DNA from: Bradyrhizobium sp. B124
GTDB lineage: Bacteria; Pseudomonadota; Alphaproteobacteria; Rhizobiales; Xanthobacteraceae
DNA: 64,000 nucleotides
Direction: 5' to 3'
Assembly: GCF_038967635.1 (NCBI RefSeq)
Contig: NZ_CP152413.1
Coordinates: 8,312,001 to 8,376,000, forward strand
Of this stretch, positions 1-64,000 are shown piece by piece. The position numbers and the translations under genes are program-made. Under the pieces are notes generated by a model, which was not told the origin of the DNA, made no database searches, and saw only the letters and a program-made list of their open reading frames with translations. Within the stretch, counting starts at the first letter, position 1; every line of letters starts with the position of its first letter.

Positions 1-192
1 ATCCTCTACCCGGGCGGCATCAGCGAAACCGAAATCCTGCTCGCCTATGGCGGCGTGCACTTCGCCAGCAAGATGGGCCAGCTCGCCGGCAATCATTTCA
101 TCACGCTGACCTCGGGGCTGGAGAACCTCACCGCGTTCGGCAAGACCGTGTTGTGGAAGGGTGCGCAGCAGATCCGTTTCGAGGAAATCTGA
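1..192 (+). CDS. DUF3830 family protein, 3' end only
   Basis: Only the last 63 codons are in the window; the gene enters from the left edge and stops with TGA at 190-192. The translated tail contains YPGGISETEILLAYGGVHF and GQLAGNHFITLTSGL, which I recognise from memory as the conserved C-terminal half of DUF3830 (cyclophilin-like beta-barrel proteins of unknown function). DUF3830 genes are often found beside amidohydrolases and ureide genes, and here the allantoinase gene starts one base after its stop, so the two are translationally coupled. No catalytic function can be assigned. Confidence 0.6.
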   Translation: MLYPGGISETEILLAYGGVHFASKMGQLAGNHFITLTSGLENLTAFGKTVLWKGAQQIRFEEI

Positions 193-193
193 T

Positions 194-1132
194 GTGACCG
201 AGGCCCGCTATCCGCGCGATCTCCGCGGCTACGGCCGCACGCCGCCCGATCCGAAATGGCCCGACGCTGCGCGTGTCGCCGTGCAGTTCGTGGTCAATTT
301 CGAGGAGGGCGGCGAGAACAACATCCTGCACGGCGATCGAGCCTCGGAGGCGTTCCTGTCCGACGTGCTGGGCGCGCAGCCCTGGGTCGGCCAGCGCCAT
401 GCCAATATCGAAACCATGTTCGAATATGGCTCGCGCGCCGGCTTCTGGCGGCTGTGGCGGATGTTCACCGAGCGGAAGTTGCCGGCCACGGTGTTCGGCG
501 TCGCGATGGCGCTGAAGCGCAATCCGGATGTCGTCGCGGCGATGCAGGAGGCGGGCTGGGATATTGCGAGCCACAGCCTGCGCTGGGTCGAACACAAGGA
601 CATGTCGGAGGACGAGGAGCGCGAGGAGATTGCCCGCGCCATTGCCGTGCATACCGAGGCGACCGGCGCGCGGCCGCTCGGCTGGTACACCGGCCGCTCC
701 TCGATCAACACGCTGCGGCTGCTGATGGAGGCGGGCGGGCTACGCTATCTCTGCGATTCCTACGCCGACGATCTGCCATACTGGATCAAGGCAGCCGGCA
801 CCGAGCCGCATCTCGTGATCCCCTATACGCTCGATGCCAACGACATGCGCTTCATCAACGCCCAGGGTTTTGGCGGCGGCGACGAGTTCTACACCTATCT
901 GAAGGACAGCTTTGACGTGCTCTACGCCGAGGGTGCGACGCGACCCAAGATGATGTCGGTCGGCCTGCATTGCCGCGTCGTCGGCCGTCCCGGCCGCGCC
1001 GCCGCGCTGATGCGCTTCCTCGATTATATCCAGAAGCACGAACGGGTCTGGGTGCCGACCCGGCTTCAGATCGCCGAGCATTGGCACGCCAATCTGAAGC
1101 ATCTCGCCGCGGACGCGTTCGAGATCGGGTAA
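194..1132 (+). CDS. puuE: PuuE-type allantoinase / polysaccharide deacetylase family
   Basis: This is a NodB-homology (CE4-fold) protein of about 312 residues. It has the PuuE signature opening YPRDLRGYGRTPPDPKWP, then VQFVVNFEEGGE, the GDRASEAFLSDVLG block and ASHSLRW. PuuE enzymes hydrolyse allantoin to allantoate without a metal, in the cytoplasm. I chose the GTG at 194, two bases after the TGA of the DUF3830 gene (TGATGTG), because GAGGAAAT lies at the right distance upstream; an ATG at 161 would lie inside the upstream gene. Length matches the family (about 300 aa). Allantoate amidohydrolase and a ureide-type importer are nearby, which supports purine/ureide use. A related cytosine/uracil-pathway deacetylase is a less likely alternative. 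Confidence 0.85.
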   Translation: MTEARYPRDLRGYGRTPPDPKWPDAARVAVQFVVNFEEGGENNILHGDRASEAFLSDVLGAQPWVGQRHANIETMFEYGSRAGFWRLWRMFTERKLPATVFGVAMALKRNPDVVAAMQEAGWDIASHSLRWVEHKDMSEDEEREEIARAIAVHTEATGARPLGWYTGRSSINTLRLLMEAGGLRYLCDSYADDLPYWIKAAGTEPHLVIPYTLDANDMRFINAQGFGGGDEFYTYLKDSFDVLYAEGATRPKMMSVGLHCRVVGRPGRAAALMRFLDYIQKHERVWVPTRLQIAEHWHANLKHLAADAFEIG

Positions 1133-1162
1133 GTTCGGGTTCGAGTGTGGGTCTCTTTCTTA

Positions 1163-1302
1163 CCTCTCCCCGCGTGCGGGGAGAGGTCGGATCGCATGAA
1201 ATGCGATCCGGGTGAGGGGAGTCTCCGCGAGCGCAGCTATCACCGTATACGCGGAGGCGGCCCCTCACCCCAACCCTCTCCCCGCAAGAGCGGGGCGAGG
1301 GA
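1163..1302. repeat. Intergenic palindromic repeat, family A (CTCTCCCCGC type), copy 1
   Basis: Three nested inverted repeats occupy the gap between the convergent puuE and importer genes. CCTCTCCCCGC/GCGGGGAGAGG is at 1163-1186, CGGATCGCAT/ATGCGATCCG at 1188-1210, and a CCCTCTCCCCGC...GCGGGGCGAGGG stem ends near 1302. The same arrangement recurs at 27926-28075. It probably folds into a strong hairpin cluster at the 3' ends of both transcripts and could act as a terminator or mRNA stabiliser. Confidence 0.85.
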
Positions 1303-1333
1303 GCGCGCGGTGCCGTTGCCGCCGCTTCAGCTC

Positions 1334-2866
1334 CTAATGCCCGGCCATGTGCCGGCCGATCTCGGTGAGGTCGGCCTCGCTGGCGCGGGCCTCATGCACG
1401 AATGCGCCGTGGAACATCACGACCAGCCGGTCCGACAATTCCAGCAGCTCGTCGAGGTCTTCGCTGACCAGCAGCACCGCGGCGCCACGGTTGCGGGCGG
1501 CCATGATCTCGGCGTGGATCTGCGCCACCGCCGCGAAGTCGAGCCCGAAGCACGGGTTGGCGGCGATCAGCACCTCGACGTCGCCCGAGAGCTCGCGCGC
1601 CAGCACCGCGCGCTGCACATTGCCGCCCGACAGCGCCGCGATGGGGGTCTCCGGCGTGCGGGTCTTGATCTTGTAGCGGTTGATCTTGCGCTCCGCGTCC
1701 TCGCGGAAGGCCGAGCGGTTCAGCCACCAGCCGCCGCGCGCGAACGGGGCGCGGTCGAACTCGCGGAACGCGATGTTGTCGGCGACGCTCATGCCGCCGA
1801 CGCAGGCGTTCTTCAGCGGCTCCTCCGGCAGCAGTGACATCTTGTGGCGGCGCATCTCCTCGCGGCTTGCCGCATAGGTTTCGCCCTGGACGCGGATCAC
1901 GCCGCCCTCGGATTCGCGCTGGCCGGCCAGCACCTCGACCAGCTGGCGCTGGCCGTTGCCGGAGACGCCGGCGATGCCGACGATCTCGCCGCTCTTCACC
2001 GTCAGCGACACGCCGTGCACGGCGATCGCGCCGGCATCGTCGAGCGCGGTGAGCTTGTCGAGCTCGAGCCGGGGCGCGCCGGTCTCGCCGGTGCGCGGCG
2101 GCTGCACCGTCAGCTGTTCGGCGCCGATCATGGTGCGGGCCATCTCGTCCGGCGTGAGATCGGCGACCCGGCCGGTGCCGGCGAGCTTGCCGCGGCGCAG
2201 GATCGTGACGTCATCGGCAAACGCCATCACCTCGCGGAACTTGTGCGTGATCATCAGGATGGTCAGTTCACCCGCGACCACCATGGCGCGCAGCATGCCG
2301 AGCACCTCGTCGGCCTCGCCCGGCGTCAGCACCGAGGTCGGCTCGTCCAGGATCAGGAAACGGCGCTTCAGATAGAGCTGTTTGAGGATCTCGCACTTCT
2401 GCCGTTCGCCAGCGGAGATGTCGGAGACTTTCGCGTCGAGCGGCACCTTGAACGGCATCCGCGCCAGGAAAGCCTCGAGCTCTTTCTTCTCCTTGCGCCA
2501 GTCGACCATGGCAGGCACGTCATCGCGCGCCAGCACCAGGTTCTCGGCGACCGTCATCGCCGGCACGAGGGTAAAGTGCTGGTAGACCATGCCGAGCCCG
2601 AGCGCATGCGCATTCTTGGGATTGGCGATGGTCTGCTGGCGGCCGCCGACCAGGATGTCGCCTTCGGTGGCGTGGTAATAGCCCATGATGCATTTCACGA
2701 GCGTGCTCTTGCCCGCGCCATTCTCGCCGAGCAATGCGTGGAACGAGCCGGGCCGCACCTTGAGCTCGACATTGTCGAGCGCTACGAAGTCGCCGAACCG
2801 CATCGTCATCGCGATGGCGTCGACGCCGAACGCGCCTGAAGGGGCGGCCGGTTCGCCGATGATCAC
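1334..2866 (-). CDS. Nucleobase/ureide ABC importer, double ATP-binding subunit
   Basis: 510 residues with two fused ABC ATPase domains, as in the YufO/XylG-like ATPases of BMP-type importers. Domain 1 has Walker [10 protein letters not shown], signature SAGERQK and Walker [13 protein letters not shown]. Domain 2 has a degenerate P-loop GVSGNGQRQ, a signature-like [14 protein letters not shown] and an altered Walker B ([11 protein letters not shown]), so site 2 probably does not hydrolyse ATP normally, as is usual for this family. The GTG start at 2866 overlaps the biuH stop by 4 bases (GTGA). Last gene of the operon binding protein-permease-permease-biuH-ATPase. Confidence 0.9.
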
Positions 2867-3546
2867 GACAGCGCCCCGATCAGGTCGGCGGATTTGGTCA
2901 CCGCGCCGAACACGCCGCCCTGCATCTTGATCATCTTCAGCGCGTGATCGTGATTGCTCCTGTCGGTCGCGCCGCAGCAATCCTCGACCAGCACGCATTC
3001 GAAGCCGCGGTCATTGGCCTCGCGCATCGTGGTGTGGACGCAGACGTCGGTGGTGATGCCGGTCAGCACGATGTTCTCGATGCCGCGCAGCCGCAGCATC
3101 AGCTCGAGGTCGGTGGCGCAGAACGAGCCCTTGCCGGGCTTGTCGATAACAGGTTCGCCCGGCAGCGGCGCAAGATCGGGGATGATGTCCCAGCCGGGTT
3201 CGCCGCGCACCAGGATGCGGCCGCAGGGGCCGGGATCGCCGATGCCGGCGCCGATCTGGCGCGAGCGCCAGCGCTTGTTGTCGGGGAGGTCGGTAAGGTC
3301 GGGCCGGTGGCCTTCGCGGGTGTGGATGATGTGAAAGCCCTGCGCACGCATCACCGCGAGCAGTTTCTTGATCGGCTCGATCGGCGCCCGCGTCAGCGAC
3401 AGATCGTAGCCCATCTTGTCGACATAGCCGCCGACACCGCAGAAATCGGTCTGCATGTCGATGATGATGAGCGCGGTGTTTTGCGGCCGCAGGTCGCCAT
3501 TGTAGGGCCAGGCGTAGGGCTCGGATTTGATGAAGCGCTCGGGCAT
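2863..3546 (-). CDS. biuH: Biuret amidohydrolase (isochorismatase-like cysteine hydrolase)
   Basis: 227 residues of the isochorismatase-like fold. The catalytic triad is visible as D30 (IIIDMQTDF), K136 (IDKPGKGSF) and C169 ([12 protein letters not shown]), with Q209 in KMIKMQGG. From memory the Rhizobium leguminosarum biuret hydrolase has D36, K142, C175 and Q215, a constant offset of six residues, and the surrounding sequence ([22 protein letters not shown]) matches closely. BiuH hydrolyses biuret to allophanate and ammonia. The gene lies inside a BMP-type importer operon, 17 bases after the second permease gene and overlapping the ATPase gene by 4 bases, under a sigma-54 promoter at 6784-6798. 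No allophanate hydrolase gene is in the window. A different carbamoyl-amide substrate is possible. Confidence 0.85.
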
Positions 3547-3563
3547 GGAATGATCTCGCTCGT

Positions 3564-4490
3564 CTATCGGGTGATGGACAATTCGGCGGGCGCGCCGGTC
3601 AGCGTGCGCTTCGGCGAGCAGGTGATGATCATGATCGCCAGGGTCAGGATGTAGGGCGCGGCGTTGAACAAATGATAGCCCGAGGTGATGCCGACCGATT
3701 GCAGCGCAGGCCCGAGCGCGGCGGCGCCGCCGAACGCGAGCGAGGCCCACAGGCACAGCATCGGGTCCCAGCGCGCGAAGATCACCAGCGCGACCGCAGT
3801 GATGCCCTGTCCCGAGGAGAGCCCTTCGTTCCAGCTGCCGGGATAGAACAGCGACAGGAACGAGCCGCCGATGCCGGCGAGGAAGCCGCCGACCATGGTG
3901 GCGCGCAACCGGATCAGCAGAACGGAGTGGCCCATCGCGCGCGCCGCGTCAGCGCTTTCGCCGGCGGTGCGGATCAACAGGCCCCAGCGCGTGGTCCTGA
4001 ACGCCCAATAGAGCAGCGGTGCGATCGCGACGCCGATCAGGAACAGCACGTTGATGCGCAGCGCCGCGCGCACCTGCGGCACGTCGCTCCACCAGCCGAA
4101 ATCGATCGCCGGCAGCCGGGCCGCCGTCGGCTCGATCAGCGGCTTGCCGAGAAAGAAGGCGAGGCCGGTGCCGAGCAGCATCAGCGCGATGCCGACTGCG
4201 ATATCGTTGACCCGCGGCAGCGAGCAGATGCCGGCATGCAGCGCGCCGAACAAGGCGCCGGTGATCCCGGCCGCGAGCACACCTAGCCATGGCGAGCCGG
4301 AGAGATAGGAGATGCCGTAGGCGCTCATCGCGCCCATCACCAGCGTGCCTTCGAGGCCGAGATTGATGCGGCCGCTTCGCTCGGTGATGCACTCGCCGAG
4401 GCTGACGAACAGGAACGGCGTCGAGACGCGGATGGCGCCGCCGAACACGGCGAGCGGGACGGTCCAGAGCCCGAGCGAGCTATCTGCCAT
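3564..4490 (-). CDS. Nucleobase/ureide ABC importer, permease subunit 2 (YufQ-like)
   Basis: 308-residue inner-membrane protein with about eight hydrophobic segments and the family motif [16 protein letters not shown] ([12 protein letters not shown]), typical of the second permease of BMP-type importers such as YufQ/NupQ. It starts one base after the stop of the first permease gene and is followed by biuH. It would form the channel heterodimer with the product of 4492-5601. Substrate is inferred from context only (nucleoside, nucleobase, ureide or biuret). Confidence 0.88.
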
Positions 4491-4491
4491 G

Positions 4492-5601
4492 TCAGGACTT
4501 TCCCTTCAGGAAGCCGATCCGCCCATAGAGCGCGTCGCTTGCCAGCACGAACACGAAGATGATGCCTTGCAACACCAGCACCGACGCATCGGGCAGGCCG
4601 AGCCGCCGCTGCAACAGGCCGCCGGAGGCCGAGATGCCGCCGAGCAGGATCGCGACCGGAATGATCGCGAGCGGATTCTGCCGCGCCAGGAATGCGACCA
4701 GGATTCCGGTGAAGCCGTAGCCCGCGGCGAGGTTGGCGTTGGTGCGGCCCTGCACGGCCGCGACCTCGATCATGCCGGCTAGTCCCGCGCTGCTGCCGGC
4801 GAGGAAGCAGACGGTCAGGATCAGCTTGCCGACGGAAAGCCCCACGATCTTGGCGGCGCGGATGTTGCCGCCGGCGACGCGCGCGGCGAAGCCGAAAGTG
4901 GTGTGATAGATCAGGATGTAGGCGGCAACAGCCGCGACGAGGCCGAACACCAGGCCCCAATGCACGTCGGTGCCGGGAATGCTGCCGATCATGTTGGCGG
5001 CGCCGATCTCGCGCGTCGACGGCTTGTTGAGGCTCGCCGGATCGCGCATCGGCCCTTCGACCAGATGGTTCAGAATCGCGAGCGCGATATAGACCAGCAG
5101 CAGGCTCGAGATCGTCTCGTTGACCCCGCGATATTGCCGCAAGCCGCCGGACAGCGTGATCCAGAGGCCGCCGCCGATCATGCCCGCGATCACCATCGCG
5201 GTCTGCACGACGATCGGTGCCGCGCCCTGCAGCGCCAGCGCCGCCGATGTCGCCGACAGCGCGCCGATCAACAGCGCGCCTTCACCGCCGATGATCACCA
5301 TGCCGAGCTGCGCCGGCAGCGCCGTGCACAGCGCAGTCAGGATCAAGGGCGCTGCGCGGGTCAGCGTGTTCTGCCAGGAGAACCAGGTGCCGAAGGCGCC
5401 GTAATACATGTAGAAATAGAGGTCGAGCGGGTTCTTGCCGTACAGCGCGATGAAGCCGCCGAACACCGCGAGCGCGCCGACCAGCGCCGCGCCCGGAATC
5501 AGGATGTATTCGATGCTCGCGCCGTAGCGTTGGAGGAAGCCGGGATCGGCGGCCGGAGCAACGCCGGCCGCCTCCACCGATTCCGCCGCCTCGGTCGTCA
5601 C
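4492..5601 (-). CDS. Nucleobase/ureide ABC importer, permease subunit 1 (YufP-like)
   Basis: 369 residues: a hydrophilic Glu/Ala-rich N-terminus, then multiple membrane spans. It carries the YufP/NupP-type block GGEGALLIGALSATSAA and the cytoplasmic-loop sequence VNETISSLLLVYIA. I chose GTG at 5601, which overlaps the TGA of the binding-protein gene by 4 bases (GTGA), so the two are translationally coupled. It is the partner of the permease at 3564-4490. Confidence 0.88.
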   Translation of the reverse strand: MTTEAAESVEAAGVAPAADPGFLQRYGASIEYILIPGAALVGALAVFGGFIALYGKNPLDLYFYMYYGAFGTWFSWQNTLTRAAPLILTALCTALPAQLGMVIIGGEGALLIGALSATSAALALQGAAPIVVQTAMVIAGMIGGGLWITLSGGLRQYRGVNETISSLLLVYIALAILNHLVEGPMRDPASLNKPSTREIGAANMIGSIPGTDVHWGLVFGLVAAVAAYILIYHTTFGFAARVAGGNIRAAKIVGLSVGKLILTVCFLAGSSAGLAGMIEVAAVQGRTNANLAAGYGFTGILVAFLARQNPLAIIPVAILLGGISASGGLLQRRLGLPDASVLVLQGIIFVFVLASDALYGRIGFLKGKS

Positions 5602-6707
5602 GCGGTGGCTCCGATCACGCCCTCGACCAGATAGTCCATCTTTTCGAGCTCGGGATCCTGCTGGCCGCGGTCGGTGCCGGAAGCGATCACCGTCTTGCCC
5701 TTGTTGTCGACCAGCGGGCCCTTGAAGATCGCGTACTCGCCGGACATGAACTTGGCCTTGACGTCGTCGGCATGTTTGCGGGCTTCCGCCGAGACCATCT
5801 CGCCATAGGGTGAGACCTTGACGATCTCTTCCTTCAGGCCGCCGCGGTAGAAGTTCGGGATCGCTTCGCCCGCGGTGATCATCTTGACGAATTTCGGATA
5901 GAGCGCTTCCCAGTTCCACTCGGCGCCGGTGAGATAGGCCTTCGGCGCCAGCGGCGACTGATTGACGTGATAGCCGCACACCATCGCGCCACGGCGCGCG
6001 GCGTTCTCGACCATCGTCTTCGGTCCGTCGACATGGCAGGTCAGCACATCGACGCCCTGGTCGATCAGGCTGTTGGTGGCCTCGGCTTCCTTGACCGGCA
6101 TCGACCAGTCGCCGGTGAAGATCACCTGCGTCGTCGCCTTCGGATTGGCGAGCCGGGCGCCGAGCGTGAACGCGTTGATGTTGCGCAGCACCTGCGGGAT
6201 CGGCTTGGCCGCGACGAAGCCGAGCTTGCCGCTCTTGGTGGAATAGCCGGCGACGATGCCGGAGATGTATTGCGCCTCGTCGATATAGCCGAAATAGCTG
6301 CCGGCGTTCTTCGGGTCCTTGTCGGACCACAGGCCGCCGCAATGCTCGAAGTGCATCTTCGGAAACTTGCCCGCCATCTTGACGACGTGCGGGTTGTAGT
6401 AGCCGAACGAGGTCGGAAACAGCAGCGTGGCGCCGTCGAGATTGATCATGGACTCGATGGTCTTCTCGACCGCGTCGGTCTCCGGCACCTTCTCTTCCTC
6501 GACCACCTTGATGCCGGGAAGCTTCTTCAGCGCCGCCGCGCCCTGAGCGTGGGCCTGATTGTAGCCGTAGTCGTCGCGCGACCCGACATAGATGAAGCCG
6601 ACCGTGGTTTCCGCTGCCGCCGCGCGGCGAACGCCGAGCGTGCTGCCGAGCGCCAATGCCGCGCTTCCCTGCAATAAATGCCTTCTTGAAATCCTGCCAA
6701 AATCCAT
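5598..6707 (-). CDS. BMP-family periplasmic binding protein of the nucleobase/ureide importer
   Basis: 369 residues of the basic-membrane-protein (BMP/Med) family that bind nucleosides and related purine compounds. The N-terminus GRISRRHLLQGSAALALG is a twin-arginine-type leader ending near RRAAAAE; there is no lipobox, so it is probably a free periplasmic protein. Then follow VGFIYVGSRDDYGYN and later DVLTCHVDGPKT, as usual for the family. ATG at 6707 was chosen because it begins the leader; upstream in-frame sequence has no leader character. First gene of the operon; a sigma-54 promoter lies 77-91 bases upstream. Confidence 0.9.
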   Translation of the reverse strand: MDFGRISRRHLLQGSAALALGSTLGVRRAAAAETTVGFIYVGSRDDYGYNQAHAQGAAALKKLPGIKVVEEEKVPETDAVEKTIESMINLDGATLLFPTSFGYYNPHVVKMAGKFPKMHFEHCGGLWSDKDPKNAGSYFGYIDEAQYISGIVAGYSTKSGKLGFVAAKPIPQVLRNINAFTLGARLANPKATTQVIFTGDWSMPVKEAEATNSLIDQGVDVLTCHVDGPKTMVENAARRGAMVCGYHVNQSPLAPKAYLTGAEWNWEALYPKFVKMITAGEAIPNFYRGGLKEEIVKVSPYGEMVSAEARKHADDVKAKFMSGEYAIFKGPLVDNKGKTVIASGTDRGQQDPELEKMDYLVEGVIGATA

Positions 6708-6783
6708 CGCCTGCTCCCTCCGGCGGGGCCGACCCGCCTGTCCTTGTCGCAGCCGCCGTAACGGCGGCGCGTGACGGAGTGTC

Positions 6784-6798
6784 GCAAGCTTCGTGCCA
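6784..6798 (-). promoter_or_regulatory. Sigma-54 (-24/-12) promoter of the BMP importer / biuH operon
   Basis: Read on the minus strand this is TGGCAC-N5-TTGC, an exact match to the core RpoN consensus with the invariant GG and GC dinucleotides 12 bases apart. Transcription should start near 6772, giving a leader of about 65 bases before the ATG at 6707. It implies activation by an enhancer-binding protein such as NtrC under nitrogen limitation. I did not find a clear NtrC box by eye. Confidence 0.85.
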
Positions 6799-7078
6799 GA
6801 GCACATTTGGCGGTCATGGTTCTGTAAGCGACTGAATATGAATGCGAATAGTAATCAATATGGGCGGCCTGCGGAATCGGCAGATTCCGAGTTGCCTATT
6901 TGATGAGCTATCAATCGTCGTTGTATGCAATGCCGTTAAGCAGTCGCTAACCCCCGGACGGCCGATGCGAGCCCCGCCGGGGGCGGCGTCAGGACGCCAT
7001 TTGCCGGCTGGTCAATCGGACCGGGCCTGCTACGAGTGAACCGGGCCCAGGTGGCGGGTCGGACTGATGGGAAACAGC

Positions 7079-8350
7079 ATGAGCGAGAAGAAACCGTCCG
7101 CGAAACCGGCCTCCCTTGGCGACGGCATCGTGGCGCGGATCGATCAGCTCGCGGCGATCTCGGAGACGCCGGAGCATCTGGCGCGCGTCTTCCTCACTGA
7201 CGAGCATCGCAAGGCGGCCGATCTCATCCTGTCCTGGATGCGCGAGGCCGGCATGAGCGCGCATCTCGATGCGATCGGCAATGTCTGCGGCCGCTACGAG
7301 GGTGAGCGGCCGGCTCTGCCGGCCCTGATGCTCGGCTCGCATTACGACACCGTGCGCGATGCCGGCAGATGGGACGGCCCGCTCGGCGTCATCACCGCGA
7401 TCGCCTGCGTCGCCGATCTGAACCGGCGGGGCAAGCGGTTGCCGTTCGCGATCGAGATCGTGGGCTTCGCGGACGAGGAGGGCGTGCGCTTTGCGTCGAC
7501 CCTGCTCGGCAGTCGCGCGGTGGCCGGCACGTTCGACGAGAGCGTGCTCAACACGCGCGATCGCGCCGGCACGTCGATGCGTGACGCGCTGGTCGCCTTC
7601 GGGCTCGACCCCGATCATATCGGCAAGGCGGCGCGCGCCCGCCGCGAGCTGCTCGGTTACGTCGAGCTACACATCGAGCAGGGCCCGGTGCTGGAACAGA
7701 AGGCGCTGCCGGTCGGCGTCGTCACCGCCATCTCAGGTGCGACGCGGCTTGCCGCCAATCTCACCGGCGTTGCCGGCCATGCCGGCACGGTGCCGATGCC
7801 GCTGCGGCGCGATGCGCTGACCGGCGCCGCCGAATGCATCATTGCGATCGAGCAGTTTTGCCGGAGCGATGAAGCCGGCCTCGTCGGCACCGTCGGCTAT
7901 ATCAGCGCCATGCCCGGCGCCACCAACGTGATCCCCGGGAAGGTGTCGTTCACGATGGACATCCGCTCGCAGAGCGACATGCATCGCAAGCGTGCGGTCG
8001 CCGACATCGTGCGGCAGATCGAGGCGATCGCCAAGCGCCGCGAACTCACGTTGCAGATCGACGTCACCCACGAGAACCGCAGCGTGCCCTGCGCGCCATG
8101 GCTGAAAGCGCAGATCGCCGAGGCGGTCGCAGCCGAGGGCCATGCCGTGTTCGAGCTGCCGAGCGGAGCCGGGCATGACGGGATGGCGATGGTCGACGTC
8201 GCCGATATCGGCATGATCTTCGTGCGCTGCCGCGGCGGGATCAGCCACAATCCCGCCGAGCATGTCGAACTCGCCGACGCCGACACCGGCGCGCTTGTGC
8301 TGCTGCGCTTCATCGAGAATTTTCATCCGCACGGTGCAGTGAATAGCTGA
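7079..8350 (+). CDS. M20-family allantoate / N-carbamoyl-L-amino-acid amidohydrolase
   Basis: About 423 residues of the M20 Zn-dependent amidohydrolase family (AllC/HyuC group). Metal-ligand motifs are visible: GSHYDTV, the DGPLGV aspartate, ADEEG, HIEQGPVLE and the C-terminal GISHNPAE histidine. The lid domain contains GVAGHAGTVPM. Expected chemistry is release of carbamoyl nitrogen from allantoate or carbamoyl-amino acids. ATG at 7079 has GGGA six bases upstream; another in-frame ATG is at 7067. The gene is divergent from the importer/biuH operon and close to puuE, which favours allantoate. The 370-base divergent gap holds the sigma-54 promoter at 6784-6798 and nothing else I can name. Confidence 0.8.
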   Translation: MSEKKPSAKPASLGDGIVARIDQLAAISETPEHLARVFLTDEHRKAADLILSWMREAGMSAHLDAIGNVCGRYEGERPALPALMLGSHYDTVRDAGRWDGPLGVITAIACVADLNRRGKRLPFAIEIVGFADEEGVRFASTLLGSRAVAGTFDESVLNTRDRAGTSMRDALVAFGLDPDHIGKAARARRELLGYVELHIEQGPVLEQKALPVGVVTAISGATRLAANLTGVAGHAGTVPMPLRRDALTGAAECIIAIEQFCRSDEAGLVGTVGYISAMPGATNVIPGKVSFTMDIRSQSDMHRKRAVADIVRQIEAIAKRRELTLQIDVTHENRSVPCAPWLKAQIAEAVAAEGHAVFELPSGAGHDGMAMVDVADIGMIFVRCRGGISHNPAEHVELADADTGALVLLRFIENFHPHGAVNS

Positions 8351-8370
8351 GGCCGCCACGCCTGGCGGCC
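8351..8370 (+). terminator. Stem-loop after the M20 amidohydrolase gene
   Basis: GGCCGCC and GGCGGCC form a perfect 7-bp GC stem around a 6-base loop directly after the stop codon. There is no U-run, so it may be a weak terminator or a 3'-end stabiliser. Confidence 0.45.
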
Positions 8371-8501
8371 CGTATAGCGCCAGTCCGCTGTCGCCCAATC
8401 CGTGCCGAATCCGGACAGATCAGACCGCCGTTTCCGGCTCGGCCGAGCCTATTTGCGCCCCGGGCCCGAAGCGCTAGACTTGTTCGAACGGGGGGAAGGA
8501 C

Positions 8502-9740
8502 ATGAGGTCGTCCGTCGTCCAGGACGTTCAGTTCCCGAAACAACCGGCGCTGCAGCTGATCTATGACACTGCGCCGATCGGTCTTGCCTACCTCTCTCCC
8601 GATTGCCGTTATCTCCAGATCAACCAGCGCCTCACCGAGATCTGCGGCATTTCGGTCGAGGGTCATCTCGGACGCACGGTGCATGATTGCGTGCCTGGAC
8701 TCGCCACGGCGGTCGAAGGCATCGTTCGCTCGATCATGGAGACCGGAGAACCCGTGACCGGCGTGGAGGTCTACGGACAGCGCCCGGGCCACAATGACGA
8801 GCGATGCTGGATCACGCATTGGCACCCGCAGCGCGAGCCGAACGGGAGCATCGTCGGGGTCAACGTTGCCGCGGAAGAGATCACCGACCGCAAGCGCAGC
8901 GAACGCGAGATCCGCGCCGCCCGCGACGCGGCCGAGAAAGCCCTGCATCATCTGCAGGAGACCCAGGCCTCGCTGATCGAGGCGGAAAAGCTTGCGGCGC
9001 TGGGCCGGCTGGTGGCCGGCGTCGCGCATGAGATCAACAGTCCGGTCGGCACCAGCCTCACGGTTGCCTCGGTGCTGGAGCAGAAATGCGCCGACTTCGC
9101 CGCCGAGGCTGCGCGCGGCAAGCTGAAGCGCTCGAGCCTCAGCGATTTCATCGAGGTGGTCGAGAGCGCATCGGCGCTTTTGGTCGGCACCCTCAAGCGC
9201 GCCGCCGATCTGGTGCAATCGTTCAAGCAGGTCGCCGTCGATCGCAGCTATTTCGACCGCAGCCAGTTCGATCTCGGCGAGGTGACCGAGCAGGCGCTCT
9301 CGAACCTGCGTCCGGCGTTGCCGAAGAACAATCTGGCGCTCGAGGTCGATTGCCCGTCCGGTCTCGCGATGAACAGCTATCCCGGCCCTTACGGCCAGGC
9401 GCTGACCAATCTGTTCGTCAATGCGGTCGCGCACGCCTTTCCGGACGGCAAGGGCGGCACCATCACGATCCGGCTGCGCGCCTCGGGTGCGGACCAGGTG
9501 GAAATCCTGTTCGCCGACGATGGCTGCGGGATGAGCCGTGATGTGCTGCGGCAGGCCTTCGATCCATTCTTCACCACGCGCCGCGACATCGGCCGTATCG
9601 GGCTCGGCCTTCACATCGTTCACAACATCGTCACGAACCGGCTGGGCGGAGAGCTCCATCTGGACAGTGCCCCGGGCATCGGGACCAGCGTGCGGATCGA
9701 ACTGCCGCGGGTGGCGCCGCAGCGCGGAACCGACGGCTGA
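8502..9740 (+). CDS. PAS-domain sensor histidine kinase (orphan)
   Basis: 412 residues, no obvious membrane span, so probably cytoplasmic. A PAS domain covers roughly residues 15-130 (IYDTAPIGLAYLSPDCRYLQIN), a short coiled-coil-like segment follows, then a HisKA-like dimerisation helix with the phospho-acceptor in VAGVAHEINSPVG (H176). The HATPase_c domain shows the N box NLFVNAVAHAF, G1 DDGCGM, F box FDPFFTT and G2 GLGLHIV. ATG 8502 follows a strong GGGGGGAAGGA ribosome site. No response regulator gene adjoins it. The ligand is unknown. Confidence 0.88.
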   Translation: MRSSVVQDVQFPKQPALQLIYDTAPIGLAYLSPDCRYLQINQRLTEICGISVEGHLGRTVHDCVPGLATAVEGIVRSIMETGEPVTGVEVYGQRPGHNDERCWITHWHPQREPNGSIVGVNVAAEEITDRKRSEREIRAARDAAEKALHHLQETQASLIEAEKLAALGRLVAGVAHEINSPVGTSLTVASVLEQKCADFAAEAARGKLKRSSLSDFIEVVESASALLVGTLKRAADLVQSFKQVAVDRSYFDRSQFDLGEVTEQALSNLRPALPKNNLALEVDCPSGLAMNSYPGPYGQALTNLFVNAVAHAFPDGKGGTITIRLRASGADQVEILFADDGCGMSRDVLRQAFDPFFTTRRDIGRIGLGLHIVHNIVTNRLGGELHLDSAPGIGTSVRIELPRVAPQRGTDG

Positions 9741-9752
9741 TTGCAAAGCTTG

Positions 9753-9860
9753 TCGTCCCTGCGAAAGCAGGGACCCATACTCCGCGGCGGATGTTGTGAA
9801 CGGAATTTGTCGTTCCAGCGTCACGCTACAACTAGCATTCGTGGTTATGGCAGGGACGAC
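9753..9860. repeat. Inverted-repeat element, family D variant
   Basis: The gap 9741-10048 contains CGTCCCTGCGAAAGCAGGGACCC at its left and GGTTATGGCAGGGACGAC at its right, facing each other. The layout (short inner hairpin, unique middle, inverted end) is that of the elements at 39327-39450 and 63707-63830, with a diverged sequence. The remaining 190 bases before the next gene show no feature I can name. Confidence 0.6.
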
Positions 9861-10048
9861 ACGGAGTTGTAGCGTGCGATCTCGGCAAGATGGCCGCGAG
9901 GCTATTTTTAGCTGCTGAAGAAGAAAACTCTCCTCGCCCCCACTCGAACGAAAGGTTCTTCCAGTCTGAAGCCGCAAAAGGCATTCCACGACCCTTGCTT
10001 CCGCCCCCGTCGTCGCGACATTCTCCTGACATTCCTGATGGTACGACG

Positions 10049-10270
10049 ATGAGCCAATCCGCATTCGATCCCTTCGGCGAGCCGGTTCCCGCGGTCGATT
10101 CTTCGGCCGCGAGCGAAGGTGTGTCGAAATGGCTGAAGACCGCGGGCACCAGCGTGTTCTGGGTGCTGGTGGTCGGTATCGTGCTGGCGCGCGCGGTCTA
10201 TTTCGAGCCCGGCGTGTTCAGCTTCGAGCATGCCGTGGCGTGGGCGCAGGGTCTGTTCGCCGCGCTTTAG
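10049..10270 (+). CDS. Small single-span membrane protein, unknown function
   Basis: 73 residues: a hydrophilic acidic N-terminus (MSQSAFDPFGEPVPAVDSS), one long hydrophobic segment (TSVFWVLVVGIVLARAVYF) and a short tail ending WAQGLFAAL. The ATG at 10049 is the natural start; the open frame extends upstream but without protein-like sequence. Its last 53 bases overlap the 3' end of the convergent LysR gene. I do not recognise the family. Confidence 0.55.
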   Translation: MSQSAFDPFGEPVPAVDSSAASEGVSKWLKTAGTSVFWVLVVGIVLARAVYFEPGVFSFEHAVAWAQGLFAAL

Positions 10271-11189
10271 CCGACGGCGCGCGCGGCGCCGTCTTCGCGG
10301 CCCGGGTCTCCCGAATGATCCCCTCGAACGCGACGGCCGCCGGCACGTCCAGCCGGCCGGGCGATTTCAATTGCCAGAGCGTGCGCTCGATATGGACGCC
10401 CTTGATCGGGATCATCTTGAGCTTCCCGAGCTTCACCTGATCGTCGATCGTCGCGATCGACACGATGGCGACGCCGACACCGGCCGCCACCGCCTGCTTG
10501 ATCGCCTCGGTGCTGCCGATCTCGAGCGTGCGTTGCGGTTCGACCCGGTGGCCGGCCAGCGCCTGCGCGACCACCTCGCGGGTGCCTGAGCCGGGCTCGC
10601 GCACGATCAGGATTTCGTCGTTGAGCAGGCGGACGTCGATCGCGCCCGCAGCGGCTGCGAAGCGGTGATCCGGAGCCGCGATCAGCACCATCACGTCGGT
10701 ACGCCACGCTGCGCTGATCAGGTTCTCGTCCTCGACAGGCCCCTCGACCAGGGCGATTTCGATCTCATGTCCCAGCATCAGCGCAGCGATATCAGAGGTA
10801 TTGGCGCTTACGACATGCAGGTCGATGCCGGGAAAGGCGCGGTGAAACACGCCGAGATATTCCGGGATCATATAGGTCGCGATCGTCGTGCTGGCGCCGA
10901 TGCGCAGCGAACCGCTGTCGAGGTTGCGCAGCGCCTGCAACTCGTCCTCGGCGGCGCGCTCGGCCGCGAACAGCGTCTCGGCATGGCGGGCCAGCGCTGC
11001 GCCCTCCCGGGTCGGCCGCACCCCCTTCGGTGTGCGGTCGAGCAGCCGGCAGCCGACCTGCAGCTCGAAATCCCGCACGCCCTTGGAGATCGCGGGCTGG
11101 CTGATGTGCAGGAGGTCGGCGGCGCGCGAGAAACTTCCGGTTCTCGCCACCGCCGCGAACAGGCGAAGCAGATGCAGGTTAAGGGACAT
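10218..11189 (-). CDS. LysR-family transcriptional regulator, divergent from yeiH-like gene
   Basis: 323 residues. The N-terminal winged helix is clear (LLRLFAAVARTGSFSRAADLLHISQPAISKGVRDFE), followed by a LysR substrate-binding domain (GSLRIGASTTIATYMIPEYL, EIALVEGPVE, REPGSGTREVV). The REPGSGTR motif is typical of the CbbR/CysB-like/YeiE group. The last 30 residues are Ala/Arg/Pro rich and overlap the neighbouring small gene. It is 86 bases from the divergent YeiH-type transporter gene, the usual arrangement for a LysR regulator and its target. Confidence 0.9.
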   Translation of the reverse strand: MSLNLHLLRLFAAVARTGSFSRAADLLHISQPAISKGVRDFELQVGCRLLDRTPKGVRPTREGAALARHAETLFAAERAAEDELQALRNLDSGSLRIGASTTIATYMIPEYLGVFHRAFPGIDLHVVSANTSDIAALMLGHEIEIALVEGPVEDENLISAAWRTDVMVLIAAPDHRFAAAAGAIDVRLLNDEILIVREPGSGTREVVAQALAGHRVEPQRTLEIGSTEAIKQAVAAGVGVAIVSIATIDDQVKLGKLKMIPIKGVHIERTLWQLKSPGRLDVPAAVAFEGIIRETRAAKTAPRAPSAKARRTDPAPTPRHARS

Positions 11190-11275
11190 AACTTCTCTCT
11201 ATCGGGGCAGTCCGAAAAGATATTAGCCAAGCGGGGCGCCCTGGCGCATAAAATCTTCTCCGAAAAGAGGATGTC

Positions 11276-12349
11276 GTGCCGCAACAAGAACAAGATCAGG
11301 GGCAGAAGCAGGGGGCGCTGAAGCGCATATTCCTGCTCATTCCGGGCATTCTGCTCTGCGGGGTGGTCACGATCATCTCGCTCGGCATCCAGGCCGCCGA
11401 AGAGCGGGTTTTCGACCATCCCTATATCGAGGCCCTGGTCGTCGCGATCCTGCTCGGCATGGCGGTCCGTACCGCCTGGGAGCCGCCGGAGCGCTGGCGC
11501 TCGGGCATTGCCTTCAGCGCCAAGCAGCTGCTCGAGGTTGCGGTGATGCTGCTCGGCGCGTCCATCAGCTTCGCCGCCATCGTGGCGTCGGGCGGGCTCC
11601 TGATCGGCGCGATCGCCGTCACCGTCGTGATCATGCTGGCGGTGACCTATGGTCTCAGCCGGATCCTCGGGCTCAAGACCAAACTCGCGATCCTGATCGC
11701 CTGCGGTAATTCGATCTGCGGCAACTCCGCGATTGCGGCGGTCGCACCCGTGATCGAAGCCGATGGCGACGACATCGCCTCGTCGATCTCGTTCACCGCG
11801 ATTCTCGGCGTGCTGATGGTGCTCGGCCTGCCGCTGCTGATCCCACTCTTGAAGCTGACGGCAACGCAATACGGCATCCTCGCAGGCCTCACGGTCTATG
11901 CCGTGCCGCAGGTGCTGGCGGCGACCGTGCCCGCCGGCATCGTGAGCACCCAGATCGGCACGCTGGTGAAGCTGGTGCGCGTCCTGATGCTGGGCCCGAT
12001 CGTGGTCGGCCTCTCGCTGTTCGTGGCGCGGCGGCGCAAGGCCGCCGGCACCGCCAAGGAAGGTGCTGCAAAGGCCACCTCGATCAGCCCGTTCAAGCTG
12101 GTGCCCTGGTTCATCATCGGCTTCCTGGTGCTGGCCGCGCTGCGCTCGTTCCAGCTCGTGCCCGACATCGCGATCGCGCCGGTGACCAAGACGGCGGCGA
12201 TCCTCACCGTCGTCTCGATGGCAGCGCTTGGGCTCGGCGTCGATGTGCGCGTGCTTTCGACCGTCGGCGGCCGCGTGACGGCAGCGGTCACGCTGTCGCT
12301 GATGCTGCTCTTGGGCTTGAGCATCGGCCTCGTGCATTTCTTCAAGTAG
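11276..12349 (+). CDS. YeiH/UPF0324-family transporter (putative sulfate exporter family)
   Basis: 357 residues with about ten membrane spans and the family motifs LLGMAVRTAW, LLGASISF and ACGNSICGNSAIAAVAPVI. The family is annotated as a putative sulfate exporter, but biochemical support is thin. The start is GTG at 11276, with AAGAGG eight bases upstream. It lies divergent to a LysR regulator; the 86-base intergenic region contains the direct repeat TCCGAAAAGA twice and AAGAT/ATCTT half-sites that could be the regulator's operator. Its stop codon lies within a hairpin shared with amiF. Confidence 0.88.
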   Translation: MPQQEQDQGQKQGALKRIFLLIPGILLCGVVTIISLGIQAAEERVFDHPYIEALVVAILLGMAVRTAWEPPERWRSGIAFSAKQLLEVAVMLLGASISFAAIVASGGLLIGAIAVTVVIMLAVTYGLSRILGLKTKLAILIACGNSICGNSAIAAVAPVIEADGDDIASSISFTAILGVLMVLGLPLLIPLLKLTATQYGILAGLTVYAVPQVLAATVPAGIVSTQIGTLVKLVRVLMLGPIVVGLSLFVARRRKAAGTAKEGAAKATSISPFKLVPWFIIGFLVLAALRSFQLVPDIAIAPVTKTAAILTVVSMAALGLGVDVRVLSTVGGRVTAAVTLSLMLLLGLSIGLVHFFK

Positions 12350-12367
12350 CCGCGCCGGGGCGGCTAC
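12346..12367. terminator. Bidirectional hairpin spanning two convergent stop codons
   Basis: GTAGCCGC at 12346-12353 pairs perfectly with GCGGCTAC at 12360-12367 around a six-base loop. The left arm includes the TAG of the yeiH-like gene and the right arm includes the TAG of amiF on the other strand. No T-run follows on either side, so termination efficiency is uncertain. Confidence 0.55.
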
Positions 12368-13377
12368 TCGGCGGCCTTCGCGGTCTTGCCGAACATCCGT
12401 GTCGGTGCGGGAAAGCCGCAGGACGTGCCGTCGGTGATCTTGACCTGATCTTCCCACGGCAGGCGGAAGCGGCCTGACACCATGTCCTGCATGAAGGTGT
12501 AGGGACAATCCATCGCGCCGCCTTTCACCGCGACATAGCCGCGGTGCCAAAGCTGATAGATATTGTTCTCGACGCCCCAGTTGATCCGCGCCTCGCGCAC
12601 GAGGTCGGGCCGCACCTCGGCGGTGATGATCTCGTCGGCCCGTCCCGTGGTGCCGTGCGCGATGATGCTGCCGTCGAAATTGACGATCATGCCTTCGCCC
12701 ATCGAGTCGAACGACCCGTCCGAGCCGCACATGCAGACATTGGCCGTCACCATCAGGTTCTGGAACGCGTTGGCCTGGTTGGTGAAGCGCCAGCTGTCGC
12801 GGATCGGCGCGGTGTAGCCTGCGGTGCGGATCATGATCTCGGCGCCCTTGTAGGCACATTCGCGCGCCATTTCCGGGAACATGCCGTCGTGGCAGATGAT
12901 CAGCGCGATCTTCGCGCCCTTCGGTCCGTCGATCACGGGAATGCCGACATCGCCCGGCTCCCACGGCTCGACCGGAATCCAGGGATGGAATTTGCGGTAA
13001 TAGAGCTTGATCTCGCCGTGATCGTCGATGATCAGCCCGGAATTGTAGGGGTTGCCGTGCGGGTTTAACTCCATGATGGAGAAGCAGCCCCAGATCTTGT
13101 TGTCGATGCAGGCCTGCTGGAAGGCCGCGACTTCGGGGCCGTCGAGCCGGCACATGATCTCCGGATTGGTATCCATCGAGAGCCCGTGCAGCGAATATTC
13201 CGGGAATACGACAAGATCCATGGTGGCGAGATTGCGCCGCGCCTTGCCGACCATCCAGACGATGCGCTGGGTCTGCCGCGCCAGATCGGCTTTGGTCGCC
13301 ACCACGGGCAGCTGCAGCTGCACCAGTCCGATCACCACGCCGTTGGGTGACTTGTTGAGGCCGCCAAGTCCATTCAT
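12364..13377 (-). CDS. amiF: Formamidase (nitrilase superfamily)
   Basis: 337 residues of the aliphatic amidase branch of the nitrilase superfamily. The triad is E60 (VVFPEYSLHG), K129 (YYRKFHPW) and C162 (LIICHDGMFPE). The overall layout, including PYNSGLIIDD, EPWEPGD, WGVENNIYQLWHRGYVA and LPWEDQVKI, matches Helicobacter pylori AmiF as I remember it better than the larger amidase AmiE. It should hydrolyse formamide to formate and ammonia in the cytoplasm. ATG at 13377. A sigma-54 promoter at 13465-13479 drives it, and it is divergent from a second isochorismatase-like hydrolase with its own sigma-54 promoter. Confidence 0.88.
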   Translation of the reverse strand: MNGLGGLNKSPNGVVIGLVQLQLPVVATKADLARQTQRIVWMVGKARRNLATMDLVVFPEYSLHGLSMDTNPEIMCRLDGPEVAAFQQACIDNKIWGCFSIMELNPHGNPYNSGLIIDDHGEIKLYYRKFHPWIPVEPWEPGDVGIPVIDGPKGAKIALIICHDGMFPEMARECAYKGAEIMIRTAGYTAPIRDSWRFTNQANAFQNLMVTANVCMCGSDGSFDSMGEGMIVNFDGSIIAHGTTGRADEIITAEVRPDLVREARINWGVENNIYQLWHRGYVAVKGGAMDCPYTFMQDMVSGRFRLPWEDQVKITDGTSCGFPAPTRMFGKTAKAAE

Positions 13378-13464
13378 GCCTGTCCTCCCGCCAATTTAAA
13401 ATGGGCTGTCATTTCGCGAACGATTGTCGTCGTTCGGTCGGGCTCCCGTCCGGCCCCTTAGCTA

Positions 13465-13479
13465 GCAACGATCATGCCA
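13465..13479 (-). promoter_or_regulatory. Sigma-54 promoter of amiF
   Basis: On the minus strand this reads TGGCAT-N5-TTGC with the GG and GC dinucleotides 12 bases apart, a strong RpoN match. The predicted start is near 13453, about 75 bases before the amiF ATG. The gap 13378-13672 between the divergent genes holds this promoter and the one at 13618-13632, pointing outward. Confidence 0.8.
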
Positions 13480-13617
13480 GCAAGATCGAACGGCCAGCAA
13501 ATCAGGTGCCGGTGATGACCTGGGAAGATGACGCGGAGAAATGGCCGAGCGTGTCCCAACAGATTGAGATGCCGGGCGTTTCGGGCGGTTCAGGGGGCCA
13601 GCCGCATCGTTGCGCAA

Positions 13618-13632
13618 TGGCACGCGGTTTGC
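13618..13632 (+). promoter_or_regulatory. Sigma-54 promoter of the second isochorismatase-like hydrolase gene
   Basis: TGGCAC-N5-TTGC, an exact core RpoN consensus with correct 12-base GG-to-GC spacing, followed by T as preferred. Transcription would begin near 13644, about 29 bases before the ATG at 13673, and the Shine-Dalgarno-like GGGGG falls within this leader. Confidence 0.87.
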
Positions 13633-13672
13633 TTAATCAAATGCGGGTCTTCTCCCATTGGGGGCGTGCGTC

Positions 13673-14347
13673 ATGGCGAACACGAGGACAATCGCGGCGG
13701 AGCCGGCGCCGATCACGCTCGACTGGAGCAAGACCGCGCTCGTCATTATCGACATGCAGCGCGATTTCATGGAGCGAGGGGGCTTCGGCGAGACGCTCGG
13801 CAATGACGTCAGCCAGCTCGCCCGCGCGGTGCAGCCGATCGCGGCCGTCCTCGCCGCGGTGCGCGACGCGGGCTTGCTCGTGGTTCATACCCGCGAGGGC
13901 CATCTGCCCGATCTCTCCGACGCGCCGCCGGCGAAGCTCGAGCGCGGCGCGCCGTCCTTGCGGATAGGCGATCCCGGTCCGATGGGGCGGATCCTGATCC
14001 GCGGCGAGGCGGGGCACGACATCATCCCCGAGCTTTATCCGCTCGACAGCGAGATCGTGATCGACAAGCCCGGCAAGGGCGCGTTCTACGCCACCGAATT
14101 CGGCGACATCCTGCAGAAATACGGCATCGAGAATCTGCTGGTCTGCGGCGTCACCACCGAAGTCTGCGTCAACACCACGGTGCGCGAGGCCAATGACCGC
14201 GGCTATCGCTGCGTCGTGATATCAGACGGCTGCGCGTCCTATTTCCCCGAATTCCACGAGATGGGCCTGAAGATGATCAAGGCCCAAGGTGGCATTTTTG
14301 GTTGGGTCGCCGAGTCTGCCGCGGTGCTGGAGGCGCTCGCTGCGTAG
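13673..14347 (+). CDS. Isochorismatase-family amidohydrolase, biuret-hydrolase paralogue
   Basis: 224 residues. The triad is D27 (VIIDMQRDF), K132 (IDKPGKGAF) and C165 ([12 protein letters not shown]), and KMIKAQGG keeps the glutamine seen in biuret hydrolases. It shares [30 protein letters not shown] and REANDRGY with the biuH product at 2863-3546, but lacks its WPYNG lead and has a shorter loop before GDPGP. So it is a paralogue, possibly for biuret, triuret or another carbamoyl compound. ATG 13673 was preferred over TTG 13658 because GGGGG lies eight bases upstream. It is divergent from amiF. Confidence 0.8.
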
Positions 14348-14406
14348 AGCATGATGAGATTAGGACGCGGGCTCATCAACGCGCAGCCATAGCCGGATCG
14401 AAGTGC

Positions 14407-14934
14407 CTAGCCCTTCGCGGCGGGGACGGGCGGCACCGGCAGAATGATTTCGGAAGCGACCTTCCAGTCCTTCCCGACGCGAAGCCAATTGATGATCATT
14501 AGAAACGGCCTGGCCGTTCCGTCCTGCCCCGCATAAGAGACCGTGATGTTCATCGGCACGTAGGACTCGGCGACGTCGCGCGTCAGGCCGACAACCTTGA
14601 GCTTGGAATAATCTGGCTCGAGCACGACCGGACCGGAGCTGCCGATATCATGCAGCTTTTGATCAACCGCCTCGTTGCCCCAAAAACCGGCCCAGTTCCC
14701 CTCGGACGGGATCGCGCTCTTGGCCACCAACAGGGTCGAGGGCGATTGCCAGAACATCCCATGCAGAGCCTTGAAATCGTGGTTGTTGGCCAGTTCCATC
14801 AGCCGGCCGAACTTCGATCTTATCGCGCCGAGGGTCGCAGCATCCAGCGGCTCTTTCCTGACGGCGGGAGCAGACGCGACAGCCCCGGTGGAAACAGCCA
14901 AGGCGGTGAGAGTGATAAGAAGTGTCTTGTACAT
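14407..14934 (-). CDS. Secreted SnoaL/NTF2-like protein, unknown function
   Basis: 175 residues. A classical Sec signal peptide (MYKTLLITLTALAVSTGAVA, cleavage near ASA) precedes a domain with NTF2-like character: FGRLMELANNHDFKALHGMFW and a terminal strand block WLRVGKDWKVASEI. Such domains are often orphan periplasmic proteins with unknown ligands. It is the last of four minus-strand genes that run from the AraC-divergent promoter region, about 100 bases after the DUF302 gene. Confidence 0.65.
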   Translation of the reverse strand: MYKTLLITLTALAVSTGAVASAPAVRKEPLDAATLGAIRSKFGRLMELANNHDFKALHGMFWQSPSTLLVAKSAIPSEGNWAGFWGNEAVDQKLHDIGSSGPVVLEPDYSKLKVVGLTRDVAESYVPMNITVSYAGQDGTARPFLMIINWLRVGKDWKVASEIILPVPPVPAAKG

Positions 14935-15038
14935 ACCGGAATTTCCCTTCCAACGTCAGGTTCGCGTCATGACAACGGCCGTCGCGTTCCGCGATTGGTT
15001 TACTCACTTCCATCGGCCGAAGACGTCGTCGGGACGTT

Positions 15039-15533
15039 TCAGCTTGCACATTCGCGTAGCAAGGTTGTGATCTTCGTATCGAGATTTCGGGCGACGGCAA
15101 GGGCTTCCGAGCTGCCATAATGCAGCAGATAACTCTCCATTTTGTCATAAGAGACGTGCACGCCATCGGGACGCTCATCAATGAGCAACGTGACCGGAGC
15201 GTAAGATCCAGCATCGGGCACGTGCTTGACCATTTCTTTCATGATGAGTGGATTGCCGACCACAAACCGCATGATCCTGGGCGTCTTGGATCCAGTTTCG
15301 CGACGCAGAATGTCGCCCAGGTCGAATTCCGCGAACAGCATAAGGTCCGTTCGACCGAGGCCGCTTTGTACAACGCGCTCCAAATCCGGGAAGGAGTTTG
15401 TCGCCCTTGTCTCTTGGAAAAACTCGACCATGTTGGGTTGCCCGATCGCCGACTTGAGCGCGGCCACAACAGCGTCGAATGGTTTTGAGCTCGTGAGGCT
15501 GAAACGCTCAACCTCGATCTTAACGATTGTCAT
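15039..15533 (-). CDS. DUF302-family protein
   Basis: 164 residues, no signal peptide. The pattern FDAVVAALKSAIGQ ... DLMLFAEFDLGDILRR ... RFVVGNPLIMKEMVKHVPDAGSYAPVTLLI matches DUF302 proteins (COG3439), including the GNP and the PVTLLI blocks. The function of the family is not established. ATG 15533 with AAAGATG-type spacing is the only start that yields a family-like N-terminus; the frame extends further upstream through non-protein-like sequence. It lies between a hydrolase gene and the SnoaL-like gene. Confidence 0.75.
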   Translation of the reverse strand: MTIVKIEVERFSLTSSKPFDAVVAALKSAIGQPNMVEFFQETRATNSFPDLERVVQSGLGRTDLMLFAEFDLGDILRRETGSKTPRIMRFVVGNPLIMKEMVKHVPDAGSYAPVTLLIDERPDGVHVSYDKMESYLLHYGSSEALAVARNLDTKITTLLRECAS

Positions 15534-15595
15534 CTTTCCTCCGTAACAACTCTCATGGATGAAGCGCGCCTGACCGCATCGGAACGCACCGGGTG

Positions 15596-16468
15596 TCATG
15601 CATCCCCGTGCAGTGCATCCAGGAAGGTCCGGACGTGGCTGACGAACATCTCGTGGTGCTGAAACAGGGCGCCGTGCCCTGAATCGGGATAGAGGACCAG
15701 CTGAGCGTTGCTTAGTTCCTTGAACATTGCGTAGGCGTTGTTCGCGGGCAGCATGGTGTCGTGGCTGCCGCTGACCACAAGAGCGGGCTGGCGGATGGCG
15801 CTCAGAATGGCGTGCCCGGGATCGGGTGTTGCGCACCAGGTGATCAGCGCCTTGGCCTGCGGATCGGTTACCGCGCTGCCGTTATCGGTGTCCCGATCGT
15901 CCTTACGCACCTTCGTCCGCTTCAGGAAGGCCAAGCCGGACGACCGGCTGGCGGACGAATTCGTGAAGAACAGCGGCAGGCGGGGGTCCGGCGCATCGGT
16001 TTGGGAAAACGCCTGCTGCAGAACCGCCAACAGGTGTTCCTCTCCGCCTTTCGGCGCGGTGCCGACGAGGATGAGCTTGCGGACCAGCCGTTCATGCTCG
16101 GCGGCGATCTGTTGGGCGACGCAGCCGCCGAGAGAAAAGCCCAGTAGGTCGACTTCAGAAAAGCCGAGCAGATTGATGAAGGCGACCGCATCTCTCGCCA
16201 TCGCTGCGATATTGTCAGGCGTTTGGCCGGTCGAGCGACCGACCCCTGCATTGTCGAATGCGACCACAGGTCGATCGGTAGCGAGAGCGTTGACGACGGC
16301 GGGATCCCATGCATCGATGTTGCCCGAGAAGTGCTGCAGGAGCACCAGCGGCGTTCCGGTCGAACGGCCGAGGCGGCGATAGGCGAAGCGGATTCCGCCG
16401 CCTTCGATGTAACGGGTCGGCGCCGTTTCGAGCGAGGCGTCCTGGCTCGCGATGTCGAGTTGAGTCAT
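15596..16468 (-). CDS. Alpha/beta hydrolase
   Basis: 290 residues of the alpha/beta-hydrolase fold. The nucleophile elbow is GFSLGGC, the oxyanion-side motif is LLQHFSG, the acid lies near VSGSHDTML and the base is the histidine in DSGHGALFQ. No signal peptide. ATG 16468 has an excellent GGAGGAT ribosome site. It resembles haloperoxidase/lactonase-type hydrolases; the substrate cannot be named. Confidence 0.85.
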   Translation of the reverse strand: MTQLDIASQDASLETAPTRYIEGGGIRFAYRRLGRSTGTPLVLLQHFSGNIDAWDPAVVNALATDRPVVAFDNAGVGRSTGQTPDNIAAMARDAVAFINLLGFSEVDLLGFSLGGCVAQQIAAEHERLVRKLILVGTAPKGGEEHLLAVLQQAFSQTDAPDPRLPLFFTNSSASRSSGLAFLKRTKVRKDDRDTDNGSAVTDPQAKALITWCATPDPGHAILSAIRQPALVVSGSHDTMLPANNAYAMFKELSNAQLVLYPDSGHGALFQHHEMFVSHVRTFLDALHGDA

Positions 16469-16623
16469 GTCATCCTCCGGATGCTTGGCAAAAGATAATC
16501 GAGTGGGCGGACCGGTGCGTAGCGACCGAGGCGGTCCTGCAGGATGTCGTCGGCGCTTCCGCGGCTTTGGCTGGTTTGGGCCATCGCGGTCCGATGCGTG
16601 CTGCATTCTTTGAGCGAGGTGCG

Positions 16624-16651
16624 CGCTCCCGGCGCGAACGCGCCGGGAGCG
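16624..16651 (-). terminator. Strong 13-bp hairpin after the secreted alpha/beta hydrolase gene
   Basis: CGCTCCCGGCGCG and CGCGCCGGGAGCG are perfect complements separated by only AA, so effectively a four-base loop after fraying. It begins seven bases after the stop codon at 16658 in the direction of transcription. There is no U-run. It could terminate or attenuate before the next gene, or protect the 3' end. Confidence 0.5.
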
Positions 16652-16657
16652 GTACCG

Positions 16658-17428
16658 TCACTTCGCGAGTGCGGCCTTTTCAATCACCGCGGCGACTTCC
16701 TTGGCATGAACGACGAGCGAAGCGTGGCTGCCGGCGACTTCCGTCGTCTGCGCCTTCATCCTGGCTGCGAACGACTTCTGGGCCTCGGGCGCGAGGACTT
16801 TGTCCTTGGTGCTGATGACATAGAACGTCGGCTTGTCGTGCCAAGCCGCAATGTCGACGGGGGCTTCGAACGCAACGTGATTCAACGGTAGCTGCGAATT
16901 GGCAAGGTGCGCGGCGATTTCCGGAGGAAGGTCAGCCGCGACGGCCGACGGAAACACCTTGGGATCGATGTACAAATTGCCCGTCGCGTCGGGATGGATC
17001 GCGTTGCCGCCTTCGGTGGGCGGGCCGGCTTTTGCCAGCGACGCCAGGGATTCACCGACCTCCGGCGCGAAGGCGGAGACATAGACCAGCGCCGAAACCT
17101 TGGGATCGTTACCGGCTTGCGTGATCACCACGCCGCCCCATGAGTGGCCGACCAGAACGGTCCTGCCGTCCTGCTTCGCGAGCGCCTGCTTGGTGGCATC
17201 AACGTCGGCGGCGAGCGAAGTGAGCGGATTTTCGACGAGCGTGACGTTGTAGCCTTTCTTCGCGAGAATATCGGCAACCGGCTGCCAGCTCGTCTGGTCC
17301 ACGAAAGCGCCGTGCACGAGCACGACGTTGTGGGCTGCTCCCTTGGGCAGTTCGGCGGAATGGAGGGAGCCGACCAATGTCGTTCCGGCCAGGAGTGCGG
17401 TGGCGGCTGAGAGGAGGATATTTCGCAT
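16658..17428 (-). CDS. Secreted alpha/beta hydrolase
   Basis: 256 residues. A Sec signal peptide (MRNILLSAATALLAGTTLVG, cleavage near LHSAE) precedes a small alpha/beta hydrolase of the EstC/hydroxynitrile-lyase-like type: VVLVHGAFVDQTSW, nucleophile elbow VGHSWGG, acid in ISTKDKVLAP, base in AGSHASLV. The divergent AraC regulator gene begins 215 bases away, so this is probably the first gene of the set it controls. Substrate unknown; the protein should act in the periplasm or outside. Confidence 0.83.
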   Translation of the reverse strand: MRNILLSAATALLAGTTLVGSLHSAELPKGAAHNVVLVHGAFVDQTSWQPVADILAKKGYNVTLVENPLTSLAADVDATKQALAKQDGRTVLVGHSWGGVVITQAGNDPKVSALVYVSAFAPEVGESLASLAKAGPPTEGGNAIHPDATGNLYIDPKVFPSAVAADLPPEIAAHLANSQLPLNHVAFEAPVDIAAWHDKPTFYVISTKDKVLAPEAQKSFAARMKAQTTEVAGSHASLVVHAKEVAAVIEKAALAK

Positions 17429-17643
17429 TGATTGTTCCTGTTGGCATGTCGGACGAACACGGTCCGGGGAAATGGACAGGCGTTTCCAGCAGGGTCGCGG
17501 TTCTTCCATCTGCCGTTGGCGAAATGGTTGCCGCTCGTAACGTCGGCCCGCCGCGACATGACCTATTCCGCGGACCTTTCGGACGATAGAGATCAATCGT
17601 CCTGATGTTGTGTCCGATCGTCCACCGGTCTAATCTTGGCGGC

Positions 17644-18606
17644 ATGGACATCCTCGCCCAAGTGCTCGATCGCGTTCGTCTCGGCGGGACGCTGCTTTTT
17701 CACTTCGAGCTCGGCCATCCCTGGCATCTTGAGTTGCCGGCGCGTCCCTACGCTCTGTTTCACTATCTCAGCCAGGGCTCAGCGACTTTCGCGCTCGGAC
17801 ACGGACAGGAAATCCAGATGACCGAGGGTGATTTTATCGTCATCACACGCGGAGAGCCCCATGTGTTTTATTCGGATCGCCGGGCCAAGCCTTTGCGGAT
17901 CATGGATATCGATCGATCGTCGCCGCGTCTTGGCGTCGTTCGTCAAGGCGGCCGTGCAAAGCCGCGCTCGACCATGATCTGCGGCAATTTCACGGTGTCA
18001 CGGCCGGTGTTTGGCAGCGTGCTGGAGCTGCTTCCGCCCGTGCTCCTGCTGAAGCGGACGGCGGACGGTGGTTGGCTTGAAGCAATCCTGCGCCGCATGG
18101 TCAGCGAGTCCGCGCTCGAGCGTCCTGGCCAACGCGTTGCGCTTTCACGACTGACGGAAGTGCTCTTTGTCGAGGTGCTGCGAAGCTGGATCGCGTCTCT
18201 CAATCCCGGACAAGGCGGCTGGCTCGGAGCAATATCTGACCCGCATATCGGACCGGCGCTCAAACTGATACACGAAAACCCGGAACGCCCTTGGACCCTG
18301 AGCGACCTTGGGCAGCGCGTAGGGCTCGGCCGCTCGGTATTTTCGGCGCGCTTTACCAAGCTCGTCGGCCAGTCCATGCACCGTTATGTGATCGAACGCC
18401 GGATGGCAGAAGCGGCGTTCCTGCTCGAAACCAGCGACGAGCCGATCGCACGAATTGCAAGCCGGGTCGGTTACGAGACCGCGGCGGCATTTTCGAAGTT
18501 GTTCCTCCGGCATCACGGCCTGTCGCCTGGCCGGTACCGGGCAACTCGACGATCTGATGGCGGAGGAAGGCAAGGGGACGTTCAGGAAGCAGAAGTTGCC
18601 GAATGA
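17644..18606 (+). CDS. AraC-family regulator with cupin sensor domain
   Basis: 320 residues. The N-terminal cupin_6-type sensor begins MDILAQVLDRVRLGG, the usual opening of this subfamily, which is why I chose the ATG at 17644 over the one at 17605. The C-terminal double helix-turn-helix is clear: WTLSDLGQRVGLGRSVFSAR and IARIASRVGYETAAAFSKLF. It is divergent from the secreted hydrolase gene, and members of this group commonly control an adjacent hydrolase or oxidoreductase. Confidence 0.88.
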   Translation: MDILAQVLDRVRLGGTLLFHFELGHPWHLELPARPYALFHYLSQGSATFALGHGQEIQMTEGDFIVITRGEPHVFYSDRRAKPLRIMDIDRSSPRLGVVRQGGRAKPRSTMICGNFTVSRPVFGSVLELLPPVLLLKRTADGGWLEAILRRMVSESALERPGQRVALSRLTEVLFVEVLRSWIASLNPGQGGWLGAISDPHIGPALKLIHENPERPWTLSDLGQRVGLGRSVFSARFTKLVGQSMHRYVIERRMAEAAFLLETSDEPIARIASRVGYETAAAFSKLFLRHHGLSPGRYRATRRSDGGGRQGDVQEAEVAE

Positions 18607-18710
18607 CCTTGGCCCAGATGTCCGCTCATGACCCAGGCTGTGAGCGTTTTCACAAAGCCTGGATCCATAGATGACGCTCTGGATGACCCCTGAGAACGTC
18701 GGCTCTCGCT

Positions 18711-19535
18711 CTAGCCACCCTTCACCGCGCCCGCCGTCAGCCCCGCCACGATCTGCCGTTGCGCCAGCACGGTGAGCAGCAGCACCGGCGCCGTCACGAT
18801 CAGCGCGGCGGCGGCGAGCGGGCCCCAGCTCAGCTGGTCGAACGAGATCATGTTGTAGACCGCGACCGGCAGCGTGCGTGTCTCGCGCCCGGCCAGCACG
18901 ATGCCGAACACGAAATTATTCCAGGAGAAGATCACCGCGAGGATGAAGGCGACCGCGAGCCCGGGCCTGGCGATCGGCAGCGCGACATGGCGGAACACCT
19001 GCCAGCGCGTGGCACCGTCGATCAGCGCGGCTTCCTCCAGCTCCAGCGGTGTGGTCTCGAAATAGCCGATCATGATCCAGATCACGATCGGCACCGTGAC
19101 CACGAGATGGATGATGATCTGCGGCACCAGTGTTCCGAGCAGGCCGAGCCATTGGAACAGCAGGAACAGCGGGATCAGGTACGACAGACCGGGCGTGATG
19201 CGCGCGATCAGGATCACGATCGCCGATTTATGCGCGGCCATCCGCGCGATGCCGTAGCCCGCGGGCACGCCGACCAGCATCGCGAGCCCGGTGGCGCAGC
19301 CGGTGACGATGAGGCTGTTGCTGAAATAGGTCAGGAAGCGGTTGGAGGCGAACACGTCGGCGTAGTTCTTCCAGGCGAAATGCTCCGGGATGAACACCGG
19401 CGGATAGGAGGCGTTGTCGATCTCGAATTTCAGCGACAGCGAGGCCATCCAGAGGAAGAACAGGATCGCCGGCGAGACGATGACGAACACCGACAGCCAC
19501 AGCCCGATCCGGCCCAGAATCTGACGCGGGTTCAT
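18711..19535 (-). CDS. Sugar-type ABC importer, permease 2 (MalG/UgpE-like)
   Basis: 274 residues with six membrane spans and the EAA loop EEAALIDGATRWQVFRHVALP. Start ATG 19535 overlaps the stop of the upstream permease gene by 4 bases. It is the last gene of a three-gene operon with no ATPase gene; the ATPase must be encoded elsewhere. Confidence 0.9.
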   Translation of the reverse strand: MNPRQILGRIGLWLSVFVIVSPAILFFLWMASLSLKFEIDNASYPPVFIPEHFAWKNYADVFASNRFLTYFSNSLIVTGCATGLAMLVGVPAGYGIARMAAHKSAIVILIARITPGLSYLIPLFLLFQWLGLLGTLVPQIIIHLVVTVPIVIWIMIGYFETTPLELEEAALIDGATRWQVFRHVALPIARPGLAVAFILAVIFSWNNFVFGIVLAGRETRTLPVAVYNMISFDQLSWGPLAAAALIVTAPVLLLTVLAQRQIVAGLTAGAVKGG

Positions 19536-20548
19536 GCGCCGTCCCCGAGCTCTGAGGTCCACAGCAGGCGCTTGCGCAGGTAAAGCAGCAGCGCCGCCAG
19601 CGCCACGATCAAGAGGAAGAACACCACCGCGATCGCCGAGCCGTAGCCGAGGTCGTAATAGACGAAGGCGACGCTGTAGAGATAGACGTTGATGGTTTCC
19701 GACGCCGAGCCCGGTCCTCCCTGGGTGATCGCGAAGATGATGTCGAAGCTTTTCACCGCGTCGATCATGCGGATCATGCCGGCGATGAACAGGAACGGCA
19801 TGATCAAAGGCAGCGTGATGAAGCGGAACACCTGCCAGAAATTGGCGCCGTCGATCTGCGCGCTCTCATAGGGTTCGGTCGGGATCGCGGCGAGGCCGCC
19901 GAGCACGATCAGCATCACCAGCGGCGTCCATTGCCAGGTCTCGACCAGCACCAGCGAGGGGATCACCGTCGTCGGGTTGAACACCCAGAGCTGTGGCGGC
20001 AGGCCGACCAGCGAGAGCAGATAGTTCAAGACGCCAAGCTGCGGGTGGAACATCATGGTCCACACCAGCGCGATCGCCACGGGCGTTGCCATCATCGGCA
20101 TGATGAAGATGCCGCGCAGGAAGCCGCGCGCGGCGAATTTCTGGTGAAACACCACCGCCGCCAGCGTACCGAACACCAGCGGCAGCACCACCGACAGCGC
20201 GGTGTAGGACAGCGTGTGCCCGACCGCCTCGACGAAGCGCGGATCGGTCGGCAGCCGAAGATAGTTGGCGAGCCCGACGAAGACGGTCGGCGAACCGACC
20301 TTCCACTCCTGCATGCTCATCCAGATCGTGAACACCCACGGAAAGACGATCACCGCCAGCACCACGACGAGTGCCGGGATCACGAACGGCCAGTAGGACG
20401 GCGGACGCCATTCACGCGCCGGCGCAACGTCCCCAGAGCCTCCGGCTCTGGAGTCTTGTTTTGACGCGTTTTCTCCACGCGAACCGGTACCCACTTCGCT
20501 CGAAAACGCTTTGTCCGCCGCCGGCGAAGCCTGTGTCACCACGCTCAC
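19532..20548 (-). CDS. Sugar-type ABC importer, permease 1 (MalF/UgpA-like), with repeat-derived N-terminus
   Basis: 338 residues with six spans and the EAA loop ESAQIDGANFWQVFRFITLP. GTG 20548 overlaps the binding-protein stop by 4 bases. Residues about 12-40, before the first membrane span, are Ser/Gly/Asp/Arg-rich and are encoded by an intergenic repeat element (20433-20513) read in frame. The insertion lies in the cytoplasmic leader, where it could be tolerated. The first span starts around WPFVIPALVVVLAVIVFPW. Confidence 0.88.
   Translation of the reverse strand: MSVVTQASPAADKAFSSEVGTGSRGENASKQDSRAGGSGDVAPAREWRPPSYWPFVIPALVVVLAVIVFPWVFTIWMSMQEWKVGSPTVFVGLANYLRLPTDPRFVEAVGHTLSYTALSVVLPLVFGTLAAVVFHQKFAARGFLRGIFIMPMMATPVAIALVWTMMFHPQLGVLNYLLSLVGLPPQLWVFNPTTVIPSLVLVETWQWTPLVMLIVLGGLAAIPTEPYESAQIDGANFWQVFRFITLPLIMPFLFIAGMIRMIDAVKSFDIIFAITQGGPGSASETINVYLYSVAFVYYDLGYGSAIAVVFFLLIVALAALLLYLRKRLLWTSELGDGA
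20433..20513 (-). repeat. Family B repeat inside the permease coding sequence
   Basis: Read on the minus strand it contains AGCGTTTTCGAGCGAAGTGG, ACCGGTTCGCGTG and AGAAAACGCG, followed by a CCAGAGCC/GGCTCTGG palindrome. This matches the intergenic copy at 30521-30616 nearly base for base over its first 45 positions, and the truncated copy at 27860-27925. Here it keeps the reading frame and has no stop codon. Confidence 0.88.
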
Positions 20549-21867
20549 GCTTTTTCACTACGCTCCAGGATGGGGCGGAATTGCTCGTGTGCCTTCTTCA
20601 GCTCGGTGGCGGGATCGGCGCCCGAGAGCGTCGCAGTCAGCGCCGCACCGACGATGTCGCGGAATTCGGCGACCGGGATGATGACCGGCAGGCCGAGCTT
20701 CGAGATCTTGGCAGAGTCGACCACCGACTGCAGCCATTCCTTGGTCTTCACGTCCTTGGCGACCTCGGGGTCGTCGACGATGGAGTTGCGGAACGGCACG
20801 CCGCCGCCGGCCTGCAGCAGGCGGGCGCCTTGTCCTCGCGAGACCACCCATTGGCAGAGCAGGTAGGCGGCTTCCTTGTTCTTGCTCGCCGCGGGAATGC
20901 CGATGCCGTCGCCATAGGTCGAGGAGAATTTGCCCTTGGGTCCGGCGGGCACCAGCGTGTAGCCGACCTTGCCGACGACGCGCGAGGCGGCGGGGTCCTC
21001 CAGCGGCGGCGCCCAGCCGTCGGCGTCGATCCACATCGCCGCGCGGCCTTGCGTGAAGGAGGCCATCGATTCCATCCAGTTGAAGCCGGCGACGCCGGGA
21101 GGCGCGCATTTCGTCAGCAGCCGCTGGTAGAGCTTGGTGGCTTCGACGGCCTCGGGGCCGTCGGTCAGGATGTTGCCCTTGGCATCGAGGAATTCGCCGC
21201 CATAGTTCAGATAGAAGTTGGTCCACATCGCCATGTTGGCGTTGCGCAGGCCACGGCCGACGAAGCCGTAGATGCCTTCCTTGGGATCGGTCAGCTTCTC
21301 GGCGGCGACCGCCATTTCCTCCAGCGTCTTCGGGACCTCGACACCCTTCTTCTGGAACAGCTCCTTGTTGTAGTAGAGGATGAAATAGTCGACCGACCAC
21401 GGCAGCGACAGCATCTGGCCCTTGTCGTTGCGCGCATATTGCAGGCCGGCGGCCGAGAAATCGCTCTCGACGAGGTCGGGCGGCGTCAGGCTCGGGTCCT
21501 TGAGGAAGCCCGACATGTCGGCCAGCCAGCCGGCCTTCTCGAATTGCCGCTTCTGCACGTGATAGCTGAGATGCACGACGTCGAAGCTCGGCTTGCCCGA
21601 GGACAGCTCGATCACGCATTTCTGGCGCTGCTGCTGCTCGGGAATCTGCTCCGATTCGACCTTGATGCCGGAGAGCTCGGTGAATTCCTTGATGTATTTT
21701 TGCAGGTTGTCGCCGCGCGGCCCCTTGGCGAGGATCACCTCGAGCGTGGTGCCGGAATATTTCTTCCAGTTGACCTCGGCGCGGGCCGGAAATCCGGTCA
21801 ATCCAACCGCGCCGGCGGCTGCGGTGCCGGCCAGCATCTGCCGGCGCGAGATCAGGTGATGCGACAT
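20545..21867 (-). CDS. Sugar-type ABC importer, extracytoplasmic binding protein
   Basis: 440 residues of solute-binding family 1 (MalE/UgpB-like). The leader SRRQMLAGTAAAGAVGLTGFPARA is twin-arginine-like. Motifs such as GIKVESEQIPEQQQRQK, FDVVHLSYHVQKR, LPWSVDYFILYYNKELF and GRAAMWIDADGW are typical of this family. First gene of the three-gene operon. Ligand unknown (sugar, polyol or glycerol-phosphate-like). Confidence 0.9.
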   Translation of the reverse strand: MSHHLISRRQMLAGTAAAGAVGLTGFPARAEVNWKKYSGTTLEVILAKGPRGDNLQKYIKEFTELSGIKVESEQIPEQQQRQKCVIELSSGKPSFDVVHLSYHVQKRQFEKAGWLADMSGFLKDPSLTPPDLVESDFSAAGLQYARNDKGQMLSLPWSVDYFILYYNKELFQKKGVEVPKTLEEMAVAAEKLTDPKEGIYGFVGRGLRNANMAMWTNFYLNYGGEFLDAKGNILTDGPEAVEATKLYQRLLTKCAPPGVAGFNWMESMASFTQGRAAMWIDADGWAPPLEDPAASRVVGKVGYTLVPAGPKGKFSSTYGDGIGIPAASKNKEAAYLLCQWVVSRGQGARLLQAGGGVPFRNSIVDDPEVAKDVKTKEWLQSVVDSAKISKLGLPVIIPVAEFRDIVGAALTATLSGADPATELKKAHEQFRPILERSEKA

Positions 21868-21907
21868 GTTTCTCTCCCTGGACGGTTCTTGTTTGGGAGA
21901 GATAGTA

Positions 21908-21956
21908 GAGCATGATCCGGAAAAGTGGAAACCGGTTTTCCGAACAGATCATGCTC
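21908..21956. repeat. Family C repeat (GAGCATGATCCGGAAAAGTG type), copy 1
   Basis: A 49-base imperfect palindrome: GAGCATGATC at the left pairs with GATCATGCTC at the right, with CCGGAAAAG and CGGTTTTCCG arms inside. A second copy is at 56752-56800. This motif is familiar from many Bradyrhizobium/Rhodopseudomonas intergenic regions. Confidence 0.88.
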
Positions 21957-21971
21957 AAGAAATTGAGCGAG

Positions 21972-22004
21972 AACATTGATGCGATTTGCAATCGCATCAA
22001 TGTT
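21972..22004. repeat. 13-bp AT-rich perfect hairpin next to the family C repeat
   Basis: ACATTGATGCGAT and ATCGCATCAATGT are exact complements around TTGCA. It lies 80 bases downstream of the VOC-protein gene's stop and about 100 bases upstream of the sugar importer operon. It may be the second part of a composite family C element, or a terminator for the VOC gene. Confidence 0.65.
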
Positions 22005-22083
22005 TGAGCGTCTCAACTTTCCGTGCCTAGCCCCCACTTGCGCGGCGCCGCTGCATAACGCTGCGCCGCGCATGGTATGGCAA

Positions 22084-22938
22084 TTATGCCTTGACGAAGG
22101 CGAGCAGGGTGCCGTTCGCAGCGGCCGGCGGCACGGTGATGCCGCTGCCGCTCTTGACGCCGGTCGCGCCCAGCGCCTTCTCGGTTGTGGCGAGGTCGGC
22201 CGCGATCACGAGACCGGCGCCGCCGCGATCGGACAGGCCATCCAGCGATACGCCGGGATAACGCTTGCCGAGCTGATCCCTGGTCAGGAACACGAAGTCG
22301 GCGCGATCCCCGCCGGACGGCACCGCAACCGCACCGTCGGGATCGTGCCTCGCGGCGACATCGATCATCCTGGAGAGATGCGCGGCATCGGCTGCCGGAT
22401 CCGGCGAGACGATCAGCGCCTGCTTGAGGCGTTTTGCCCCATTGGCGTGCGTCATCAATTCGGGGATCCACACCGTCTCGCGGGTCTTGTGCTGACAGGC
22501 GAAGATGCGGACGCCGCCGGGCGCCTCGGCGGTCGGCCACTGGAAGGTGCGGAATTTCGCGGCCGAGACTGTGCCGTTCGGCAGCGTCACCGGGCGTTCG
22601 AAATCGGTCGGCCCGATCGGCGTATAGCCGCGCGCGCGGATCTCTTCGGCACCGGCGGCCGAATCCACCGCGGTGAATGCGATGCGTTCGATGCCTTCGC
22701 CGCGCTTCTCGAGGAAGGCGCGCGCCGGCGCATTGTGTTCCGTCGGCGTCAGCACGCCGAGCAATTCCATGTAGTCGGGGTCGAACATGATGGTGTAGTT
22801 GCCCGATCCCATATGCGCGCTATGGGTGCCGCGCGGCGACACGGTGAAGCCGAGCCGCTTGTAATTCTCGGCGGCCTTGTCGAGGTCCTTCACCATGACC
22901 ACGGCGTGATCGATTCCGATGACGTTCTTGAGTGCCAC
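22084..22938 (-). CDS. VOC / glyoxalase-like domain protein
   Basis: 284 residues. The N-terminal half has the glyoxalase-like fold signature IDHAVVMVKDLDKAAENYKRLGF and YMELLGV, as in the Glyoxalase_3 family; the second half repeats weakly. The enzymatic role is unknown. I chose GTG at 22938, which gives the family start (MALKNVIGIDHAVV); the open frame runs further upstream over the divergent gene and is not credible there. It is divergent from the FAD oxidoreductase, sharing a 73-base promoter region. Confidence 0.78.
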   Translation of the reverse strand: MALKNVIGIDHAVVMVKDLDKAAENYKRLGFTVSPRGTHSAHMGSGNYTIMFDPDYMELLGVLTPTEHNAPARAFLEKRGEGIERIAFTAVDSAAGAEEIRARGYTPIGPTDFERPVTLPNGTVSAAKFRTFQWPTAEAPGGVRIFACQHKTRETVWIPELMTHANGAKRLKQALIVSPDPAADAAHLSRMIDVAARHDPDGAVAVPSGGDRADFVFLTRDQLGKRYPGVSLDGLSDRGGAGLVIAADLATTEKALGATGVKSGSGITVPPAAANGTLLAFVKA

Positions 22939-23011
22939 TTGTTGTCTTCCCGGCTGGAATGAGAGAGTAAAGCTAACCAGAATGATCTGGCGCCCGCAAG
23001 AAAGGATCATG

Positions 23012-24415
23012 ATGAGCAGCAATGCCGTGCGCTGGCCCGATTCGCTCTGGGCCGCAGTGACGCCACCCGGCCCCGATTGCCCCGAATTGACGGGTGCGCA
23101 GCAGGCCGACGTCGTCATCATCGGCGGCGGCTTCACCGGCCTGTCGACCGCGCTGCATCTGCGCGAGGCCAATGTCGACGTCGCGATCGTCGAGGCCGCC
23201 GAGCCGGGCTGGGGCGCCTCGGGCCGCAACAATGGCCAGGTGATCCCGACGCTGTCGCGCCCCGATCCCGAGGACATCATCAAGAGGCACGGCGCGGCCG
23301 GCGAGCGCTTCGTCGCGATGCTGCGCGACAGCGCGGCAATGCTGTTCGACGTCGTCAAGCGCTACAATATCGAGGCCGAGCAGGAGCAGGCCGGCTGGGT
23401 GCAGCCGGTGCATTCGCCGGGCCGGATCAAGATCGCTGAACGGCGGGTGCAGCAATGGTCGAAATTCGGCGCGCCGGTCGAATTGCTGTCGCGCGACCAG
23501 ACCAGGGACATGCTCGGCTCGGATGCGTGGTATGGCGGCTTCTGGAATAGGACCGGCGGTCACGTCAATCCGCTGGCGCTGGCGCGGGGCCTGGCGCGGA
23601 CCGTGCTCGGCCTCGGTGCGCGGATCTATGCCCGTTCCCCCGCGCTGAGCTTCGAGCGCCGCGGCGATCGCTGGGTGGTGAAGACCGAGAAGGGCGAAAT
23701 CTCCGGCCGTGCGCTGGTCGTCGCGACCAATGCCTATAGCGGCGAGTTCGCGAAATCGCTGGTGCCTGAGATCGCGACCGAGGTGATGCCCGTGCTGTCG
23801 TGGCAGATGGCGACGCAGCCGCTGTCGGACAATGTCCGCAAGACTATCATCCCCGGCCGGCAGGCGATGTCGGACACCCATGGCGAGCTGTATTTCGCGC
23901 GCTATGACGCCCGCAATCGCCTCGTCACCGGCGGCGCCGTGCTCGGCCCGGGCGACAAGACCGCGCGGCTGAAGGCGCGGGTGACCGAGCGGTTGCAGCT
24001 GATATGGCCGCAGATCGGCGACGTCTCCTTCGACTATGTTTGGAACGGTTATGTCGGGATGACAGCGGATTTCCTGCCGCGCATGCATCGCCTCGGACCG
24101 AACGCCTATGGCTGGACCGGCTGCAACGGCCGCGCCGTCGCGCTGACGATCCCGCTCGGCCGCGAATTGGCAAAGGCGGTCCAGGGCGTGCCGGAAAGCG
24201 AGCTGGCGCTGCCGTTCACCGAGCCGGTGCAGTACATGGCGCACGGATTGCTGCGCAAGCTCGCGCCCTGGATGCTGGTGCTCTACCGCCGCCGTGATGC
24301 GCAGGAGCTGGTCAAGGGCGATCGCTTCGAGCTGCTGCGCTGGGCGGAGTACTTCCTCGCCTCGCGCCGCTCACGGCGAGCGCAGACCAACGACGCACCA
24401 CGCGCGATGGCTTGA
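23012..24415 (+). CDS. FAD-dependent amine/amino-acid oxidoreductase (DadA/PuuB-like)
   Basis: 467 residues of the DAO family. The dinucleotide fold is VVIIGGGFTGLSTALHLREANVDVAIVEA, followed by PGWGASGRNNGQV, which is typical of gamma-glutamylputrescine oxidase and related amine oxidases. The C-terminal FAD-contacting block is YGWTGCNGRAVALTIPLG. ATG 23012 is preferred over 23009 for its spacing from AAAGGA. It converges on the dipeptide-type importer genes with abutting stop codons (TGATCA at 24413-24418). It probably oxidises an amine or N-methyl amino acid that the importer brings in. Confidence 0.85.
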   Translation: MSSNAVRWPDSLWAAVTPPGPDCPELTGAQQADVVIIGGGFTGLSTALHLREANVDVAIVEAAEPGWGASGRNNGQVIPTLSRPDPEDIIKRHGAAGERFVAMLRDSAAMLFDVVKRYNIEAEQEQAGWVQPVHSPGRIKIAERRVQQWSKFGAPVELLSRDQTRDMLGSDAWYGGFWNRTGGHVNPLALARGLARTVLGLGARIYARSPALSFERRGDRWVVKTEKGEISGRALVVATNAYSGEFAKSLVPEIATEVMPVLSWQMATQPLSDNVRKTIIPGRQAMSDTHGELYFARYDARNRLVTGGAVLGPGDKTARLKARVTERLQLIWPQIGDVSFDYVWNGYVGMTADFLPRMHRLGPNAYGWTGCNGRAVALTIPLGRELAKAVQGVPESELALPFTEPVQYMAHGLLRKLAPWMLVLYRRRDAQELVKGDRFELLRWAEYFLASRRSRRAQTNDAPRAMA

Positions 24416-26041
24416 TCAGGCGATCAAGGCATCGCGCTTTCGCGTGAAGTCGCCGCCGGGGATCGCCGACAGCAGCGCCTGCGTGTAGGGATGCTGCGGC
24501 CTGCCGAACACCTCAGCGGTCAACCCTTGCTCGACCACGGCGCCGTCCTTCATCACGGCGACGAGGTCGCAGATCTGCGCGGCAACCCGCAGATCGTGGG
24601 TGATGAAGATGATGGAGAGCCCAAGCTGCTGGCGCAGTCCGGCGAGCAACCTCAAGACTTGCGCCTGCACCGAGACGTCGAGCGCCGAGACCGGCTCATC
24701 GGCGACCAGCACATCCGGCTTCAGCGCCAGTGCCCGCGCGAGCCCGATGCGCTGCCGCTGGCCGCCGGAGAATTCATGCGGAAAGCGGTCGCCGGCGGAC
24801 GGATCGAGGCCGACCAGCTCGAACAGTTTTCGCGCTTCCGCGATCGCGGTGGTGCGGTCGGTGCCGTGCACGATCGGTCCCTGCGCCACGAGTTCGGCCG
24901 CCTTGCGGCGCGGGTTGAGCGAGGCGAACGGATCCTGGAACACCATCTGAATGTGGCGGGTCTCGCGTCTGATCTCCTCGCGGCCGAGCTTCGCCCAGTC
25001 CTTGCCGTTGAGCACGATCGAACCAGCGTCGGGGTCGATCAGCCGCACGATGCAGCGCGCGAGCGTCGATTTGCCCGAACCAGATTCCCCGACGATGCCG
25101 AGCGTCGCGCCGCGCGGCAGGCGCAGCGAGACGTTCTTGACCGCCTCCGTCACTCGCGCGCCGCGACCGAGAAAGCCCCCGGTGCGGTAGGTCTTGGAGA
25201 CGCCGTCGATAGTGAGGATGTCCTTGCCGGAGAGGATGCGCGGCGGCGGCGCCTTCAGCGGCGGAACGGCCGCGATCAGTTGCTTGGTGTAGGCATGCTG
25301 CGGGTCGTTCAGCACCTCGTCGGCCGCGCCTTGCTCGACGATAGCGCCGTGCTGCATCACCACGACGCGGTCGGCGATCTCGGCGACCACGCCGAAATCA
25401 TGGGTGATGAACAGCACCGCGGTCTTCTTGCGCTGCTGCAGATCGCGGATCAGCTTCAGGATCTGCGCCTGCGTCGTGACGTCGAGCGCGGTGGTCGGCT
25501 CGTCGGCGATCAAGAGCTTCGGATCCAGCGCCAGCGCCATCGCGATCATGGCGCGCTGGCGCTGGCCGCCGGACAGCTCGTGCGGATAGGCCTTCGCGGC
25601 AGCCCTGGGATCGGGGATGCGGACATCCTCGAGCAGTGCCTCTACGCGTGCGTTGATCTCGGCCTTCGACAGGCCGGTGTGGATCGCAAACATCTCGCCG
25701 ATCTGGTCGCCGATGGTGCGCAGCGGGTTGAGCGCCGTCATCGGCTCCTGGAAGATCATCGCGATCCCGGCGCCGCGCACCTCGCGCATTTCGGCCGGAT
25801 CGGCGGCGCAGAGATCGCGGCCGTCGAACATCATCCGGCCCTGCTCGATCGCAACCTCGTTCGGCAGCAGCCGCATGATGGCGTTCGCCATCATCGACTT
25901 GCCGGAGCCGGATTCGCCGACCACGCAAAGGATCTCGTTCGAGGCGACCGACAGGGAAACGTCGGACAGTGCATGCGGCCGGTCGGCGCCTTTGGGCAGG
26001 CGCACGGTTAACCCGTCGAGCGAAAGGACTGTCTCACTCAT
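24416..26041 (-). CDS. Dipeptide-type ABC importer, fused double ATPase (DppDF-like)
   Basis: 541 residues with two complete ABC domains. Both have intact P-loops GESGSGKS, signatures LSGGQRQR (first) and FSGGQRQR (second), Walker [13 protein letters not shown] and VLVADEPVSALD, and switch histidines in ITHDFG and ITHDLR. Each domain ends with the oligopeptide C-terminal block (HAYTKQLIAAVP, HPYTQALLSAIP). The ATG at 26041 overlaps the stop of the DppC-like gene by 4 bases. Last gene of the importer operon. Confidence 0.93.
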   Translation of the reverse strand: MSETVLSLDGLTVRLPKGADRPHALSDVSLSVASNEILCVVGESGSGKSMMANAIMRLLPNEVAIEQGRMMFDGRDLCAADPAEMREVRGAGIAMIFQEPMTALNPLRTIGDQIGEMFAIHTGLSKAEINARVEALLEDVRIPDPRAAAKAYPHELSGGQRQRAMIAMALALDPKLLIADEPTTALDVTTQAQILKLIRDLQQRKKTAVLFITHDFGVVAEIADRVVVMQHGAIVEQGAADEVLNDPQHAYTKQLIAAVPPLKAPPPRILSGKDILTIDGVSKTYRTGGFLGRGARVTEAVKNVSLRLPRGATLGIVGESGSGKSTLARCIVRLIDPDAGSIVLNGKDWAKLGREEIRRETRHIQMVFQDPFASLNPRRKAAELVAQGPIVHGTDRTTAIAEARKLFELVGLDPSAGDRFPHEFSGGQRQRIGLARALALKPDVLVADEPVSALDVSVQAQVLRLLAGLRQQLGLSIIFITHDLRVAAQICDLVAVMKDGAVVEQGLTAEVFGRPQHPYTQALLSAIPGGDFTRKRDALIA

Positions 26042-26868
26042 CGGCTCTTCAGCCTCGGATTGAGCGCATCGTTGAGGCCCTGGCCGACTAGCGACACCGC
26101 GAGCACGGTGACGAGGATCGCAATGCCGGGGATCGCCGAGACGTACCACTGCACGCGGAGCACATCGCGGCCGAGCCCGATCAGATTGCCCCAGGAGGCG
26201 ACGTTGGGATCGGACAGCCTCAGGAACGCGAGTGCGCTTTCGAGGAGGATCGCGACCGCCATCACCACGCTGGCATAGACGATCACGGGCGGCAGCGCGT
26301 TGGGCAGGATCTCGCCGAGAATGAGCTGGAGGTCCTTCATGCCGAGCGTCTTGCCCGCCTGGACGAATTCGCGGTTGCGCAGCGACAGGAACTCGGCGCG
26401 GGTCAGCCGCGCTGGCGCCGGCCACGACACCACGCCGACCGCGATGGTCACCGTGGTCAGCGTCGAACCGAACACCGCGACCAGCACCAGCAGCAGCACG
26501 AAGTTCGGCAGGGTCTGGAACGCTTCGGTGATCCGCATCAGGACGTTGTCGACCCAGCCGCCGTAATAGCCGGCGAAGGCGCCGACCAGGATGCCGATCA
26601 GGATCGCGATCACGGTGGCGACGCCGCCGATCAGGAGCGAGATCCGTGCGCCGTAGAAGATCTGCGCGGCGATGTCGCGGCCGGAATTGTCGGTGCCGAG
26701 CAGGAAGCGCGGATTGGAGAACGGCCAGACCAGCGGCCGGCCGGCCAGCGCGAGTGGGTCGCGCGGATAGAGCAAGCCGGCGCTGACAGCCATTGCGATC
26801 ACGAGCAGCAGCAGGATCAGGCCGATCACGGCGGCCGGGCTGCGGAAGTAGCGCTTCACCGCGTCCAT
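26038..26868 (-). CDS. Dipeptide-type ABC importer, permease DppC-like
   Basis: 276 residues, six membrane spans, with the DppC features LLGTDNSGRDIAAQIFYGARISL and GYYGGWVDNVLMRITEAFQTLPN. ATG 26868, two bases after the stop of the DppB-like gene. Coupled to the ATPase gene by a 4-base overlap. Confidence 0.92.
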   Translation of the reverse strand: MDAVKRYFRSPAAVIGLILLLLVIAMAVSAGLLYPRDPLALAGRPLVWPFSNPRFLLGTDNSGRDIAAQIFYGARISLLIGGVATVIAILIGILVGAFAGYYGGWVDNVLMRITEAFQTLPNFVLLLVLVAVFGSTLTTVTIAVGVVSWPAPARLTRAEFLSLRNREFVQAGKTLGMKDLQLILGEILPNALPPVIVYASVVMAVAILLESALAFLRLSDPNVASWGNLIGLGRDVLRVQWYVSAIPGIAILVTVLAVSLVGQGLNDALNPRLKSR

Positions 26869-26870
26869 CG

Positions 26871-27848
26871 TCAGCCCTCCGCCGCGATGCGCGGGTCGAG
26901 CCGCGCGTAGAGCAGGTCGACCACGAAGTTCACGACAATCACAAGGAGCGCGGACACGAAGACGATGCCGAGCAGGGTGTTGAGGTCGCGCTGCACCACG
27001 GACTCATAGGCGAGGCGGCCGAGGCCGGGCAGCGAGAACACGCTCTCGACCACGACCGAGCCGCCGAGCATGGTGCCGGCCTGCAATCCGATCAGCGTCA
27101 CCATCGGCAGCAGCGCGTTGCGCAGCACGTGGCGGGTGATGACATGGGTCTCGTCCAGTCCCTTCGCGCGGGCGGTGCGGACGAAATCGAGGTTCAAGAC
27201 CTCGAGCATGGAAGCGCGCATGATGCGCAAATAGATCGCAAGGAAGATCAGCCCGAGCGTCAGCGTCGGCAGCACGAGGTGGGCCGCGATATCGAGCACG
27301 CCCCGGATGCCGGTCTGCACTGTTCCGATGTCCTGGAAACCGCCGGATGGCAGCCATTGCAGATAGACCGAGAACACCACGATCGCCATCAGCCCGAACC
27401 AGAACGAAGGGGTGGCGTAGAAGATCAGGCCAAGCGTCGAGATCAACGTGTCGGGCCAGCGGTTGACGCCGCGCGCGGCGATCACGCCGAACACGAGGCC
27501 GAAGAAGAACGCGAACGACAGCGACGCGGTCATCAGCAGGATGGTCGGCGGCAGCCGCTCCAGGATCACGGTCGCCACCGGCTTGCCGTAGATCGAGGAG
27601 AAGCCGAGATCGAGCCGCACCAGGTGCCACAGATAGTTGGCGAGCTGCGCCGGAACCGAGAGGTCGAGCCCGTAGAACTTGCGCAGCTGTTGCGCGGTCG
27701 CGGCGTCGCCGCCGCCCATCTGCGCCATCAGCGCATCGACGGTGTCGCCCGGCGCGAGCTGCAACAGCAGGAACACGCCGATCAGGATCAGGAACAGGGT
27801 CGGAATCGAGGCGGCCAGCCGCCGCCCCGCAAGGCTCAGGATACGCAT
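26871..27848 (-). CDS. Dipeptide-type ABC importer, permease DppB-like
   Basis: 325 residues with the DppB layout: first span in LAASIPTLFLILIGVFLLLQLAPGD, a periplasmic loop with LRKFYGLDLSVPAQLANYLWHLV, and the C-terminal LGGSVVVESVFSLPGLGRL motif. ATG 27848. Separated from the binding-protein gene by 240 bases that hold two repeat elements, so the operon may have processed or differential expression. Confidence 0.92.
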   Translation of the reverse strand: MRILSLAGRRLAASIPTLFLILIGVFLLLQLAPGDTVDALMAQMGGGDAATAQQLRKFYGLDLSVPAQLANYLWHLVRLDLGFSSIYGKPVATVILERLPPTILLMTASLSFAFFFGLVFGVIAARGVNRWPDTLISTLGLIFYATPSFWFGLMAIVVFSVYLQWLPSGGFQDIGTVQTGIRGVLDIAAHLVLPTLTLGLIFLAIYLRIMRASMLEVLNLDFVRTARAKGLDETHVITRHVLRNALLPMVTLIGLQAGTMLGGSVVVESVFSLPGLGRLAYESVVQRDLNTLLGIVFVSALLVIVVNFVVDLLYARLDPRIAAEG

Positions 27849-27859
27849 CGGTTATCTAT

Positions 27860-27925
27860 AGCGTTTTCGAACGAAGTGGACACCGGTTCGCATCCAGAAG
27901 GCCTTGAGTTGAACCAGAGCCGGCC
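27860..27925. repeat. Family B repeat, truncated copy
   Basis: AGCGTTTTCGAACGAAGTGG ACACCGGTTCGC matches the left half of the copy at 30521-30616; the second hairpin arm is missing, but TTGAACCAGAGCCGG resembles its right end. It lies directly upstream of the dppB-like gene. Confidence 0.75.
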
Positions 27926-28075
27926 CCCTCGTCACCTCGCCCCGCTTGCGGGGAGAGGTCGGATCGCATCGAAGATGCGATCCGGGTGAGGGGGTACAGG
28001 TCTATCGATGGAGCAATATCGCGGAGAGAGCCCCTCACCCCAGCCCTCTCCCCGCAAGAGCGGGGCGAGGGAGAA
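27926..28075. repeat. Intergenic palindromic repeat, family A, copy 2
   Basis: It has the same sequence of hairpins as 1163-1302: a CGCCCCGC/GCGGGG stem, GGATCGCATC...GATGCGATCC, then CCCCTCACCCCAGCCCTCTC followed by GCAAGAGCGGGGCGAGGG. It lies between the binding-protein gene and the permease genes of the dipeptide-type importer. Confidence 0.85.
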
Positions 28076-28090
28076 GCAAGGCTTGCCGCC

Positions 28091-29704
28091 TCATGCGCTT
28101 AGCCACAGATCGTGCCAGCTCGCCGAGCCCCATCGCGGCGTGTTGGAGTGGTTGCGCGCCTTTGCGGTGATCACGGTGACGAAGATCTGCTCGATCGGCA
28201 TCCAGACCGGCAGTTCGGTGTTCACCTCCTTGACGAAATCGGCATAGAGCGCCTTGCGCTTGACCGGATCGACTTCGGTCGCGGCATCGTCGATGGTCTT
28301 GTCGACGGTCTTGTCCTCCCAGCCCCACTGGTTGGTCCACGGCGCGCCCTTGGGCTGGCCGGAGCGGTACCACACCGTGGTCGAGACCGCAGGGTCGTTG
28401 CGGTACTGGTGCCAGCCGGTCGCAAGATCGAAGGCGTGGTCGTCATAGACCTGCTTGAGGAAGCCGCCGCCGTCGTTGCGCACGATATCGACCTGAATGC
28501 CGACTTCTCCCAGCGACTGCTGGATGAAGGTCGACCACAGCGAGATGTCCTCACCCCACGGCGCCGGCAGCAGCTTGAGGGAGAAGCGGTTGCCGCCTGA
28601 GGCCTTGAGGCCGGCCTCGTCGAGCAGCGCGATCGCCTTGGCCTTGTCATATGGATATTGCGGCGTGTTCGGTCCGGGAAAGAAGTCGGTCGAGGTCGAG
28701 GGAATCGGGCCGGTGCCGAGCTTGGCGAAATCGCCCAAGAAGTTCTCGATGAAGAACGGCACGTTGATCGCATGCGCGATGGCGCGGCGGACGCGGATGT
28801 CGGACAATTCCTTGCGGCGGAAGTTGAACTCGATGGTGTTGGTGCGGGCGTTGCCTTCATTGCCCTTGGTCTGGACGATGAAGCGCTTGTCCTTGCCGAG
28901 CCGCGCCATGTCCGAGATCGTCAGCCCCGAGAACGGGCTGTAGTGCAATTCGCCGGCCTCCATCTGGGCGGCCGCGGCGGCGCGGTCGGTGATCACCTTC
29001 CAGACGATGCGGTCGAGATAGGGCGCGTTCGGCCGCCAGTAATCCGGATTGCGGTCGGCGATGATGTATTGCCCGCGCTCATATTTGACGAATTTGAACG
29101 GGCCGGTGCCGACCGGCGCCAGATTGGTCGGGTTCTGCCTGATGTCGCCGCTCTCATAGAGATGCTTGGCGGAGACGTAGCCGAGGTCGGGCAGGGCCCG
29201 GAGCAGCAGGTTCAGCGGCATCGGCCGCTCGTAGCGGAAGATCGCGGTCTGCGGATCGGGCGTATCGACCGATGTGAGGAACAGCTGCAGCGTCGATCCG
29301 TAGTTGAGGATCTTCTTCCACATGTTCATCGCGGTGAAGGCGACGTCCTCCGACGTGAACGGCTTGCCGTCGTGCCAGGTGACGCCCTTGCGCAGCTTGA
29401 AGGTAACGGTCTTGCCGTCCGGCGTCGCCTCCCAGCTCTCGGCGAGCACGCCGACCGGCTGGCCGTTGGCGTCGAGGTCGACCAGATTCTCCTGGATCTT
29501 GCCGCCGATGATGTAGACGCCGGTCGAGGCCTGGATGCTGGGGTTGAGCTGGCGCTGCTCGGCGCCGTAATGGACGTTGAACACGCCGCCCTTGCGCGGG
29601 GTTTCCTGCGCGAATGCCCGCATCGGATTGATGACGTTGGCCGCAATCGCGGCCGAGGTCAGAAGGGCCGTGCGGCGGTTGATCTCAAGGCGGGACAAAT
29701 CCAT
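28091..29704 (-). CDS. Dipeptide-type ABC importer, periplasmic binding protein
   Basis: 537 residues of solute-binding family 5. The leader NRRTALLTSAAIAANVINPMRAFA is twin-arginine-like. Typical blocks are VNVHYGAEQRQLNPS-like opening, WEATPDGKTVTFKLRKGVTWHDGKPFTSEDV, GTGPFKFVKYERGQ and RVRRAIAHAINV. ATG 29704 starts the leader; an in-frame ATG at 29740 is possible. First gene of the importer; the FAD oxidoreductase at 23012-24415 may use the imported compound. Confidence 0.9.
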   Translation of the reverse strand: MDLSRLEINRRTALLTSAAIAANVINPMRAFAQETPRKGGVFNVHYGAEQRQLNPSIQASTGVYIIGGKIQENLVDLDANGQPVGVLAESWEATPDGKTVTFKLRKGVTWHDGKPFTSEDVAFTAMNMWKKILNYGSTLQLFLTSVDTPDPQTAIFRYERPMPLNLLLRALPDLGYVSAKHLYESGDIRQNPTNLAPVGTGPFKFVKYERGQYIIADRNPDYWRPNAPYLDRIVWKVITDRAAAAAQMEAGELHYSPFSGLTISDMARLGKDKRFIVQTKGNEGNARTNTIEFNFRRKELSDIRVRRAIAHAINVPFFIENFLGDFAKLGTGPIPSTSTDFFPGPNTPQYPYDKAKAIALLDEAGLKASGGNRFSLKLLPAPWGEDISLWSTFIQQSLGEVGIQVDIVRNDGGGFLKQVYDDHAFDLATGWHQYRNDPAVSTTVWYRSGQPKGAPWTNQWGWEDKTVDKTIDDAATEVDPVKRKALYADFVKEVNTELPVWMPIEQIFVTVITAKARNHSNTPRWGSASWHDLWLSA

Positions 29705-30149
29705 ACGCGGGGTCTCCGGAACATACATAAAGGCTTGCATCGGGGTGGCCAGCCGATCGGCCGTGGCGCCCCTTTGCGATGTTACGATGGAATGGGAACC
29801 CGAGTCGAACCCGAGTCATTTTCTAATGCCTCGGCCTTTTGGAGGATCGTTTCCGAAACCTGAAGTGGCCCGCCGCAGTGCGCCGCAACCCGAATTGCAC
29901 GCAACATTGTCGCACACAGGCCGCGCGCGATGCGTCGAGTGATTCTCTTTCTGGCCCGCTTCGGGAGCCCCGAAGCCGCGCAAACGCTGTAATTTTAGGG
30001 GTCGGAAGCGACTTGACTGGAAAAAACACTGGAAAAAACCCTGATTCGGGGGCTGTCCACAGCGATATTGCTGTGGTGAGTGCAGAAAACACTGTTTTTC
30101 TCGGCGTTTTCCGCCATATCGTGCCCACTCCAGAATCAATGGAGCAACC
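29705..30149. other. Divergent intergenic region upstream of the HU-like gene
   Basis: 445 bases between the importer binding-protein gene and the HU-like gene. The only clear structure is a 7-bp perfect inverted repeat CCACAGC-GATATT-GCTGTGG at 30057-30076, with A-rich tracts just before it (AAAAAACACTGGAAAAAACC), about 75 bases from the HU ATG. This could be an operator or a bent-DNA promoter region. A TTGACT hexamer at 30013-30018 has no matching -10 box at the right distance. Confidence 0.4.
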
Positions 30150-30449
30150 ATGGCTACCCAACTGTCGAAGTCGCAAGTGATCGAGAAGATCGCGACCACC
30201 ACCGAACTCTCCAAGCGCGACGTCAAGAACGTTTTGGACTCGCTCGTCGATGTCGGCCACAAGGAGCTGAAGAAGGCCGGGGTGTTCCTCGTCCCCGGCT
30301 TCGCCAAGTTCGTTGTGGTCAAGAAGCCGGCGACCAAGGCGCGCAAGGGCACCAACCCCTTCACCGGTGAAGAGATGATGTTCAAGGCCAAGCCGGCCCG
30401 GAAGATCGTCCGCGCACGGCCGGTCAAGGCCGCCAAGGACGCGGTTTAA
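30150..30449 (+). CDS. HU-family DNA-binding protein
   Basis: 99 residues. The HU/IHF fold is clear: TQLSKSQVIEKIATTTELSKRDVKNVLDSLVDV, then the beta-arm region PGFAKFVVVKKPATKARKGTNPFTGEEMMFKAKPARK, and a basic C-terminal tail (RARPVKAAKDAV). It lacks the classical RNP tip of HU (here KARKGTNPFTGE), as in the alphaproteobacterial HU-like proteins with basic tails. Expected to be a nucleoid-associated protein. It has its own terminator at 30454-30481, so it is monocistronic. Confidence 0.92.
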   Translation: MATQLSKSQVIEKIATTTELSKRDVKNVLDSLVDVGHKELKKAGVFLVPGFAKFVVVKKPATKARKGTNPFTGEEMMFKAKPARKIVRARPVKAAKDAV

Positions 30450-30453
30450 GATG

Positions 30454-30481
30454 AAAGGCCTCCGGTGACGGAGGCCTTTTG
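30454..30481 (+). terminator. Rho-independent terminator of the HU-like gene
   Basis: AAAGGCCTCC-GGTGAC-GGAGGCCTTTT, a perfect GC stem with A-run before and T-run after, starting four bases beyond the stop codon. It is the best intrinsic terminator in the window. Confidence 0.93.
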
Positions 30482-30520
30482 CTTTTGAGCCGTCGCTTCC
30501 TGCCGTTGGTTGCCCGCTTG

Positions 30521-30616
30521 AGCGTTTTCGAGCGAAGTGGACACCGGTTCGCGTGAAGAAAACGCGCCAAAGCAAAGTCTCGAGCTCCGGTTTCTGGTTG
30601 AACCAGGACCGGGGCT
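30521..30616. repeat. Family B repeat, full intergenic copy
   Basis: Starts AGCGTTTTCGAGCGAAGTGG and continues ACACCGGTTCGCGTGAAGAAAACGC, where GCGTTTTC and GAAAACGC form the outer stem. A right part with GAGCTCCGG and CCGGGGCTC arms ends at the stop codon of the SDR gene. It occupies the space between the HU terminator and the SDR gene. Confidence 0.85.
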
Positions 30617-31396
30617 CTAGACCACCGGCGACCGGCCACCATCGACATTGATGGCGGTGCCGGTGATGTAGGAGCCTTGCTCCGAGGCCAGGAAGCAGGC
30701 GAGGTTGGCGAACTCCTCCGCCGTCCCGATGCGGCCGAGCGGCGTGCCCTTGGCAAGGCCCTTGGCGAATTCCCCGAAATCCGTGTTCGGCGCCTGGGCC
30801 GCGTGCCGCTTGACCCATTGATCGCTCATGATCAGGCCGACCAGCAGCGCATTCACCAGGACGTTGTGCTCGCCGCCTTCATTGGCCATCACCTTGGTCA
30901 GCGCCATGCCGGCGGCGCGCGACACCGAGGTGGGCGCGGAATTGCCGGCCGGCGCCTTCGCAAAGGTGTTGAGCACGTTGATGATGCGACCCCATTTGCG
31001 CTGCTTCATGCCCGGCCACACCAGCCGGCTGAAGCGGATCGCGGCGAACAGTTTCAGGTCGAGGTCCTCCTGCCAGGCCTCGTCGCTGATGTTCTCGAAG
31101 GCCAGCGTGCGCGCGGTTCCGGCGTTGTTGACCAGCACGTCGATCTTGCCGAGATCCGCGACGATCTGGTCGTACGCGCTCGAGATGTCGGCGGCCTTCG
31201 CGACGTCGCAGACATAATCGCGCACCACAAGGCCGTCCCTGGCGAGTGCCTCGCGCGCCGCCGCGAGGTCGGCCGCGCCCCGCGCGAGGATCGCGACCTT
31301 GGCGCCGGATTCCGCAAACCGCCGCGCCACCGCGATCCCGATGCCCTTGCTGCCGCCGGTGACTACCGCGACACGGTCCTTCATTGATAGGTTCAT
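30617..31396 (-). CDS. SDR-fold protein lacking the catalytic tetrad (FabG-like)
   Basis: 259 residues of the short-chain dehydrogenase/reductase fold. The nucleotide-binding motif VVTGGSKGIG and the VLVNNAG motif are intact. The tetrad is not: the active-site Tyr position is T156 and the Lys position R160 (PTSVSRAAG instead of YxASKAA), the Ser position is N143 (NVLNTF), and the structural Asn position in the LDLKLF helix appears to be Lys. It matches what I recall of the BKR-like SDR subgroup without a standard tetrad. It may bind NAD(P) without classical reductase chemistry, or use other residues. C-terminal YITGTAINVDGG is normal. Confidence 0.85.
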   Translation of the reverse strand: MNLSMKDRVAVVTGGSKGIGIAVARRFAESGAKVAILARGAADLAAAREALARDGLVVRDYVCDVAKAADISSAYDQIVADLGKIDVLVNNAGTARTLAFENISDEAWQEDLDLKLFAAIRFSRLVWPGMKQRKWGRIINVLNTFAKAPAGNSAPTSVSRAAGMALTKVMANEGGEHNVLVNALLVGLIMSDQWVKRHAAQAPNTDFGEFAKGLAKGTPLGRIGTAEEFANLACFLASEQGSYITGTAINVDGGRSPVV

Positions 31397-31433
31397 TGTT
31401 GTTCTCCCTGGGGCTGGCCCTGAGAGAACGCTA

Positions 31434-31514
31434 TCAAACCGACAGCGCGACCAACAAGGTCATGCAGAGCAGGTGTGCTGTGACGATTATCGCGAGATGG
31501 AGCGGGCCGGACAT
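31434..31514 (-). CDS. Possible 26-residue membrane microprotein
   Basis: ATG 31514 has GGAGG exactly six bases upstream (31521-31525), an ideal ribosome site for this genome. The peptide MSGPLHLAIIVTAHLLCMTL plus LVALSV would be one hydrophobic span with a tiny N-terminal tail. It ends 37 bases before the SDR start codon, on the same strand, and could be a leader for it. There is no homology evidence; the frame continues upstream only through repeat DNA. Confidence 0.3.
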   Translation of the reverse strand: MSGPLHLAIIVTAHLLCMTLLVALSV

Positions 31515-31569
31515 CGGATGCCTCCATTGTGGTGCGCGGCTTGATGCTTCGTCAGGTGGGCACGGCCGT

Positions 31570-31705
31570 CTGTCTCCCTCCCCCTGAAAGGGGGAGGGCG
31601 GGGTGGGGGTTGCTCTCCACGGACGCCGGCGTCTGTGGAGGCAGGATCCCCACCCGGTTTGCTCCGCAAACCGACCTCTCCTTTTCAAGGGGAGGTGAGG
31701 ATAGA
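31570..31705. repeat. Intergenic repeat related to family A (CCCTCCCCCTGAAAGGGGGAGGG type)
   Basis: A first hairpin CCCTCCCCCTGAAAGGGGGAGGG lies near 31576-31600. A further pair, GGTTTGCTCCGCAAACC and CTCCTTTTCAAGGGGAG, follows up to about 31695. The gap 31397-31726 contains this element and the possible microprotein gene only. Confidence 0.7.
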
Positions 31706-31726
31706 GCGCACTGGATCAGGCACGTC

Positions 31727-32719
31727 CTAGTTCAAGCTTGCGCTTGCCGTAAAACTGCGGTCGACGGCCTTGCCGACATCCAGCGTCTTGCCGAGGATGC
31801 CGTAGCGCGTGGCGCGGTCGGATGCGGCCTGCACTTCCTTCACCACGGCCTCGTTGATCGCGATCGGGCTCGTCTTCTGTGCAGTGTAGGCGGCGAGCAG
31901 CACGTCTTCCGGCAGTTTTGTGAGCTCGGCCGTGCTCTTCGCGTATTCGGCAAGATGGTCGAGCGACCACAACCGCGCCTTGTTGAGCCGCTGCACCAGA
32001 TCCTGCACCGCCGCGCGCTTGGCCGCGATCGCGTTGTCGGAGGCGACGATGAAGGTGATGGTCGGCGTCAGGCCCTCGCCATCGGCGACGACGCGCGCAT
32101 TGTCCTTCAGCTTGGCATAGGAGATGTACGGCTCCCACACCGCCCAGGCGTCGATCGAACCGGCGAGCAGCGCGATCTTGGCGTCGACCGGGCCGAGCGG
32201 GGCGAAGGTCGCCTCCTCGATCCTGCTGCCGGCCTTCTCCAGCGTCGCATTGATCAGGAACTGGCCCCAGCCGCCCCGCGTGCCGGCGAGGCGCTTGCCC
32301 TTCAGATCGGCCGCCGTCTTGATCGGCGAATCCCCGCGCACCAGGATCGCCTGGGTCCGTGCATCGGAGCGCGTGCCGCCGATCGCCTTGATCGGCGCGC
32401 CGGAGGCATAGACCGTGAGGAAGGACAGGTCGCCGGTGTAGCCGACATCGAGCGCGCCGGCATTGATCGCCTCCAGGATCGGGGCTGCGGCCGGAAATTC
32501 CGACCATTCGATCTTGTAGGGCAGGTCCTTGGCGAGGCCGGAGATCTCCAGCAGCGAGCGGTTGCCGCCCTTCTGGTCGCCGACCCGCAGCACGATCGCA
32601 TCAGCCGCGAAGGCTGCGGCCGATGTCGACAGCGTGATGACGGCCGTGATCAGCGCGGCCGCGGTGCGGCGCGTGAATGTATGGGGAGAACCCGGGCGGG
32701 TCAGTTTGCGCATATGCAT
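31727..32719 (-). CDS. SsuA-like sulfonate/organosulfur ABC binding protein, solitary
   Basis: 330 residues. A Sec-type leader (about residues 17-39, ending AAAFAAD) is followed by an aliphatic-sulfonate-binding protein domain: IVLRVGDQKGGNRSLLE, LPYKIEWSEFPAAAPILEAINAGALDVGYTGD, WAVWEPYISYAKL. It is clearly paralogous to the protein at 38356-39297 (shared RVGDQKG, PYKIEW, EFAAAAP/EFPAAAP blocks). There is no permease on this strand next to it, so it may feed the transporter encoded at 34258-36065. ATG 32719 with AGAAAGAAA upstream. Confidence 0.85.
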   Translation of the reverse strand: MHMRKLTRPGSPHTFTRRTAAALITAVITLSTSAAAFAADAIVLRVGDQKGGNRSLLEISGLAKDLPYKIEWSEFPAAAPILEAINAGALDVGYTGDLSFLTVYASGAPIKAIGGTRSDARTQAILVRGDSPIKTAADLKGKRLAGTRGGWGQFLINATLEKAGSRIEEATFAPLGPVDAKIALLAGSIDAWAVWEPYISYAKLKDNARVVADGEGLTPTITFIVASDNAIAAKRAAVQDLVQRLNKARLWSLDHLAEYAKSTAELTKLPEDVLLAAYTAQKTSPIAINEAVVKEVQAASDRATRYGILGKTLDVGKAVDRSFTASASLN

Positions 32720-33188
32720 TTTCTTTCTGATTCATTCGCTGCTCGTCGGAAAGCGCGGCGGCGTTTGATCAAGTCTATGAGCAAGCCGTTCGTCGTCAAC
32801 GAAACGGAAAACTGAAATCAGCCCGCGCGCAGCAAGGATGATCTCGCCGGACCGTCATGCGTAGAAGACATCGCGCAAGCGGCGATGTTTCGCTCAAATT
32901 TGGCGCAATCGATGCCGCTCCGTCGAGCGTCTGCGCCGCGACAGCAGCGAAAATCCTTTCATCGTCGCGCGCTGCGATCGTGGAGAGTTCAGCTGCCGCG
33001 CCGACTACATTCGAAATTCCATTTCATTGACGGTGAACTTGTCGCGCCGCATCATTTGCGCGTTGCTTTGAGGGCAATAGCGCCGGAGAAATCCGCTTTT
33101 TTCTAAACGATGAGCTTCGAACGACGGGGCGCGCAGACGGACACGTCTTGTGCGCGGGGCGGAGCCTTGCCGAAATGCAGGAGTGATG
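32720..33188. other. Divergent intergenic region, nothing recognised
   Basis: 469 bases separating the divergent solitary binding-protein gene and the organosulfur operon. Short open frames here have no ribosome site or protein-like composition. I see no hairpin, repeat or sigma-54 site. Expected to contain the promoters of both units. Confidence 0.4.
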
Positions 33189-34280
33189 ATGTCGACGAAC
33201 AAGAAGACGGTGATGGATCGCCGCACCTTACTGCGTGCAGGCGCCGCTGCAGCTCTTGCCGCGCCGATCGGCGCCTATAGCGCGCAAGCGTTCGCGCCGC
33301 GCCCGGTCGCATCGGCGATCGACTTCTCCGAATTCCCGATCTGCAAGACCGCCTCCGATGCGCCGCCGCTGACGGGAGCGCCGCGCAAGCTGAAGCTGTC
33401 CTGGAACGCCGGCGCGGTTTGCCTCGCGCCGCTCCCGGTCGCGATCGACCATGGATTCTTCCAGAAGCAGAATCTCGACGTCGAGCTCGTCAACTATTCC
33501 GGCTCGACCGACCAACTGCTGGAGGCAATTGCCACCGGCAAGAGCGACGCCGGGCTCGGCATGGCGCTGCGCTGGTTGAAGCCGCTGGAACAGGGGTTCG
33601 ACGTCAAGATTGCCGCCGGCACCCATGGCGGCTGCATGCGCGTCCTGACCCGCACCAATTCCGGCGTCGGCAAGCTCGCCGACCTCAAGGGCAAGATCGT
33701 CGCGGTCGGCGATCTCGCCGGTCCCGACAAGAACTTCTTCTCGATCCAGCTCTCCAAGCTCGGCATCGACCCGGTGAGGGATGTCGACTGGCGCGCCTAT
33801 CCCGGCAATCTCCTGAACGTCGCGGTCGAGAAGGGCGAGGTGCAGGCCTTCCTGTCGTCCGACCCGCTGGCCTATCTCTGGCTGAAGGATGCGCAGTACA
33901 AGGAGGTCGCTTCCAACCTCGACGGCGAGTACCGCGACAAGAGCTGCTGCATCGTCGGCCTGCGCGGCAGTTTGGTGCGGGAAGAGCCGCACGTCGCGCG
34001 TGCCATCACCCAGGCGCTGCTCGATGCCGCGATGTTCACCTCGCAGAACCCGGACAAGGCGGCAAAATCGTTTCAGCCCTATGCGCCGAAGGCGGCGAGC
34101 CTCGCCGATCTCGAGGCGATGGCGCGCTACCACACCCATCATCATCATCCCACCGGCGAAGTGCTCAAGCGCGAGCTCAAGGGCTATGCCGACGACCTGA
34201 AATCGGTGCAGGTGTTCAAGCAGAGCACCGACACGGCCAAATTCGCGGAGCGGATCTATGTCGACGTATTCAGTGTCTGA
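33189..34280 (+). CDS. ABC binding protein of NitT/TauT type, Tat leader, first gene of organosulfur operon
   Basis: 363 residues. The leader DRRTLLRAGAAAALAAPIGA is twin-arginine-like. The mature domain is NMT1/TauA-SsuA type: LSWNAGAVCLAPLPVAIDHGFFQKQNLDVELV, AIATGKSDAGLGMALRWLKP, VAVGDLAGPDKNFF. Near the C-terminus it has the unusual His-rich stretch RYHTHHHHPTGE. I prefer ATG 33189 (AGGAG five bases upstream) over 33186. It overlaps the permease gene by 23 bases. The ligand is unknown; context suggests a sulfonate, sulfone or related sulfur compound. Confidence 0.85.
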   Translation: MSTNKKTVMDRRTLLRAGAAAALAAPIGAYSAQAFAPRPVASAIDFSEFPICKTASDAPPLTGAPRKLKLSWNAGAVCLAPLPVAIDHGFFQKQNLDVELVNYSGSTDQLLEAIATGKSDAGLGMALRWLKPLEQGFDVKIAAGTHGGCMRVLTRTNSGVGKLADLKGKIVAVGDLAGPDKNFFSIQLSKLGIDPVRDVDWRAYPGNLLNVAVEKGEVQAFLSSDPLAYLWLKDAQYKEVASNLDGEYRDKSCCIVGLRGSLVREEPHVARAITQALLDAAMFTSQNPDKAAKSFQPYAPKAASLADLEAMARYHTHHHHPTGEVLKRELKGYADDLKSVQVFKQSTDTAKFAERIYVDVFSV

Positions 34281-35274
34281 CACGACGGCCGCCGCCGCCC
34301 CGCGCGCCGCGGTCACGTTCTCGAACCTCTCCGGCAGCTACGGCGTTGGCCTCGCGGCAACCCTCGCCTGGCTCGCGTTCGGGCTGTCATGCCTCTATTG
34401 GCCCGATGTCGGCGACTGGTCGCGGACGGAATCGCTCGGCATCGGCGCGATCGTCATCGCAGCCTTTATCCTGTTTGGTACATTCAGCGCGGATTATCTC
34501 GGCAGTGCCGGGCAGGCGTTGCGCAAGCGCGCGCCATGGCTGGTGGCCTTCGGCGCCTTCGTCACGTTGTGGGAGGTCGCCACCGCGAAATTCGCCTGGC
34601 TGCCACTGCCGTTCTTTCCGCCGCCGCAGTCGATCCTCGAGGTCTATACCGACGATCTGCCAAAACTGCTCGACAGCGTGTTCGCCTCGATCAAGCTGCA
34701 GCTCGGCGGCTACATCATCGGCGCAACGGTCGGCTTCATCACGGGCGTCTCGATCGGCTGGTCGCAAAAGATCGGCTATTGGGTGCACCCGGTGCTGCGC
34801 TTCATCGGCCCGCTGCCGGCGACCGCCTGGCTGCCGATCGCGTTCTTCACCTTCCCGTCCAGCTGGAGCGCCTCGACCTTCCTGATCGCGCTCGCCACCG
34901 GCTTCCCGGTGACCGTCTTGACCTGGTCGGGTGTGGCGAGCGTCAGCAGCGCCTATTACGATGTCGCGCGCACGCTCGGCGCCAAGCCGTCGTTCCTGGT
35001 GCTGAAGGTCGCAATCCCGGCCGCGCTGCCGCACGTGTTCGTCGGCCTGTTCATGGGGCTCGGTTCGTCCTTTGCGGTGCTCGTGGTCGCCGAAATGATC
35101 GGCGTCAAGGCCGGGCTCGGCTGGTACCTGCAATGGGCGCAGGGCTGGGCGGCCTATGCCAACATGTATGCGGCGCTGATCGTGATGTCGCTGCTCTGCT
35201 CCGGCGCGATCACGCTGTTGTTCAGGACCCGTGACCGCCTGCTGGTCTGGCAGAAGGGTGTCGTCAAATGGTAG
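34258..35274 (+). CDS. Organosulfur-type ABC importer, permease (SsuC/TauC-like)
   Basis: 338 residues, longer than typical SsuC (about 260) because of two extra N-terminal spans (residues about 28-50 and 60-80). The core has the family blocks LLDSVFASIKLQLGGYIIGATVGF, and the EAA loop VARTLGAKPSFLVLKVAIPAALPHVFVG. It overlaps the genes on both sides (23 and 7 bases). Confidence 0.88.
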   Translation: MSTYSVSDTTAAAAPRAAVTFSNLSGSYGVGLAATLAWLAFGLSCLYWPDVGDWSRTESLGIGAIVIAAFILFGTFSADYLGSAGQALRKRAPWLVAFGAFVTLWEVATAKFAWLPLPFFPPPQSILEVYTDDLPKLLDSVFASIKLQLGGYIIGATVGFITGVSIGWSQKIGYWVHPVLRFIGPLPATAWLPIAFFTFPSSWSASTFLIALATGFPVTVLTWSGVASVSSAYYDVARTLGAKPSFLVLKVAIPAALPHVFVGLFMGLGSSFAVLVVAEMIGVKAGLGWYLQWAQGWAAYANMYAALIVMSLLCSGAITLLFRTRDRLLVWQKGVVKW

Positions 35275-36065
35275 TGCAGTCCGCCGCTGAAGCGATCACC
35301 TATCCCGCGGTAGGCGCTGAGCTGGACATCGAAGGCGTCAGCCATGCCTTCGATATCGACGGCGCCGTGCTGCCGGTGCTCGACAATGTGAACCTGTCGA
35401 TCGCGCCCGGCGAATTCGTCGCGCTGCTCGGCCCGTCCGGCTGCGGCAAGTCGACCTTGCTGCGACTGGTTGCGGGGCTCGAGAAGCCGCGCGGCGGCGC
35501 GCTGCGCGAGGATGAAGTCCGCATCAGCGGCCCGCATCCGTCGCGTGTCGTGGTGTTCCAGGACCCGACGCTGTTTCCGTGGCGCTCGGTGTGGGACAAT
35601 GTGGCGCTCGGGCTGGAAGCGCAGGGTATCCTGAAGGCGCAGCGGCACCGGGTCGACGCCGTGATCGAGCTGGTCGGCCTGTCCTCGTTCCGCAATGCCT
35701 ATCCGCACCAGCTCTCCGGCGGCATGGCGCAGCGCGTGGCGCTGGCGCGCGCGCTGGTCAATGATCCGAAGATCCTGGTGCTCGACGAGCCGCTCGGCAA
35801 GCTCGATTCGCTGACGCGGATCGCGATGCAGGCCGAGCTCGTGGCGTTGTGGCAGCGCAAGGGCTTCACCACGCTGCTGGTCACGCATGACGTCGAGGAG
35901 GCGCTGGTGCTCGCCAACCGCGTCATCGTGCTCTCCGATCGGCCGGCGCGGATCAAGGCTGATATCGCCGTCGCCCGGCCATACCCGCGGCATCGCGGCG
36001 ATCCCTATCTGGCCGATCTGCGCAGGCAGATCCTCGGGCTGCTCGGACTGGAGGCGACGTGGTGA
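35268..36065 (+). CDS. Organosulfur-type ABC importer, ATPase (SsuB/TauB-like)
   Basis: 265 residues with Walker A GPSGCGKST, signature LSGGMAQR, Walker B ILVLDEPLGKLD and switch ITHD-like VTHDVEE. This is the sulfonate/taurine/nitrate importer type (FQDPTLFPWRSVWDNV). ATG 35268 overlaps the permease gene by 7 bases; the stop overlaps the flavin-enzyme start by 4 (GTGA). Confidence 0.92.
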   Translation: MVVQSAAEAITYPAVGAELDIEGVSHAFDIDGAVLPVLDNVNLSIAPGEFVALLGPSGCGKSTLLRLVAGLEKPRGGALREDEVRISGPHPSRVVVFQDPTLFPWRSVWDNVALGLEAQGILKAQRHRVDAVIELVGLSSFRNAYPHQLSGGMAQRVALARALVNDPKILVLDEPLGKLDSLTRIAMQAELVALWQRKGFTTLLVTHDVEEALVLANRVIVLSDRPARIKADIAVARPYPRHRGDPYLADLRRQILGLLGLEATW

Positions 36066-37231
36066 CGACCGCCGCGAGGGAGCTGCCGCCGGCGAACCAG
36101 CCCGAGCACATCGCGCGCGCGTTGCGGCTTGCCGAGGTGTTTGCCGCGCGCGCCCCCGTACATGATCGCGACGCCAGCTTTCCCTTCGAGAATTTTGCTG
36201 ACCTGTCGCGCGAAGGCCTGCTGGCGCTGACCGTGCCCGTGGCGCTCGGCGGGGCCGGGGCGGGCGCGCGCGATGCCACGCGCGTGCTCGGCATCATCGG
36301 CAAGGCCGATCCATCGACCGCGCTGGTGCTGTCGATGCATTACATCCAGCATCTGGTGATGGCGCGCAGCACGCGCTGGCCCGGCCGTCTGGCGCGCAAG
36401 CTCGCCAAGGAAACGGTCGAGGGCGTGGCGCTGATCAACGCGTTGCGCGTCGAGCCCGAGCTCGGCTCGCCCGCGCGCGGCGGCCTGCCGGCGACCACGG
36501 CGCGCCGCACCCAAACCGGCTGGCGGCTGACCGGCCGCAAAATCTATTCGACCGGCGCGCCGATCCTGAAATGGTATTCGGTCTGGGCGAAGACCGACGA
36601 GCCGGAGACCCGCGTCGGTTTGTTTCTGGTTCCAGCCGGATTGCCGGGAACGCGGATCGAGGAAACCTGGGATCATCTCGGCCTGCGCGCCAGCGGCAGC
36701 CACACCGTGATCTTCGACGACGTCGTGTTTCCGCTGGATTCTGAGATCGACGTTCGCAGGCCAGACGACTGGAAGGTTCCTGACGTCACCCAGGCGACCG
36801 TGCATGCGATCTTCGTCGCCGCGATCTATGACGGCATCGCCCGCGCGGCGCGCGACTGGCTGGTCAAATTCCTGAAGGAACGGGTACCCGCCAATCTCGG
36901 CGCGCCGCTGGCGACGCTGCCGCGCATGCAGGAGGTCGTCGGCGGCATCGAGGCCCGGCTTGCCGTCAATGCCCGCCTGATCGACAGCTTCGCCGCCGAT
37001 TTCGATAACGGCTTCCCGCTGTCCGCGATCGAGTCTAACATCATCAAGCTGACGGTGACCAATAACGCCGCAGCAGTGGTGGAGGATGCCTTGTCGCTGA
37101 CCAGCAATCACGGCCTGTCGCGAACCAATCCCCTGGAGCGGCATTACCGTGACGTGCTGTGCGGCCGCGTCCATACCCCGCAAGACGATGCCACCCGTGT
37201 CTCCGCCGGACGCTCCGTGCTGGGCGTCTGA
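36062..37231 (+). CDS. Acyl-CoA-dehydrogenase-type flavoprotein (SfnB/DszC-like)
   Basis: 389 residues of the acyl-CoA dehydrogenase fold: LTVPVALGGAGAG, the substrate/flavin segment FSTGAPIL-like YSTGAPILKWYSVWAKT, WDHLGLRASGSHTVIFDDV, and C-terminal NPLERHYRDVLCGRVHTP. The last block, together with a sulfonate importer and an SsuD-like enzyme, points to the SfnB/DszC group of FMN-dependent sulfone or amine monooxygenases and not to fatty-acid oxidation. GTG 36062 (or 36059) overlaps the ATPase stop. Confidence 0.82.
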   Translation: MTTAARELPPANQPEHIARALRLAEVFAARAPVHDRDASFPFENFADLSREGLLALTVPVALGGAGAGARDATRVLGIIGKADPSTALVLSMHYIQHLVMARSTRWPGRLARKLAKETVEGVALINALRVEPELGSPARGGLPATTARRTQTGWRLTGRKIYSTGAPILKWYSVWAKTDEPETRVGLFLVPAGLPGTRIEETWDHLGLRASGSHTVIFDDVVFPLDSEIDVRRPDDWKVPDVTQATVHAIFVAAIYDGIARAARDWLVKFLKERVPANLGAPLATLPRMQEVVGGIEARLAVNARLIDSFAADFDNGFPLSAIESNIIKLTVTNNAAAVVEDALSLTSNHGLSRTNPLERHYRDVLCGRVHTPQDDATRVSAGRSVLGV

Positions 37232-37264
37232 AAACAACAGCCAACAACAACGGAGTTGTCAGTT

Positions 37265-38359
37265 ATGCCGGTCGAGTTCATCGGCTTCATCACCAACAAC
37301 AATGCCTCCGAGACCATTGTCCGGTCAGGCCCGGTGCTCGATCCGCCCTATATCGAGACCGTCGCCAAGGCCCATGAGCTGGCCGGCTTCGATCGCGCGC
37401 TGCTGGCGTTCCACTCGACCACGCCGGACGCGCTGCAGGTCGCGCAGCACGTCCTGACCATCACCAAGCAGCTCAAGGTGATGATCGCGCAGCGCCCGGG
37501 CTTCACCGCGCCGACGCTCCTGGCGCGCCAGCTTGCGACGCTGGATCAGTTCTATGGCGGCCGCGTCTCGCTGCACGTCATCACCGGCGGCAACGCCATC
37601 GAGCTGCGCCAGGACGGCAACACGCTCGACGACAAGGACGAGCGCTACGCCCGCACCAGCGAATTCCTCGACGTGGTGCGGCTGGAATGGACCAGCGAGA
37701 AGCCGTTCAACTACAGCGGCAAGTATTACAGCGTCGAGAACGGCTTCTCGCAGGTGAAGCCGTTGCAGAAGGGCGGCATCTACACCTTCGTCGGCGGCGG
37801 CTCGGACGCCGCGGTCGAGGTCGCGGGCAAGCATGCGGACACCTTCGCGCTGTGGGGTGAATCCTACGCCCAGGTGCGCGACGTCACCGCGCGGGTGCGC
37901 GCAGCGGCTGCCAAGCACGGCCGCCCAACGCCGCGCTTCAGCCTGTCGGTACGGCCGATCCTGGCCGACACCGAGGAGAAGGCGTGGGCGAAGGCGGAGC
38001 ATATCCTCGCGCGCGCCACCGCGCTGCAGGACCAGACCGGCTACCGCCGGCCCAATCACGCGACCGATGGCGCCAAGCGGCTCCTGGCGCTCGCCGATCA
38101 GGGCACGCGGATCGACAAGCGGCTGTGGACCGAGATCGCAAAGCTCACCGGCGCCAACAGCAACACCACCGCGCTGGTCGGTACGCCCGAGCAGGTCGCC
38201 GAAGTGTTCGCCGACTACTACGATCTCGGCGTCAGCCACTTCCTGATCCGCGGCTTCGATCCGCTGGTCGATGCCATCGACTACGGCCGCGAGCTGATCC
38301 CGCTGACCCGCAAGCTGATCGAAGCGCGCGACCAGCAGCGGGGGATTGCCGCCGAATGA
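37265..38359 (+). CDS. SsuD-like FMNH2-dependent monooxygenase (LLM class)
   Basis: 364 residues of the bacterial-luciferase-like family, close to alkanesulfonate monooxygenase in length and motifs: EFIGFITNNNASET, ALLAFHSTTPDAL, MIAQRPGFTAPTLLARQLATLDQ, GGRVSLHVITGGN, DERYARTSEFLDVVRLEWT. It would desulfonate or oxygenate the imported compound using reduced FMN from a reductase that is not in the window. ATG 37265 with CGGAG upstream; the 3' end overlaps the next gene by 4 bases. Confidence 0.86.
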   Translation: MPVEFIGFITNNNASETIVRSGPVLDPPYIETVAKAHELAGFDRALLAFHSTTPDALQVAQHVLTITKQLKVMIAQRPGFTAPTLLARQLATLDQFYGGRVSLHVITGGNAIELRQDGNTLDDKDERYARTSEFLDVVRLEWTSEKPFNYSGKYYSVENGFSQVKPLQKGGIYTFVGGGSDAAVEVAGKHADTFALWGESYAQVRDVTARVRAAAAKHGRPTPRFSLSVRPILADTEEKAWAKAEHILARATALQDQTGYRRPNHATDGAKRLLALADQGTRIDKRLWTEIAKLTGANSNTTALVGTPEQVAEVFADYYDLGVSHFLIRGFDPLVDAIDYGRELIPLTRKLIEARDQQRGIAAE

Positions 38360-39297
38360 TCCGTCTCATTGTCGCGGCGGCGCTTGCGCTCGCCGCCATC
38401 GACGCGGCCGTCGCGCAGACCACGCTGCGCGTCGGCGACCAGAAGGGCAATTCGCAGGCCGTGATGGAAGCGGCCGGCGTGCTCAAGGACGTTCCCTACA
38501 AGATCGAGTGGAAGGAGTTCGCCGCCGCGGCGCCGCTTCTGGAGGCGCTCGGGGCCGGTGCGATCGACACTGGTCTCGTCGGCGACGCGCCGTTCACGTT
38601 CGCGGCGGCCGCCAAAATTCCGGTGAAGGCGATCGCGGCCGTGCGGCAGTCGCGCGACGGGCTTGCGGTCGTGGTGCCGGAGAATTCTCCGATCAAGAGC
38701 TTCGACGATCTGCGCGGCAAGAAGATCGCAACCGGCCGGGGCTCGATCGGCCATCAGCTGATCCTGGCCGCGCTGGAATCGAAGGGCTGGCAGGCGAGCG
38801 ACGTGCAGATCGTGTTCCTGGCGCCGTCGGATGCCAAGGTTGCCTACACGCAAGGCTCGGTCGATGCCTGGTCGACCTGGGAGCCCTATGTCAGCCAGGA
38901 AGAAGTGCTGTTCAAGTCGCGCCGCGTCATCACGGCCGACGGCATCACGCCCGGCCTCGGCTTCCAGGTCGCGACGCCGGATGCGATCAAGGACAAGCGC
39001 GCCGAGCTCGAGGATTTCGTGCGGCGCCTCGCGGCGGCGCGCGCATGGTCGCAGAGCAATGTCGAAGGCTACGCTGCGACCTGGGGCAGGCTGATGAACA
39101 TCCCGCCCGCGGTGCCGCTGAACTGGCTGACGCGGGCCAAGATCCGCATCGCGCCGATCGACGACAGCGTGGTGGCCGACGAGCAGAAGACCATCGATCT
39201 CTACGACCGCTGGGGCCTGATCCGGCAGAAGATCAACGCCGCCGACATCGTCGATCGCTCGTTTGCAGCGGCGGTGGAGAAGGGCGCCGGGCTGTAG
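38356..39297 (+). CDS. SsuA-like sulfonate/organosulfur ABC binding protein
   Basis: 313 residues with a Sec leader (MIRLIVAAALALAAIDAAVA, cleavage before QTTLR). Domain motifs: RVGDQKGNSQAVMEAAG, PYKIEWKEFAAAAPLLEALGAGAIDTGLVGDAPF, WSTWEPYVSQEEV. ATG 38356 overlaps the SsuD-like stop (ATGA). It is a paralogue of the solitary protein at 31727-32719. So the operon carries two binding proteins of different subfamilies. Confidence 0.88.
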   Translation: MIRLIVAAALALAAIDAAVAQTTLRVGDQKGNSQAVMEAAGVLKDVPYKIEWKEFAAAAPLLEALGAGAIDTGLVGDAPFTFAAAAKIPVKAIAAVRQSRDGLAVVVPENSPIKSFDDLRGKKIATGRGSIGHQLILAALESKGWQASDVQIVFLAPSDAKVAYTQGSVDAWSTWEPYVSQEEVLFKSRRVITADGITPGLGFQVATPDAIKDKRAELEDFVRRLAAARAWSQSNVEGYAATWGRLMNIPPAVPLNWLTRAKIRIAPIDDSVVADEQKTIDLYDRWGLIRQKINAADIVDRSFAAAVEKGAGL

Positions 39298-39326
39298 GCA
39301 ATTTGCAAGCGACGCCAAACATTCAG

Positions 39327-39450
39327 CGTCGTCCTGGCGAAAGCCAGGACCCATTACCCCGGATGCTAGTTTTTGTAGGACGCTGAGGCCGCGATCCCGC
39401 TCACCATCAAATTCGGTGGTAATGGGTCCTGGCTTTCGCCAGGACGACGG
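39327..39450. repeat. Inverted-repeat element, family D, copy 1
   Basis: A 124-base element. The ends CGTCGTCCTGGCGAAAGCC and GGCTTTCGCCAGGACGACG are exact inverted repeats continuing through AGGACCCATTACC and GGTAATGGGTCCT. The middle (GACGCTGAGGCCGCGATCCC) is shared with the copy at 63707-63830. The remainder of the gap (39451-39720) shows nothing I can name. Confidence 0.92.
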
Positions 39451-39720
39451 GCGTGAGGGCTTACGCATTCTGAAGAGGCGACCGCTGCAAGCGGGAGATG
39501 TGGACCATCTGCGCGGAAGCGGTTCAACGTCGCACGATTGCACCGCTAACGAACCCGTGATCTCGAAAACATCCATTCGTCCGCAGGCCGCTGCGCGGCA
39601 AGGATTTTCCCCTCTTCGCGCATTCCAAAACCGCAACGTTGCTATTTTCGCCGCGGCCTTGCCGCACCCACCGGCGCTGCCAAGATCAAACGGAGGAACA
39701 ATCGAGTCCGGGAGATCACC

Positions 39721-40566
39721 GTGGGCCTTCAAGAAACTCGCATCGAGTCGCTGCCGTTTGTGACCGCTGAACTGAATTATCTCGCGCCGACGCCGGGCAA
39801 GCCCCGAACTTACGCTTTCGATCCGCCGCCCGGCGAACCCAAATCCACTGCACTGCCCGAAGCTCACAATGTCCCGATCTTTGACGGGCGTCTGATCGCC
39901 GACAGCTTCTCGCTCGACCGCGAGGGCTTTGCGCTGGTCAAGCATCCGACCTTCGTGAAGGACTATTACGACGACAACGAAGTCCGCAACGTTTACTACC
40001 CGGCCGTCGAAGCCTTCCTCAAGGCGACGCTGAAGGCGGATCGCGTCTTCATCTTCGATCACACCGTGCGCAAGCGTGTCGAGGGTGCGGCTGATATCCG
40101 CGGCGGCGGCCCGCGCCAGCCCGCCACCCGCGTCCATGTCGACCAGACCGCCGTTTCCGGCCACAACAGGGTGTTCGAGCACTTGCCCGACGAGGCCGAG
40201 CAACTCGTCAAGGGCCGCGTCCAGGTGATCAATCTGTGGCGTCCGATCCGCGGCCCCTTGCGCGATTCACCGCTTGCGATGGCCGACGGCACCACGGTTG
40301 CCCCGGAGGATCTGATCGCATCCGACCTGATCTACCCGAACCGCAGCGGCGAGACCTATTCGGTGAAGTACAATCCGAACCATCGCTGGTTCTACATTCC
40401 CGAGATGACGCCGGACGAGGCGATCCTGCTGAAATGCTACGACTCGGCGACAGACGGCCGGACGCGGTTCGGACCGCACACCGCCTTCGTCGATCCGACC
40501 ACGCCTGCGGATGCGGCGCCGCGCGAGAGCATCGAGCTCCGCACGCTGGTGTTCCATAAGCAGTAA
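39721..40566 (+). CDS. CmcJ/NvfI-family putative Fe(II)/2-oxoglutarate-type oxygenase
   Basis: 281 residues matching the CmcJ/NvfI (7-alpha-cephem-methoxylase P8-related, AsaB-like) family: FIFDHTVRKR, RVHVDQT with the HxD metal pair H139/D141, QVINLWRPIRGPLRDSPLAMAD, and CYDSATDGRTRFGPHTAF, which supplies the distal His. GTG 39721 has GGGAG seven bases upstream. Proteins of this family are usual in fungi and sporadic in bacteria; the substrate is unknown. It follows the organosulfur operon on the same strand but is separated by 420 bases. Confidence 0.82.
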   Translation: MGLQETRIESLPFVTAELNYLAPTPGKPRTYAFDPPPGEPKSTALPEAHNVPIFDGRLIADSFSLDREGFALVKHPTFVKDYYDDNEVRNVYYPAVEAFLKATLKADRVFIFDHTVRKRVEGAADIRGGGPRQPATRVHVDQTAVSGHNRVFEHLPDEAEQLVKGRVQVINLWRPIRGPLRDSPLAMADGTTVAPEDLIASDLIYPNRSGETYSVKYNPNHRWFYIPEMTPDEAILLKCYDSATDGRTRFGPHTAFVDPTTPADAAPRESIELRTLVFHKQ

Positions 40567-40588
40567 GGGGCGCGCTTCCCATAAATTC

Positions 40589-40703
40589 GTCATGCCCGGG
40601 CTGAAGCGCGAAGCGCGTCTTCGCGCGGATGTCCCGCGCATCCACGTCTTCGGCTTCGCGTGAAGAAAGACGTGGATCGCCGGGACAAGCCCGGCGATGA
40701 CAG
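40589..40703. repeat. Inverted-repeat element, family E (GTCATGCCCGGGC type)
   Basis: The gap 40567-40787 contains TCATGCCCGGGC...GCATCCACGTCTT, facing AAGACGTGGATCGCCGGGACAAGCCCGGCGATGA. The pairs are CCACGTCTT/AAGACGTGG and a GCCCGG arm. It is a long imperfect hairpin of a class I know from Bradyrhizobium intergenic DNA. Confidence 0.78.
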
Positions 40704-40787
40704 CATCGCGGGCGTTGCCCCCAAACTTGGCACCATCAGCCCAATAATGTTACGCCCGTCCCCCAACTGCTTGGGGAAGGGCGATTC

Positions 40788-42041
40788 ATGGACGGCGTGG
40801 TGACGAAGGAAGCAGCGGGGATCGGGTTCCGCGCCCTGGTTCTTGCGCTTCTGGCATTGGGCTCTGGTCACATGCTGTCGACGCTGCTGCGCACGATCCC
40901 GGCGATCAGCCTCGATCTGATGGCGCGAGATTTCGGCACCTCGCCGCAGGCGCTGGCGAGCCTCACCTCGATCTATCACTTCTCCTTTGCCGCCTCGCAG
41001 ATCCCGGTCGGCGCCGCGATGGACCGTTTCGGCGTGCGGCCGGTGTCGCTGAGCCTTCTCGGAGGTACCGTGGTCGGGACGCTGGTCTCGGCGCTCGCCA
41101 CGGGTCCCGCGAGCTTCGTGCTCGGGCAACTGATGCTCGGCATCGCCACCTCGGGCATGCTGATGTGCCCGATGACGCTGGCCGCCAAGCAGATGTCGGC
41201 GGCGAAGTTCGGACTGTGGTCCGGCCTGATCCTCTCGATCGGCAATATCGGCATGCTGCTGTCGGCAAGCCCGCTGGCCTTCGTGGTCGATCAGTTCGGC
41301 TGGCGCGCCGGCTTCTGGGGCTCGGCCGGCTTCGGCATTGTGGTGCTGATCGCGGTATTCGCGCTGGTGCCACGGCAGCCGGCGGCGCATGCGGATGATT
41401 CCTCACCCTTGCAGCAGATGGCCGAGGTGCTGCGGCTCGGCCTGTCGCGCGGCCTGCGCGGACTGATCGCGCTGTCGCTGGTGTCGCTCGGTGCCTCGCT
41501 GGTGCTGCGCGGCCTGTGGGGTGGGCCGTGGCTGATGGATGTGAAGGGCCTGAGCCGCATCGAGGCCGGCAATGTGCTCGGCCTGTTCACGCTGGCGATG
41601 ATCATTGGCCCGGCCTGTATCGGCGCGATCGATCGCAAGTTCGGGCATCGCCGCACCATGGTGGCGTCGACCCATGCCGTCGCCGCGCTGCTGCTGGTGC
41701 TGATGGCCGCCGGCGCGCCGCATTTGGCGGTCTCGAACCTGCTCGGCGTCGCCGTGATGCCGGTGCGGTATGATCTCGTGCTGCTGATCCTGATCGGGTT
41801 TGCGACCTCGGCGCAGCCGCTGATCTACGGCATGACGCGGCAGCTCGTCGACGCCCAGAACACCGGCAAGGCGCTGTCGTCGGTCAATCTCGCTTTCTTC
41901 CTCGGCGCGGCGCTGCTGCAATTCAGCACCGCCGGCGTTGCGGCGCTGTTCGGGCTGCCCGCGGTGCTGCTGTTCGTCGCCGGCGCCCTGGTGATCGGGA
42001 TCGTGCTGTTCCTGACCTATACGCGGCCTTCCGCGGCCTAG
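40788..42041 (+). CDS. MFS transporter
   Basis: 417 residues with about 12 membrane spans. The loop 2-3 region PVGAAMDRFGVRPVSLSLLGG is the MFS signature. A central hydrophilic loop (PRQPAAHADDSSPLQQMAEVL) divides two six-span halves. It resembles the nitrate/nitrite- or aromatic-acid-like prokaryotic MFS groups, but the substrate cannot be read from sequence. Its TAG shares CTAG with the convergent anti-sigma gene stop (overlap of 3 bases). Confidence 0.85.
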   Translation: MDGVVTKEAAGIGFRALVLALLALGSGHMLSTLLRTIPAISLDLMARDFGTSPQALASLTSIYHFSFAASQIPVGAAMDRFGVRPVSLSLLGGTVVGTLVSALATGPASFVLGQLMLGIATSGMLMCPMTLAAKQMSAAKFGLWSGLILSIGNIGMLLSASPLAFVVDQFGWRAGFWGSAGFGIVVLIAVFALVPRQPAAHADDSSPLQQMAEVLRLGLSRGLRGLIALSLVSLGASLVLRGLWGGPWLMDVKGLSRIEAGNVLGLFTLAMIIGPACIGAIDRKFGHRRTMVASTHAVAALLLVLMAAGAPHLAVSNLLGVAVMPVRYDLVLLILIGFATSAQPLIYGMTRQLVDAQNTGKALSSVNLAFFLGAALLQFSTAGVAALFGLPAVLLFVAGALVIGIVLFLTYTRPSAA

Positions 42042-42802
42042 ATCGCCTGCGCCTGCTTGCGGATTTCGTTGGCAAGCGGCCGCAAGGAATCGACCCCGCG
42101 CGGCCCGACGAGGCTATAGCCCGTGCCGCCGTCGGCCCAGGAGAAACCTGCGATGTCGCCGCCCGAATGCGCGGCCATCGGCGCGTTCTGATCCGACGTC
42201 ATCGGACGGGTGAGGACCACAAGCCGCTCGCCGTGATCATCGTCGTACATGAACATGGCCGCCGGACCGTGCGCCGTCGGCACCACCCGTCCGCCCATCA
42301 AGCGATATCCCGACTTGGTCAGATCCGGCAGCTTGACCGGCTGACGCAGCCGGTTCGAGACCCATTGCACAAGCTCGGTGCTGTCGCGCAGCTCGACCGG
42401 CCGGGTGCGATCGGAGGCGTACACCTTGTAGGAATCGCTTGCTTCCTCGGCCAGCGCCGCAATCCCGCCGGCAGGTGCCAGCGTCGCGCTACGGATTACC
42501 CATCCGCCGAGGCCGCCGATCGAGAGCATCAGCATCGCTGCGATCGCCCAGCGGAAGGACGAGGGGCGGCGGCGCGGGCGCTCGATCATCCTGGCGAGGT
42601 TGAGCTGCGGCGGCAGCGGTTCCTCGGCAATCGGCAGCAGTGCCGATCGCAGCAGGTTACGCTCGTCGGAGTAGGCGGCGATGCGCTTGGCCATATCAGG
42701 ATGCTTTTCCAGATAGGCGGTGATCTCCGCCTCGCGCTCCGGCTCCAGCGCGCGATCCACATAGGCATGCAGATCGTCTTCGGTAATGGGTCGATTGCTC
42801 AT
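42038..42802 (-). CDS. Membrane anti-sigma factor of the adjacent ECF sigma factor
   Basis: 254 residues. An N-terminal anti-sigma domain (ITEDDLHAYVDRALEPEREAEITAYLEKHPDMAKRIAAYSDERN) is followed by one membrane span (FRWAIAAMLMLSIGGLGGWVI) and a periplasmic domain. The zinc motif HxxxCxxC typical of this domain is replaced by EKHPDMAKR, so it is probably not zinc/redox switched by those cysteines. The ATG overlaps the sigma gene stop by 4 bases, the classical pair arrangement. Confidence 0.85.
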   Translation of the reverse strand: MSNRPITEDDLHAYVDRALEPEREAEITAYLEKHPDMAKRIAAYSDERNLLRSALLPIAEEPLPPQLNLARMIERPRRRPSSFRWAIAAMLMLSIGGLGGWVIRSATLAPAGGIAALAEEASDSYKVYASDRTRPVELRDSTELVQWVSNRLRQPVKLPDLTKSGYRLMGGRVVPTAHGPAAMFMYDDDHGERLVVLTRPMTSDQNAPMAAHSGGDIAGFSWADGGTGYSLVGPRGVDSLRPLANEIRKQAQAI

Positions 42803-43326
42803 GTCTTGTTCCGCAATTGCACGACATTATGATCCAGTTGGCCGGCAGTGCCCTCCAACTCTTGATGGAGCCGCTCGCGGGCGCGCGCCAGGCGCGACAT
42901 CACCGTGCCAATGGGCACGCCGAGCACCTTCGCGGCGTCAGCGTAGGACAAGTCCTCGACGCCGACGATCAGGAGGACCGCACGCTGGTCATGCGGAAGC
43001 TTTGCGAGCTTCGCCATGACGTCGCGATACATCACCTTCTGCTCCTGCGCGGCTTCCTGACCGAACGCATCCTCGTTGGTTTCGTCGATCGCGACATGGA
43101 CGCCGCGCGTCGTTGCGCGGCGAAACTGGTTGATGGCGAGATTGTGAAGGATTGCGAACAGCCACGGCCGCGGATTGTCCGACCGCCGCTGCTCCCAATG
43201 AATGACGGCGCGTTCCAGGCAGTCCTGCACCAAATCGTCGGCCGCTGCGTGGTCGCGGACGAGGGCCCGCGCATACCGCCGCAAGGCGGGTATCAGCGGT
43301 TCGACGAGGCGCAGCATGTCGTTCAT
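42799..43326 (-). CDS. ECF-family RNA polymerase sigma factor
   Basis: 175 residues. Region 2 is ALRRYARALVRDHAAADDLVQDCLERAVIHW with the core-binding and -10 elements RPWLFAILHNLAINQFRR; region 4 has LSYADAAKVLGVPIGTVMSRLARARERL for -35 recognition. No extra domains. The ATG overlaps the beta-propeller gene stop by 4 bases, so four genes (DUF305, propeller, sigma, anti-sigma) form one operon. A candidate self-recognised promoter is at 45343-45367. Confidence 0.93.
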   Translation of the reverse strand: MNDMLRLVEPLIPALRRYARALVRDHAAADDLVQDCLERAVIHWEQRRSDNPRPWLFAILHNLAINQFRRATTRGVHVAIDETNEDAFGQEAAQEQKVMYRDVMAKLAKLPHDQRAVLLIVGVEDLSYADAAKVLGVPIGTVMSRLARARERLHQELEGTAGQLDHNVVQLRNKT

Positions 43327-44780
43327 GGCGTTTGCACCTGGATGACCGCACCGAGTTTCGCCGGTTCGCCTGATGCGATGACGAGATAGCGCCGTTCGGC
43401 CTTGGCCGCGCTCTGCACGATCTGGCGGATCGGACCAGCGGCGTTGACGATCGCTGAGCCGGCGGGATTGGTCATGAAGGCTGCCAGGGGCTCTACCGAT
43501 CCCGTCCCATCGGCATGTTCGGCCAATCCTAGCACGTAGCGCTGCTTGGGTTCGAGCCCGGTGACCGATGCCTGCACCACCTGGATCAGGCCCTGATCGA
43601 ACAGCGAGACGCTGGTCGGCGGCTTGTCGCCCTTGGCCTCGTGCTTCGGCGCGAGCGCGAGGTGGGCGGCCTGGCCGGCGACGCCGAGCGCCTGCAGGTT
43701 CTGACGGTCATCAGGATTCGGCACGGCGTTCGGCACGTAGGCGATCGCCTGCGGTGCCTGACCGATCGGGATGTTGGCGATCACCTTGTTGGTCGCGGTG
43801 TCGATCGCGGCCAGCGCATCGGCATTTTCCAGACCGACATAGACCCGCGTGCCGTCGCCGGACGGCCAGATGCCATGCGGGAGGTTGCCGACCGGAATGG
43901 TCGCGACCTCGGAGAAGTCGTCGGTGCGAAACACCTTGACCTCGTTGGTGCCGCCGACCGTCACATAGGCGAAGGTCCCTTTGGCCGTCTTCGCGAAATT
44001 GACGTGGTTGGTAATCGGGCCGGTGTCGATCGTCTTGATCAGGTTGAACGGCGGCTTGGCGTTGAAGACCTGCGTCCTGCCGACATCCTTCAGCGTGAAC
44101 CACACCTGCTCGCCGTCCGGCGTCGCTGCGATGTTGGGGCAGAACGGGCTTTCCTGCTTCACCTTGGCGACGATCTGATGGTCGGCGACCGAGACCACGT
44201 CGGTTTCCGGATTGAATGAGGAGCAGATGTAGCCGTACTTGCCGTCGGGCGAGAAGATCTGCATGCCCGGTCCTGCCGGCACCTCGATCCGCATCGTTTC
44301 CTTGAAGCTCTGCGCGTCGATCACCGAAATGTAGTTCTCGCCGCGCACGGTGACCCACACTTCCTTGCCGTCCGGCGTGAAGAACGCCTCGTGTGGCGAA
44401 CGCCCGACATAGGTGACGTGCTTGACCGCATTGGTTGCCGTGTCGATGAAGGTCACCGAATTCGAGCCGATCGAGACGATGGCGAGGGTGTGGTGGTCGG
44501 GCGAATAGCCCATGCCGTGGACCAATACCTGTCCCTTGTAGAGCGGGCTGAAATTGCCGGGCTGCGGGTCGCCGAGCTTGATCACGCCGAGCAGCTTGTT
44601 GTCGACGGGATCGGTGACCGACACCGTGTTCGAGAACTGCTCGGCAGCGTAGACGCGGTCGTGATGGCTGATCGGGATGTCGGGCGAGGACGCGGTGCCC
44701 GGCGCCTGTCCTGCAAACGCCGATGTCGACAGCGCGATCATGCTGGTGGCCAACAGGCCCTTCATGAACTGGCCGGTCAT
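43323..44780 (-). CDS. YVTN/YncE-type beta-propeller, periplasmic
   Basis: 485 residues with a Sec leader (MTGQFMKGLLATSMIALSTSAFAG). Repeats of the YVTN class (TDPVDNKLLGVIKLGD, FIDTATNAVKHVTYVGRSPHEAFFTPDG, AIDTATNKVIANIPIGQAPQAIAYVP) form a propeller over residues about 40-360, followed by a C-terminal region (TSVSLFDQGLIQVVQASVTGLEPKQRYVLGLAEH) that looks like a separate beta-sandwich. ATG overlaps the DUF305 stop by one base (TGATG). A binding or electron-transfer-partner role is possible. Confidence 0.85.
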   Translation of the reverse strand: MTGQFMKGLLATSMIALSTSAFAGQAPGTASSPDIPISHHDRVYAAEQFSNTVSVTDPVDNKLLGVIKLGDPQPGNFSPLYKGQVLVHGMGYSPDHHTLAIVSIGSNSVTFIDTATNAVKHVTYVGRSPHEAFFTPDGKEVWVTVRGENYISVIDAQSFKETMRIEVPAGPGMQIFSPDGKYGYICSSFNPETDVVSVADHQIVAKVKQESPFCPNIAATPDGEQVWFTLKDVGRTQVFNAKPPFNLIKTIDTGPITNHVNFAKTAKGTFAYVTVGGTNEVKVFRTDDFSEVATIPVGNLPHGIWPSGDGTRVYVGLENADALAAIDTATNKVIANIPIGQAPQAIAYVPNAVPNPDDRQNLQALGVAGQAAHLALAPKHEAKGDKPPTSVSLFDQGLIQVVQASVTGLEPKQRYVLGLAEHADGTGSVEPLAAFMTNPAGSAIVNAAGPIRQIVQSAAKAERRYLVIASGEPAKLGAVIQVQTP

Positions 44781-45283
44781 CACTTGGTCTCCTGCTTCAT
44801 CATATCGTGGTGCATGTTCATGTGATCGTGCGTGGTCGCCGCCGGGCCGGGTTTCGCGCCGGGTTGTTGTGTCGGGGCGGGTGTCGTGTCCGTGACCTGT
44901 TCGCCGAGTGCGAGCTTCATGGCGTCGATCTCCTGGCGTTGCTCGACGATGATCTCCTGTGCGATCCGGCGCAGCCGCTCGTTCTTGCCGTAGCGGAGCT
45001 CGATCACGGCCATGTCGATGGCGCCCTGGTGGTGCGGCGTCATCATCGCGACGAAGTCGCGGTCGATATCGCCGCTCGGCTTGGCAGCCATGTCGTTCAT
45101 CATCTTGGTCATCGCGGCATCGTTCTCCGCGAGGAAGGCGCTCTCTTCGGCCGACTGCGCGGTCTGGGCCGGCTGATGGGCTTCTTGGGCGAGCACCACC
45201 GGGGAAACTGCGACGGTGAACAGAACGCGCATGCCGAACACCGCGGCACCGAAGCCGGGTCTGAGGAATCGCAGGATCATCAT
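44780..45283 (-). CDS. DUF305-family exported protein with His/Met-rich tail
   Basis: 167 residues. A signal peptide (about residues 1-33, ending VVLAQE) precedes a DUF305 four-helix domain with its hallmark MMTPHHQGAIDMA. The C-terminus THDHMNMHHDMMKQETK is rich in histidine and methionine, as in copper- or silver-binding proteins. DUF305 proteins are often linked to copper resistance. First gene of the ECF operon; ATG 45283 has AGGGTGA upstream. Confidence 0.85.
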   Translation of the reverse strand: MMILRFLRPGFGAAVFGMRVLFTVAVSPVVLAQEAHQPAQTAQSAEESAFLAENDAAMTKMMNDMAAKPSGDIDRDFVAMMTPHHQGAIDMAVIELRYGKNERLRRIAQEIIVEQRQEIDAMKLALGEQVTDTTPAPTQQPGAKPGPAATTHDHMNMHHDMMKQETK

Positions 45284-45342
45284 GTTTCACCCTGAAGGTT
45301 GTCGCGGAGGGCCCCCGCGATCCAGTTGGCTTGCATGGGTGG

Positions 45343-45367
45343 GACGCGGTGGCGTGAGTTCTATTCC
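45343..45367 (-). promoter_or_regulatory. Candidate ECF-sigma promoter of the DUF305-propeller-sigma operon
   Basis: Read on the minus strand it is GGAAT-N16-CGTC, which fits the general ECF -35 (GGAAY) and -10 (CGTC) pattern with optimal 16-base spacing. The -10 lies 60 bases upstream of the DUF305 ATG. Autoregulation would be typical for an ECF sigma factor with a linked anti-sigma factor. Evidence is pattern matching only. Confidence 0.5.
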
Positions 45368-45539
45368 GTCGCCGGGTCAAAGATTGTCGATCACGACTTG
45401 CTGATCGGCCGAATGGTCCGTTCCGGCCGAACCGGCCGATTTGCGATCGGCAAGCCACTGGCTATAAGAGGGAATTCCGGTTCCACTCGGCCGGTTCCTC
45501 CATCCTCGCCGCGCAATCGCACGCGCCAACAAGGCCAAG

Positions 45540-47192
45540 ATGTCCGCCAAGATCGATCCAATCACCCGCTCCGTGGTCCAGCACCGCCTGTCGTCGATCG
45601 TGAAGGAGATGGGCGAAGCCATGCTTCGCACCTCCTATTCGCAGATCCTCAATTCCAGCCGCGATTTTTCGCTGGCGATCTGCGACACCAGCGGGCGGCT
45701 GATCGCGCAGGCCGATCACATCCCGGTCCATGTCGGTGCCTTACCTTGGGCGACGCTCGCGGTCGAGGAACGCTTCAAGGATGTCGCGCCCGGCGACGTC
45801 ATCCTGCTCAACGATCCCTATCATGGCGGCAGCCATCTGCCCGATCTCACCGCCTTCGTGCCGGTGTTCGACGGCGGCAAGCGATTGCTCTGGACCATCG
45901 TGCGCGCGCATCAGAGCGACATCGGCGGCGCCACCCATGGCGCCTACAATCCGGCCGCCACCGAGATCTATCAGGAAGGCATCCGGATTCCGCCGATCAA
46001 GCTGTATGAGGCCGGCAAGCCGCGTGAGGACCTGCTCGACCTTTTGGCGCTCAACATCCGCAATCCCAGAGAATTCCGCGGCGACCTTGCGGCGATGCTG
46101 GGTGCCGCGCATCTCGGCGAGCGCCGCGTCGCAAAACTGTTCAGCGAGTTCGGTGCCGAGACGGTCGAGGCCGCGATCGAGGCCATTCTTGATGCCACCG
46201 AGCAGCAGACCCGCGCCGTGGTGTCCACATGGAAGGATGGCGTGTTCTATGGCGAAGCCCTGCTCGACGATGACGGCCACGGCCGCACCGACATCAAGAT
46301 CGCGGCCAAGGTGACCAAGAAGGGCAGTGACATCGAGGTCGATCTCACCGGCTCCGATCCGCAGTCGACGAGTTTTGTGAATTCCTCGCACGCCAACATG
46401 CAGGCGGCGGTGGCGATGGCCTTTGCCTATCTGATCGACGCCGACATCCCGAAGAACACCGGCGCGCTGCGGCCGCTCAAGGTGGTGGCGAAGCAGGGCA
46501 CCATCGTGTGGGCCGATCCTGGCCGCCCCGTGACCTTGTGCACCAGCCATCCCTCCAACGAGATCGTTGAAGCGATCATCAAGGCGATGTCGGCGTCCTG
46601 TCCGGATCGGGTGATGGGCGGCTGGGGTCGCCGCTTCCGCATCGCGATCCAGGGCGAGGATCCGCGCAACGGACGCAATTTCATCTGGCACATGTTCCAG
46701 GCGCGGCCGGGCGGCGGCGCATCGCCGGGCGGCGACGGCTATTCCTCGATCGGCGAGTGGCACTCGGTCGGCGGGCTCAAATTCGGCAGCATCGAGGTCG
46801 CCGAAGTGCGATTTCCGCTGCATTTCCGTCAGCACGAGTTCCGGCCGGATTCCGGCGGCGATGGCCAGCATCGTGGTGGGCTCGGCGTGGCGCTCGACAT
46901 GGTGCTGGAGACGGCAAAGCCCGCCAAGGGCAACACCGCGGGCGACGGCGCGCGGCACGGTCCCTGCGGCATGCTCGGTGGCAAGGACGGCGAGCCGCAT
47001 CACTATCGCCTCTTGTCGGAAGGCCGCGCGCCGCGCGTGCTGAAGACCAAGGAGGTCGGCATCGAGCTGCGCCCCGGCGATTGCCTGGAGATCCGCTCGT
47101 CCGGTGGCGGTGGCTGGGGTCCATCCGAGAAGCGAACGGCGGAGGCGCGGGCGCGCGACGTCGCACAAGGTCTGGTTTCGAAAGCAGTATAG
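45540..47192 (+). CDS. hyuB: Hydantoinase/oxoprolinase family, subunit B
   Basis: 550 residues of the HyuB/AcxB family: KIDPITRSVVQHRLSSIVKEMGEAMLRTSYS, VHVGALPWA, VILLNDPYHGGSHLPDLTAFVPVF and the C-terminal glycine-rich GGGGWGPSEKRT. Together with HyuA it forms an ATP-dependent ring-opening or carboxylase-type enzyme (N-methylhydantoinase, oxoprolinase or acetone carboxylase relatives). ATG 45540. It precedes hyuA by seven bases. Confidence 0.9.
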   Translation: MSAKIDPITRSVVQHRLSSIVKEMGEAMLRTSYSQILNSSRDFSLAICDTSGRLIAQADHIPVHVGALPWATLAVEERFKDVAPGDVILLNDPYHGGSHLPDLTAFVPVFDGGKRLLWTIVRAHQSDIGGATHGAYNPAATEIYQEGIRIPPIKLYEAGKPREDLLDLLALNIRNPREFRGDLAAMLGAAHLGERRVAKLFSEFGAETVEAAIEAILDATEQQTRAVVSTWKDGVFYGEALLDDDGHGRTDIKIAAKVTKKGSDIEVDLTGSDPQSTSFVNSSHANMQAAVAMAFAYLIDADIPKNTGALRPLKVVAKQGTIVWADPGRPVTLCTSHPSNEIVEAIIKAMSASCPDRVMGGWGRRFRIAIQGEDPRNGRNFIWHMFQARPGGGASPGGDGYSSIGEWHSVGGLKFGSIEVAEVRFPLHFRQHEFRPDSGGDGQHRGGLGVALDMVLETAKPAKGNTAGDGARHGPCGMLGGKDGEPHHYRLLSEGRAPRVLKTKEVGIELRPGDCLEIRSSGGGGWGPSEKRTAEARARDVAQGLVSKAV

Positions 47193-47199
47193 GGCAGCG

Positions 47200-49239
47200 A
47201 TGTACACGATTGGGGTTGACGTCGGCGGCACCTACACCGACCTGGTTGCGACGGATCAAACCGGGCGGACCGTTTTCGCGAAATCACCGTCCACGCCGGC
47301 CGATCAGTCGATCGGTGTCATGGCGGGACTTGAGGAACTGGCGCGCCGCCTCGACGTCACGCGCGCGGCGATGCTCGCCGCGACCGATCGCCTGGTGCAC
47401 GGCACGACGGTTGCGACCAATGCGCTGCTCGAGCGCAAGGGCGCCAGGGTCGCGCTGCTGACCACCGAGGGCCATCGCGACGTCGTCGAGATGCGCGAGG
47501 GGCTGAAGCCGGATCGCTACGATCTGCGCACGCCGCCGCCCGAGCCATTGGTGCCGCGGGAGCGACGGTTTGGCGTGCGCGAGCGGCTGAAGGCCGACGG
47601 CAGCGCGGCGGTTGCACTCGATGCCACAGCGCTTGGCGATGTCATCGCCGAGGTGAAACGGTCCGGTGCGAACTCGATCGCGGTCTGTTTCCTGCACGCC
47701 TATCTCAACCCGGCGCATGAGCTCGCCGCGGTCGAGCGGCTGGCGAAGGAGCTGCCCGATGTCAGCGTGTCGCGCTCCAGCGACGTGCTGCCGCAGATCA
47801 AGGAATATGAGCGCGTCTCGACCACGATCGTGAACGCCTATGTCGCGCCGACGGTGCGACGCTATCTCACCAATCTGGAGCGCAGCCTGCATGAGGCCGG
47901 CTTCAAAGGCTCGCTGTTCGTCGTGCTGTCGCATGGCGGCATGGCGCCGGTGGAGGAAGCCTCGCGGCTCGCGGCGGGCACCGTGCTGTCGGGCCCGGCC
48001 GGCGGCATCTCCGGCAGCCGCCGCTGCGCCGAGATGCTCGGGATTCCCGATCTCGTGCCGTTCGACATGGGCGGCACCTCGACCGACATCTCGCTGATAG
48101 CCGACGGCGAGGCCTCGCTGTCGGCCGACGGCATGCTGGCCGGACAGCGCATCGCGCTGCGCAGCCTCGACATCGCCAGCATCGCGGCCGGCGGCGGCTC
48201 GATTGCCGGTGTCGACGGCGGCCGCACGCTGCGGGTCGGGCCGGAGAGCGCGGGCTCGGTACCGGGCCCGGCGTGCTACGGCAACGGTGGCCTGGCTGCC
48301 ACCGTCACCGATGCCAATGTCCTGCTCGGCTATCTCGATGCCGCCGCCTTCATGGGCGGCGCGCGCCCGCTCGATCGCGCGGCGTCGGAAGCCGCGGTTG
48401 ATCGCATTGCTGCGGCGCTCGAGCTGTCGCGGATCGAGGCCGCCGCCGGCATCTACAAGATGATCAATCTGAAGATGGCCGACGGCATCCGCCTGATGAC
48501 GCTGCGCCGCGGCGTCGATCCCCGTAAATTCGCGTTGCTCAGCTTCGGCGGCGCCGCCGGCATGCACGCCGCCGAAGTCGCACGCGAGCTCGAGATCAAG
48601 CGCATCATCGTGCCGACGGTCGCCTCGGTGCTGTCGGCCTGGGGCATGCTGACCAGCGACCTGCGCTACGAGGTGAGCCGCACCCATTACGGCACCGGAC
48701 GGATCTCCGCCGACGAGGTGAGGGCACTGTTCGCCGGTTTGGAGGAGCAGGCGGCGGGGCGGCTGCGCGACTGGTTCAAGGGCGACATCGCTATCGAGCG
48801 TTCGGCCGAGATGCGCTATGGCGAGCAGGTGTTCGAGATCGACGTGCCGCTCGGCGAGCTCGATCTCGGCGCCGCGGATCTCGTGACGCAGATCGAGGAG
48901 CGCTTCCATCGCCGCCACGAGGAACTCTACACTTATGCTTCCCGCGGGCAGGAGGTGGTGTTCGTCAACGCCCGTGTCGCCGCAGTCGGCAAGGTCGCGC
49001 GCGGCGGCGGCGATGTCGGTGAGGCCGCCTCAGTCGCACCCTGCACGCCGCGCGGCAAGCGGGAGGCCTGGTTCGGTGCCTGGCGCGAGGTGCCGGTCTA
49101 TGCGCTCGACGATCTCAAGCCGGGCCATGCGCTGGCCGGTCCCGCGATCATTGAGGCCGAAACCACCACGGTTCTGATCGACAGCGGCGATCGTGTCGCG
49201 GTCAACCCGCTGGGCTGGCTCGACATAACATTGCGCTGA
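47200..49239 (+). CDS. hyuA: Hydantoinase/oxoprolinase family, subunit A
   Basis: 679 residues with the ASKHA-type ATPase opening IGVDVGGTYTDLV, HGTTVATNALLERKGARVALLTTEG, VLSGPAGGISG, FDMGGTSTDISLI and the C-terminal AGPAIIEAETTTVLI. ATG 47200, in operon with hyuB. The substrate is undetermined: hydantoins would fit with the nitrogen and ureide theme, but the sequence does not decide. Confidence 0.9.
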   Translation: MYTIGVDVGGTYTDLVATDQTGRTVFAKSPSTPADQSIGVMAGLEELARRLDVTRAAMLAATDRLVHGTTVATNALLERKGARVALLTTEGHRDVVEMREGLKPDRYDLRTPPPEPLVPRERRFGVRERLKADGSAAVALDATALGDVIAEVKRSGANSIAVCFLHAYLNPAHELAAVERLAKELPDVSVSRSSDVLPQIKEYERVSTTIVNAYVAPTVRRYLTNLERSLHEAGFKGSLFVVLSHGGMAPVEEASRLAAGTVLSGPAGGISGSRRCAEMLGIPDLVPFDMGGTSTDISLIADGEASLSADGMLAGQRIALRSLDIASIAAGGGSIAGVDGGRTLRVGPESAGSVPGPACYGNGGLAATVTDANVLLGYLDAAAFMGGARPLDRAASEAAVDRIAAALELSRIEAAAGIYKMINLKMADGIRLMTLRRGVDPRKFALLSFGGAAGMHAAEVARELEIKRIIVPTVASVLSAWGMLTSDLRYEVSRTHYGTGRISADEVRALFAGLEEQAAGRLRDWFKGDIAIERSAEMRYGEQVFEIDVPLGELDLGAADLVTQIEERFHRRHEELYTYASRGQEVVFVNARVAAVGKVARGGGDVGEAASVAPCTPRGKREAWFGAWREVPVYALDDLKPGHALAGPAIIEAETTTVLIDSGDRVAVNPLGWLDITLR

Positions 49240-49334
49240 GGTTCGCCTCCGCCATCAACATTTCATTTTCCCGGCATTGGCTTGGGCGATAAGGTCGCGT
49301 CCTCGGGAGGGAGCGCCGGCTGCTGCCGGCGTTT

Positions 49335-50582
49335 GTGACGATGTTGATGCAAACAAAAAGACAAACCGTGCTTTCGATTGTCCTTGTCCTCGCAGCGATG
49401 CTCGCGGCGTCGCCACTGCGTGCGCAGCAGGCGCCCGAAGCGAAGACGGACAGCGAGATCCGTGTCGGCAATGTCATGCCCTACACCGGACCGCTCGCCG
49501 CGTTCGCGACCATCGGGCGCGCGGAAGCTGCCTATTTCGACATGGTCAATGAGCATGGCGGCATCAACGGCCGCAAAGTCAAGTTCGTCTCGGTCGATGA
49601 CAGCTCCAATCCGAAGACCGCGATGGAGCAGACCCGCGATCTCGTCGAGAAGCAGGACGTGCTGTTGATGTTCGGCTCGTTCGGCACGCCGAGCAATCTC
49701 GCCGTGCGAAAGTACCTTAACGAGAAGAACATCCCGCAGCTGTTCGTTGCCTCCGGCGACGAGGAGTGGGCGCATCCCAAGACCTTTCCCTGGACCATGG
49801 GCTGGCAGCCGACCTTCCGCGCCGAGGGGCGGATCTACGCCAACTACATCCAGGCCGCCTATCCGTCGCGCAAGATCGCGGTGCTGTGGCAGAACGACCA
49901 GTTCGGCCGCGATCTGTTCCGGGGATTGCAGGAAGGGCTCGGCGACACCGCGGGTATGATCGTCGCCGATCTCGCCTTCGACGCGTCGGAGACCGCGATC
50001 CAGAACCAGGTCGGAATCCTCAAAGGTTCCGGCGCCGATATCCTGGTGTTCGACGGCGCGCCGGCGATCGCGGCCCGCGCGATCCGCGTGGCGGCGGACC
50101 TCGACTGGCACCCGGTGTTCATCCTCGACAACGCGTCGGCCTCGATCGCCAGCGCGTTGCGGCCGGCGGGCCTGCAGAACTCGCTTGGCGTGATCTCGAC
50201 CTCGTTCCTGAAGGATGCCGGCGACGCCTCCTGGAAGAACGATCCGCAGATCAAGGCGTGGGACGCCTTCATGGACAAATACTATCCCGACGGCGACAAG
50301 GACGACATCTACGCCGTGTTCGGCTATGCCGCCGCCGACACGCTGATGCAGGTGCTGCGTCAGTGCGGCGACGACCTGTCGCGCGAGAACATCATGCGGC
50401 AGGCCGCCTCGCTGAAGGACTACCAGAGCCCGATCGCGTTGCCCGGGATCGTGATCAACACCGGGCCGAAGGATTTCCGCCCGATCAAACAGATGCGGCT
50501 GGTGCAGTTCGACGGCAACGCCTGGCAGCCGATCGGCGACGTGATCGAAAGCGCGTTCACGCCGGTGCGGGAGGATAATTGA
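49335..50582 (+). CDS. LivJ-type ABC binding protein, solitary
   Basis: 415 residues with a Sec leader (about residues 7-31, ending PLRAQQ). It has the branched-chain-amino-acid/amide-binding family motifs IRVGNVMPYTGPLAAFATIGRAEAAYFDMVNEHGGINGRKVKFV and AVLWQNDQFGRDLFRGLQEG. Starts with GTG 49335 (ATGs at 49341 and 49347 are alternatives). It follows hyuA by 95 bases without permease or ATPase genes, so it may deliver the hyu substrate to a transporter encoded elsewhere. Confidence 0.87.
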   Translation: MTMLMQTKRQTVLSIVLVLAAMLAASPLRAQQAPEAKTDSEIRVGNVMPYTGPLAAFATIGRAEAAYFDMVNEHGGINGRKVKFVSVDDSSNPKTAMEQTRDLVEKQDVLLMFGSFGTPSNLAVRKYLNEKNIPQLFVASGDEEWAHPKTFPWTMGWQPTFRAEGRIYANYIQAAYPSRKIAVLWQNDQFGRDLFRGLQEGLGDTAGMIVADLAFDASETAIQNQVGILKGSGADILVFDGAPAIAARAIRVAADLDWHPVFILDNASASIASALRPAGLQNSLGVISTSFLKDAGDASWKNDPQIKAWDAFMDKYYPDGDKDDIYAVFGYAAADTLMQVLRQCGDDLSRENIMRQAASLKDYQSPIALPGIVINTGPKDFRPIKQMRLVQFDGNAWQPIGDVIESAFTPVREDN

Positions 50583-50630
50583 GGGGGCACTTATTTGCTT
50601 CGCTCTAAGCGAAGCCCGCCGCTCTAACAC

Positions 50631-50766
50631 CGTCACCCCCGCGCAACGGCAAGGCCGTTGTCGCTGGAGGTGGCCGCTTCTTCAGCGGCCCTCGAAGGGT
50701 CGACGGCCCGGCTGGTGGGCCGTGCATCCTTCGAGGCTCGCTCCGCTCGCACCTCAGGATGACGGG
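50631..50766. repeat. Intergenic repeat, family F
   Basis: The 200-base gap 50583-50783 carries CGTCACCCCCGCGCAACGGC, inner pairs GGCCGCT/AGCGGCC and GGCCCG/CGGGCC-type arms, then GCATCCTTCGAGGCTCGC and CACCTCAGGATGACGGG, a sequence I recognise as a common dispersed repeat in Bradyrhizobium. The ends CGTCA and TGACG are inverted. Confidence 0.78.
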
Positions 50767-50783
50767 TCTGATAGCGTGACCGC

Positions 50784-51998
50784 TTACTTCTTCAGCCCGT
50801 AGTTCAGCAGCCCGCCCTTGTTCTTCGGCGGATGGGCGCGCAGGCCTTCCTCGTTCGGCTCGGTGCCCCAGCCCGGGCGATCCGGGATCACGAGATGGCC
50901 GTCGACGAACTCCGGCACGTGGGTGAACAGCTCGTGGTCCCAGGCCAGCCGATCGATGTCGGTTTCCATGATGCGCAGGTTCGGCACCGCCGCGCAGAAA
51001 TGCGCGTTCATCATGGTGCAGAGGTGGCCGTAGAAATTATGCGGCGCGACGTTGACCTCGAAATGCTCGGCGGCCGCGGCGATCTTCATCGACTGCCAGA
51101 CGCCGTTCCACGGCGTGTCGATAATCGCGACGTCCATCGCCTGCTCGGTGAAATAGGGCAGGAATTCGCGCAGGCCCAAAAGCGTTTCGCAGGACGAGAT
51201 CGGGTGCGGGCTCTGGCGGCGGATATAGCCGAGCGCCTGCGGATTGAAGGTGTCGATCTCGACCCAGAACATGTCCATCTTCTCGATGGCGCGCAGGATC
51301 TTGAGATAGCCTTCAGTCTTGGCGTTGAAGTTGAGGTCGAGCAGCAGGTCGACATCCGGCCCCGCGCCGTCGCGGATCGCCTCCAGATGCATGCAGAGAT
51401 TGCGCAGCACATTGCGGTCGACATTGATCTCGGGCTGGAACGGCGCGCCGAAGCCGGGACGCCAGCCTTGCGGCTTGCCGTCGGTATAGACGAAGATGTT
51501 GGTCTTCATCGCCGAGAATTTCTTTTCGCGCACCTCGGCCCCGATCGCCTTGACGCCGTCGAGATCGGTGATGGCGGGCTTGTACCAATCCGGATGATTG
51601 ATGCGCCAGGTCGCGCAATGCGACCAATAGACCCGCACGCGGTCGCGGATCTTGCCGCCGAGCAGGTCGTAGCAGGGCACGCCGAGCGCCTTGGCCTTGA
51701 CGTCGAGCAGCGCGTTCTCGATGGCACCTAACGCCAGCGCCACCACGCCGCCGGCGGCGGGGCGCGTCGCGGCGAACAGTTCCACGTAGATCCGCTCGTG
51801 CTCGAAGGCGTTCTTGCCGATTACGCGCGCCGACAGCCGCTCGATCGCTGCGGTCACGCCGGGCGCGCCGAAACCTTCGTCGTATTCGCTCCAGCCGACC
51901 AGTCCATCCGCGGTCGTCACCTTGACAAAATGATAATTCCGCCAGCCGGCATCACAGGCGAGCGTCTCGACGCTTTTGATCGTGGTGGATTTGCTCAT
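50784..51998 (-). CDS. Enolase-superfamily (mandelate racemase/muconate-lactonizing type) dehydratase
   Basis: 404 residues. Metal ligands are visible as Asp in LLLDLNFN, Glu in FWVEIDTF and Glu in ISSCETLLG; a general-base histidine lies in NVAPHNFYGH. The second Lys of the mandelate-racemase KxK motif is replaced (AMKTNIF), so it is probably a dehydratase of the galactonate/glucarate type. ATG 51998 has AGGAAACC upstream. Divergent from the CoA-transferase operon; it may act on the same imported acid. The 245-base divergent gap contains no repeat I recognise. Confidence 0.85.
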   Translation of the reverse strand: MSKSTTIKSVETLACDAGWRNYHFVKVTTADGLVGWSEYDEGFGAPGVTAAIERLSARVIGKNAFEHERIYVELFAATRPAAGGVVALALGAIENALLDVKAKALGVPCYDLLGGKIRDRVRVYWSHCATWRINHPDWYKPAITDLDGVKAIGAEVREKKFSAMKTNIFVYTDGKPQGWRPGFGAPFQPEINVDRNVLRNLCMHLEAIRDGAGPDVDLLLDLNFNAKTEGYLKILRAIEKMDMFWVEIDTFNPQALGYIRRQSPHPISSCETLLGLREFLPYFTEQAMDVAIIDTPWNGVWQSMKIAAAAEHFEVNVAPHNFYGHLCTMMNAHFCAAVPNLRIMETDIDRLAWDHELFTHVPEFVDGHLVIPDRPGWGTEPNEEGLRAHPPKNKGGLLNYGLKK

Positions 51999-52242
51999 GG
52001 TTTCCTGCCCGGCGTTTGTTGGTGTTGAAGAGAGCACAATAGCGGATCGAGCAATGCGTCAACCGCACGGCGGCAGACCCTCAGCGCACGCTCGTTGCAA
52101 AGTGCTGCAGCATTCCAGCGAATTCCGTCAAGCGGAAGAAAATTCCACTTGCATCACACAGTCGGCGCGGCTTCAAGTTCACGCAACAAGAAACTGAATC
52201 AGCCGATGGCCTCGGCTGGTCATTTTGTCGCGAGGAAGCGTG

Positions 52243-54675
52243 ATGGGCGCGTTGTCGCATCTGCGGATAGTCGAGATCGGAAGCGCTGCGGCGACGAGCT
52301 ATTGCGCGCGGCTGTTCGCTGATTTCGGCGCCGATGTGCAGAAGATCGAGCCGCCCGCGGGCGATCCGCTTCGCCGCGCGGCGCCGCTGACGCCGCAGGG
52401 GCACAGCGCATGGTTTGCGTTCCTCAACTTCAACAAATCGAGTGTCGTGCTTGACAAGAGCGACGCGAGCGCCGGGTCGCGCCTGAATGAGTTGATTGCC
52501 GGCTGCGATATCCTGCTCGATGGGCGCGGCATCGATGCGGCCAATTGTCCCGGCATCGATCTCGATGCAATCAAGCGGAACAATCCGGGCCTGATCCATC
52601 TCGACCTCGCCTGGTTCGGCGATCGCGGTCCCTATGCCAATTTCGCCGCGACCGATTCCACGATCCGCGCGCTGACCGGGCTCGTGAAGTTGGTCGGACC
52701 CGAGCAGGGGCCGCCGATGCACGCGCCGGATTTCCAGACCGGGATTCTCGGCGGGCTGTGGGGCTTCATCGCGGCGGCTTCGTCGGTGCTCGGCCGCATG
52801 CAGGATGGGCGCGGGCGCGAAAGCCATCTCAGCCTGTTCGAGGCCTCTATCGCCGTCACCGAATACATCATGTTCGAGGCGTTCCAGCGCGGCAACATCA
52901 TGCGGCGGATCGGCGTCAACCGGTTCTGGCCGACCTTTCCAGTCGGCATCTACGAGACCAAACAAGGCTGGCTCGGCGTCACCACGGTGACCCCGGCGCA
53001 GTGGCGCGCGTTCTGCGAGATGCTCGGGCTCACCGATCTGCGCGACGATCCGACGCTGGTCATGGGCGTCGACCGGCTGCAACGCGTCGCCGAGATCGAA
53101 GGCAAGATCCTGCCGAAGCTGAAGCAGCGCACCGCGCAGGAATGGTTCGCCGAGGGTCTCAAGCGCAAGATCCCGATCGTGCCGGTGCCGGAGATTTCCG
53201 ATCTCATCGCCGATGAAGAAAAGCGTGGGCGCGGCGCCATCGTCCCGATTGCGGTCGGCGACGAAACCGGCTTTTCGGCCGGAACGATGCAACGATTGAC
53301 GGGAACGCCGCCACTCCGCGGCGGCCGCGTGCCTGATCTCGGCGAGCAGCAGGCGAGGCGTGATGCCGCGCCGCGTGTGCCGGCGCCGAAGCCTTCTCCG
53401 ACCAATCGCCTGCCGCTCGAGGGCATCCGCGTCGTCGACTTCTCGATGGGCTGGGCCGGGCCGATCTGCACCCGCACGCTCGCCGATCTCGGCGCCGACG
53501 TCATCAAGATCGAGGCGACCCAGTATCCGGACTGGTGGCGCGGCGTCGACCGCCGCCCGGCCTATGTGCTGGAGCAGATGTACGAGAAGTCGGTGCGCTA
53601 CTGCATCATGAACCGCAACAAGCGCGGCATCACGCTCGATCTGACCCGGCCGAAGGGGCTTGCGCTGGCAAAACGCCTGCTTGCCGATGCGGATCTCGTG
53701 GTCGACAATTATTCGGTCGAGGTGCTGCCGAAGCTCGGCCTCGGCTACGAGGTGCTGAGCAAGATCAATCCGAAGCTGGTGATGATGTCGATGTCGGCGT
53801 TCGGCGCCGGCAGCGTGCATCGCGACTGCCGCGCTTACGGCTCGACATTGGAGCAGGGCTCCGGCCTGCCAAGTGTCGTCGGCGATGCCGGTGGCCCGCC
53901 TGTGATGAGCCACACGGCGTTCGGCGATGCCGTCGGCGGCCTCAACGGCGCTGCCGCGGTGCTGACCGCTCTGATCCACGCCAGGCTGACGGGGCAGGGC
54001 CAGTTCATCGATCTCGCGCAGATCGAATGCATGATGCCGTTCGCCGCACCCTGGATCGTCGCGCATTCGGTCGACGGCAAGCAACCTGCGAAATATGGCA
54101 ACCGCCATCCGGATTTCGTGCCGCATGGCTGCTTTCGTTGCGACGGCGAGGACAACTGGATCGTGGTCGCGGTGTCCGACGACGCGATGTGGCCAAAGCT
54201 CGCGCGGCTGCTCGGCCGCGAGGACTGGGCGGCGGACGAGACGCTCAGGACGGCCGCGGGCCGCCGCGCCATCGAGGCCGAGATCGAAGCGGCGATCACT
54301 GCCTGGACCTCGGCACGCGATCCGGACGCGGCGATGGCCGCGCTGCAAGCAGTCAGTGTCGCCTCCGGCGTCGCGCGGCTGCCGATCGATCTCCTTGACG
54401 ACCCGCAGCTCGACGCCCGCGGCTTCATCCAGCAGGTCGACCGCGCCTTCATCGGCAAACATCCGCAGCCGTCGATGCCGTTCCGCGAGGGCGGTGCACC
54501 GTTTGCGATCCGCTCGGTGCCGCCGACGCTCGGCGAGCACAATCGCGAGATCCTGTCCGGCATGCTCGGCCTCTCCGACGCCGAGCTCGAAGAGCTCACC
54601 CGCGAGGGCATCATCGGCACCGAGATGCTGATGGAGGAGCAGCTGGTGAAAGAGAAGAAGCGGGCGGCGGGTTGA
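52243..54675 (+). CDS. Fused two-module class III CoA-transferase (CaiB/BaiF family)
   Basis: 810 residues made of two CaiB/BaiF modules. Module 1 (about 1-385) opens LRIVEIGSAAATSYCARLFADFGADVQKIE; module 2 (about 390-790) opens LEGIRVVDFSMGWAGPICTRTLADLGADVIKIE. The catalytic Asp that forms the acyl-CoA mixed anhydride is present in module 2 (FIDLAQIE, D590), whereas the corresponding residue in module 1 is H195 (SHLSLFEA). So only one half is expected to be active. ATG 52243 follows GAGGA. It precedes the importer ATPase gene with a one-base overlap (TGATG). Confidence 0.88.
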   Translation: MGALSHLRIVEIGSAAATSYCARLFADFGADVQKIEPPAGDPLRRAAPLTPQGHSAWFAFLNFNKSSVVLDKSDASAGSRLNELIAGCDILLDGRGIDAANCPGIDLDAIKRNNPGLIHLDLAWFGDRGPYANFAATDSTIRALTGLVKLVGPEQGPPMHAPDFQTGILGGLWGFIAAASSVLGRMQDGRGRESHLSLFEASIAVTEYIMFEAFQRGNIMRRIGVNRFWPTFPVGIYETKQGWLGVTTVTPAQWRAFCEMLGLTDLRDDPTLVMGVDRLQRVAEIEGKILPKLKQRTAQEWFAEGLKRKIPIVPVPEISDLIADEEKRGRGAIVPIAVGDETGFSAGTMQRLTGTPPLRGGRVPDLGEQQARRDAAPRVPAPKPSPTNRLPLEGIRVVDFSMGWAGPICTRTLADLGADVIKIEATQYPDWWRGVDRRPAYVLEQMYEKSVRYCIMNRNKRGITLDLTRPKGLALAKRLLADADLVVDNYSVEVLPKLGLGYEVLSKINPKLVMMSMSAFGAGSVHRDCRAYGSTLEQGSGLPSVVGDAGGPPVMSHTAFGDAVGGLNGAAAVLTALIHARLTGQGQFIDLAQIECMMPFAAPWIVAHSVDGKQPAKYGNRHPDFVPHGCFRCDGEDNWIVVAVSDDAMWPKLARLLGREDWAADETLRTAAGRRAIEAEIEAAITAWTSARDPDAAMAALQAVSVASGVARLPIDLLDDPQLDARGFIQQVDRAFIGKHPQPSMPFREGGAPFAIRSVPPTLGEHNREILSGMLGLSDAELEELTREGIIGTEMLMEEQLVKEKKRAAG

Positions 54676-55751
54676 TGGAGGCAGGCCAGCCGACAGGGCG
54701 CAAGGCGGAGGGTGCGCGCGACAGCGCGCGACCGCTGCTGTCCGTGCGCGGGCTCGGCATCCGTTTCAAGACGTCGCAAGGCATCTGGCAGGCGACGCGC
54801 CGGATCGATTTCGACATCGCGCCCGGCGAGCGGGTCGGCATCGTCGGCGAGAGCGGCTGCGGCAAGACCATCACCGGCCTGTCGATCCTGCGGCTGTTGC
54901 CGGGCAATTTTGCCGGGCTCGACGGCAAGATCCTGTTCGACGGCACCGATCTCGCTTCCTGCAGCACGCGGCAGATGCGCGCCATCAGAGGCAAGCGGAT
55001 CGCGATGATCTTCCAGGAGCCGATGAGCGCGCTCGATCCGGTCTTCACCGTCGGCCACCAGATAGCGGAGACGCTGCGCGTCCATACCGATGTCAGCTTC
55101 GAGGAGGCGCGCGCGAAGACGCTGGACATGCTCCGCCGCGTCGGCATCGCCTCGCCCGAGCGGCGGATCGACGACTATCCGCACCAGCTCTCCGGGGGCA
55201 TGCGTCAACGCGTGATGATCGCGGCGAGCCTGATCTGCGGCCCGCAGCTCCTGATCGCCGACGAGCCGACTACCGCGCTCGACGTCACCGTGCAGGCGCA
55301 GATCCTCGAGCTGCTGCGCGACATCAGCGAGACCTCGAAGACCGCGCTGATGCTGATCACCCATGATCTCGGCGTCGTCGCCGAGACCTGCACGCGGATG
55401 ATCACGATGTATGCCGGCGAGGTGATCGAGGACGCCTCCGTCGACGAAGCGCTGGTGCGGCCGCTGCATCCCTATACGTCCGGCCTTTTGCGTTCGCTGC
55501 CGCATCTGAGCCCGCGCCACGGCCGATTGCCGTCGATTCCGGGCCGGGTGCCGTCGATCGCGGAGATGCCGGCCGGCTGCCGCTTCCGGGCCCGCTGCGC
55601 GCATGCCGCCAAAGGCTGCGAGGCGGAGCAGACGCTGCAGGACGCCGGCGGCGGTCGCAAGGTGCGCTGCTGGCGCTTTGCCGAGCTCAACCTGCCGGGC
55701 GCGCTGCATCCGCCCGATGCGCACGCTGCCGCGAAGGTCGCGACGCAATGA
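54675..55751 (+). CDS. Dipeptide-type ABC importer, ATPase DppD-like
   Basis: 358 residues: Walker [29 protein letters not shown], signature LSGGMRQR, Walker [13 protein letters not shown], then the oligopeptide-type C-terminus [12 protein letters not shown] and the [14 protein letters not shown] cysteines, which bind an Fe-S cluster in some Dpp ATPases. Start ATG 54675 overlaps the CoA-transferase stop. Confidence 0.92.
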
Positions 55752-56752
55752 CCGCCGCATCCACTGAACAACGCGGCGAGCCCATCATCTCGGTGCGCGA
55801 CCTCCAGGTCCGCTTCCAGACCTCGGACCGCCGCGCCACCGTGAAGGCGGTCGACGGCGTCAATTTCGACGTCCGCCGCGGCGAGACCTTTGGCATCATC
55901 GGCGAGTCCGGCTCGGGCAAGACCACGATCGGCCGCGCCCTGGTATTTCTGCTCAACCCCAGCGCGGGCGCCATCCTGCATGACGGCATCGACCCGACGA
56001 CGCTGTCGCGCCAAAAATTCCAGAGCCATCGGCGCGACTATCAGATCATCTTCCAGGATCCGAATGCGGCGCTGAACCCGCGCATGACCATTCTGGCCTC
56101 TGTGCTGGAACCGCTGGAACTTGCCGGCGTCGGCAGCCGCACTGATCGCGAGCGGCAGGCGAGGGAGGCACTTGAGCGGGTCGGCCTGCCGCAGGAGTTC
56201 GGCGAGCGCTATCCGCATCAATTGTCCGGCGGCCAGAAGCAGCGCATCGTGATCGCGCGTGCACTGACGCTCAAGCCGAAACTGATCGTCTGCGACGAGG
56301 TAGTGGCCGCGCTCGACATGTCGATCCGCGGCGACGTGCTCAACCTGTTTGCCGATCTGCAGCGCGATCTCGGCCTGACCTATGTCTTCATCACCCACGA
56401 CCTCGCCGTGGTCTCGCATATCAGCGAGCGCGTCGCTGTCATGTATCTCGGCCAGTTCGTCGAGCTCGGGCCCACTGAAGAGGTCGCCGAGCGGCCGTTG
56501 CATCCCTACACGATCGCATTGCTTTCCGCCGAGCCACGGCCGCTGCCGTCGGCGATGCGGCAGGAGAGCCGCATCGTGCTGCAGGGCGAGGTGCCGAGCC
56601 CGATCGATCCGCCGTCGGGCTGCCGGTTCCGCACCCGATGCCCGCATGCGCAGCCGCTCTGCACCGATCGCGTGCCGGAGTGGCGCGAACTGAAACCCGA
56701 TCACTGGGTGGCCTGCCATTTCGCCGACCGCCCCGATTTTTCGAACAACTAG
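55748..56752 (+). CDS. Dipeptide-type ABC importer, ATPase DppF-like
   Basis: 334 residues: Walker A GESGSGKT, FQDPNAALNPRMTI, signature LSGGQKQR, Walker B LIVCDEVVAALD. Note that the usual DEPxSALD is DEVVAALD, a conservative change. C-terminus HPYTIALLSAEP and CRFRTRCPHAQPLC. Overlaps the DppD-like gene by 4 bases. Its stop codon merges with a family C repeat. Confidence 0.92.
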   Translation: MTAASTEQRGEPIISVRDLQVRFQTSDRRATVKAVDGVNFDVRRGETFGIIGESGSGKTTIGRALVFLLNPSAGAILHDGIDPTTLSRQKFQSHRRDYQIIFQDPNAALNPRMTILASVLEPLELAGVGSRTDRERQAREALERVGLPQEFGERYPHQLSGGQKQRIVIARALTLKPKLIVCDEVVAALDMSIRGDVLNLFADLQRDLGLTYVFITHDLAVVSHISERVAVMYLGQFVELGPTEEVAERPLHPYTIALLSAEPRPLPSAMRQESRIVLQGEVPSPIDPPSGCRFRTRCPHAQPLCTDRVPEWRELKPDHWVACHFADRPDFSNN

Positions 56753-56800
56753 AGCATGATCCGGAAAAGTGTGAAGCGGTTTTGCGACAAGATCATGCTC
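56752..56800. repeat. Family C repeat (GAGCATGATCCGGAAAAGTG type), copy 2
   Basis: GAGCATGATCCGGAAAAGTG at the left and GATCATGCTC at the right, as at 21908-21956. It starts on the last base of the DppF-like stop codon and fills most of the gap before the binding-protein gene, within the operon. Confidence 0.9.
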
Positions 56801-56823
56801 CAAACCAAACTGGAGACAACGCC

Positions 56824-58371
56824 ATGACGATGACGACACGACGCGAGGCCATGGCGCTGATCTCGGGCGCGCTCGCGAGCACCACGCTCGGTGGCCGCGC
56901 GTTTGCGCAAGCCGCGCCGAAGAAGGGCGGCACCTTGCGGATATCAGCGCCGGCCAATCCGTCGAGCCTCGATCCGGCAACCGGCGGCGCCGGCTCCGAC
57001 CACGCCTTCCTGTTCACGATGTACGACACGCTGGTCGAATGGGATTTCGAGACGCTGAAGCCGAAGCCGGGGCTCGCCGAAAGCTGGAAGTTCACCGATC
57101 CCAATACGCTGGTGCTCAACATCCGCTCAGGCGTCAGCTTCCATGACGGCACGCCGCTCGATGCCGAAGCCGTCAAGTTCAACCTCGATCGCAACCGCGG
57201 CGATGCGAAGTCGAACATCAAGGCCGATCTGCTCTCGGTCGACGCGGTCGAAGTCACCGGGCCGCAGCAGGTCACCTTGAAGCTGAAGACGCCGGATACG
57301 GCGCTGCCCGGCATTCTCTCCGATCGCGCCGGCATGATGGTGTCGCCGACGGCACTGAAGGCGGCCGAGGGCGGCGTCGTGACGCGCAAGCCGGTCGGCG
57401 CCGGCGCCTATGCGTTTGTGAGCTGGGCCGACGGCGAAAAGATCGTGGTCAAGCGCAACGAGAAATACTGGAAGCCGGACCGGCCGTATCCCGATGCGAT
57501 CGAGATATCGATCATTCCGGAGCTGACCACCGGCGCGCGCTCGGTTACCGCCGGGCAGAACGATCTGATCTATCAATTGCCACCGCGGCAGAAGGCGATC
57601 ATCGAGCGTGCTTCCAGCGTCAAGGTGGTGCATGGCCCGACGCTTTATGTGTTCCAGATATTCCTGAACTGGGCCAAGCCGCCGTTCGACAACATCAAGG
57701 TCCGCCAGGCGCTGAACTTTGCGATCGATCGCGAGGCCTTCGTCAAGGCCGCGCTCGCCGGGCTAGCCGAGCCGGCCTACATGAACCTGCCGAAGGCGCA
57801 CTGGGCCTATGATGCTGATGTCGCAAAGCTCTATCCCTACGATCCCGACAAGGCGCGCAAGCTGCTCGCCGAGGCCGGCTTCAAGGAAGGCACCCCGATC
57901 GAGATCGGCGGTTACACCGATCAGGATTCGGTGCAGCGCGAGGAGATCCTGATCGAGCAATTGCGGAAGGCCGGCATCACCGTGCGCTTCGTCAACGGCA
58001 CGGTCGCGGAAGCCTCGGCTGCCTTCTTCGGTCCGGAAAAGAAAGGGGCCGGGTTGTTGTCGGCCTGGACCGGGCGGCCCGATCCGAGCCTAACCTATAC
58101 GCTGATGTTCACCAAGGACGCCTATTACAATGGCGGCCGCGCGCCGGTGCCGCCCGAGCTCGAGGCGGCGATCAAGGAATCGCGCGCGTCCGAGGATATC
58201 GAGGTCAGGCGTAAGGCCTTCGCCGCCGTACAACGGCTGGTGATGGAGAACGCCCTCGTTGTTCCGCTGGCGTTCCAGTTCGAGCTGGTCGCCATGAACA
58301 AGAAGGTGCAGGGCTATCGGCCGAACTTGCTCGGCAAGCCGAAATACGACGACGTCTGGCTCGAAGGCTGA
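56824..58371 (+). CDS. Dipeptide-type ABC importer, periplasmic binding protein
   Basis: 515 residues of solute-binding family 5. A Tat-like leader (TTRREAMALISGALASTTLG, ending RAFAQA) precedes GGTLRISAPANPSSLDPATGG, WKFTDPNTLVLNIRSGVSFHDGTPLDAEAV and VRQALNFAIDREAFVKAAL. ATG 56824. Situated between the ATPase and permease genes. Dipeptide-family transporters of this type also import opines, glutathione, glycosides and other small acids, so peptide import should not be assumed. Confidence 0.9.
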   Translation: MTMTTRREAMALISGALASTTLGGRAFAQAAPKKGGTLRISAPANPSSLDPATGGAGSDHAFLFTMYDTLVEWDFETLKPKPGLAESWKFTDPNTLVLNIRSGVSFHDGTPLDAEAVKFNLDRNRGDAKSNIKADLLSVDAVEVTGPQQVTLKLKTPDTALPGILSDRAGMMVSPTALKAAEGGVVTRKPVGAGAYAFVSWADGEKIVVKRNEKYWKPDRPYPDAIEISIIPELTTGARSVTAGQNDLIYQLPPRQKAIIERASSVKVVHGPTLYVFQIFLNWAKPPFDNIKVRQALNFAIDREAFVKAALAGLAEPAYMNLPKAHWAYDADVAKLYPYDPDKARKLLAEAGFKEGTPIEIGGYTDQDSVQREEILIEQLRKAGITVRFVNGTVAEASAAFFGPEKKGAGLLSAWTGRPDPSLTYTLMFTKDAYYNGGRAPVPPELEAAIKESRASEDIEVRRKAFAAVQRLVMENALVVPLAFQFELVAMNKKVQGYRPNLLGKPKYDDVWLEG

Positions 58372-58374
58372 ACC

Positions 58375-59331
58375 ATGGCGCGACGGTCACCAGTCAAGGT
58401 CATCGGCAGCCGCCTGTTGCAGGCGCTGCCCGTGATCCTGCTCGCGACCTTCATGGTGTTCGCGCTGCTCAAGCTGGTGCCCGGCGACATCGCCGTGACC
58501 TTGGCGGGCGACAACGCGACCGACGCGCGGATCACCGAGATCAGGGCAATCTACGGCCTCGACCGGCCATTCCTGGTGCAGTATGGCGCCTGGCTCGGCC
58601 ATGTCGCGCAGGGCGATCTTTCGCAATCGCTGTTGACCGGCGAGAAGGTCGCAGTCTCGATCGGCCGCGCCTTCCCGAACACGCTGCTGATCGTCGTGAT
58701 CGCGCTGGTGCTGGCGCTCATCACGGGGATTCCGATGGGCGTGATGGCCGCGATCAAGCCGAACGGCTGGGTCGACAAGCTGATCAGCATGATCGCCTCG
58801 CTCGGCGTCGCCGTGCCTGGCTTCTGGCTCGCGATGATCCTGGTGGCGGAGTTCTCGCTGAAGCTGAACTGGCTGCCGGCGACCGGTGCAAAATCCTTCA
58901 GTGCCTCGCCGATCGATGCGATCAGGCACGCGCTGCTGCCGGCCGTCGCGATCGCGGCCTACGGCATGGCCGAGGTCGCGCGCCAGCTCCGCGGCGCGTT
59001 GCTGGAGGTGCTCTCGTCGCAATATGTCCGCACGCTGCATGCCAAGGGACTGTCGATGTCCCGCATCCTCTGGCAGCACGGCCTGAAGAATGTCGGCGTC
59101 AATCTGCTCACCATCATCAGCCTGCTGGTCAACCGCATGCTGGCGGCGACCGTCGTGATCGAGGCGGTGTTCGCCATTCCCGGCCTCGGCAGCCTGATCG
59201 TGCGCGGCGCGATCCAGCGCGATTTCCCGATCGTGCAGGGCGTGGTCTTCACCATGGTGGTGGTCGTGATCGCGGTGAATTTGATCACCGACCTGCTCTG
59301 TGCCGCGGTCGATCCGAGGATCGAGCAATGA
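58375..59331 (+). CDS. Dipeptide-type ABC importer, permease DppB-like
   Basis: 318 residues, six spans. Typical LKLVPGDIAVTLAGDNATDARITEIRAIYGLDRPFLVQY opening and the C-terminal ATVVIEAVFAIPGLGSLIVRGAIQRDFP motif. ATG 58375, three bases after the binding-protein stop. Confidence 0.92.
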   Translation: MARRSPVKVIGSRLLQALPVILLATFMVFALLKLVPGDIAVTLAGDNATDARITEIRAIYGLDRPFLVQYGAWLGHVAQGDLSQSLLTGEKVAVSIGRAFPNTLLIVVIALVLALITGIPMGVMAAIKPNGWVDKLISMIASLGVAVPGFWLAMILVAEFSLKLNWLPATGAKSFSASPIDAIRHALLPAVAIAAYGMAEVARQLRGALLEVLSSQYVRTLHAKGLSMSRILWQHGLKNVGVNLLTIISLLVNRMLAATVVIEAVFAIPGLGSLIVRGAIQRDFPIVQGVVFTMVVVVIAVNLITDLLCAAVDPRIEQ

Positions 59332-60212
59332 CCGACACGGCGCTCGCTCCGCTCCGGATGCCCGCCAAGCCGACCCGGCTCCGGCGTTTCCTGCGCTGGC
59401 TCGCCGGCGATCTGCGCGCCGCGCTGTCGATCCTGGTGCTATCGGTGCTCGTTGTCGTCGCAATCGGCGCGCCCTGGATCGCGCCCTATGCGCCGACCGC
59501 GCAGGACGTCAACAACATGCTGGCGCCGCCGGGGCCGCTGCATCTGCTCGGCACCGACGATCTCGGCCGCGACATCTTCTCCCGCCTGATCTACGGCGCG
59601 CCGGCCACCGTCTATGCCAGCCTGCTTGCGGTCGGCGTCGCGGTTCTGATCGGGCTGCCCGTCGGCCTCATCGCCGGCTATTTCGGCGGCTGGATCGACG
59701 ACGTCATCAGCCGTATCATCGACACCTTCCTGTCGTTCCCCGCCATCGTGCTGGCGATCGCGGTCACCGGCGCGCTCGGCATCGGCCTGACCAACGGCAT
59801 GATCGCGATCGGCATCACGATGTTTCCGGCGCTGGCGCGCATCGTCCGCGCCCGCACGCTGATTGTGCGGCAGGAGCTCTATGTCGATGCGTCGAGGGGT
59901 TTTGGCGCGCCAACCTGGCATGTGCTGTGGCGCCACGTGCTGCCGAACACGCTGCAGCCGGTCATCGTGCAGGTGACGCTGCTGCTCGCCGCGGCGCTCT
60001 TGGCGGAAGCCAGCCTGTCATTCCTTGGCCTCGGCATCCAGCCGCCGGACCCGAGCTGGGGCGCCATGCTGGCGCGCGCCTATCAATATATGGAAATCGC
60101 CCCGGAGCAGATGTATGCGCCGGGCCTTGCCATTCTCGTCGTCTCTCTGGCGTTCAATGCGCTGGGAGAATCCTTGCGTGTCGTGCTCGATCCGACCATG
60201 AAGGATCGTTGA
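59328..60212 (+). CDS. Dipeptide-type ABC importer, permease DppC-like
   Basis: 294 residues with LLGTDDLGRDIFSRLIYGAPATVYAS and GYFGGWIDDVISRIIDTFLSFPAIVLAIA, and the EAA loop DASRGFGAPTWHVLWRHVLPN. Start overlaps the DppB-like stop by 4 bases. The carboxylase gene begins 17 bases downstream. Confidence 0.92.
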   Translation: MTDTALAPLRMPAKPTRLRRFLRWLAGDLRAALSILVLSVLVVVAIGAPWIAPYAPTAQDVNNMLAPPGPLHLLGTDDLGRDIFSRLIYGAPATVYASLLAVGVAVLIGLPVGLIAGYFGGWIDDVISRIIDTFLSFPAIVLAIAVTGALGIGLTNGMIAIGITMFPALARIVRARTLIVRQELYVDASRGFGAPTWHVLWRHVLPNTLQPVIVQVTLLLAAALLAEASLSFLGLGIQPPDPSWGAMLARAYQYMEIAPEQMYAPGLAILVVSLAFNALGESLRVVLDPTMKDR

Positions 60213-60229
60213 GCTCAGGTGAAACCGTT

Positions 60230-63200
60230 ATGTCGTTCAAGAAACTGCTGATTGCCAACCGCGGTGAGATCGCGATCCGCATTGCCCGCGCCGCGGCCGA
60301 GAGCGGTATCGCGACGGTCGCGATCTATCCCGCCGATGATGCCGCCTCGCTGCACGTCCGATCCGCCGACGCGAGGCACGAGATTCCCGGCCGCGGCGCG
60401 CGGGCCTATCTCGACATCGAGGCGGTCATCGCGGCCGCCAGGGCCACGGGCTGCGACGCGTTGCATCCGGGCTACGGCTTCCTCAGCGAGAACACCCAGC
60501 TGGCGCGGCGCTGTGCCGAGGAGAAGATCACCTTCGTCGGGCCGTCGCCGGAGGCGCTCGATCTGTTCGGCGACAAGGCCAAGGCAAAGGCGCTGGCCAA
60601 AAAGTGCGGCGTGCCGATTATCGCCGGCACCTCCGGCGCAACGACACTCGACCAGGCAAAGGCCTTCTTCACCTCGCTCGGCGCGAATGCCGCCGTGATG
60701 ATCAAGGCGATCGCGGGCGGCGGCGGGCGCGGCATGCGCGTGGTCGAGGATTTGGCGAAGCTCGATGAAGCCTATGCGCGCTGCCAGTCGGAGGCCAAGG
60801 CGGCGTTCGGCAACGATGCGGTCTATGTCGAGCGGCTGATCCGGAAAGCGCGCCACATCGAGGTGCAGATCATCGGCGATCGTCATGGCGCGATCAGCCA
60901 TCTCTGGGAGCGCGAATGCACCATTCAGCGCCGCAACCAGAAGCTCATCGAGGTGGCGCCGAGCCCGTCGCTGAGCGAGAGCCTGCGTGCGCGCATCATC
61001 GAGGCGGCAAAGCAGCTCGCCTCTGGCGCGCGCTACGACAATCTCGGCACCTTCGAATTCCTGGTCGATGACGAGGCGGAGGAAAGCAAGGGCGAGGGCG
61101 CCTTCGCCTTCATCGAGGCCAATCCGCGGCTGCAGGTCGAGCATACCGTCACCGAGGCGGTGCTTGGCATCGACCTCGTGCGTTCGCAGCTTGCGGTCGC
61201 CGCCGGCGCCACGCTGGCTTCGCTCGGGTTGGCACAGGCCGCCGTTCCGCTGCCGCGCGGCTATGCGATGCAGCTGCGCGTCAACATGGAGGTGATGGAC
61301 GAGAAGGGGGTGACAAAACCGACCGGCGGCACGCTCAATGTGTTCGACCTGCCGTCCGGACCCGGCGTCCGCGTCGATACGTTCGGCTATTCCGGCTACC
61401 GGACCAGCGCCGCGTTCGACTCGCTGCTCGCAAAAGTCATCGTGCATTCGCCGAGCCCGAAATGGACCGACGTGGTGCACAAGGCGGCGCGCACCCTGCG
61501 CGAATTCCGCATCGGCGGCGTCGCCACCAACATTCCATTCCTCGGCGCAATCCTGGCGCACCAGAGCTTTGCCCGGAACAAGATCAGCACCAACTTCATC
61601 GATACTCATGTCGCGGCGCTGGTCGGCACGGCCAGGGATCTCGCCGCGCCATTGGTCGAGGTCAGCGAGGTAGCCACGGCCACGGCCGTCGCCACGGTGG
61701 CGCCCAAAGGATCACTCCCGGTGCCGGCGCCGCTGCAGGGCACGATCGTCGCGATCGAGGTCGCGGAGGGCGATCTGGTTCGTCCCGGCCAGCAGATCGC
61801 GGTGCTGGAATCGATGAAGATGGAGCATCTCGTCACCGCGCCGCATGGTGGCCGGGTGACCAAGATCGCGGGCGGCCCCGGCGTCACCCTGATGCATGGC
61901 GAGCCGATCCTGTTCCTCGAGCCGGCCGAGGTCGACGGCCATGCTACGGCAGAAGAGGCTGCGATCGATCTCGATCATATCCGCCCGGACCTCGGCGAGC
62001 TGATCGCGCGCAAGGCGATCACGCTGGACGAGAACCGTCCGGCCTCGGTGGAGCGCCGCCGCAAGACCAACCAGCGCACCGCGCGCGAGAATATCGCGCA
62101 GCTGGTTGATGAGGGCTCGTTCGTCGAATACGGCTCGCTCGCGATCGCGGCACAGCGCCGCCGCCGCAAGGTCGAGGACCTCATCAAGAACACGCCGGCC
62201 GACGGCCTGATCGCGGGCGTTGCCACCGTCAACGCCAGGGATTTCGGCGCCGACGGTGCGCGCTGCATGGTGATCTCCTATGACTACACCGTGCTCGCCG
62301 GCACCCAGGGCCACATGAACCACAAGAAGATCGACCGCATGCTCGGTCTTGCCGAGCAGTGGCGCATGCCGCTGGTGTTTTACGCCGAGGGCGGCGGCGG
62401 CCGTCCCGGCGATACCGACCGGCTCGGCATGACAGGCCTCGACGGCCCGTCCTTCGTGCAGTTCGCCAAGCTGTCGGGGCTCGTGCCCGTGATCGGGGTC
62501 GTTTCGGGCTATTGCTTCGCCGGCAACGCCGCGATGCTCGGCGTCTGCGACGTCATCATCGCCACCAAAAATGCCTCGATCGGCATGGGCGGTCCGGCGA
62601 TGATCGAAGGCGGCGGGCTTGGCGTCTACCATCCCGCCGAGGTCGGCCCGGTCTCGTTCCAGTCGCCGAACGGCGTGATCGACATCCTGGTCGAGGACGA
62701 GGAAGAGGCGACCACGGTCGCGCAGAAATATCTGTCCTACTTCCAGGGCGCGGTGCAGGACTGGAAGGCGCCGGACCAGCGGCTGCTGCGCCGCGCGATC
62801 CCGGAAAATCGCCTCAGGGTCTACGACATCCGCAACGTGATCGACCTGATGGCCGACGAGGGCTCGGTGCTGGAGATCCGCAGGGATTTCGGCGTCGGCA
62901 TGATCACGGCTTTCATCCGCATCGAGGGCAAGCCGTTCGGCCTGATCGCCAACAATCCAAAACATCTCGGCGGCGCGATCGACGCTGCGGCCGGCGACAA
63001 GGCCGCGCGCTTCATGCAGCTGTGCGATGCCTTCGACATCCCGATCGTCTCGCTGTGCGACACGCCGGGCTTCATGGTTGGCCCCGAGGCCGAGAAGACC
63101 GCGATCGTGCGCCACGTCGCGCGGATGTTCGTCACCGGCGCCAGCATCACGGTGCCGCTGTTTGGAATCGTGCTGCGCAAAGGCTACGGTCTCGGCGCCC

Positions 63201-63535
63201 AATCGATGATCGGCGGCGGCTTCCACGCCTCGTTCTTCACGGTGGCGTGGCCGACCGGCGAATTCGGCGGCATGGGCCTCGAGGGGTATGTCCGCCTCGG
63301 CTTCCGCAAGGAGATGGAGGCGATCGCGGACCCGGTGGAGCGCGAAAAGTATTTCCAGACCAAGGTCGCCGAGCTCTACGCCAACGGCAAGGCAGTCTCG
63401 ATCGCCTCGGTGCTCGAGATCGACGAGGTGATCGACCCCGCCGATACCCGGCATTGGATCATGGCCGGCCTCCGCTCGGTGCCGAAGGTAGAGCCGCGGA
63501 CGCACCGCAAGCGGCCGTGTATTGATGCGTGGTAG
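60230..63535 (+). CDS. Single-chain acyl-CoA carboxylase (biotin carboxylase-BCCP-carboxyltransferase)
   Basis: 1101 residues. Biotin carboxylase comprises about residues 1-460 (KLLIANRGEIAIRIARAA, ATP-grasp IKAIAGGGGRGMRVV, EANPRLQVEHTVTEA). The biotinyl domain is about 490-565 with ESMKMEH; K530 is the biotin site. Carboxyltransferase is about 600-1090, fusing N and C halves (FVEYGSLAIAAQ, DGLIAGVATVN, DTPGFMVG). From memory this layout resembles the single-chain long-chain acyl-CoA carboxylases (LCC) described from Mycobacterium and Rhodopseudomonas. ATG 60230. Last gene of the CoA-transferase/importer operon, so the substrate is probably the CoA ester of the imported acid. Confidence 0.88.
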   Translation: MSFKKLLIANRGEIAIRIARAAAESGIATVAIYPADDAASLHVRSADARHEIPGRGARAYLDIEAVIAAARATGCDALHPGYGFLSENTQLARRCAEEKITFVGPSPEALDLFGDKAKAKALAKKCGVPIIAGTSGATTLDQAKAFFTSLGANAAVMIKAIAGGGGRGMRVVEDLAKLDEAYARCQSEAKAAFGNDAVYVERLIRKARHIEVQIIGDRHGAISHLWERECTIQRRNQKLIEVAPSPSLSESLRARIIEAAKQLASGARYDNLGTFEFLVDDEAEESKGEGAFAFIEANPRLQVEHTVTEAVLGIDLVRSQLAVAAGATLASLGLAQAAVPLPRGYAMQLRVNMEVMDEKGVTKPTGGTLNVFDLPSGPGVRVDTFGYSGYRTSAAFDSLLAKVIVHSPSPKWTDVVHKAARTLREFRIGGVATNIPFLGAILAHQSFARNKISTNFIDTHVAALVGTARDLAAPLVEVSEVATATAVATVAPKGSLPVPAPLQGTIVAIEVAEGDLVRPGQQIAVLESMKMEHLVTAPHGGRVTKIAGGPGVTLMHGEPILFLEPAEVDGHATAEEAAIDLDHIRPDLGELIARKAITLDENRPASVERRRKTNQRTARENIAQLVDEGSFVEYGSLAIAAQRRRRKVEDLIKNTPADGLIAGVATVNARDFGADGARCMVISYDYTVLAGTQGHMNHKKIDRMLGLAEQWRMPLVFYAEGGGGRPGDTDRLGMTGLDGPSFVQFAKLSGLVPVIGVVSGYCFAGNAAMLGVCDVIIATKNASIGMGGPAMIEGGGLGVYHPAEVGPVSFQSPNGVIDILVEDEEEATTVAQKYLSYFQGAVQDWKAPDQRLLRRAIPENRLRVYDIRNVIDLMADEGSVLEIRRDFGVGMITAFIRIEGKPFGLIANNPKHLGGAIDAAAGDKAARFMQLCDAFDIPIVSLCDTPGFMVGPEAEKTAIVRHVARMFVTGASITVPLFGIVLRKGYGLGAQSMIGGGFHASFFTVAWPTGEFGGMGLEGYVRLGFRKEMEAIADPVEREKYFQTKVAELYANGKAVSIASVLEIDEVIDPADTRHWIMAGLRSVPKVEPRTHRKRPCIDAW

Positions 63536-63566
63536 CGAGGGCGAAGCTGCGTCCTCAACCCAACTG

Positions 63567-63667
63567 TCATCGCCCGGCTCGACCGGGCGATCCAGTACGC
63601 CGCGGCCGATCGGCTCGATAACCACTGTCTCTGGAATACTGGATCACCCGCATGCGCGGGTGATGAC
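63567..63667. repeat. Inverted-repeat element related to family E
   Basis: TGTCATCGCCCGG and GGGCGATCCAGTA at the left face TACTGGATCACCCGC and GCGGGTGATGACA at the right, forming long nested inverted repeats. It lies in the 340-base gap between the convergent carboxylase and monooxygenase genes. Confidence 0.78.
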
Positions 63668-63706
63668 ACCGCATTTTTCGACGTCTTGAATTGCCAACCA
63701 TCCCAT

Positions 63707-63830
63707 CGTCGTCCTGGCGAAAGCCAGGACCCATTACCCCAAATATTGATTGTTGCGCGACGCTGGGGCCGCGATCCCGTTCATCGCTGAATGCGGTGGT
63801 TATGGGTCCTGGCCTTCGCCAGGACGACGG
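63707..63830. repeat. Inverted-repeat element, family D, copy 2
   Basis: Exact terminal inverted repeats CGTCGTCCTGGCGAAAGCC and (right) CTTCGCCAGGACGACGG, with AGGACCCATTACC and a diverged TTATGGGTCCT inside. The middle GACGCTGGGGCCGCGATCCC matches 39327-39450. Same length (124 bases) as copy 1. Confidence 0.92.
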
Positions 63831-63877
63831 CGGTGGATGGGTAGGCGCCTCGCTTCATCGAGAGAGCGATCCCAAGC

Positions 63878-64000
63878 TCACCCCAACCTCAACTCCGCAT
63901 ATCCCTTCGCCGCCACCTCATCGCACCGCGCGCGATACGCAGGCGCGCTGCCGCTGTAGCGGGCGACGATGCGCCTCTGCTTGCCTTCGACGTTGCGGTT
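63878..64000 (-). CDS. Flavin-containing (Baeyer-Villiger-type) monooxygenase, 3' end only
   Basis: The last 40 codons, ending in TGA at 63880-63878; the gene continues beyond the right edge. The tail NVEGKQRRIVARYSGSAPAY followed by RARCDEVAAKGYAEL matches the characteristic C-terminus of cyclohexanone-monooxygenase-like enzymes (N-x-x-GK...GG--AYR--CDEV-A-GYEGF). This is recognition of a short tail only. Confidence 0.55.
   Translation of the reverse strand, partial: NRNVEGKQRRIVARYSGSAPAYRARCDEVAAKGYAELRLG

Follow-up and report, generated by a model that had tools for sequence, protein, structure and literature searches.

A biuret hydrolase gene within a BMP-type importer operon behind a sigma-54 site in Bradyrhizobium sp. 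B124

We identified a biuret hydrolase gene (biuH) inside an importer operon in a 64,000-nt stretch of the Bradyrhizobium sp. B124 genome (hereafter the window). Five minus-strand genes in the order BMP–permease–permease–biuH–ATPase form, as judged from the sequence, one operon behind a sigma-54 site. We consider it probable (roughly 65%) that this operon is a nitrogen-starvation unit that imports biuret and/or triuret and hydrolyses both via allophanate. The DNA itself shows the gene order, the families and active-site residues of the enzymes, the promoter sites, the conservation and a changed binding pocket; from such features we infer biuret/triuret as the cargo of the importer. The operon and its neighbours are arranged as follows:

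161-1132, plus strand: allantoinase PuuE gene, a convergent neighbour given as context (TIGR03212, 527.8 bits, cut-off 424.6)
1334-2866, minus strand: ABC-transporter ATPase gene, GTG start, two ABC domains (PF00005 in two stretches)
2863-3546, minus strand: biuH, biuret hydrolase gene, 227 aa, ATG start (NF050097)
3564-4490, minus strand: ABC permease 2 (PF02653)
4492-5601, minus strand: ABC permease 1, GTG start (PF02653)
5598-6707, minus strand: BMP-family periplasmic binding protein gene, 369 aa, ATG start
6784-6798, minus strand: sigma-54 (RpoN) -24/-12 site upstream of the BMP gene, TGGCACGAAGCTTGC, exact match
7067-8350, plus strand: allantoate amidohydrolase gene, a divergent neighbour outside the operon (NF006775, 572 bits, cut-off 479)

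As originally predicted, all elements of a biuret hydrolase gene inside a BMP importer operon are present in the sequence. The importer is of the BMP/PnrA type, with a PF02608 binding protein, two PF02653 permeases and a tandem ABC ATPase; the N-terminus of the binding protein (SRRHLL) we take to be twin-arginine-like. The start of permease 1 overlaps the BMP stop by 4 nt (GTGA), permease 2 follows after a 1-nt gap, and the ATPase start overlaps the biuH stop by 4 nt. Permease 2 and biuH are 17 nt apart, so there is no overlap at that junction. The range first proposed (2863–6798) contains the gene set up to biuH, but the operon extends beyond it to position 1334. The PuuE coordinates represent the longest frame, whose true start probably lies further in.

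The enzyme identity of BiuH is well supported by family and structure matches. The predicted protein scored 421.9 bits against the NCBIfam equivalog NF050097 (cut-off 370) and matched PDB 6azo with E=3e-124. The catalytic Asp-Lys-Cys and the substrate-binding Gln had been placed at D30, K136, C169 and Q209, and all four are present, together with the second-shell Tyr/Tyr/Asp/Val (Y41, Y47, D167 and V212). Catalytic and second-shell residues were identical at the tested columns in 80/80 best-matching loci. Additional biuret-contact residues of the solved enzyme (PMC5806882, partial text) were also found at the expected positions. RutB was rejected as the identity of either isochorismatase (117.6 and 114.5 bits, cut-off 378).

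A BMP importer was linked to biuH in 67 of the 80 best-matching loci. Four loci with full 10-kb flanks (L047, L049, L080 and L087) have biuH with no adjoining importer, and such loci count against the biuret-system reading. This sample is the best-scoring part of a longer list and leans toward close relatives; we therefore made a phylum-wide draw and a draw starting from BMP genes. Phylum-wide, biuH was embedded in the same importer for 23 of 25 BiuH genes, with no importer beside it in 2/25. The BMP-first draw showed biuH linkage in 10/11 near relatives versus 0/33 more distant BMPs, six of which have <5 kb of downstream DNA. Both draws partly overlap the 80-locus sample, as some genomes look identical (L144/L038, L146/L052 and L192/L051), and genes in fetched loci were called mechanically by tblastn and longest frames. 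A separate homolog search, of which the best 120 matches were listed, all from close relatives, supplied four alignment rows. The linkage counts in the three samples support the biuret-system reading, as do the same operon around a characterised BiuH, the pocket set and the proximity of trtA described below. The arrangement is widespread, and the window operon is one more case of a known type. The original prediction took the linkage to be unusual, a view that fails because the reference BiuH operon of Rhizobium 3841 is alike, as are the 23 phylum-wide cases, and because biuH–BMP importer linkage is already published for nitrifiers (PMC12625717, partial text). Nor is there support for the linkage setting biuH apart from cyanuric-acid genes, since the reference operon itself contains atzD. 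New here are the window's trtA and formamidase genes with their sigma-54 sites, the site of atzF, the binding-protein clade with a replaced Glu, and the match to RpoN data from strain DOA9.

Further putative pathway genes, absent from the original prediction, lie about 7 kb from the importer operon, as a pair that places trtA 10 kb from biuH:

12364-13377, minus strand: formamidase (AmiF) gene, divergent from trtA (NF009803, 584.8 bits, cut-off 406; PDB formamidases 5g3o and 2dyu)
13465-13479, minus strand: sigma-54 site upstream of formamidase, TGGCATGATCGTTGC, exact TGGCAY-N5-TTGC
13618-13632, plus strand: sigma-54 site TGGCACGCGGTTTGC before trtA, exact TGGCAY-N5-TTGC
13673-14347, plus strand: trtA-like triuret hydrolase gene, 224 aa (best PDB match TrtA 6xix, E=6.8e-84)

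Besides D24/K129/C162/Q202, the predicted TrtA carries the TrtA residue set F35, N41, E160 and I205, which also occurs in 57/57 trtA-type sequences (>50% identity, >180 aa) from the best 80 loci. The two window proteins belong to the BiuH and TrtA families and carry the residues that tell these enzymes apart, which supports the biuret-system reading; we infer that both are themselves catalytically active. Among the 67 linked operons of the best 80 loci, trtA lies ≤3.5 kb downstream in 43 and somewhere in the locus in 49; its absence from the remaining 18/67 counts against that reading. A small cupin gene comes after trtA in the reference operon as well as in many relatives, and we list it simply as a candidate for the carboxybiuret decarboxylase TrtB. 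The formamidase gene sits between permease 2 and biuH in 19/67 of these operons and in the reference operon, and its window copy has a sigma-54 site. Both facts would suit a general nitrogen-scavenging pump for several small amides and ureides, formamide included, with biuret as one cargo among many. In 48/67 operons, however, formamidase does not occupy this position, and formamide is a very small molecule that crosses membranes.

The binding protein itself bears on this question. BMP importers had initially been read via nucleosides, but AtzT (a binder of guanine and s-triazines) and 3s99 are the solved relatives closest in sequence and fold; nucleoside binders rank behind them among the Foldseek matches listed. 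A nucleoside importer was rejected on this ranking. That the linkage is a historical accident, an unrelated hydrolase gene caught inside a nucleoside importer, has on its side that PMC12625717 (partial text) annotates the importer beside biuH as a nucleoside transporter; we give this hardly any credence. A putative B6 BMP importer (NF047927-30) was likewise rejected (53, 173, 134 and 421 bits against cut-offs of 400, 400, 465 and 670). In AtzT, the aromatics Y45 and W194 form a clamp around a planar ligand the size of a ring (PMC6834077, partial text). This clamp and AtzT Ser97/Phe98 are present in the window BMP as Y49, W201, S100 and F101, which further argues against the general amide pump, an explanation we regard as improbable. 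The guanine-contacting Glu165 and Asn218/Asn220 are not kept (Q172, H225 and D227 in the window), so we treat the protein as an AtzT relative and do not file it as a guanine binder. The Glu165 position is replaced in 34/34 distinct biuH-linked BMPs of the tree set, whereas E is kept in 27/33 distant BMPs of the BMP-first draw; the pocket set YSFQNWHD occurs in 22/23 linked BMPs of the phylum-wide draw. The biuH-linked BMPs form a clade within the nucleobase/s-triazine-binding type, with AtzT as nearest relative, and their guanine-binding Glu is replaced, nearly always by Gln.

Alternatively, the cargo could be an s-triazine or a compound of the purine type (urate, xanthine, guanine, cyanuric acid or allantoin), with BiuH and TrtA handling only breakdown or side products. 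In favour of this, guanine and 2-hydroxyatrazine are ligands of AtzT, the solved binder nearest to ours, and its preference for guanine (0.11 uM) and weak binding of cyanuric acid (340 uM) count against biuret as cargo (PMC6834077, partial text). Triuret is linked to urate oxidation (PMC7948467, partial text), the reference operon has atzD, and an AtzD/TrzD-family gene is present elsewhere in the window genome. PuuE and allantoate amidohydrolase genes flank the operon, and the allantoate gene adjoining it in Bradyrhizobium would fit another ureide too. Against a purine or s-triazine stand the replacement of Glu165, the lack of atzD in the window operon and the lineage-bound neighbours: among the best 80 loci, the allantoate gene (≥50% identity) is found in 17/20 Bradyrhizobium-type loci and 0/60 others, and PuuE in 1/20 and 0/60. 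We therefore consider such a cargo rather unlikely. Allantoin as sole cargo was rejected, as its gene neighbours are confined to Bradyrhizobium-type loci in that sample.

Regulation by RpoN is well supported, in agreement with the original prediction. TGGCAY-N5-TTGC occurs only three times in the 64-kb window, before the BMP operon, trtA and formamidase; for exact TGGCAC-N5-TTGC, two sites were observed versus 0.19 expected (1/100 shuffles reached two). Within the 300 nt that precede the predicted start of BMP, 41/67 operons among the best 80 loci have an exact TGGCAY-N5-TTGC (mononucleotide-shuffle expectation 0.02/67), including all 20 Bradyrhizobium-type loci (L018-L037), where it is 88-93 nt before that start. 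It is missing from 11/23 linked operons of the phylum-wide draw, which counts against the biuret-system reading. Exact sites also precede trtA in L018, L019, L021 and L022; among the best 80 loci, 6/8 stand-alone trtA genes have one. For formamidase, L019 and L021 have exact sites, and in these two loci the gene likewise adjoins trtA; none was found for formamidase in L020, L023, L025, L029 and L032 (2/7 stand-alone genes with a site). The genome's allophanate hydrolase gene atzF, outside the window, has a sigma-54 site upstream. A conserved atzF promoter was rejected, as 0/17 stand-alone atzF genes scored among the best 80 loci have the exact site and no conservation is thus established, a point against the biuret-system reading. 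In the RpoN transcriptome of Bradyrhizobium DOA9, a BMP gene, permeases and isochorismatase genes were down in RpoN mutants, and the RpoN site listed for that BMP gene is identical to TGGCACGAAGCTTGC (PMC13207237). The DOA9 operon looks orthologous to ours, on the basis of the identical promoter and gene numbering (51377-51382) rather than a sequence comparison. The three window sites, all before these genes, the one before atzF and the DOA9 data support the biuret-system reading. The activator is presumably NtrC; a simple motif scan of the two intergenic regions gave no convincing NtrC site.

Under nitrogen limitation, RpoN-dependent transcription would supply the importer along with biuret hydrolase. 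The importer's binding protein, an AtzT relative with a retuned pocket, would capture a ureide that is small and planar, with biuret and/or triuret the likeliest, and the two permeases and the ATPase would carry it inside. BiuH would convert biuret to allophanate and ammonia; TrtA, behind the same promoter type, would convert triuret to carboxybiuret, whose decay gives biuret. Allophanate would be split by AtzF, encoded elsewhere behind that promoter type. A dedicated uptake-and-hydrolysis route, as initially proposed, remains the best reading. More tentatively, the biuH-linked BMPs may be a distinct ureide-importer family, in which Glu to Gln turned a purine-binding ancestor to biuret or triuret, which would mimic a purine by lying folded and planar between the clamp aromatics, and one Bradyrhizobium RpoN regulon (importer–biuH, trtA, formamidase and the distant atzF) may lead from uptake to ammonia. 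If true, this would fit triuret from urate oxidation at plant roots as a real natural nitrogen source. Biuret and triuret reach soils with urea fertiliser and may also arise naturally from urate. No measured importer for either was found in the literature searched; given the pocket signature and tight biuH linkage, a single purified protein would suffice for a direct test of the cargo, which could let the 'nucleoside transporter' annotation be corrected in rhizobia and perhaps nitrifiers.

Related systems share parts of this arrangement. The window trtA has the residue set of TrtA from Herbaspirillum sp. BH-1, where TrtA, BiuH and AtzF occur together in operons (PMC7948467, partial text), whereas the window gene stands apart with its own promoter. 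Pseudomonas sp. ADP AtzT/atzRSTUVW likewise combines a nucleobase/s-triazine BMP importer, sigma-54 control and adjoining allophanate-yielding degradation genes, but AtzT has E165/N218/N220, and the partial text describes no hydrolase inside the importer genes (PMC6834077). Ammonia-oxidiser contigs (biuH/trtA/atzF/bmpA-nupABC) collocate biuret and triuret hydrolase genes with a BMP importer, called a nucleoside transporter in the partial text, which assigns no biuret cargo and gives no promoter analysis (PMC12625717). The reference operon, on plasmid pRL10 of Rhizobium johnstonii (leguminosarum) 3841, encodes a characterised BiuH in the order BMP–permease–permease–formamidase–biuH–atzD–ATPase–trtA–cupin; no publication was found under locus tags pRL100348-353. 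It shares with the window the importer–biuH–ATPase order, trtA, formamidase (80% identity; BiuH 78%, BMP 62%), the exact upstream sigma-54 site and the YSFQNWHD pocket. It differs in carrying atzD (cyanuric acid hydrolase) between biuH and the ATPase, and in having inside the operon the formamidase and trtA genes that form the divergent pair in the window.

Genes of an ABC importer enclose biuH, the biuret hydrolase (BiuH) gene, on the minus strand of the window:

5598–6707, minus strand, gene for the periplasmic binding protein (BMP)
4492–5601, minus strand, permease gene 1
3564–4490, minus strand, permease gene 2
2863–3546, minus strand, biuH
1334–2866, minus strand, ATPase gene

The BMP stop codon overlaps the permease start in GTGA, as does the biuH stop with the ATPase start; permease genes 1 and 2 are spaced by 1 nt, and permease gene 2 and biuH by 17 nt. 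A perfect sigma-54 −24/−12 site, TGGCACGAAGCTTGC, lies at 6784–6798, with its 5′ end 91 nt upstream of the BMP ATG. The gene order and this exact site bear out the original prediction of an importer operon with an embedded biuH and a sigma-54 site; its elements stood as given, but the operon had been ended too early and continues to 1334. At positions 1–192, the end of a DUF3830 gene is found immediately ahead of a PuuE gene.

The window BiuH clearly passed the NCBI BiuH equivalog model (421.9 bits, cut-off 370), and the closest solved structures were 6azo, the biuret hydrolase of Rhizobium 3841 (E = 3e-124; labelled putative amidase in the PDB), and 6xjm (E = 1.2e-105; deposited as biuret hydrolase). 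All four residues proposed for it beforehand (D30, K136, C169 and Q209) are present. Using residues given in the accessible part of PMC7948467 to tell BiuH from the triuret hydrolase TrtA, we found the BiuH type (Y, Y, D, V) in the window protein and 80 of 80 relatives, and the TrtA type (F, N, E, I) in the product of a second hydrolase gene (13673–14347, plus strand) and in all 57 trtA-type sequences from the 80 loci. TrtA was also the top PDB match of this second product. The window thus encodes both a predicted biuret hydrolase and a predicted triuret hydrolase. Among the matches listed, the nearest named biuH loci were from Bradyrhizobium, at 96–97% identity.

The operon is real and was well described, but its arrangement is nothing exceptional. 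In the best 80 biuH loci among the matches listed, a sample that leans to close relatives, 67 had BMP, permease and permease genes upstream and the ATPase gene downstream of biuH on the same strand. A formamidase gene lay between permease and biuH in 19 of these 67 linked operons; trtA followed at no more than 3.5 kb in 43 and was present anywhere in the locus in 49, and the allophanate hydrolase gene atzF was present anywhere in the locus in 33. Six of the other 13 loci were cut by contig ends (L039, L040, L044, L048, L069, L077), and four lacked an importer beside biuH despite full flanks (L047, L049, L080, L087); in L041 the importer was divergent, L095 was incomplete by the thresholds applied, and L078 had biuH and the ATPase gene, but its 2.1 kb of upstream DNA contained nothing matching a permease. 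Because of the bias toward close relatives, two further samples were drawn. Across the phylum, BiuH was found at E ≤ 1e-75 in 26 of 398 genomes, and biuH was embedded in an importer operon in 23 of 25 loci (the window's own left out), the two exceptions (L209, L210) having no operon partners near biuH. A sample built from 44 BMP genes of 142 genomes of the same class gave biuH adjacent to 10 of the 11 BMPs at least 54.9% identical (window included), the DNA of the eleventh (L152) stopping 148 nt on at a contig end, and beside none of the 33 BMPs at most 54.1% identical, 6 of which have <5 kb of DNA downstream. The window operon belongs to a widespread kind of operon.

Three exact TGGCAY-N5-TTGC sites occur in the window against 0.27 expected, and none of 100 shuffles gave three. 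One precedes the BMP operon; the others are:

13618–13632, exact site before trtA
13465–13479, exact site before the divergent formamidase gene

The stricter TGGCAC-N5-TTGC has 42 sites in the whole 9.17-Mb genome versus 20 for a reversed control pattern, which means that roughly half may have arisen by chance. The one at 4811762–4811776 lies upstream of the sole allophanate hydrolase gene over the cut-off in the genome (match starting at 4811956); by an arithmetic estimate, the chance that a 300-nt same-strand window contains one of the 42 is ∼0.0007. An exact TGGCAY-N5-TTGC site stood ahead of the BMP gene in 41 of the 67 linked operons, where mononucleotide shuffles predict 0.02. All 20 Bradyrhizobium-type loci (L018–L037) are among the 41, with the site at 88–93 nt; many Rhizobiaceae and Rhodobacterales operons among the 67 lack it. 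Stand-alone genes with an exact upstream site numbered 2 of 7 scorable for formamidase, 6 of 8 for trtA (4 of 4 Bradyrhizobium-type) and 0 of 17 for atzF, none of the 17 being Bradyrhizobium-type. By the latter two counts, the predicted trtA promoter is conserved across relatives; for the atzF promoter no conservation was seen among the 17 genes scored.

Published expression data concern a similar set of genes. According to the accessible text of PMC13207237, rpoN mutants of Bradyrhizobium sp. DOA9 show lower expression of BMP gene 51377, permeases 51378 and 51379, isochorismatase genes 51380 and 41390, and amiE; gene 51377 has, at −73, an RpoN site identical to that of the window operon, gene 41390 has TGGCACGGCGCTTGC at −37, and gene 51382 is given as a deaminase. 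Of the 20 Bradyrhizobium-type loci, 16 have a deaminase gene following the ATPase gene, an operon order that the DOA9 numbering matches. From the identical site and the gene numbering, rather than DOA9 sequences, we infer that the 51377 operon is orthologous to the window operon. In that text the authors assign these genes to carbon metabolism, to transport and to virulence-like functions, the word biuret is absent, and gel shifts included a promoter labelled 'ABC-transporter'.

The deaminase gene in those 16 loci (L020, L022–L036) is of CDA type. A second BMP importer, with an E-type pocket (retaining the Glu equivalent to the guanine-contacting Glu165 of AtzT), lies a few kb beyond in L022–L036, by eye near an amidohydrolase gene resembling 8-oxoguanine deaminase in 15 loci. 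Neither the CDA-type gene nor an E-type importer adjoins the window operon; this genome has an E-type importer with an 8-oxoguanine deaminase-like gene at 5.14–5.15 Mb (L112). An AtzD/TrzD-family gene at 5138138–5139232 (499.7 bits, cut-off 153.1; 49% to Rhizobium AtzD), by eye adjoining a uracil phosphoribosyltransferase-like gene, encodes a candidate for either cyanuric acid hydrolase or barbiturase. The closest paralogous importer (L111, 7560130–7564811; BMP 53%, permease 66%, ATPase 54%) carries the pocket set FSFNSWQD. The 16 kb examined there contained no biuH, and the surrounding genes by eye resemble sugar-acid catabolism genes. Another importer of this genome (1901659–1911414, L110:5660–15415; BMP 29% to the window's) is directly followed by an isochorismatase-type hydrolase gene (275 aa, 39% to BiuH), by eye near AllG-type-like and carbamate kinase-like genes, and is possibly an oxamate/ureide unit. 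L153 holds a distantly related BMP (40%) whose pocket (YSYQSWQD) contains Q; an isochorismatase-type gene (34% identical) lies ∼0.7 kb downstream of it, and the two are maybe another importer–hydrolase pair. A cupin gene of ∼118 aa, ∼2.9 kb past biuH and typically directly after trtA (L054, L062, L082 and others), occurs in the operon of Rhizobium 3841 and in 35 of the 80 loci, with no Bradyrhizobium-type locus among the 35; its product perhaps handles carboxybiuret.

The linkage itself has precedents. The accessible text of PMC12625717 places bmpA-nupABC together with biuH, trtA and atzF in ammonia-oxidising bacteria and together with biuH in ammonia-oxidising archaea, naming the linked importer a nucleoside transporter, and that of PMC7948467 describes trtA clustering with biuH and AtzF. 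We recognised no measured import of biuret or triuret in the literature searched, most subscription papers being outside its scope. The crystallised, biochemically characterised BiuH is encoded on plasmid pRL10 of Rhizobium 3841, in the order GntR regulator, BMP, permease, permease, formamidase, biuH, atzD (cyanuric acid hydrolase), ATPase, another cysteine hydrolase (57% to the product of trtA in the window) and cupin. The 5′ end of an exact sigma-54 site, TGGCACATGCATTGC, lies 70 nt upstream of the annotated BMP start. Unlike pRL10, the window operon has no atzD, and its formamidase gene and trtA form a divergent pair elsewhere. Because the same arrangement surrounds the characterised BiuH of Rhizobium 3841, the window operon is a known operon in its Bradyrhizobium form.
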